From positions 1-23,608 of IMG/VR virus record IMGVR_UViG_3300032289_000496: DNA of 23,608 nt. The stretch is one strand, 5' to 3'. The notes beneath the pieces are model-generated. The model did not search any database, was not told the origin of the DNA, and worked only from the letters and a program-made list of their open reading frames with translations. Position 1 is the stretch's first letter; the number at the start of each line of letters is the position of its first letter. A program made the position numbers and the translations under genes. Positions 1 to 23,608 of the stretch are shown piece by piece. This DNA is from a virus.

Positions 1-679
1 CAATATACATCCTAAAACCATCATCTGTATATCCTGCAAATTTTGTTGATGTGAACCATTCTGGAACTGTTATCTGTCCAGTAAATTTAACTATAAAGTT
101 TTCATATCTATTACCACAAACTGGGCGAGTCATATAGTTTCCATTTAGTGTTCCACTACATAAGAATTCATCTGTGGCTGCAAGGCCATCAACCCTAATT
201 AAAGTATAAACATTGTATGCCAAACCTGATCCACCAGCACCCTGCATGTTAGACTGTGCTGTTTGTATATTAATATTAGCTAGGCTAAGAGCATCCTGTG
301 CATCGTTTTTGTCTTGTAGGGCATCCTCTTTATAGCCAAAGGAAAGTTCTACTGTTGCTGTTTGAGCATCTACATTTGACTGGGCAAGATCTACTTCTTC
401 TAATGCTAGTTCTTCTGCCTCTACTGCATCTTCATGGGCTTCTTGAGCAGCATCTCTGGCATCCCGCAGATTTTTAGCATACATGAACTTATTCTCTGCT
501 ATGTCAATCATATTAATTAGACCATCTTTATAGTCTAGCTTATCTACCGCCGAATTTAAATTTTCAATTTTTTTTGCGGCTATTGTAAGTGGGTCATCGC
601 TATAGGCGGGGGACATAAAAAGCCATCCAAATGCAAGCATTATGGACGCTGTTATTCTAAATAATTTAACCCTTTTCAA
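1..679 (-). CDS. Secreted coiled-coil protein with PA14-like segment (3' truncated)
   Basis: The gene runs off the left edge of the window; 226 codons are visible. I chose a TTG start at 677-679 because a clean AGGAG lies 7 bases upstream, whereas the in-frame ATG codons (residues 14 and 21) have no ribosome site. The N-terminus reads as a signal peptide: KR, then a hydrophobic stretch, ending near SPAYSDD. Residues about 25-130 are charged and rich in Ala, Glu and Asp, like a coiled coil. The last 70 visible residues carry a pattern (VKFTGQITVPEW, then GYTDDGFRMYI) that resembles PA14 domains, which often bind glycans. It follows the FmdB-like gene and has its own -10 box. It could be a secreted or virion-surface adhesin. 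The function is inferred; the domain call is tentative because the domain is cut. Confidence 0.7.
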   Translation of the reverse strand, partial: MKRVKLFRITASIMLAFGWLFMSPAYSDDPLTIAAKKIENLNSAVDKLDYKDGLINMIDIAENKFMYAKNLRDARDAAQEAHEDAVEAEELALEEVDLAQSNVDAQTATVELSFGYKEDALQDKNDAQDALSLANINIQTAQSNMQGAGGSGLAYNVYTLIRVDGLAATDEFLCSGTLNGNYMTRPVCGNRYENFIVKFTGQITVPEWFTSTKFAGYTDDGFRMYI

Positions 680-716
680 CTATAGCTCCTACGCAAACAA
701 GATGTCTGCTTAGTTA

Positions 717-725
717 ATTATACCA
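717..725 (-). promoter_or_regulatory. Extended -10 promoter element before the PA14-like gene
   Basis: The minus strand reads TGGTATAATTAAC, a perfect TATAAT with an upstream TG-like extension, about 40 bases before the TTG start. No good -35 box is visible at 16-18 bases spacing. The same TGGTATAATTAA string occurs before the endolysin gene. Confidence 0.45.
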
Positions 726-731
726 CTTTAG

Positions 732-920
732 TTATTTAGGATTATCGGTTTTATAAAAGCCATTACCTTTAAACTGTATGCCGAATGGAGTAAAATGTCT
801 TATCATTTGAGACTCGCACTCTATGCATGTATAACCTGGATCATCTTCAAGAATTGATCTGTTTACTGACATTGTCGCATGTGCATCATCTTCGCTGCAC
901 TTATACTCATAAACTGGCAC
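732..920 (-). CDS. FmdB-like zinc-ribbon protein
   Basis: This 62-residue protein starts MPVYEYKC and ends with FKGNGFYKTDN, the two signature ends of the FmdB family (small zinc ribbons named from a putative formamidase regulator; true function unclear). The second knuckle is intact (C32 and C35, as TCIEC). The first is not: the usual CxxC appears as C8 followed by SED, so only three of four expected cysteines are present. Metal binding may be altered or use another ligand such as H14. The start overlaps the end of the monooxygenase gene by 14 bases, so it is the last gene of the 2728-732 operon. Family call fairly sure; role unknown. Confidence 0.75.
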   Translation of the reverse strand: MPVYEYKCSEDDAHATMSVNRSILEDDPGYTCIECESQMIRHFTPFGIQFKGNGFYKTDNPK

Positions 921-1659
921 TGTCTTCTCCTAAAATCTCTAGTACAACTTGGTGTATATTTGAATCATTTGTACCAAAGGATGTATTAGATATAAGTATA
1001 TCAGTTGCCCCTTGATTTTCCAACTGCTTAATCTGATTCTTTATTTCTTCCTTGTTGCCAAATATAGTATTATTCTTTTCCTTGCCATTTGGCATTCCGT
1101 CATAAATAAACTTAGCATTGTCATCTACAATAGCTGATAGTCTTACTATAGTTCTTCCGCCCTGTGATCCAATCTCATCAAATTTTGATAGCGTAACTAT
1201 CTGCCCGTCTCCAAACTTAGCTACGCTTTCAGCAGTTTCCTTAGATGAACCACTAAAGAATATCTCTGGGCAATTTTTGTTTATAGACCTAAGTCTTTCA
1301 ACAAACAAGGCGCTTTGCTTTTTCCTGTCTTCTATTGAAGTGGGGATACAAAACAATGCTTGATCATCGTCATGTGTGCCAGCTATTATATTTAAAGATA
1401 TTCTGCCTGGCTCAATCTCATTAAATGCATCTATCATCATAGAGCAATATGCTGCTGTTATGGCGTATGGCCTAATAGCAATCATATACTTAACCTTGTC
1501 CTCAGTATTAATTGCATGGGCAGCCTTGATCCAATAGTCTGATTCATCTGAGTGGAATGTTAATAGCATAGAATCATACTTGTAAAAGTCTATCACTTTA
1601 GACAAAGTTTTTAAATCTTTAGGGTTAAGATTGTTCTTTACCATCCAATGAAATTTCAT
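907..1659 (-). CDS. Luciferase-like (SsuD-like) flavin monooxygenase
   Basis: 250 residues with the look of the bacterial luciferase-like monooxygenase superfamily (TIM barrel, FMN or F420 dependent). Visible landmarks are FHWMVKNN at the start, SMLLTFHSDESDYWIKAAH near residue 30-48, and GRISLNIIAG with a following HDDDQ near 84-100, as in SsuD alkanesulfonate monooxygenases. Those release sulfite from alkanesulfonates using FMNH2 and O2. Family members are usually 320-380 residues, so this one is short, with the C-terminal barrel parts trimmed; no frameshift is seen. It shares an ATGA overlap with the DUF2061 gene. The neighbouring APS-kinase-like gene makes a sulfur role attractive, but the substrate cannot be read from the sequence. 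No NADH:FMN reductase is encoded here, so reduced flavin would come from the host. Confidence 0.75.
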   Translation of the reverse strand: MKFHWMVKNNLNPKDLKTLSKVIDFYKYDSMLLTFHSDESDYWIKAAHAINTEDKVKYMIAIRPYAITAAYCSMMIDAFNEIEPGRISLNIIAGTHDDDQALFCIPTSIEDRKKQSALFVERLRSINKNCPEIFFSGSSKETAESVAKFGDGQIVTLSKFDEIGSQGGRTIVRLSAIVDDNAKFIYDGMPNGKEKNNTIFGNKEEIKNQIKQLENQGATDILISNTSFGTNDSNIHQVVLEILGEDSASL

Positions 1660-1859
1660 TTTCTACCCCATTGAATATAGTTCCACCCACGCTCATGTGC
1701 ATAATAAATAAATATTTTAACTACTGTTTCCCAAAAAGCAATAGCTCCTGAAAGAGTTGCGTCACCAGTAATTACATATGCAACAACAAATGATGAAAGT
1801 GTGCCCCATATTCGATAACTAAGTGCTTTAGCAAATGACCTAGCTTTGGTTACTTTCAT
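1656..1859 (-). CDS. DUF2061 family membrane protein
   Basis: A 67-residue protein matching the DUF2061 pattern: KALSYRIWGT near residue 11, then a membrane segment (SSFVVAYVITG), a second hydrophobic stretch with the conserved Glu (AIAFWETVVKIFIYY), and the diagnostic HERGWNYIQWGRK at the end. Two transmembrane helices are likely. The family has no assigned function. It sits between the 36-residue membrane peptide (ATGA overlap) and the SsuD-like gene (ATGA overlap), so it is translated as part of the same operon and probably serves the same process. Confidence 0.8.
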   Translation of the reverse strand: MKVTKARSFAKALSYRIWGTLSSFVVAYVITGDATLSGAIAFWETVVKIFIYYAHERGWNYIQWGRK

Positions 1860-1966
1860 GAAATAATGTCGCTATCGTCTTTTCCGCCAAACTTCTTGTC
1901 TACCACATAGACCATAATTCCAGCAATTATAAGCGAAGCAACAACTGCAATAGCATTCTCTAACAT
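1856..1966 (-). CDS. 36-residue single-pass membrane peptide
   Basis: A small ORF that starts directly after the TAA of the kinase fusion gene (TAA then ATG) and ends in an ATGA overlap with the DUF2061 gene. The product begins MLENAIAVVASLIIAGIMVY, one hydrophobic helix, and then has a charged tail with DKKFGGKDD. Exact end-to-end packing with both neighbours is the main evidence that it is real. No family recognised; it could be an accessory subunit of the neighbouring membrane protein. Confidence 0.65.
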   Translation of the reverse strand: MLENAIAVVASLIIAGIMVYVVDKKFGGKDDSDIIS

Positions 1967-2728
1967 TTATATACCCATTTCTTTACGTTTTTGCGTAGCA
2001 GAAATAGCATGTATGTCTGCACCTAAATCTACCTGCTCAATCTTATAACCAACATCTCTGCCGTATACAATGTTGGTAATGTTAGGTAATCTTAATACTA
2101 ATGCGCCGTCCATAAATTCATCCTTGGCAATATATTCTTTTACCTGATCAAATTTAAGTGGATCTTTTTCGCTTGTGTTGTATGTATTGCGTACACCAAG
2201 AAGAACTTGACTTGTTCTCTTACCCGCCTCTTTATAAAGTGCGTGGTGTCCTTCATGCCAAGGCTGGTACCTTCCAAGCATTAGGGTTGTTGGTGCGGAC
2301 CAGTCATGTAAATTAAAATACTTAATGATTACTGTTGCTTTTTGATCAGCGTTTAATCGGTGGTCTTCAAATGTTGCATCAAAAATTTCAGGACGCTCAA
2401 ACATTTTATTGGTATCTTCAAATCGACCCTCTTCAATGGTATCCATAAAAATAAGAATATCTGGTTTTCCAAATGCTACACGAGTTAATTCTGTAGGACA
2501 AACAAAGTCAACTACTACTGGTGCTACTCCTTGCTTGGCAATTAATCTTGCCATCTCTCCCATACGTCTTGCTTGCTCTATCCTATCTTCAGCACTAAAG
2601 CCTAGATCAGAATTTACTGTTGAACGGACTTCATCTGCATTAAGATGTATTGCATTAATTCTTTCTTTTAAAGCTTTTGCAAGCTCTGTCTTTCCAGAAC
2701 CTGGGAGACCAATTATTTGAATAATCAT
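1967..2728 (-). CDS. APS kinase-like / NMNAT-like nucleotidyltransferase fusion
   Basis: 253 residues, two domains. The N-terminal half is CysC-like: P-loop GLPGSGKT at 7-14, NADEVR at 30-35, DLGFS at 41-45, then the RI...ARRMGE helix. This is the adenylylsulfate kinase layout (APS + ATP to PAPS), though it lacks the usual C-terminal part. The second half is an HIGH-type nucleotidyltransferase: GRYQPWHEGH at 152-161, YGRDVGY near 222-228 and the ISAT motif at 242-245 with R248. That half resembles NMN adenylyltransferases and related cytidylyltransferases. The combination could serve sulfur activation, NAD salvage or a sugar or lipid head group; sequence alone does not decide. It is first in the 2728-732 operon. 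A weak AGAAAG ribosome site precedes the ATG, and repeat copy A lies 20 bases upstream. Confidence 0.8.
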   Translation of the reverse strand: MIIQIIGLPGSGKTELAKALKERINAIHLNADEVRSTVNSDLGFSAEDRIEQARRMGEMARLIAKQGVAPVVVDFVCPTELTRVAFGKPDILIFMDTIEEGRFEDTNKMFERPEIFDATFEDHRLNADQKATVIIKYFNLHDWSAPTTLMLGRYQPWHEGHHALYKEAGKRTSQVLLGVRNTYNTSEKDPLKFDQVKEYIAKDEFMDGALVLRLPNITNIVYGRDVGYKIEQVDLGADIHAISATQKRKEMGI

Positions 2729-2747
2729 TTTAATCTTTCTATTAAGT

Positions 2748-2771
2748 GGGCAGTTTTAGGACATACCCAGG
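2748..2771 (-). repeat. Intergenic repeat copy A
   Basis: On the plus strand this reads GGGCAGTTTTAG, then GA, then CATACCCAGG. A second copy at 5947-5969 has identical 12- and 10-base arms with a single T in between. Both copies lie just after a stop codon and just before the next gene. On the minus strand GGG and CCC near the ends could pair around a conserved CTAAAACTG loop. Confidence 0.6.
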
Positions 2772-2779
2772 TCTCAAGG

Positions 2780-3196
2780 TTATTTAATTTTTAGAATTTT
2801 TGGTTGTTTTTCTTTTGGTAGATTTCTAACTACACGGATATGCAACATGCCATCCTTTAGTTCTACACTAGAAACTTCCATGTATTCACTTAGTTCAAAG
2901 ATTCTTGTGAACTTACGTGCAGCGATTCCCTTGTGGACAACTTCTGCATCTGTTACTTCTGTAATTTCACCTGTAATCCAAAGACTTCCGTCTTCAATTG
3001 ACACAGTTAGATCTTCTCTTGTGAATCCAGCAACTGCCAGCGTTAGCTGATAGCTATCTTCGCCTAGCTTTAGCAAATCATATGGCGGAAATGCCGTATT
3101 GTTTACCTTACTAAGACTATTGAAACGCTCCAACTCTCTGTTGAAGCCAATAAAAAATGGATCCTTAAATATATCCATAGCAAATTGTGTTACCAT
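2780..3196 (-). CDS. Hsp20 / IbpA-type small heat shock protein
   Basis: 138 residues with a typical alpha-crystallin domain. The IbpA-like entry FPPYDLLKLGEDSYQL is at 36-51, the AVAGFTREDL segment at 54-63, RKFTRIFEL at 94-102 and DGMLHI at 115-120. A C-terminal IxI-type tail (ILKIK) ends the protein. Small heat shock proteins hold unfolding proteins without ATP, usually as large cytoplasmic oligomers. The start has a strong AAAAGGAG. The gene has its own promoter (3254-3283), and the transcript should begin with a 10-bp hairpin. Hsp20 genes occur in several large phages, where they are thought to help virion protein folding or stress tolerance. Family call is secure. Confidence 0.93.
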   Translation of the reverse strand: MVTQFAMDIFKDPFFIGFNRELERFNSLSKVNNTAFPPYDLLKLGEDSYQLTLAVAGFTREDLTVSIEDGSLWITGEITEVTDAEVVHKGIAARKFTRIFELSEYMEVSSVELKDGMLHIRVVRNLPKEKQPKILKIK

Positions 3197-3220
3197 TTTA
3201 TTCTCCTTTTAAGCAAGTAA

Positions 3221-3251
3221 TATGGCCACCCCCATTTGGCAGGTGACCATA
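3221..3251 (-). promoter_or_regulatory. 5' end hairpin in the hsp20 leader
   Basis: The minus strand reads TATGGTCACC, an 11-base loop, then GGTGGCCATA: a 10-bp stem with one G-U pair. It starts within a few bases of the predicted transcription start and ends about 25 bases before the start codon. The ribosome site is outside the stem, and no U-run follows, so it is not an intrinsic terminator. A 5' stem of this kind can protect an mRNA from decay. Confidence 0.6.
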
Positions 3252-3253
3252 CT

Positions 3254-3283
3254 ATTATAGCATTTAGCTAACTAAGATTGCAA
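3254..3283 (-). promoter_or_regulatory. sigma70-type promoter for hsp20
   Basis: Minus-strand TTGCAA at 3278-3283, an 18-base spacer, and TATAAT at 3254-3259 with an extended TGC before it. The -35 begins immediately after the stop codon of the upstream oxygenase gene. It lets the chaperone operon fire independently of the lysis-side genes. Confidence 0.7.
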
Positions 3284-4105
3284 CTACTTTTTGTAACCTT
3301 TTAATTCTGCTAGCGCTGCTGCTGCATCCTTACCATTTGGATCAATCCAAAAACCTGGAACCAACCATTTCCAGCCACTCTTAACAATGTGTGCGGTGTG
3401 GTTATAAGGAGCCTTTGATGGGAATATTAAGATGCTGCCTGCTGATGGCTTTAATGAAAATGTAATCTTTCCTTCATTAATAGGATCATCTAATGCACCT
3501 TGAGCTGCAAAATCATTTGGCTCTTCCCACTTTTCAACCATATGGTTCCAAGTATTTTCTGGGAACTCCTTGTCTGGGTTGCTGAGTACTCCGTCTTTAA
3601 TACAGAATGAAAGCTCTCCACCTTCATAGTCATCATTAATATAAAGAAGCAAAGAATACTTTAATCTAGTATCTCCCTCTTGAGCATCATGGTGCGTACC
3701 CATCCATGTATTTTCTTTATACTTGTGAACATTCATCTGATTTAAAACAATTACTTCATCATCAATATTTCTTTTTACTTTATAGTCATCACATACTGCA
3801 CGGAAGCCGTCAAAGATTGTATCAAAGATCTCTTTGCAAATTGCTCTGCTTTCTTCTGATACCTCGACTGAGTCTATGTCGTCTAAATCATTTAATAAAA
3901 CTCTTTTTCTTTTACCATACCAATATACTGTTCCTCTGTCTGCTTCTACGCCCCAGTCAACCCAGTTGGCAATAATTTCCTGTAGTTCTTCTACGCCTTC
4001 TGTGCTTTCAATAACTTCCATAAGTCTTTGAGGATCAGATATTACATTTTCATAATAATATACCCCATCATACAGCTCTTGATGAACTAAGTCTTTGTTT
4101 AACAT
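3284..4105 (-). CDS. 2OG-Fe(II) dioxygenase, prolyl-4-hydroxylase-like
   Basis: 273 residues. The C-terminal half is a double-stranded beta-helix oxygenase: the HxD iron motif at H138 and D140 (in MGTHHDAQ), LLLYINDDYEGGEL at 153-166, GSILIFPS at 223-230, then the distal His and 2OG-binding Lys in NHTAHIVKSGWKW (H236 and K246 by the prolyl-4-hydroxylase pattern). Such enzymes use 2-oxoglutarate and O2 to hydroxylate a protein, sugar or small molecule. The N-terminal 110 residues are unassigned and may bind substrate. Phages often carry such oxygenases near structural genes. GGGAG precedes the ATG, and 11 bases separate it from the SDR gene. Substrate unknown. Confidence 0.87.
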   Translation of the reverse strand: MLNKDLVHQELYDGVYYYENVISDPQRLMEVIESTEGVEELQEIIANWVDWGVEADRGTVYWYGKRKRVLLNDLDDIDSVEVSEESRAICKEIFDTIFDGFRAVCDDYKVKRNIDDEVIVLNQMNVHKYKENTWMGTHHDAQEGDTRLKYSLLLYINDDYEGGELSFCIKDGVLSNPDKEFPENTWNHMVEKWEEPNDFAAQGALDDPINEGKITFSLKPSAGSILIFPSKAPYNHTAHIVKSGWKWLVPGFWIDPNGKDAAAALAELKGYKK

Positions 4106-4116
4106 AACTACTCCCT

Positions 4117-4791
4117 TTATCCGTGTCTTTGATTATATGGATGCATTATTGTCATTGAATCCACATTAACATGTGGAGGCAAAGACAATATCCATTTAAC
4201 AGTTTCTGCTAAGTCTTCTGACTTTAAAGCAATCTCTCTTGGATTATTCTTATCAGTATCTATTGTACCAGGTGCTATTTGAGAAACCTTAATTCCCAAG
4301 CCTGCCATTTCCATCCTTAATGTTTCAGAGAATGCAATTTCTGCTCTTTTTGCTGAAACATAGTTACCACCAGATGCATATGGGTAATAGCCACATATTG
4401 ATGTTATCATAACGATATCACCAATTTTATTTTTTCTCATAGAAGGTATTACTATTTGAGACAATAGCATGGGAGCAATTACATTAACATTATAGGCATA
4501 CTGCCAGTTTTCAACCTTGTCAATAGCAATATTATTGCTTCCTCCACCCCCGCCTGCATTATTAATTAATGCACGTATATCTTTATCTTGAATATATTCC
4601 TTAAACTTTTCAATTTGATCTAGGTTTTGAAGGTCTATTTTGTATGGCTTAATGTTTTCAAAGTCTTTAAATGACTCATTCATCAAGTCTATATTCCTAG
4701 ATAGGGCTATTACTTCGTACTCTTCAGATAAAAGTTTTGCAGTAGCCTCACCAACACCCTTACTAGCACCAGTTACTATTACTGTTTTCAT
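4117..4791 (-). CDS. Short-chain dehydrogenase/reductase
   Basis: 224 residues of classical SDR: the glycine-rich NAD(P) site TGASKGVG at 7-14, NNAG at 77-80 followed by an unusual run of extra glycines, catalytic S131, and YVSAK with Y144 and K148. PGTIDTD at 174-180 is also typical. It oxidises or reduces a hydroxyl or keto group; the substrate is not readable. It overlaps the nuclease gene by ATGA and precedes the 2OG oxygenase by 11 bases. The two redox enzymes may act on the same compound, for example a sugar or lipid, but that is inference. Confidence 0.9.
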   Translation of the reverse strand: MKTVIVTGASKGVGEATAKLLSEEYEVIALSRNIDLMNESFKDFENIKPYKIDLQNLDQIEKFKEYIQDKDIRALINNAGGGGGSNNIAIDKVENWQYAYNVNVIAPMLLSQIVIPSMRKNKIGDIVMITSICGYYPYASGGNYVSAKRAEIAFSETLRMEMAGLGIKVSQIAPGTIDTDKNNPREIALKSEDLAETVKWILSLPPHVNVDSMTIMHPYNQRHG

Positions 4792-5195
4792 TTACCAGAT
4801 TTCTTTCTAGCTTTTGCTAAGGCCTCAAAGTCTTTTACCTTAGTCTCACCCATGTATCCCCATGCGTGTCCGTCCTGAATCATCTTTTCATTAACAGAAA
4901 TTTCAGACCCATCTAAAAACAACCAGCCTAAAATTCTTCCATATTTTTCTGAGGAGTCAATCTTTTCTGTTTTAATAACTACAGATTTAGCAGAATCAAT
5001 TGCATTCTTTAGGTAAGCCTTGGCTTCAAGACCAAGAGCTTTTTCCATCTTATCTGCAGTTCTAGATTCTGGTGTGTCTATTCCAGCTAGTCTTACTCTT
5101 GAGCTAAATGAAATATCAAATCCAAGATCTATATCAACATCAATTGTATCTCCGTCTACAACCTTTGTAACTTTTTTTACATAGTATTGAAACAT
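4788..5195 (-). CDS. Thermonuclease-like (SNase family) nuclease
   Basis: 135 residues, with motifs falling at almost the same positions as in mature staphylococcal nuclease: DGDT at 14-17, R35 in RLAG, DTPE at 40-43 (D40 and E43) and YGR at 85-87 (R87). The catalytic set is therefore complete: a calcium-dependent endonuclease cutting DNA and RNA. No signal peptide is seen, so it acts in the cytoplasm or is released on lysis. Its ATG overlaps the endolysin stop (TAATG), so it is translationally coupled to lysis. Degradation of host DNA or reduction of lysate viscosity are possible roles (inference). Confidence 0.9.
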   Translation of the reverse strand: MFQYYVKKVTKVVDGDTIDVDIDLGFDISFSSRVRLAGIDTPESRTADKMEKALGLEAKAYLKNAIDSAKSVVIKTEKIDSSEKYGRILGWLFLDGSEISVNEKMIQDGHAWGYMGETKVKDFEALAKARKKSGK

Positions 5196-5818
5196 TACTT
5201 AGTTGTCTTTTTAGACGCCTTCTTAATGCCTTCTAATGTTGTTGTGTTTACTGTTTCAGTTTTTTTAGCGGCTGGCTTTTCTACCTTTGGCTTTACTGCT
5301 ACACCAAATGCTGGTCTTCCAAATCCTACTATTGATACTACCTGAGACTTACGAAGCTTTGATCCGTTCTTCTTCTTGTATGCACGTACCTTTAAGCAAG
5401 CTTCTCCACCATTTCTTTGGTCTCCCTTTTTATCTGGGCTGGTGTTTCCTTCTACACATGTTACTGTTCCGTCTCCATTGTCTTTTACAACAATTCCAAC
5501 ATGAGAAATTCTGTCGACTCCGTCTCCTGGGAAATCAAAATACACTATGTCTCCTGGCTGTGGTGTTGCTTCTTCTGCTTTCTGCCATGTACCAGCTTTA
5601 ATAAATGCCTGTGCTCCTGCTGGTGTGTAAACTGTATTAGGAATTTTTACGCCAGCTTCATTTCCACACCACATAATAAAACTTCCGCACCATGGTTGAA
5701 AATTTGATTTTGTAAACTTACCATACTTTGTTTCGTTGTCTTTTGGTCCTTCAATATATCCAACTTCTGCAAGTGCTACTTCTACTAGTCTTGCTGCTGA
5801 TCCTTGTACTGCTGCCAT
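5195..5818 (-). CDS. CHAP-domain endolysin (peptidoglycan hydrolase)
   Basis: 207 residues. A CHAP-type NlpC/P60-like cysteine peptidase occupies about 10-150: PWCGSFIMW with catalytic C44, the PQPGDIVYFDF strand at 87-96, SHVGIV with H106, and CVEGNTS at 121-127. Such domains cut the peptide cross-links of the cell wall. The remaining 50 residues (KPKVEKPAAKKTE onward) are basic, rich in Lys, Pro and Ala, and low complexity. They could bind the wall or serve as a linker to nothing; no recognised wall-binding domain is present. An AGGAGG precedes the ATG. No obvious holin lies next to it apart from the 44-residue membrane protein at 5977-6111. It could instead be a virion-associated hydrolase. 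Confidence 0.85.
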   Translation of the reverse strand: MAAVQGSAARLVEVALAEVGYIEGPKDNETKYGKFTKSNFQPWCGSFIMWCGNEAGVKIPNTVYTPAGAQAFIKAGTWQKAEEATPQPGDIVYFDFPGDGVDRISHVGIVVKDNGDGTVTCVEGNTSPDKKGDQRNGGEACLKVRAYKKKNGSKLRKSQVVSIVGFGRPAFGVAVKPKVEKPAAKKTETVNTTTLEGIKKASKKTTK

Positions 5819-5849
5819 TTTATTTCCTCCTAGAAAATTGATTACTTTA

Positions 5850-5858
5850 ATTATACCA
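5850..5858 (-). promoter_or_regulatory. Extended -10 element before the endolysin
   Basis: Minus strand TGGTATAATTAAAG, 30 bases before the start codon and right after tRNA-Lys. The matching -35 position falls in the tRNA acceptor end and is poor. The same TGGTATAATTAA string is seen at 717-725. Confidence 0.4.
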
Positions 5859-5870
5859 TTTTTATATTTG

Positions 5871-5943
5871 TGTCCCCAGATGGGCTCGAACCATCGACCC
5901 GCAGATTAAAAGTCTGCTGCTCTACCAGCTGAGCTATAGGAAC
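5871..5943 (-). tRNA. tRNA-Lys (anticodon UUU)
   Basis: 73 bases folding into a complete cloverleaf. Acceptor stem is GTTCCTA with TGGGGAC (two G-U pairs), anticodon stem GCAGA/TCTGC, loop CTTTTAA with anticodon TTT, T-arm GATGG TTCGAGC CCATC, discriminator A. CCA is not encoded. It reads AAA/AAG, common codons in this AT-rich window. Confidence 0.95.
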
Positions 5944-5946
5944 TTG

Positions 5947-5969
5947 GGGCAGTTTTAGTCATACCCAGG
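5947..5969 (-). repeat. Intergenic repeat copy B
   Basis: Plus strand GGGCAGTTTTAG, then T, then CATACCCAGG; the partner of copy A at 2748-2771. It lies between the stop of the 44-residue membrane protein and the 5' end of tRNA-Lys. Here the minus strand can form CCTGGG/CCCAAG, a 6-bp stem that includes the first base of the tRNA side. Confidence 0.6.
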
Positions 5970-5976
5970 ACTTTTA

Positions 5977-6111
5977 CTATCTGCGCTTGGCTAAACCAAA
6001 GGCCTTTTCTTTTGCATTACTGGCAGCCTGCTTAAACCCATAAGCATATGAGCCAATCATTAAGCCAATAATTGCTGTTGAATGTAATAGATAAAACATT
6101 GCACTTCTCAT
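5977..6111 (-). CDS. 44-residue single-pass membrane protein
   Basis: Starts immediately after the katG stop (TAA then ATG) with AAGGAG inside the last katG codons. The product has one hydrophobic segment (MFYLLHSTAIIGLMIGSYAY, residues 5-24) and a basic amphipathic tail ending AKRR. Tight placement and a good ribosome site support it. It is close to the endolysin, so a small holin-like role is possible, but it is shorter than typical holins. Family not recognised. Confidence 0.65.
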   Translation of the reverse strand: MRSAMFYLLHSTAIIGLMIGSYAYGFKQAASNAKEKAFGLAKRR

Positions 6112-8175
6112 TTATTTTCTCTCCTTAATAAATAAATCAGCATTCATTACTTTTGTCCATGCGGAAACAAAGTCATTAACAAACTTTTCTTTAGCGTCAT
6201 CTGATGCATACACTTCTGCAATTGCTCTTAGTTCCGAATTAGATGGAATTATAAGATCTACACGAGGTATATTGATTGCATTTTCTGAATTTGTAAAAGA
6301 AAGAAGTCTAACAAGATATGTATTGCTTAACTCGTTATACTTTAACATTCTCATTCCAGATAATAATAGAACCATTTCTACTGGAGTTAGCCCTAGCAAG
6401 TTAGATTTTTCTACTAGCAGAACTTCTTCTGGCGCAGTAATACTTGGGTCAATGTAGTTGCGGAATGCATCAAACTTTGGCTCAAGAACTGCAAATGATT
6501 CAACATCTGTTTGCTCTTGTGTTGCATCTCCTCTTCCAATTTTTATCATTGGCTCAACATCTATACCGCTATTGCCTGCGGCTGATTGGATACCAATCAT
6601 TCCTCCTAATACAATTAGGTCAGCAAGTGAAATTTTAAACTCATCTTTAATTGGATTTAAAACAGAAATAACCTTATTGATTACATCTTGATCATTTACC
6701 TTCCATGTATTTTGTGGAGCAAGGTTTATACGGGCACCATTAGCACCGCCACGCTTATCTGTCTTTCTAAATGTAGATGCAGATGCCCATGCTGTTGTAG
6801 TTAATTCATTTGGGGATAGCCCAGAAGAAATAATTCTTTCTTTAATAGCGTCTACATCTTTTACTGATAGGCTGCTTCTTGTTTGATTGCCTACTGGATC
6901 CTGCCAAATAAGTTCTTCTGACGGGACTTCCTTACCAAGATATCTTGCAATTGGACCCATATCACGATGAGTTAGCTTGAACCAAGCACGAGCAAACTGA
7001 TCTGAGAAGTAGTCGAAGTCTTCAAGGAATCTACGTGAAATCTTTTCATACTCTGGATCAAACCTCAATGCAAGGTCTGCTGTTGTCATAACTGGGGCAT
7101 GAAACTTGCCTTCAACATGTGCATCTGGTACTAAATTAGATGCAGACTCATCTGTTGGGATCCATTGTGTTGCACCAGCAGGTGATTTTGTTTGCTTCCA
7201 GTCATACTTAAATAATAACTTTAGGTATGAGTTATCCCACTTAGTTGGTGTTGCGGTCCATGCACCTTCAATACCGCTTGTGATTGTGTCTTCTGCATTT
7301 CCCTTACCAAATGAATTCTTCCATCCAAGACCAAGCTCTTCAAGAGGAGCAGCTTCTGGGTTTGGGCCAACGTGTGAAGGATCTCCAGCACCGTGTGCTT
7401 TACCAAATGCGTGTCCTCCTGCAATTAGTGCAACTGTTTCTTCATCATTCATTGCCATACGAGCAAATGTTTCACGAATATCTCTTGCAGAAAGAACTGG
7501 ATCAGGGTTACCGTTAGGTCCTTCAGGGTTTACATATATAAGACCCATTTTCACTGCTGCAAGAGGATTTTCTAACTCACGGTCTCCGCTATAGCGGTTG
7601 TCTGCAAGCCATTCTTTTTCGGCACCCCAGTATGTATCGTCAGACTCCCAAACATCTTCACGACCTCCACCAAAACCAAATGTCTTAAAGCCCATGTTTT
7701 CAAGTGCAACATTGCCTGCAAGTATCATTAGGTCAGCCCATGAAATCTTCTTGCCGTACTTTTGCTTAATTGGCCATAACAAACGACGTGCTTTATCTAG
7801 GTTGCCGTTATCTGGCCAAGAATTTTGTGGAGCAAATCTATGTAGCCCTTCTCCAGCACCGCCACGACCATCAGTAGTTCTGTATGTTCCTGCAGAATGC
7901 CATGCCATACGAATAAAGAATGGTCCATAATTACCGTAATCTGCTGGCCACCACTCTTGTGAATCTGTTAAAAGATTATTAATATCATTTTTAAGAGCAT
8001 CAAGATCTAGACTCTTGAACTCTTCAGCGTAATTAAAATCATCTCCCATAGGATTAGATTTCTCTGAATGCTTTCTAAGTCCTGATAGGTCTAGCTGATT
8101 AGGCCACCAGTCTGCATTCTTTGTTGCATTTGCATTAGTTAAATGCCCAGTTACTGGACACTTTGCTTCGCTCAT
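6112..8175 (-). CDS. katG: Catalase-peroxidase KatG
   Basis: 687 residues, complete bifunctional heme catalase-peroxidase that destroys H2O2. I start at [10 protein letters not shown] because AAGGAG lies 8 bases upstream; a longer reading frame runs back through tRNA-Arg and is not real. Key residues keep exactly the spacing of mycobacterial KatG: distal R89, W92, H93 ([11 protein letters not shown]); the Trp-Tyr-Met cross-link W92-Y214-M240; proximal H255 ([11 protein letters not shown]) and W306; mobile Arg R404 (THRDMGP). The C-terminal duplicated domain is present. No signal peptide, so cytoplasmic. It lies between tRNA-Arg and a small membrane protein gene, downstream of the strong promoter at 8670-8699. 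Reading frame and motifs are intact, so it should be active. KatG is normally a chromosomal gene; here it looks like an auxiliary gene of the phage. Confidence 0.98.
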
Positions 8176-8196
8176 TTTTTTTCTCCTTATATAAGT

Positions 8197-8209
8197 GATA
8201 CTTCGTATC
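8197..8209 (-). other. Small inverted repeat after tRNA-Arg
   Basis: GATAC, a 3-base loop, GTATC, one base from the tRNA 3' end. It could mark the 3' trailer for tRNA processing. The stem is only 5 bp, so this is tentative. Confidence 0.3.
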
Positions 8210-8210
8210 G

Positions 8211-8282
8211 TACCCCTGGCTGGAATCGAACCAGCGACCAACAGATTAGAAGTCTGTTGCTCTTCCTCTGAGCTACAGAGGT
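8211..8282 (-). tRNA. tRNA-Arg (anticodon UCU)
   Basis: 72 bases. Acceptor ACCTCTG pairs with CAGGGGT (one G-U pair), anticodon stem ACAGA/TCTGT, loop CTTCTAA with anticodon TCT, T-arm GCTGG TTCGATT CCAGC, discriminator A, no CCA. It reads AGA, frequent in these genes and usually rare in GC-richer hosts. Its 5' end is 3 bases from the stop of the preceding small gene. Confidence 0.95.
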
Positions 8283-8285
8283 GTA

Positions 8286-8585
8286 CTATTCTTCTTCTTT
8301 ATTCATTTCTACAAGCCCTAATTCTTTTGCCATCTCTTCTCCTTCTGGGCTTAGAGAGAAAGTTGCTTCTAAATTTTCATCATAAGATACATCTAAAAAT
8401 CCACTTTCAAAAAGTTTTAGCATTGCGTCATCAATATATTCTGTATGGGCTTTCCATAATTCTGGAGCAACATCTTTGGCTTTTTCTGTTATAAGAAAAA
8501 TAAACTCTCCATCTTCATCAATGCCTTCAACTGAAACAGCACCGATTTCTATGTAGTACTCTATATCTTTCACATATTCTCCCAT
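8286..8585 (-). CDS. Small acidic protein, possible winged-helix fold
   Basis: About 95-101 residues depending on start. The ATG codons at 8589-8591 and 8583-8585 lie at or within the tRNA-CAT 3' end and have no ribosome site. A GTG at 8571-8573 has GGGAG five bases upstream ([11 protein letters not shown]) and may be the true start. The product is acidic. The region [19 protein letters not shown], followed by [12 protein letters not shown] and SLSPEGEE, looks like a helix-helix-strand arrangement typical of small wHTH proteins. No catalytic motif is seen. It lies between two tRNA genes and shares their promoter. Function unknown. Confidence 0.75.
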
Positions 8586-8586
8586 G

Positions 8587-8660
8587 TGCAACAGGTAGGA
8601 CTCGAACCTACGATTACCGAATTATGAGTTCGGGGCTTTAACCAACTAAGCTACTGTTAC
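8587..8660 (-). tRNA. tRNA with anticodon CAU (Met, or Ile2)
   Basis: 74 bases. Acceptor GTAACAG/CTGTTGC (one G-U), D-arm GCTT...AAGC, anticodon stem CCGAA/TTCGG, loop CTCATAA with CAT, T-arm GTAGG TTCGAGT CCTAC, discriminator A, no CCA. The first acceptor pair is G-C and the stem lacks initiator features, so it is either elongator Met or an Ile tRNA whose C34 is changed to lysidine by TilS to read AUA. AUA is common in this window, so Ile2 is plausible. Confidence 0.92.
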
Positions 8661-8669
8661 CTAGTTGTA

Positions 8670-8699
8670 ATTATAGTATAATCTTATCGTTATTGTCAA
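8670..8699 (-). promoter_or_regulatory. Consensus sigma70 promoter for the tRNA-katG operon
   Basis: Minus strand: perfect TTGACA at 8694-8699, 18-base spacer, perfect TATAAT at 8670-8675, with the tRNA-CAT 5' end 9 bases downstream of the -10. It overlaps the last codons of the preceding small gene. It is the best promoter in the window and should be read by the host's housekeeping polymerase. Confidence 0.85.
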
Positions 8700-8919
8700 T
8701 GCTTTTTTCAACTATCTGCTGTACATACTCTGAAAAATGTTTTCTTATTTTTCCAGGAGGCCTTGATCCAATAGAGTTCCAAACTCTAGTGTATTCCATT
8801 ATATTGGCAAATGTAGTTGGGCATACAACTATCCCATTAAACTCTCTCAATACAGTTGGAAGAGGAACATGCTTGCCACAGCACTTGCACTCTTTAGCTT
8901 TATCTTGATATTCACTCAT
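8671..8919 (-). CDS. Small Cys-rich protein after the terminase
   Basis: 82 residues. An N-terminal CKCCGKHVPLP (C11, C13, C14, H17) and a VVCPTT (C33) could form one zinc site; the rest is helical with basic patches (GSRPPGKIRKHF). It overlaps the terminase stop by ATGA, so it is translated with terminase. It is not an HNH endonuclease, since the HNH motif is absent. It could bind nucleic acid or assist packaging. Family not recognised. The promoter at 8670-8699 is embedded in its 3' end. Confidence 0.75.
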   Translation of the reverse strand: MSEYQDKAKECKCCGKHVPLPTVLREFNGIVVCPTTFANIMEYTRVWNSIGSRPPGKIRKHFSEYVQQIVEKSIDNNDKIIL

Positions 8920-10715
8920 ATTATTTGCATCCTGTCCATTGCTTCTCTTAAATCCTGTGGCATTCTTGGTGCCCTGATCATATTAGTTGATGTTACATCT
9001 GGGTTATCTCTACTAAAATCATCATGTATTGACATTGACTCATATGTATGAATGTTTATTTCATTATTCATATCTGGCCTTGTCCTACTAATTGAATTAA
9101 ATATAGACCCACAGACTGCATCCGCCAAGTCTTTAGAACCTTTTCTTGGGTGATCAACTTTATCACGCATAATTTTTAACTGCAACAATTCATCAATTAG
9201 AAGCGGTATATATGGACCATTAAGTCTTTCTTCTAAAACAACCATAGCCATATCGTCATAGTGCTTCTTAGCCACTGACAAAATTTCAGTATTGATTCCG
9301 TATTGCTTTAACTGCTGCATCATATCGTGAGAGTTCCAGCGGTCAAATGTACACACTCCTATATTAAACCCACGAGTTTTAAGTGCAAGTATATAGTCTC
9401 TAACCTCAGTAAAATCAACAGACTTATCAGGTGTAGGTGTCCAGTATCTAACTGCATCTACACTAACAATTGGTGCTGGCTGAGAGTACTCGTTTGTAAC
9501 TCTAACATTAACCCATCTTTCAACATGTGCTAGGGAGACTGCACAATGGTCGTGCTTTTGTGCAAGGTCAACGTGTATAAAGTATCTTGTATCTTCTTTT
9601 GGCTTAAACCATTCTTCTAATCTACCAAAGCTGTCTACGGCAAGAGCAGTATTATTAAATGCCTTCTCTACCTTTTCACGTGACTTAAAAAAAGCATCTA
9701 CCATCTCTGGTGGCATGCAAGCAAATCTACCAAGAGCATCCATTGAATTCTTGTAGAAGTCTACTTTAAAATCTTCAATCTTTTTAGTTGGGTTGACTTC
9801 CCATGTTGGCCTTTTTAAAGCATATGTTTTAGGATACAGATAAGATATGATATGATCTTCTTCCCAATCGATAGTTATCTCATTGCCATCAGTTCCGTCT
9901 GGAAGATCATCGTCCATCTTAAGAGTCTTTGTTCTAATAATAGTTTCTTTTTCTCCAATAACAGAATCATAGAATTTTTGTATTGGATCATTTTTAAAAC
10001 GAGGAAATGAAAGTAAAATTACTTTTCCGTAGTCTGGGAAACGGGACATCACAGATGCACGGTACATGTCATATATAGCATCAGCTGTCTTAGCCTGGTC
10101 ATGTCCTGTTGTATTTTCCATAGCAAAGCCAGAGATCTCATCAAGGATAACAGTTATAACGTTGTATCCTTCCCATGCTTCTCTTTGAGAGTGGCCTGAG
10201 TATACATTTACATTCTTATCAAACTTAATCTCTGAGGCCTTGGGCTCATACTTTCCAGCAAACCATGGCGACAATTCAATTCTTGTTTTAAATCCTTTAA
10301 AGAAAACATTGTTTGCTTGCTGTGCGTTAATAGCAATATTAAGGATATCAATTGTGTCACCTGGTGGCTTACCATAATATGTTGCTGGATCTTTTAAACA
10401 TAACAATAAATACACTTGATATGCTACTGATATGGTAGCTGTGTAGTCCTTACCAGAACCCTTACCTAGCTGGGCAATTACTTCATTGCATGTCTGCTTA
10501 AATCTCAGCTTACCGTCTTCTTCTCCAAAAAGTTTTATTAGTGTAGACTCTTTGTATATTTGAGATGACTTTTCAATTAAAGTATACTGTAATTCGGATA
10601 ATGGTGGCAGGGCTAAATAGTTTGGGTCAGTAACAAATGTTTGTAGGTCTACTGGACGCTCTTCAAATTCTTCTCCGTCAAGTATGTCAATTAAATCTGA
10701 AAAATCAAATGACAT
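8916..10715 (-). CDS. terL: Terminase large subunit
   Basis: 599 residues, the packaging motor that pumps DNA into the prohead and cuts it. The ATPase part shows a P-loop GKGSGKD at 84-90, Walker B VITVILDE at 186-193 and the coupling motif VILLSFPR near 232-239. The nuclease part shows HVDLAQ with D383, TFDRWNS with D458 and ADAV with D532, the acidic triad of the RNase H-like fold. All essential residues are present. Its start overlaps the end of the small-subunit gene by 11 bases. It is transcribed with that gene from the promoter at 11248-11276. Confidence 0.96.
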   Translation of the reverse strand: MSFDFSDLIDILDGEEFEERPVDLQTFVTDPNYLALPPLSELQYTLIEKSSQIYKESTLIKLFGEEDGKLRFKQTCNEVIAQLGKGSGKDYTATISVAYQVYLLLCLKDPATYYGKPPGDTIDILNIAINAQQANNVFFKGFKTRIELSPWFAGKYEPKASEIKFDKNVNVYSGHSQREAWEGYNVITVILDEISGFAMENTTGHDQAKTADAIYDMYRASVMSRFPDYGKVILLSFPRFKNDPIQKFYDSVIGEKETIIRTKTLKMDDDLPDGTDGNEITIDWEEDHIISYLYPKTYALKRPTWEVNPTKKIEDFKVDFYKNSMDALGRFACMPPEMVDAFFKSREKVEKAFNNTALAVDSFGRLEEWFKPKEDTRYFIHVDLAQKHDHCAVSLAHVERWVNVRVTNEYSQPAPIVSVDAVRYWTPTPDKSVDFTEVRDYILALKTRGFNIGVCTFDRWNSHDMMQQLKQYGINTEILSVAKKHYDDMAMVVLEERLNGPYIPLLIDELLQLKIMRDKVDHPRKGSKDLADAVCGSIFNSISRTRPDMNNEINIHTYESMSIHDDFSRDNPDVTSTNMIRAPRMPQDLREAMDRMQII

Positions 10716-11241
10716 CTGCGTCCTGAATTACTATTGCCTCCACTACACCAGTAATCTGGGATAGTCTTTTTGCAACATCCATTTTACATTTAGGACAAGA
10801 TGCGGTTGTTTCTTTTAATATACCAACCAATATTTCTTGCTTGCGTTCTGTCTCTGCAATTTGTGAAGCTATCTGCGTGTTCTCTAGAACTCCAACAGAT
10901 TGAAGCATTGCTATTCTTTTAGTCTCTATGTCTGCAATTAGCTTTAGGGCTCCCGCTTTAACACTAAGCTGCCCGCTTTGATCTGCGTCTTCTACAGTCT
11001 TCCAGGCCTCTTTGATAAGCATTGCGTAGTGCTGGTCAGCGCCAGAGATGGCTTCTCTTGCACGGTCTCTTATGTTAGAATCATTATGTACAACAGACTT
11101 CCACTCTTCAATAAACTCTAAAACTTCTTTTCTTGAGAAGCCTGTAGCGGTTGCTATCTGTGTGGCTGAGTTGCCTTTGAGGAGTTCCTCAACGACTTTA
11201 TTCATTCGGTCAAAATGTACTGCTGGCTCTATTTCGCTCAT
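10705..11241 (-). CDS. terS: Terminase small subunit-like DNA-binding protein
   Basis: 178 residues. A helix-turn-helix at about 20-50 (NSATQIATATGFSRKEVLEFIEEW) is followed by a long helical part, then a CPKC knuckle near residue 153. Small terminase subunits bind the packaging site through such an HTH and form rings with the motor. Position directly upstream of the large subunit, with 11-base overlap, supports the call. There is no ribosome site before the ATG. Instead TATAAT lies 6 bases upstream, so the transcript may begin at the start codon itself. The Cys pair at the end is unusual for the family. Confidence 0.8.
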   Translation of the reverse strand: MSEIEPAVHFDRMNKVVEELLKGNSATQIATATGFSRKEVLEFIEEWKSVVHNDSNIRDRAREAISGADQHYAMLIKEAWKTVEDADQSGQLSVKAGALKLIADIETKRIAMLQSVGVLENTQIASQIAETERKQEILVGILKETTASCPKCKMDVAKRLSQITGVVEAIVIQDADVI

Positions 11242-11247
11242 ACTAAT

Positions 11248-11276
11248 ATTATACTTCTAGTCGACTGAAATAGCAA
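11248..11276 (-). promoter_or_regulatory. Promoter placed for a leaderless terS transcript
   Basis: Minus strand TTGCTA at 11271-11276, 17-base spacer, TATAAT at 11248-11253, then six bases and ATG. Transcription usually starts about 7 bases after the -10, here on the A of the start codon. No Shine-Dalgarno is present. This is the layout of leaderless genes common in Actinobacteria and Deinococcus. Confidence 0.7.
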
Positions 11277-11601
11277 CCTGGGACATGGCAATACGTAGTA
11301 ATATTAAATACCCAATTAGATCATCAATATCGTTGTCGCCAGCATACCCTTGTGAGTTATTAATTCTATTTAGTTTGTCATCAATACGAACCTTTAATTG
11401 CTCTACTGAGTCTGACTGTGCGAATAGCCTCATTGGATTTAAAGCAGAGTCTCCGTATGATACATTCTTTTTAATTAACATCTCAGCAATATCAAGACAT
11501 TCATTCATGATCTTGTTTCCTGACGGTGCGTCTGTAGCTAATAACTGTAGGTCTGTTACCCACATTTGAAATCCTTTTTCTCTTTCTGGGTATCCCGCCA
11601 T
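11257..11601 (-). CDS. Phage protein with YG...RxDDKLxR...DLIGY pattern (DUF1599/DUF6378-like)
   Basis: 114 residues from the ATG at 11599-11601, which has AGGAG 8 bases upstream; a longer reading to 11631 lacks one. Motifs: LIKKNVSYGDSALNPMRLF near residue 43-61, KVRIDDKLNRI near 69-79 and DIDDLIGYLILLRIA near 90-104. This pattern is seen in small all-alpha phage proteins related to DUF1599/DUF6378, some of which are linked by comparative genomics to nucleotide modification or MazG-like pyrophosphatase folds. It follows a methyltransferase gene, so a part in nucleotide chemistry is plausible. The family assignment is from memory of the pattern, not a search. Confidence 0.6.
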   Translation of the reverse strand: MAGYPEREKGFQMWVTDLQLLATDAPSGNKIMNECLDIAEMLIKKNVSYGDSALNPMRLFAQSDSVEQLKVRIDDKLNRINNSQGYAGDNDIDDLIGYLILLRIAMSQVAISVD

Positions 11602-11602
11602 T

Positions 11603-12124
11603 TTATTTCTCCTCATAAAACTTTGCCACAAACACTCCAGTTTGTGGAAACTCTACATGCTCTACTATATTTTTAAATTTTTTCAATACCTTTTCTGTAT
11701 TCCAATCCTCTTCAACGTGAACCTCATAAGGGTTACCATTAATTGCATCTTGATGATAATGGATAATCGGTATAGATATAATTGCATATTTGGCCTGAGA
11801 CGCAACAAGGTCCCAAACTTTTAACGCCTCTTCCTCTGTCATATGCTCTAAAACGTCACCCAGTATGACTAGGTCATACCTAAAGTTAGAAATTTCCCTT
11901 AAATCAATATTGTGTAAAGAGTTATATCTATTAGCTAGATTAAACTGCTCTATGTATGGCATCCAAACTTCAACTGCATCTACAATTACATTGTCTCCAA
12001 TTTCTTTTCTAATTAAATCTAAATATATACCAGCTCCAGCACCGCAATCTAATACAGTTGTGGGGTTTAATTCTTTAATTTTTGATATTGTCCATGGTTT
12101 ATTTGTTGGATCAGAGTGCCCCAT
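11603..12124 (-). CDS. Class I SAM-dependent methyltransferase
   Basis: 173 residues, Rossmann methyltransferase: motif I VLDCGAGAGIY at 24-34, acidic E52 at the end of strand 2 (DAVEVW), and YDLVILGDVLEHM at 83-95, the usual small-molecule methyltransferase signature. It ends with the beta-hairpin typical of the fold (FPQTGVFVAKFYEEK). No DPPY or Cys-based DNA methylase motif is present, so it is not a classical DNA adenine or cytosine methylase. Overlaps the glycosyltransferase by 14 bases and forms part of the 13524-11257 group. The target may be a sugar or a small metabolite. Confidence 0.85.
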   Translation of the reverse strand: MGHSDPTNKPWTISKIKELNPTTVLDCGAGAGIYLDLIRKEIGDNVIVDAVEVWMPYIEQFNLANRYNSLHNIDLREISNFRYDLVILGDVLEHMTEEEALKVWDLVASQAKYAIISIPIIHYHQDAINGNPYEVHVEEDWNTEKVLKKFKNIVEHVEFPQTGVFVAKFYEEK

Positions 12125-12791
12125 TTATTTTTATCCTCTCGTCTATTTGTTGAAATGTTGAAGATGTGTGATAAAGCTCACATCCACGCCTAGCAGTAGG
12201 GCTTAATGAATATGATTTAAATTTTTCTGGCTGCCTGAAAACGTACCAATCTATGGGCATGCTTATTCCATTTTTAGATATGTCGTCTATTATTTTTATA
12301 GCTCCTGGCTTATTTATTAACCAGCAAAGCATGGACCAGTCTTGATATGCCAAAACTATTTCATCTTGACTACCTGTATTAATGTATCTATGAAACTGGT
12401 CTGGGTGAATAAAGTAGCTAAAGACGTCCCAATCTTCTGGAATAACTTTTAAGTACTCAGATAGCAATTCATAGAAATTATTATTTATTTCAATGTCATC
12501 TTCCATTAGCATAAGCACATCATAGTCTGAATTAATAAATTCATTGAGAGCAACCACATTGCTAGCCCAGACTCCAACCTCTCCAAATTTAAACTGGAAC
12601 TGTGGCTTCAGGTCAAATACATTATTTACAAAATTATCATACAGATCTTGACTATTAATTAATACTGGTTCTGTTTTAATTCTATCAATAACACCGTCTA
12701 AAGTAGAAATAACTTGATCACTTAATTTTTTTCTAATTTCAGAGGATTCACCTAGGTTTTCTATATGAAAAATATTATAGCATATTCTCAT
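12111..12791 (-). CDS. GT25-like glycosyltransferase
   Basis: 226 residues. FGEVGVWASNVVALNEF at 69-85 and VLMLMEDDIEI at 92-102 reproduce the GExG...S and EDD signature of family 25 (LPS/collagen-type) glycosyltransferases. The EDD at 97-99 is the metal-binding acidic triad of a GT-A fold. Later WSMLCWLINKPGA and PIDWYVF also fit. It would transfer a hexose from a nucleotide sugar to a sugar, protein or modified base. No signal peptide or membrane segment, so cytoplasmic. It shares ATGA with the small HTH gene and overlaps the methyltransferase by 14 bases. Acceptor unknown. Confidence 0.75.
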   Translation of the reverse strand: MRICYNIFHIENLGESSEIRKKLSDQVISTLDGVIDRIKTEPVLINSQDLYDNFVNNVFDLKPQFQFKFGEVGVWASNVVALNEFINSDYDVLMLMEDDIEINNNFYELLSEYLKVIPEDWDVFSYFIHPDQFHRYINTGSQDEIVLAYQDWSMLCWLINKPGAIKIIDDISKNGISMPIDWYVFRQPEKFKSYSLSPTARRGCELYHTSSTFQQIDERIKINGAL

Positions 12792-12946
12792 CTTTTTTTA
12801 ATCAATCCAAACTGTTCTACATATCTCTGTATAGTCATAGCAGAGACGTTACACTCTTTTGCAATTTCAATAATTGTTTTTCTTTGTACTATGTATCGTC
12901 TGTACAACCAGTCTTTGCTTTGATAAAGCTTTACAGATGATCCCAT
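12788..12946 (-). CDS. Small homeodomain-like HTH protein
   Basis: 52 residues if started at MGSSVKLYQS (ATG at 12944-12946). YQSKDWLYRRYIVQRKTIIE followed by IAKECNVSAMTIQRYVEQFG is a clear helix-turn-helix of the homeodomain-like/resolvase type. A longer start at 13087 would overlap the FkbM gene by 157 bases and has a composition unlike a real protein, so I reject it. The true start overlaps the FkbM gene end by 16 bases. Possible roles are a small regulator or a DNA-targeting helper of the neighbouring enzymes. Confidence 0.7.
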   Translation of the reverse strand: MGSSVKLYQSKDWLYRRYIVQRKTIIEIAKECNVSAMTIQRYVEQFGLIKKR

Positions 12947-13524
12947 TTGAAATGCTTTCTGTAGTTTGGCAAACTTATCTCGTTTGGATCTACCCACCAG
13001 TCTTCTGACTCTGTTCTTACAACAAGGGAGTATCCAAGCGAATCTAGTATCTCTCTTTGAGCATCTCTCATAGCAATGTTTTTCCAATACATATTTGCAT
13101 CATGCTCAAATGTTATGACAGTAAATCTATACTTATTTAAAGGCACTGCTATTAGTCCATGAAGTGTTAGATAATGGTTTCCTACTGGCCTGCCGTTCAT
13201 ATCATATCCTGAATCAATGTCTACCTGAAGGTAGTCTATCTGATTTGGGAAATTGTTTTCTTCAAAATATTTAATGTAATCAAACTGAGTTGCATCTCCC
13301 AGTATGCAAGGGTTCTTTCTATTTTCAGAAAACTCTTTATGGAACTCAGGAACTATTTCAAAAGATACTCCGTTCCAATCGAATTCATTTTCTAAATTAT
13401 ATGTGTTGCTTCCGTTCTTAGAATGAAAAGCACCTAACTCTACATAATATCCATTCTTTTTATTGCCAAGCAGATCTAATACAAAATCCTCTTGGTTGCT
13501 TTTATCGTTGTAGTCTGGGCTCAT
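12931..13524 (-). CDS. FkbM-family methyltransferase
   Basis: 197 residues. NGYYVELGAFHSKNGSNTY at 24-42 is the SAM-binding loop of FkbM-type O-methyltransferases; VSFEIVPEFHKEF at 53-65 carries the acidic residue that holds the ribose, and IDYLQVDIDSG at 96-106 is the typical third strand. FkbM enzymes methylate hydroxyls of sugars or polyketides, and many phages carry them beside glycosyltransferases. It shares ATGA with the RuvC-like gene upstream. The target sugar is unknown. Confidence 0.8.
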   Translation of the reverse strand: MSPDYNDKSNQEDFVLDLLGNKKNGYYVELGAFHSKNGSNTYNLENEFDWNGVSFEIVPEFHKEFSENRKNPCILGDATQFDYIKYFEENNFPNQIDYLQVDIDSGYDMNGRPVGNHYLTLHGLIAVPLNKYRFTVITFEHDANMYWKNIAMRDAQREILDSLGYSLVVRTESEDWWVDPNEISLPNYRKHFKWDHL

Positions 13525-14087
13525 CTTTTTGTTAGCACCTCATTAGAGTAGTGTGCAATGCCGAATGCATCTGCCACATCAAAATCATTTAATTCTAATC
13601 TATACATCTTATTAAAATAATCTACTGTCCTTTGCTTACGCATATTCCTTAGCTGGTTTTTGTACCAAGAATCTGCGTAGCCTGGATTTTTAATTCTTAT
13701 TGCTTCTTTTTCTGATTTAGTTGGATTTTTATTTCCGATATACGCTTGCCATGAGCTAGGTGGTATAGTAATGACGCTAGCACCGCTGGCCATAAGCTCT
13801 GCAATAACAACTCCATAGACATATGACAATTTTATCACAGCATCAGGTGATCTGACAAGTATAGCACCCTCTACTACTATATAGTCTGACCTTAGTTCAT
13901 CTAGCATTGCATGCATTTTTACTTTTGCATCGTATATCTTTTCATATATATCCATACCAGATAGCTCAATCTTACCCCACTTTAATGGCTTGTTGCCCTC
14001 CATTAAACAAAAAGCAATTGAATTGGTTGATGCGTCTATACCAAGTACACGATGTGCTTTTGTTTTTACAAGGCTACCTAATTTCAT
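13521..14087 (-). CDS. RuvC-like Holliday junction resolvase
   Basis: 188 residues, RNase H-like fold: VLGIDASTNS with D18, YIVVEGAI with E73, and NDFDVADAFGIA with D170 and D173. These match the DEDD catalytic set of RuvC, which cleaves four-way junctions made by recombination or replication. PSSWQAYIGNK near 110-120 is a common RuvC-family stretch. It overlaps the zinc-finger gene by 14 bases and FkbM by ATGA. It would clear branched DNA before packaging. A second, unrelated junction nuclease lies at 15946-16251. Confidence 0.88.
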   Translation of the reverse strand: MKLGSLVKTKAHRVLGIDASTNSIAFCLMEGNKPLKWGKIELSGMDIYEKIYDAKVKMHAMLDELRSDYIVVEGAILVRSPDAVIKLSYVYGVVIAELMASGASVITIPPSSWQAYIGNKNPTKSEKEAIRIKNPGYADSWYKNQLRNMRKQRTVDYFNKMYRLELNDFDVADAFGIAHYSNEVLTKR

Positions 14088-14349
14088 TTATGATTTCCTC
14101 TAAAAGATTTTTTGTTTTATTTCTTTTTTTATCACATGCAGCACAAATTGATTCTGTGTTGTATCTACTTAATTGAGCTTTGCACTTAGAGCATAACCTT
14201 ATTGATCCATTTTTAATTGCTTTTTTCTCATAATATTTTTCCATTATCCTTCTGTTTGTTGCAATTCTGCAACACTCATCTGCACAATATTTTTGATTAT
14301 GGGTCTTAGGCTCAAAATCTTTTGCACACTCTTTATTTGAACATATCAT
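14074..14349 (-). CDS. Double zinc-finger protein
   Basis: 91 residues with two Cys4 knuckles: C3, C8, C22, C26 (with THNQKYC between) and C53, C56, C69, C72. The central and C-terminal parts are lysine-rich. The first knuckle resembles the zinc finger found at the end of some phage HNH or resolvase proteins. Overlapping ATGA with the Cas4-like gene and a 14-base overlap with the RuvC-like gene suggest it works with recombination enzymes, perhaps as a DNA-binding adaptor. Function inferred from position only. Confidence 0.75.
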   Translation of the reverse strand: MICSNKECAKDFEPKTHNQKYCADECCRIATNRRIMEKYYEKKAIKNGSIRLCSKCKAQLSRYNTESICAACDKKRNKTKNLLEEIINEIR

Positions 14350-15137
14350 AATTTTGGCACACTATACATCTCTATCTGTACAGTACCAACTGGACCAGAT
14401 TTGTCGTAGCATTCCTTTTTAACTGGACAATAAGTGCAAGGCATCTTAGACTTAGTTGCACCAGAAGGCCTCATGGGTAGGTCTCCATTTTGAAAATTGT
14501 CCCATACCTCTTGCATCCATAAGAATGTATCTTCAATTATCTTCTTATTTTTGTCATTCATTGAGACTGGTATGATAAGAACTTCTTGTGTGTTTTTATT
14601 TTCATAAAGAAAGAATCCTTCTTTGGCATTCTTTAATTTCATATATGTAAGTAGCTGTAGCATGTGGTTTGCTGAGGACTTCATCTCTGACTGTCTTGTA
14701 TCCCACACTTCTTGCTTTGCCGTCTTAATTTCACCAATTACGGTTTCTCCATCATACTCCATGATTAAGTCAATGAATCCACGAATTGGTGGATATTCGT
14801 TTATGATCTCTTCTTCTTCTGCTACAAATTGAGGCATTGTAGAAATAAGTTTTTGAAGTCTTTCATGAGCCTGTGTGCCCTGTGCCATGTTAGCAACAGC
14901 AACAGCATCATTGTCATCAATGAACATTGCTCCACTAAATGCCATGTACCAATATCTTGGGCATGTTCCATGGCCGTATCCTAAAGAGCTTGGGCTAAAT
15001 GATTTCTTTGTCATCTCTCCATCAGCACGTTTAGTATTACGGTATGACTCATCAAGCAGCTGTGCAAATAATTCTGGATCGAAATGTTTGCCCGTATGCT
15101 TTTTAAACTTTAAATTTTTTACAATGTCTCTTGCCAT
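14346..15137 (-). CDS. Cas4-like PD-(D/E)XK exonuclease with Fe-S cluster cysteines
   Basis: 263 residues. The RecB/Cas4 nuclease motifs are H91 (GTQAHERL), D123 (GFIDLI), E136-x-K138 (GEIKTAK) and a later QLLTYM. Four cysteines are placed as for the 4Fe-4S cluster: C59 (TCPRYW) and C234, C237, C243 (PCTYCPVKKEC). Cas4-like nucleases of phages process DNA ends for recombination. No CRISPR array or cas genes are here, so this is the recombination variety. It starts one base from the stop of the 112-residue protein. All key residues are intact. Confidence 0.92.
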   Translation of the reverse strand: MARDIVKNLKFKKHTGKHFDPELFAQLLDESYRNTKRADGEMTKKSFSPSSLGYGHGTCPRYWYMAFSGAMFIDDNDAVAVANMAQGTQAHERLQKLISTMPQFVAEEEEIINEYPPIRGFIDLIMEYDGETVIGEIKTAKQEVWDTRQSEMKSSANHMLQLLTYMKLKNAKEGFFLYENKNTQEVLIIPVSMNDKNKKIIEDTFLWMQEVWDNFQNGDLPMRPSGATKSKMPCTYCPVKKECYDKSGPVGTVQIEMYSVPKL

Positions 15138-15476
15138 TTACGAATTGTACCTAACGACATACTTAAGTGCATCTACAAGTTTGTCTATGGACTCCTTTAC
15201 TGAATAATAAATATTCTTTTTATTGTTGTTTGCTGTTCCAGCTTTGTCTTTTGCAATAGTAGAATATACTGAAGCAAGTACGGCAAACTTAGTTGACATA
15301 GCCTGTAGCTCCATAATTAAATGTGGAGCTTTAGCAGATGGGACGTCTGGGTTCATTAATAATTTTACCACAATAGCCAGAGCTTTATCCAAATGCTCAT
15401 CCTTCATAAAATCATGCAGGTCATTAAACTCTGTGATATCGCTTATCAACTCAAGTGTATTTTTATCTTCTGCCAT
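15138..15476 (-). CDS. Conserved-looking helical protein of unknown function
   Basis: 112 residues, predominantly helical and mildly acidic at the N-terminus, with no Cys and no catalytic motif. AAAGGG lies upstream of the ATG. It lies between the SSB/membrane-peptide genes and the Cas4-like nuclease and is packed with no gap, so it is likely to serve the recombination module. I do not recognise a family. Confidence 0.8.
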   Translation of the reverse strand: MAEDKNTLELISDITEFNDLHDFMKDEHLDKALAIVVKLLMNPDVPSAKAPHLIMELQAMSTKFAVLASVYSTIAKDKAGTANNNKKNIYYSVKESIDKLVDALKYVVRYNS

Positions 15477-15567
15477 TTTTTTCCCTTTTGTCTAATTTGT
15501 CAATAAATAAACCAAGGCCGTAACCAATAATAAATCCAATTGCCGCCCCACAAATAAAAGAAATCAC
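15463..15567 (-). CDS. 34-residue single-pass membrane peptide
   Basis: GTG start overlapping the SSB stop (TAGTG); ends inside the next gene by 14 bases. The sequence starts VISFICGAAIGFIIGYGLG (glycine-rich helix) and then has a basic tail DKLDKREKNGRR. Tight coupling to SSB is the main support. One of three such microproteins in the window. Confidence 0.55.
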   Translation of the reverse strand: MISFICGAAIGFIIGYGLGLFIDKLDKREKNGRR

Positions 15568-15953
15568 TAGAATGGAACCTCTGCGTTCATGTCCCAGCTT
15601 GCGCTAGACGAAGCCTTCTCACGTGAAACAGACCATGGAGTCAAGCCAATGCTAGTGGCTTTAATTTCATAACTATTTTTGGTTTGTCCCGTTTCTTTGT
15701 CTTTCCATGTCTCTTCATAGATTACTCCAGAGATAGTAACCTCTTGTCCTTTTTTAAGGACATCTTTAGCTTGCTCTGCAAGTCTATTCCAAACTTTAAC
15801 TGTCCACCAAGAAGTTGGACCGTCTTTCCATTCTCCAGTGGAGTCATCTCTAATACGGTCATTGGTTGCAACTCTTAGCCTTAATCCGCCATTGCCTAAA
15901 GCAACTGGATCCTGCCCAATCTTTCCAACAAAACTAACATCTGGATTACTCAT
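15567..15953 (-). CDS. ssb: Single-stranded DNA-binding protein (OB fold, bacterial SSB type)
   Basis: 128 residues. The OB-fold landmarks are VSFVGKIGQDPVAL at 6-19, LRLRVATND, SWWTVKVWNRLAEQ near 48-61 and KGQEVTISGVIYEETW near 68-83. The tail ends DMNAEVPF, a weakened version of the acidic PF-ending tip that recruits partners. Such SSBs coat ssDNA as tetramers. Beside it lie the Hjc-like nuclease (8-base overlap) and RecA, so it belongs to the recombination group. The phage also has a gp32-like binding protein at 21593-22267. Confidence 0.93.
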   Translation of the reverse strand: MSNPDVSFVGKIGQDPVALGNGGLRLRVATNDRIRDDSTGEWKDGPTSWWTVKVWNRLAEQAKDVLKKGQEVTISGVIYEETWKDKETGQTKNSYEIKATSIGLTPWSVSREKASSSASWDMNAEVPF

Positions 15954-16251
15954 GATTTTCCTCCCAGAACGATATTAGATCTTCTAATACCGTCCATTCA
16001 ATGATTCCAAGACGAACCTTAGAATCTGTACCTATTATTATTTTTAAAGCTGGGTGCATATCTCTGCTTACCTTAAATGTATCAGTGCAGATTTTAGACC
16101 ACACTGGTTTATTTAATGTAAATGATGATGACGCTTCTTTGTAATCAACAAGAAATTGATTCCACTTTGCATCTCCTTTTTGATAATCACCACGTCCGCT
16201 GTTCTTTTGTGCCTTAGCACCGTCTCTTTTAACTTCTGCTCTTTCAGACAT
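15946..16251 (-). CDS. Hjc-like PD-(D/E)XK nuclease / Holliday junction resolvase
   Basis: 101 residues. RDGAKAQKNSGRGDYQKGDA with D27, followed by FLVDYKEASSSFTL with D36 and K38, reproduces the small archaeal-type resolvase pattern (SGxGxxxKGD then E/D-x-K). The later PALKIIIGT strand also fits. The usual Glu of ExK is Asp here, a conservative change. It would cut branched DNA. It overlaps the zinc-ribbon gene by TAATG and the SSB gene by 8 bases. Family call is good, exact substrate uncertain. Confidence 0.75.
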   Translation of the reverse strand: MSERAEVKRDGAKAQKNSGRGDYQKGDAKWNQFLVDYKEASSSFTLNKPVWSKICTDTFKVSRDMHPALKIIIGTDSKVRLGIIEWTVLEDLISFWEENHE

Positions 16252-16445
16252 TATCCTACCTGATATCTTGTCTCATGCCCATCAGTGCATGTCCATTGCA
16301 TGGTTAAACTTTCTGGATCCCACAACCCACCATCCACATCAAGATCACACTTAGAACATGGCCTAACACCATCAAGACTCTCCAATGTGGAATGAATAGG
16401 CTTTGATTGTTCTGGTTTATTTAAAAACTCATTAAGATTTGGCAT
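16251..16445 (-). CDS. Small zinc-ribbon protein coupled to recA
   Basis: 64 residues from MPNLNEFLNK (ATG at 16443-16445, GAGAAG upstream); a longer start at 16469 reads into recA. Cysteines C30 and C33 (RPCSKC) and C53 with H57 (WTCTDGHE) form one zinc site. The gene overlaps the end of recA by 14 bases. A nucleic-acid-binding helper is likely; the family is not recognised. Confidence 0.75.
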   Translation of the reverse strand: MPNLNEFLNKPEQSKPIHSTLESLDGVRPCSKCDLDVDGGLWDPESLTMQWTCTDGHETRYQVG

Positions 16446-17436
16446 TGATCTTCTCAGCCAACTCTGCAACTACTTCTGGATTTTCTTTGAGGTAAGCAAC
16501 AGCCTTGGCACGACCCTGTAGTCTTTCTCCATTAACTGTGTACCATGCTCCACCCTTTTCAACAACACCACACATTTCTGCAACATCTAGCGTCTCTCCT
16601 ACTGCATCTACTCCTAAGATTTCTCCTTGGTAATAGAAGTCGTACTGTCCTGAAAGATTAGGGGGGCCGAGTTTGTTGTAATCAATAATCCAATTGACTG
16701 GTCTGCCAACTCTTTGTTCAATGATTTTGTCACCAACTTTAATGCCCGCCTTAATCGCATTAGCTTCAGCTTCTGAAGACCATAGCTTAATGACAGTGGA
16801 AGAGAAGAATTTAACTGCCATTCCTCCTGTCGGAATGTGGGAGGCATGCATAGATCCAAATTGATTTCTTTGCTGTGAGATGAGTACCAATAGTGTATTT
16901 TTGTTTGCATAATTTAACATCTTGACTGCATGAGTCATATCCTTTGCTTCTGCTCCGATTTGCTTAGTGTCTTGCAAATCTTTCATTTCATTTCCATCTT
17001 TTTCAAAGTAAATAGCTGGTAGAAGTGCTGAGATTGAATCTACAACAATTAAATCTACTCCTGCATCCATAAGCTTTGTTGCAACATCAACCATATCATT
17101 TACTGTTTTTGCTGGTGAGTAGATTAACTTAGATGAATCTACACCTAAAGACTCAGCCCATGATTGATCGTATGATGCCTCAGCATCAATCCATGCACAA
17201 GTCTTTCCTTCTTTTTGAGCCAAACCAATCATCTGTAGGCAGAATGAAGACTTTCCTGCTGACTTGTTTCCCCAAACAAGAACTTGTCTTCCATATCCCA
17301 ATCCACCTTTAAGTGCCATGTTTAAACCAATGCTTGGCGTCAATTGTTTTTCAACCTTAATGTCCTGCGCTGATTGTACTCTAGCTCTTGTTTTAGGATC
17401 AAGCTTTGCTAATATGTCATTTATTTGTATAGTCAT
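16432..17436 (-). CDS. recA: RecA recombinase
   Basis: 334 residues. P-loop GNKSAGKSS at 56-64, AEASYD with the catalytic Glu at 86, Walker B DLIVVDS at 128-134, and the L2 loop region SMHASHIPTGGMAVKFF. C-terminal GVVEKGGAWYTVNGERLQGRAKAV is the standard RecA C-domain. It is complete, so it should catalyse strand exchange. Full RecA, not UvsX-like. A probable promoter (17457-17485) leaves a leader of only about 15 bases with AAAGG. Confidence 0.96.
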   Translation of the reverse strand: MTIQINDILAKLDPKTRARVQSAQDIKVEKQLTPSIGLNMALKGGLGYGRQVLVWGNKSAGKSSFCLQMIGLAQKEGKTCAWIDAEASYDQSWAESLGVDSSKLIYSPAKTVNDMVDVATKLMDAGVDLIVVDSISALLPAIYFEKDGNEMKDLQDTKQIGAEAKDMTHAVKMLNYANKNTLLVLISQQRNQFGSMHASHIPTGGMAVKFFSSTVIKLWSSEAEANAIKAGIKVGDKIIEQRVGRPVNWIIDYNKLGPPNLSGQYDFYYQGEILGVDAVGETLDVAEMCGVVEKGGAWYTVNGERLQGRAKAVAYLKENPEVVAELAEKINAKS

Positions 17437-17456
17437 GTAAACCTTTTCTTTGTATT

Positions 17457-17485
17457 AGTATAGCATTAAAACAAATTCCCGTGAA
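17457..17485 (-). promoter_or_regulatory. Probable promoter for recA
   Basis: Minus strand TTCACG (-35-like) at 17480-17485, 17-base spacer, TATACT at 17457-17462 with TGC before it (extended -10). It lies in the 29-base gap between the MazG gene and recA, overlapping the end of the former. Confidence 0.5.
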
Positions 17486-17807
17486 GCCTTTGTCTTTCTT
17501 TATTTTTATTTATCTTATTGTCCATTACTTCATCTAAAGAATGTTCGACAAATCCTTCATTCATCATTGCAGCATAAAGATCAAGCAATCTAATAATTAC
17601 ATCAGCCATCTCTTCTACAATTTCTTCTGACCCTTTATCTTTGCGAATAGCTTCTAAGACTTCAGTTACTTCTGAATGTACCAAAGCAAGCTTGTTACCA
17701 ATCTTGTCGTATGTGATCTCGCCATCCCAAAAACCTTTTTCTAAAGCTGACTCATGTAGGACTGCTGCAAATGCATCAAGCCCATAATCAGTGCTTAGCG
17801 TTGTCAT
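17466..17807 (-). CDS. MazG-like nucleotide pyrophosphohydrolase
   Basis: 113 residues, all-alpha. HSEVTEVLEAI carries E46 and E49, and EEMADVIIRLLDL carries E66 and D69: the ExxE...ExxD magnesium motif of the MazG/dUTPase-like family. Such proteins hydrolyse (d)NTPs or ppGpp-like alarmones, and phage MazG proteins are thought to alter host nucleotide signalling. It overlaps the upstream small gene by 20 bases and precedes recA. Single-domain, half the length of E. coli MazG. Confidence 0.85.
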   Translation of the reverse strand: MTTLSTDYGLDAFAAVLHESALEKGFWDGEITYDKIGNKLALVHSEVTEVLEAIRKDKGSEEIVEEMADVIIRLLDLYAAMMNEGFVEHSLDEVMDNKINKNKERQRLHGNLF

Positions 17808-17997
17808 CTTTTACCTTTAACTTAAATACAAATGTCTGATTGTCTGCATCATAATCAACCTGTAGCTCTTTGTCTTCATTTAAAGCATCAATTAAAACGC
17901 TGGTAGGAACCATTAGCTCCTTGTGTGATTCTAATATTGCTACTAATATCTTTGTAACATTTAGCTGTGCAAAGATATCGTCTGGTGCTTCTGTCAT
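17788..17997 (-). CDS. Small acidic protein of unknown function
   Basis: 69 residues, acidic. The first part is helical (DDIFAQLNVTKILVAILESH), the last part a beta-hairpin (LQVDYDADNQTFVFKLKV). No Cys, no catalytic motif. It overlaps DnaE by ATGA and MazG by 20 bases. Its place right after the polymerase suggests a partner of replication proteins, but there is no direct evidence. Confidence 0.75.
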   Translation of the reverse strand: MTEAPDDIFAQLNVTKILVAILESHKELMVPTSVLIDALNEDKELQVDYDADNQTFVFKLKVKDDNAKH

Positions 17998-20900
17998 AGT
18001 ATTTCCTTTACATTTAATGTGCCGTCATCTAATTTAGATAGCACAACCTTACATTTCATTCCCTCTCGCATTTTAGCAAGAGACATCTTATACATTGTTG
18101 GGAAAGCAATAACTCTAGTTAACTCTTTATCCTTGTTAGACAATACAATATGGCTCATTTGTTTCCCAGCCTTGGTTGTATATGGAGTAAAGTTAACTAC
18201 AATATATTCATCTTCTTCTAGGTCATATTCTTTTCTATATAGGTAGTCGACAAACAAATCATCTGATTTAGGATCTATGTCACTTACCTTAATATATCTG
18301 GCAATACGATTATCTCCAACTAAAATGAAGTACATCTGATTAGTTTCAATTTGTGTCTGCTCTGTATGGAATAGACCAATAGAGCCTGTCTCATCTACAA
18401 GTTCTACTCTTGCCCACCCACTTCCACGCTTAATACTTTTAACCATTCCAAACATAACAAATGAACCTAGGTCATCGAAGTCTTGAATTGGTCTTGCCTG
18501 TGCTTTAATGCGTGGAGGAATTCCAGCCAAATTAAATGTTGGTATTCCTAGGTATTCGTAGTAGTTGTCTTTCTCGTTACCTTGTCTTGGATTATCGTCA
18601 AAAGCCGCACCACCGATGGAATTAAGAGCAGTGATAGCCCTGCTATTAATGCCGCTACCTTTTTTTGACGCTTTATCAATGAAATCAGCATAATCTTTGT
18701 ATGGCCTCTTTTCTATAATTTTGTTTGCAATACTGTCTGAGATAAACTTTACCTCAGCTAAACCAAATCGAATAGACTCTCCTTGTAAAGAGAAGTATAT
18801 ATCAGACTCATTAATGTGAGGAAGCTTGATACTCAAGCCAAGTCTTTTAGCCTCAATTAAGTATTCTGTTCTTGCGTCCTTGTCATTTTCGTTTTTAAGA
18901 ATCGAGAACATAAATTCCAAAGGATAATAAGTTTTGAGCCAAGCAGTATAGTAAGATAGCATAGAGTAAGCAACAGCATGGGAACGGTTAAAAGAATAAC
19001 CTGCGTGAGCTTCGAAGTCATGCCATAACTCTTCTGCTTTTTTCTTAGTAATGTGCTTTGAAGCCCCAGTAACAAACTGATCTTTGAATTCGTCAAACTC
19101 TTTTGCATCTTTCTTTTTACCAATAATCTTGCGTACCTTATCGGCTTCAGACCAAGACATCCCTCCCAGGTGTACACATGCTTGCATAACCTGCTCTTGA
19201 TATATAATAACACCATATGTGTTTTCTGTAAAAGGCTTTAAAATAGTGTGCGTATACTCTACCGCTTCACGCCCATGCTTACGATTAATATAAGATGCCC
19301 CGACTGTGTTCATTGCGCCAGGGCGAACTAGAGCATTTGATGCAGCTAGATCTTCAAATTTATCTACACCCATTTTCATTAAAAGATTTGTGTAGGGGGT
19401 TGCTTCTGCTTGAAACACTCCCTTGGTGTATCCTTCTGAGAGCATCTGATAAACCTTTGGGTCATCCATAGACAGGTCTGAAAGATTTATTTCTTTCTTG
19501 TGTCTTTTTTTAATTGATCCAAGAGTATCTGAGATCACAGATAAGGTCTTAAGTCCTAGCGCATCTAGTTTAATAAGACCTATATCTGCAACCGTATCCA
19601 TATCGTATGCGACGACAGGAATTCTTCCTGATACCTTGTCCTGTGAATCTTCACGAGATTCGACTGGGGCAAACTTTCTCAGGTCATCTTTTGCCACTAC
19701 AACTCCAGCAGCATGTACTCCAACTGATCTAATTCTTCCACGAAGTCTATCTGCAAGCCATACAACTTCTGGGTATCTCAATCTAAACTCTTTTGTATTT
19801 GGTGAGTCGATAAAATCTTCAAATGTATCTACTGATTTTAATGCACGATTAACTTCTTGAAGTGGCACCATAAATACACGAGCAGCATCTCTTACAACAC
19901 CCTTGTCTTTAAAGTATGTGTATGTAGAGATGGAAGCAACATGCTTAAATCTTTTCTTTAAATAATCTTTAACCTCTTTGCGACGACGGTCTTCAAAGTC
20001 TGTATCAATATCTGGAAAGTCATTTCGCTCTGGGTTAATAAATCTAAAGAATAGTAGGTCATACTCAATTGGATCTACATCCGTAATGCCAAGGGCATAG
20101 CAAACTAATGATCCAGCTGCTGAGCCACGGCCAGGCCCAACACGTATATCATTTTCCTTGGCCCAGTTAATCATATCTGCAACCACTAGAAAATAGGAGG
20201 CAAAATTCTTTGACGCAATAATGTCTAGCTCTTCCTTTAGCCTGTCCCTATAAATAGGGTCTAAAGCCTTCTGAAGCCTCTCTAAGCCCTTTTCAGACAA
20301 CTCTAGCAGTCTTTCATCGGCATCAGTCTTTGGGACTGGCAGCAGGTCTAGGCCTTGATAGAAATCATACTCCTCAACCTTATTTGCAATCTCCATGGTA
20401 TTTTCATATATGTCTGTTCGATTAATTCCAGCTTTATTAAAGTCTGTCTCAATTTCTGAGCGTGACTGGATAAATAGGTTGTAGTCTTGGAATGATATTC
20501 TTCTATCTGGATATAGATAATTAAATCTATCAAGCATGTCTTTAATATTTCTAGACATGTCAAAGTCTGTATCTTTATCTGCCTTTGGTGATGTGGATAG
20601 AATAAGCAAGGCTTCTTCTAATATTCTATCTTCTTCTTTAGCAAAGTGAGCATCTCCTGTTGCCACCGCCTTAATTTTTAATTCGTCGGCCAGTTCCAAA
20701 AGCTTGGCGTTGATCTCTGATGGGTTGTGAGATTGAACCTCAATATAAAAATCTTCATTAAAAGTTTGTTTAAAGTCTTTGAGTACAAGTTTTGCTTCTG
20801 AGAATTCTCCACGCTCAATAGCTTTGCTAATAAGACCGTTGAGGCATCCAGACAAAACGATAATGCCTTCAGCATATTCTTTTAAAACCTCTCTATCAAT

Positions 20901-21263
20901 GCGTGGCTTATGGTAAAAGCCTTCATTCCACGCAAGCTCTTGAAGCGTGTTAATATTTTCTAGCCCCTTCTTATTTTTTGCAAGAAGGATAATATGGTTG
21001 TAAGCCTGAATAGACTTATCTGTTTTAGATGATCTATCAAATCTATCTGTAGGGGAGATGTATGCTTCTACACCAAGGATTGGTTTAATTCCTAATTCTT
21101 TTGCAGCAATCTGCATATCACGATGTGATGAAAGTGTTCCATGATCTGTAATTGCAATTGCTGTTTGTCCAGCATCTAATGCGGCCTGGCATAGTTCTTT
21201 TGGTGAGTTTAGTCCGTCCATTAATGAATAGTATGAGTGGACGTGAAGGTGTGTAAAGCTCAT
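17994..21263 (-). CDS. dnaE: DNA polymerase III alpha subunit (DnaE type)
   Basis: 1089 residues from MSFTHLHVHS; the ATG overlaps the upstream stop as TAATG, and a longer start 18 bases earlier adds nothing useful. PHP domain at 1-240 with HLHVHSYYSLMDG, TDHGTLS at 39-45 and GDAHF. Polymerase core: RVGPGRGSAAGS at 374-385, PDIDTDF at 417-423 and IKLDALGLKTL with D567, which supply the catalytic aspartates. HAAGVVV at 518-524 and the helix-hairpin-helix region follow; an OB domain near 950-1010 ends with the acidic tail. Complete bacterial-type replicase. Most phages use family A or B polymerases, so a DnaE replicase with its own PHP domain is less usual but known in large actinophages and others. 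No clamp or loader gene is in the window. Confidence 0.97.
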   Translation of the reverse strand: MSFTHLHVHSYYSLMDGLNSPKELCQAALDAGQTAIAITDHGTLSSHRDMQIAAKELGIKPILGVEAYISPTDRFDRSSKTDKSIQAYNHIILLAKNKKGLENINTLQELAWNEGFYHKPRIDREVLKEYAEGIIVLSGCLNGLISKAIERGEFSEAKLVLKDFKQTFNEDFYIEVQSHNPSEINAKLLELADELKIKAVATGDAHFAKEEDRILEEALLILSTSPKADKDTDFDMSRNIKDMLDRFNYLYPDRRISFQDYNLFIQSRSEIETDFNKAGINRTDIYENTMEIANKVEEYDFYQGLDLLPVPKTDADERLLELSEKGLERLQKALDPIYRDRLKEELDIIASKNFASYFLVVADMINWAKENDIRVGPGRGSAAGSLVCYALGITDVDPIEYDLLFFRFINPERNDFPDIDTDFEDRRRKEVKDYLKKRFKHVASISTYTYFKDKGVVRDAARVFMVPLQEVNRALKSVDTFEDFIDSPNTKEFRLRYPEVVWLADRLRGRIRSVGVHAAGVVVAKDDLRKFAPVESREDSQDKVSGRIPVVAYDMDTVADIGLIKLDALGLKTLSVISDTLGSIKKRHKKEINLSDLSMDDPKVYQMLSEGYTKGVFQAEATPYTNLLMKMGVDKFEDLAASNALVRPGAMNTVGASYINRKHGREAVEYTHTILKPFTENTYGVIIYQEQVMQACVHLGGMSWSEADKVRKIIGKKKDAKEFDEFKDQFVTGASKHITKKKAEELWHDFEAHAGYSFNRSHAVAYSMLSYYTAWLKTYYPLEFMFSILKNENDKDARTEYLIEAKRLGLSIKLPHINESDIYFSLQGESIRFGLAEVKFISDSIANKIIEKRPYKDYADFIDKASKKGSGINSRAITALNSIGGAAFDDNPRQGNEKDNYYEYLGIPTFNLAGIPPRIKAQARPIQDFDDLGSFVMFGMVKSIKRGSGWARVELVDETGSIGLFHTEQTQIETNQMYFILVGDNRIARYIKVSDIDPKSDDLFVDYLYRKEYDLEEDEYIVVNFTPYTTKAGKQMSHIVLSNKDKELTRVIAFPTMYKMSLAKMREGMKCKVVLSKLDDGTLNVKEIL

Positions 21264-21469
21264 TAGTATCCGCCCAAGCATTCATTTCTAGTATGATAAA
21301 GTCTAATCTTTGTCATAGTCTTTTTAGTAGGTGCAAACAGCTCTTCCTTACAGCAACTACAATTAGTATGCCACTCTCTTGCAAAGAAGTCATACTGCAT
21401 ACCTTTATAGTTTGCATACTTCTTTGCTACAAATGTAGCAAATGGATCTGGTATTTCTAAGTTAATCAT
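21263..21469 (-). CDS. Small Cys-rich protein coupled to DnaE
   Basis: 68 residues. NCSCCKEE (C37, C39, C40) and YHTRNECLGGY (H59, C64) could make one zinc site; the N-terminus is helical. Its stop overlaps the dnaE start (TAATG), so it is coupled to the polymerase. Function unknown. Confidence 0.7.
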   Translation of the reverse strand: MINLEIPDPFATFVAKKYANYKGMQYDFFAREWHTNCSCCKEELFAPTKKTMTKIRLYHTRNECLGGY

Positions 21470-21489
21470 TTCCGCCGTTTTCTATTATG

Positions 21490-21562
21490 TACCAAAGGTG
21501 GGATTCGAACCCACGCTGTATAGATTTTAAGTCTACCGCCTCTACCGCTGGGCTACTCTGGC
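21490..21562 (-). tRNA. tRNA with anticodon UAA (Leu) but short variable loop
   Basis: 73 bases. Acceptor GCCAGAG/CTTTGGT (two G-U pairs), D-arm GCC...GGC, anticodon stem GTAGA/TCTAT, loop CTTAAAA with TAA at 34-36, variable loop ACAGC, T-arm GTGGG TTCGAAT CCCAC, discriminator A, no CCA. UAA reads UUA (Leu). Bacterial Leu tRNAs normally have a long variable arm; this one has only five bases. A73 fits Leu identity. Confidence 0.9.
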
Positions 21563-21565
21563 AGA

Positions 21566-21587
21566 GTGGGGCGGTAACCCGCCCCAC
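21566..21587 (-). terminator. Strong GC hairpin between the gp32-like gene and tRNA
   Basis: Minus strand GTGGGGCGG, loop GTTA, CCGCCCCAC: a perfect 9-bp GC-rich stem starting 5 bases after the stop codon and ending 3 bases before the tRNA. No U-run follows, so it may be a processing or attenuation hairpin rather than a full intrinsic terminator. Confidence 0.55.
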
Positions 21588-21592
21588 CTTTA

Positions 21593-22267
21593 CTACCAGT
21601 CTAAGCTGCTGCTTGTCGAAGAGTTTGTCTCTTCTGCTTGTCCGCCTTCGCCAGCAAAGAATGACTCTTGATCAGTGTATGGTAAATCACGCACTGCAGT
21701 AGTCTCTAAGTCATACAACTCTACTGTAGATAAATCAAATGCTGTTTCATCTTTTGCTAGTGGAATAATTGTATAACTTGTATCTGTTTTTGTACCTGAA
21801 CGCTTGATGCGCCACATAAGGTTTGTAATTGAGCCCATCTCTCCTGCGTATTCAATTAGTGTAGGTGTAATTGTTTTTCCGCTTGAGCCCTGTGAAAGAA
21901 TTGCTACGTATGGATCTTCCTTACCATCATCGATAAGAACATTAATGTAAAGTCGTGAACGACCCTTCCATCCTGCCTTATAATCTTTACGATGTTGTTC
22001 ACAACCATAGCATTTGCCTTGGTCATCCATTGTGCAAAGTGCCTTACGGCGATAGTCCTTTGGATTTGTGTGTTCAACTGCAATAAATCCAAGTCCAGCT
22101 TTTTCATTGTATGTTGGTGAGTCTGGGTCAAGCTCTTGTAGAAAACGAATCTTAACGCTTTCTGCATCCTCTAGCTTTGCCCAACGTGCCTTTGTGCTAT
22201 CTCCTTCTGAATATGAAGGCTTGTCCATTACTTGATTTAGTCCCTTAAGACCTTTTACTATACCCAT
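21593..22267 (-). CDS. T4 gp32-like ssDNA-binding protein
   Basis: 224 residues. The zinc site H66, C78, C86, C89 (LCTMDDQGKCYGCEQH) matches the spacing of T4 gp32 (H64, C77, C87, C90), and the following SRLYINVLIDDGKEDPYV resembles the gp32 OB strand. The N-terminus has a basic GIVKGLKGLNQVMDK stretch, and the C-terminal tail (GEGGQAEETNSSTSSSLDW) is acidic to polar, ending with Trp as protein-recruiting SSB tails do. It lies next to the primase, so it probably coats the replication fork. AAAAGGAG precedes the ATG. The leader has a possible small hairpin (22287-22303). Strong but not certain family call. Confidence 0.78.
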   Translation of the reverse strand: MGIVKGLKGLNQVMDKPSYSEGDSTKARWAKLEDAESVKIRFLQELDPDSPTYNEKAGLGFIAVEHTNPKDYRRKALCTMDDQGKCYGCEQHRKDYKAGWKGRSRLYINVLIDDGKEDPYVAILSQGSSGKTITPTLIEYAGEMGSITNLMWRIKRSGTKTDTSYTIIPLAKDETAFDLSTVELYDLETTAVRDLPYTDQESFFAGEGGQAEETNSSTSSSLDW

Positions 22268-22286
22268 TTTATCTCCTTTTATAGTT

Positions 22287-22318
22287 GATGGTGTAAATCC
22301 ATCTGTTCTTTTATTGTA
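22287..22318 (-). promoter_or_regulatory. Leader of the gp32-like gene with -10-like box and small hairpin
   Basis: In the 51-base gap, a TACAAT (22313-22318) could be a -10 box, but no fitting -35 at 16-18 bases is visible. GATGG, 7-base loop, CCATC (22287-22303) forms a 5-bp stem before the AAAAGGAG. gp32 of T4 is known to regulate its own mRNA through a leader structure; any such role here is speculation. Confidence 0.3.
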
Positions 22319-23317
22319 TCACGGGTTCCAAGATTGATATTCAATATTGGATACTGCGTTCTTAATACAGGCTTTAATCTCTTCTTGGGTCATATCGCCT
22401 ACATCTTTTGCATCATGTGGGTATATCTTACCATATTCATAAGAAGCCCACAAGAGGTCTTTGTTGCGTAGCCTGCTGGCTATATTGTTTCCAAGCTCTC
22501 TTCCTGCTTGATCTGAGTCTGTCATTATAATTATTCTATTAAAGTATTTATTTAATAATGAAATATTATCTGATGATATATGTCCGCCAAGCGTTGCTAC
22601 TACGTTTGGGAAGCCTGCTTGATGTACTAATATAGCATCAAAGTTAGACTCAACAATGATTACGATTCCACCTTCTCTTTTTGCTCTATGAATATTAAAC
22701 ATTGTTTTGCTTCTTGGAAGGTTAGTACTATTCTTAAATCTTTTATCTGATATTGATCTACCAACTAATCCAACTGGGATTCCGTCTGGACTATGGACTG
22801 GTGTGATTACCATGCCAGTTGCATTTGAGTATCCAAGACCAAAGTGTTTCATTGACTCTTCATTAATTCCTCTAGACTCCAAGTAGTCTCTAGGCTCTTT
22901 ATTGCCGAATAGATCTGCATGCAATCTGTCTAATACTTCTTGTGAAAATTCTTCAAACTCTGGTTTGTCTTCCATAACAGAGCTTAGCATCTCATCAAAG
23001 TTATCGAGAACAATACTTTCTTTTGAGAAAACATATCTCATTGCTTGAAAGTCATTCTTATGCAATACTCTTTTAACAAGATCAATTACTGATCCTGACT
23101 CTCCGCATGATGGATTAAAGCAAAGCCATGCGCCAGTTGTTTTACTTATACTACAACTAGCACTGTGTCTATTAGAATGAAATGGGCAGTAGAAAGCTAT
23201 CTCAACATCAGTTTCACCAGTACAGTCTAGGCCTATTCCTTTTACTATAGCCTTGATGTGGTCTGGGGCATACTGCGTGGAATCAACTTTCCTTGCGTAA
23301 TTCCCTCTGACTGCCAT
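22319..23317 (-). CDS. DnaG-like primase (zinc finger + Toprim)
   Basis: 332 residues from MAVRGNYARK (purine-rich AAAGAAGAAAGC upstream; an earlier start at 23368 lengthens the overlap with the next gene). Zinc finger of the CHC2 type: C44, H47, C66, C71 (YCPFH and CFNPSC). Toprim domain near 215-285: IVESNFDA with E223 and TDSDQAG with D267 and D269. Together they lay RNA primers on the lagging strand. It is shorter than bacterial DnaG (about 580 residues) and lacks the helicase-binding domain, so it may work with a separate helicase. The helicase is not visible here. Confidence 0.92.
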   Translation of the reverse strand: MAVRGNYARKVDSTQYAPDHIKAIVKGIGLDCTGETDVEIAFYCPFHSNRHSASCSISKTTGAWLCFNPSCGESGSVIDLVKRVLHKNDFQAMRYVFSKESIVLDNFDEMLSSVMEDKPEFEEFSQEVLDRLHADLFGNKEPRDYLESRGINEESMKHFGLGYSNATGMVITPVHSPDGIPVGLVGRSISDKRFKNSTNLPRSKTMFNIHRAKREGGIVIIVESNFDAILVHQAGFPNVVATLGGHISSDNISLLNKYFNRIIIMTDSDQAGRELGNNIASRLRNKDLLWASYEYGKIYPHDAKDVGDMTQEEIKACIKNAVSNIEYQSWNP

Positions 23318-23544
23318 GCTTTCTTCTTTCCTACATATACTCCATAGAGTGTCATTAAGAACACCCATGTTTGTCCGTCAAATTCTACCGAAAATGCTGG
23401 GTTTATGTCAAGTACTCTTGCATAACCTTTTCCCTTCATGTCTTGTGTTAGAAGGCTTTCGTACTGCGCTCTAACTCTGATCATATCGGAATCGTCTTTA
23501 AACTCAACCTTTACTTGAAATCTTTTTATCTGTTTGTGATTCAT
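23245..23544 (-). CDS. Small protein of unknown function beside primase
   Basis: About 100 residues from MNHKQIKRF (ATG at 23542-23544); earlier starts at 23565 or a GTG at 23586 are possible, and none has a strong ribosome site. FQVKVEFKDDSDMIRVRAQY and a beta-rich QTWVFLMTLYGVYVGKKKAW suggest a small alpha/beta fold. It overlaps both the partial gene upstream and the primase start. Unrecognised. Confidence 0.55.
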   Translation of the reverse strand: MNHKQIKRFQVKVEFKDDSDMIRVRAQYESLLTQDMKGKGYARVLDINPAFSVEFDGQTWVFLMTLYGVYVGKKKAWQSEGITQGKLIPRSMPQTTSRL

Positions 23545-23608
23545 CTTTTTGGAAAGGATTCTCATAAATTTCTTTGACGATACCACGGTTGATATCCCAA
23601 TCTAAATA
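23504..23608 (-). CDS. Partial CDS, C-terminal end only
   Basis: The last 34 residues of a gene entering from the right edge, read from the first visible codon: DINRGIVKEIYENPFQKDES, stop TGA at 23504-23506. Its reading frame is open to the edge and the composition is protein-like. Too short to identify. Its place upstream of primase would suit a helicase or another replication protein, but that is a guess. Confidence 0.5.
   Translation of the reverse strand, partial: YLDWDINRGIVKEIYENPFQKDESQTDKKISSKG

Follow-up and report, generated by a model that had tools for sequence, protein, structure and literature searches.

The window analysed here, the whole 23,608-base stretch of DNA, is a fragment of the record of a lake virus, and related contigs extend to 114-118 kb. 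ORF calling on the window confirmed five consecutive minus-strand genes at 732-2728 (Table 1), joined in the direction from KIN to FmdB by a TAA-ATG junction, two ATGA junctions and a 14-nt overlap. The original prediction had described both the reading frames and these junctions correctly, although the overlap on which it placed weight is not special: 17 of the 30 junctions across the window overlap or abut, and tight overlap per se is thus no mark of a special module. Beyond the five genes the minus strand carries genes for HSP20, a 2OG oxygenase, an SDR, SNase and an endolysin, as well as a catalase-peroxidase (KatG) that is 76-91% identical to copies in viral loci L005, L024, L054 and L076. 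The 36-aa reading frame is a conserved small gene, found at the same position with 46-91% identity in some relatives, and its slot is occupied by a second DUF2061 gene in others; in L419 and other viral loci two DUF2061 genes stand side by side. Phage isolate records were compared with the region at the DNA level and gave no matches.

Table 1. Features of the five-gene stretch, and the KatG gene, in the window.
Feature	Position	Strand	Remarks
KIN: APS-kinase-like P-loop domain + NMNAT/PPAT-like HxGH nucleotidyltransferase	1967..2728	-	253 aa; Pfam, NCBIfam, PHROG, AlphaFold and structural matches
Small single-TM protein between KIN and DUF2061	1856..1966	-	36 aa; KD peak 2.42; kept in some relatives
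DUF2061 membrane protein	1656..1859	-	67 aa; PF09834 65.7 bits; adjoins KIN; bacterial sulfate-assimilation neighbourhood
LLM: short luciferase-like monooxygenase	907..1659	-	250 aa; viral family nearest MsuD/SsuD; variable cargo
FmdB-type zinc-ribbon protein	732..920	-	62 aa; GTG start; TIGR02605 31.4 bits; mobile cargo
KatG catalase-peroxidase	6112..8181	-	1086 bits; phage-borne

KIN divides into a kinase domain (aa 1-144) and a nucleotidyltransferase domain (aa 145-253). It matches PF01583 APS_kinase with 58.1 bits, above the cut-off of 21.1, and gives a weak CTP_transf/NMNAT match among the Pfam and NCBIfam profiles; it falls below the apsK equivalog TIGR00455 (60.4 vs 138.7 bits), which it matches over the N-terminal 83 aa only. 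In an AlphaFold model (pLDDT 89.8) the fold of the kinase domain is most similar to APS kinase (Z 18.2 over 145 residues, rmsd 2.6), with gluconate kinase as the next family (Z 15.1). An alignment of 42 sequences shows the P-loop (Walker A, G7-T14), D32, R35, F44 and R49 to be invariant or nearly so and R55 to be likewise conserved, and the N-terminal APS-site residues (D-x-x-R, F, R) align to those of solved APS kinases; the adenine-stacking segment that APS kinases have at their C-terminal end has no recognisable counterpart in KIN. The C-terminal domain, modelled alone (pLDDT 90.6), is PPAT/NMNAT-like with Z about 9-10, and its profile finds the NMNATs NadM (3e-10), MJ0541 (4e-9) and NadR (0.002). 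H158, G160, H161, I242, T245 and R248 are invariant in the 42 sequences and make up HxGH and ISxTxxR motifs, and KIN is below the NMN adenylyltransferase equivalog TIGR01527 (17.6 vs 181 bits). It has no match to PF01747, the Sat profile, and an hhalign comparison with one Sat sequence produced an alignment of just 16 residues; Sat is also missing from the structural matches to the C-domain, an absence that carries no evidential weight.

The partnership of KIN with DUF2061 is the most constant feature of the region. The DUF2061 of the window passes the PF09834 gathering score of 23.1, and 79 of the 80 viral loci found through KIN contain a DUF2061 gene, which comes after KIN with the same orientation in 77 of them. 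When near-duplicates were removed by collapsing KIN sequences of >97% identity, 53 close viral relatives remained, and in 50 of them DUF2061 starts no more than 300 nt downstream of KIN; the same test gives none for HSP20, CHAP and LLM, two for FmdB and 11 for SNase. The reverse view is similar, with KIN present in 77 of 79 viral DUF2061 loci before collapsing and lying directly upstream of DUF2061 in 50 of the 51 distinct loci that hold it. DUF2061 proteins in the KIN-adjacent slot can differ at as many as half of their residues, so a variable protein occupies a constant position. The conserved core of the five-gene stretch is KIN plus DUF2061, and the coupling of a membrane protein to the enzymes, as originally proposed, is thereby borne out in nearly all related phages. 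The same gene order was also sought in other genomes, and a near-exact version (KIN, small membrane gene or genes, DUF2061, LLM, FmdB) occurs in loci L002-L005, L007 and L008 and in the cut-off L006. The original prediction therefore passes the test it had set itself, that of the genes being together in no other genome. Locus L169, a contig of a Chitinophagaceae MAG with a phage-type KIN-DUF2061, is probably a misbinned phage.

The free movement of FmdB, SNase and HSP20 around KIN, and the frequency of overlapping junctions, would also be expected if unrelated accessory genes were being shuffled through a hot spot of a compact phage genome, such that adjacency means little. We regard this as very improbable for KIN and DUF2061, which stay together in 50 of 53 distinct loci where the other genes score 0-11, and whose pairing is found again in bacterial chromosomes. 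The pairing does thin with distance: among 45 viral KIN genes at about 40% identity, a set drawn with a Stenotrophomonas phage sequence (two other KIN scans gave mostly the same near relatives), DUF2061 is alongside in 12, and about three quarters are without it. Isolated phages of Stenotrophomonas, Xanthomonas and Clavibacter have KIN at about this level of identity, and their records name no DUF2061 beside it.

Pfam assigns no role to DUF2061 (PF09834), and its bacterial surroundings are informative. Gene clusters that correspond to sulfite reductase or the PAPS-reductase family are represented near DUF2061 in 43 of 80 bacterial and archaeal loci, and natural fusions of DUF2061 to APS kinase occur in Thiomicrorhabdus and Bdellovibrionales, where the fusion gene adjoins cysN in two loci (L222, L244) and has it nearby in a third (L220). 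In a freshwater actinobacterium (L170) DUF2061 comes after a CysNC gene. The sulfur theme of the original prediction is supported by these neighbourhoods and fusions. A sulfur link was not seen in the remaining bacterial DUF2061 loci, and DUF2061 genes are listed among iron-responsive or iron-regulator-dependent genes of Caulobacter and Shewanella (PMC3751524, PMC12442407), so that the role of DUF2061 may be wider than sulfur. Internal tandem duplication of bacterial DUF2061 is seen in L175, L182, L185-L187, L203, L207, L210, L219, L236 and L242.

A further context comes from four DUF2061 loci of marine Alphaproteobacteria, in which the two halves of KIN are adjacent separate genes. Such separate chromosomal halves are present in five of six genomes examined of one marine alphaproteobacterial order, and the four loci read fully have the order CbiX-CobA-CysI-CysH-DUF2061-kinase-nucleotidyltransferase, with rne and a gene for a penicillin-binding protein as its flanks; L525, the only one of these operons that was scored, has CysH, CysI and CobA above the NCBIfam cut-offs. 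CysN above cut-off is absent from all six genomes of the order, and from G582 (see below) as well. The single full PAPS_reduct-family gene in each of four operon genomes tested is the operon CysH, and these four therefore have no CysD. The five operon genomes are MAGs of 0.7-1.1 Mb and are incomplete. Four of them gave no Sat; the fifth, G210, has Sat on another contig. This G210 gene (L530:1483-2544, minus strand) is full-length and lies beside a pyruvate-kinase-like gene. CysN is present in three other DUF2061-bearing marine alphaproteobacterial genomes. The operon CysH is of the iron-sulfur type, with motifs CCRIRK...GCxPCT; enzymes of this type consume APS and do not strictly need PAPS. 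An ATP sulfurylase is therefore required in the operon genomes, and the operon nucleotidyltransferase is the obvious candidate for making the APS, while the kinase step is less forced. A full-length KIN fusion is found in G582, where inspection by eye recognised no sulfur genes around it. Only two of 398 sampled Pseudomonadota genomes have KIN, which is thus rare outside viruses.

These operons also bear on a reading of KIN as an NAD-salvage enzyme, like NadR with its domains reversed, that would convert nicotinamide riboside to NMN and then NAD and so raise NAD during infection or counter an NAD-depleting defence. The C-domain, whose best profile matches are NMNATs and whose HxGH and ISxT motifs are conserved, is what such an enzyme would have. 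The kinase domain, however, most resembles APS kinase and then gluconate kinase, the chromosomal homologues are within a cysI-cysH operon, DUF2061 neighbours sulfur genes and no NAD genes were seen beside KIN, all of which make NAD salvage unlikely.

LLM and FmdB are less firmly attached. LLM matches PF00296 Bac_luciferase with 37 bits, its nearest equivalog models are SsuD and SfnG, and the profile of its viral family, which was recovered from at least 288 stretches, is nearest to MsuD (2e-16), SsuD (2e-11) and SfnG (3e-6). In 16 of 45 distinct viral LLM loci a divergent DUF2061 gene lies 8-11 nt downstream, and 15 of these have no KIN in the stretch. Since LLM loci without KIN thus have a divergent DUF2061 of their own, DUF2061 is a partner of both kinds of enzyme. 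The arrangement of LLM followed by divergent DUF2061, mostly at 8-11 nt, is seen in L457, L459-L461, L463, L467-L481 and L490, with KIN in L471. A five-gene module for sulfonate cleavage, with LLM acting with FMNH2 on sulfonates, had been proposed from the gene set, and both the profile matches and the LLM-DUF2061 pairs would fit it. The position of SsuD Cys54 is nevertheless Glu in the window LLM, with Cys not conserved across the viral family; the protein has 250 aa compared with 380 for SsuD, about a third shorter; it scores 42.8 bits where the SsuD equivalog cut-off is 518; and none of the annotated ORFs around the operon was identified as a flavin reductase. Given the missing cysteine and the much shorter chain, sulfonate cleavage by LLM is unproven. 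SsuD, moreover, releases sulfite, which bypasses APS and PAPS, and LLM and the APS-kinase-like enzyme are therefore not consecutive steps. As KIN-DUF2061 is mostly without LLM, which is otherwise elsewhere or absent in KIN loci, and LLM often has its own DUF2061 while FmdB is mobile, the five-gene module is not supported, and we think it improbable.

The sole match of LLM to a protein of a phage isolate, in 'Acinetobacter phage MD-2021a', was dropped because it lies in a stretch of bacterial chromosome with a full ssu operon; the record (L094, CAKLQH020000009.1) has argA and ileS along with the ssu operon and is probably misnamed. FmdB is borderline for TIGR02605, for which the cut-off is 31.3 bits, and falls short of that of PF09723 (26.3 vs 34.4 bits). 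Its position shifts among relatives, and SNase and HSP20 likewise move around KIN; FmdB is mobile cargo with no supported role. A PLP gene of Cys/Met metabolism occurs in eight viral loci of the KIN and LLM sets.

In four viral loci the gene directly after KIN-DUF2061 is sulfotransferase-like, with the motifs HIPKTAGK and RNPxxARxSYF. The call is weak (Pfam E 0.025, with weak PHROG and profile matches), and the single sequence from L475 has no Pfam or PDB matches for this reading. Members of the viral family with PAPS-binding-type motifs lie at L068:7011-7820, L391:2447-3256 and L475:5356-6174. The candidate sulfotransferase-like product would use PAPS. As for the host, the best bacterial match to the window KatG (69%) comes from genomes of 1.3-1.4 Mb of the class of a freshwater actinobacterium, a match compatible with Nanopelagicales as putative hosts. 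Nanopelagicales are described as needing reduced sulfur, and catalase supply limits growth in some of them (PMC7527133). Genes of the PAPS_reduct family are absent from three genomes of the likely host type, which makes it doubtful that KIN serves reduction alone in such hosts; the phage may use it for sulfur supply or for PAPS supply.

We favour, with somewhat more confidence than doubt, an interpretation of KIN as a compact bifunctional enzyme of sulfate activation, similar to a PAPS synthase, with DUF2061 as its membrane partner. From the operon and its genomes' missing CysND or Sat we infer that the C-terminal NMNAT-like domain would form APS from sulfate and ATP, replacing ATP sulfurylase, and we propose that the N-terminal APS-kinase-like domain would convert APS to PAPS. 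DUF2061, translated soon after KIN, may anchor the enzyme at the membrane or move an oxyanion across it, and part of the varying downstream cargo (LLM here, sulfotransferase-like or unrelated genes elsewhere) would serve sulfur metabolism. In support of a sulfate-activating KIN are the split halves within a cysI-cysH operon, with known ATP sulfurylases missing from most such genomes; the APS-kinase fold and motifs and the adjacency of 50/53 and 50/51; and the DUF2061-APS kinase fusions with cysN, the CysNC gene beside DUF2061 and the sulfotransferase-like neighbours. The case is weakened by the failed apsK cut-off and a C-domain that is NMNAT/PPAT-like and not Sat-like, by the Sat of G210 and the incompleteness of the MAGs, by an iron-sulfur CysH that does not strictly need PAPS and the weak sulfotransferase call, and by the distant KIN genes that mostly lack DUF2061. 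The viral loci are also without CysH or sulfite reductase near KIN: profiles for PAPS reductase and sulfite reductase had no matches in the 402 viral stretches scanned, the window among them.

A more modest role would have the kinase half as a true APS kinase that tops up PAPS from host APS while the C-domain adenylylates some other small molecule. Viral cysC genes are reported as auxiliary metabolic genes and as transcribed in lakes (PMC10914622; PMC9529941). Such a role leaves unexplained both the missing ATP sulfurylase of the operon genomes and the conservation of the C-domain as an adjacent separate gene, and we consider it rather improbable.

If KIN does activate sulfate, common lake viruses bring their own complete sulfate activation, perhaps even into hosts described as dependent on reduced sulfur. 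Sulfate can then also be used by some streamlined marine bacteria with a seemingly broken pathway. DUF2061 would gain a role, the viral cysC and nadM annotations would be corrected, and a small new kind of ATP sulfurylase would be added to a pathway that is not known to have more than two. On the broader claim we stop a little short of even confidence: that the KIN C-domain is a third kind of ATP sulfurylase, NMNAT-like and of ~115 aa, used across the order of streamlined marine Alphaproteobacteria instead of CysDN or Sat and fused to APS kinase in phages, and that DUF2061 is a membrane component dedicated to sulfate or sulfonate metabolism, with several sulfur enzymes as its partners. In the open-licence literature we found neither the fused NMNAT-like domain, nor the operon homologues with apparent loss of ATP sulfurylase, nor the DUF2061 link, and nothing useful on DUF2061 and phage, phage katG or LLM as auxiliary genes.

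Several known systems resemble parts of the locus. The reported viral cysC genes are, like KIN, phage-borne and APS-kinase-like and come from lakes and the sea, and annotation pipelines probably call KIN a viral cysC; the available text of these reports describes no fused nucleotidyltransferase, DUF2061 partner or bacterial operon homologues (PMC10914622, PMC9529941). NadR similarly fuses an NMNAT-like domain to a P-loop kinase, whereas in KIN the domain order is reversed, the kinase is of the APS-kinase kind and the gene context is one of sulfur. The nearest solved relatives of LLM are SsuD, MsuD and SfnG, from which it differs in being ~130 aa shorter and in lacking the Cys54 of SsuD. The DUF2061 of the window is a PF09834 member by the curated cut-off and is linked here to sulfate assimilation. 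The closest parallel in architecture is the animal PAPS synthetase (PAPSS), which like KIN has an N-terminal APS-kinase fold (Z 16-18) followed by a nucleotidyltransferase of the HxGH superfamily; PAPSS has about 620 aa compared with the 253 of KIN, whose C-domain is NMNAT/PPAT-like, is without the PUA-like domain and retains a recognisable likeness to Sat only in its ISxTxxR end.
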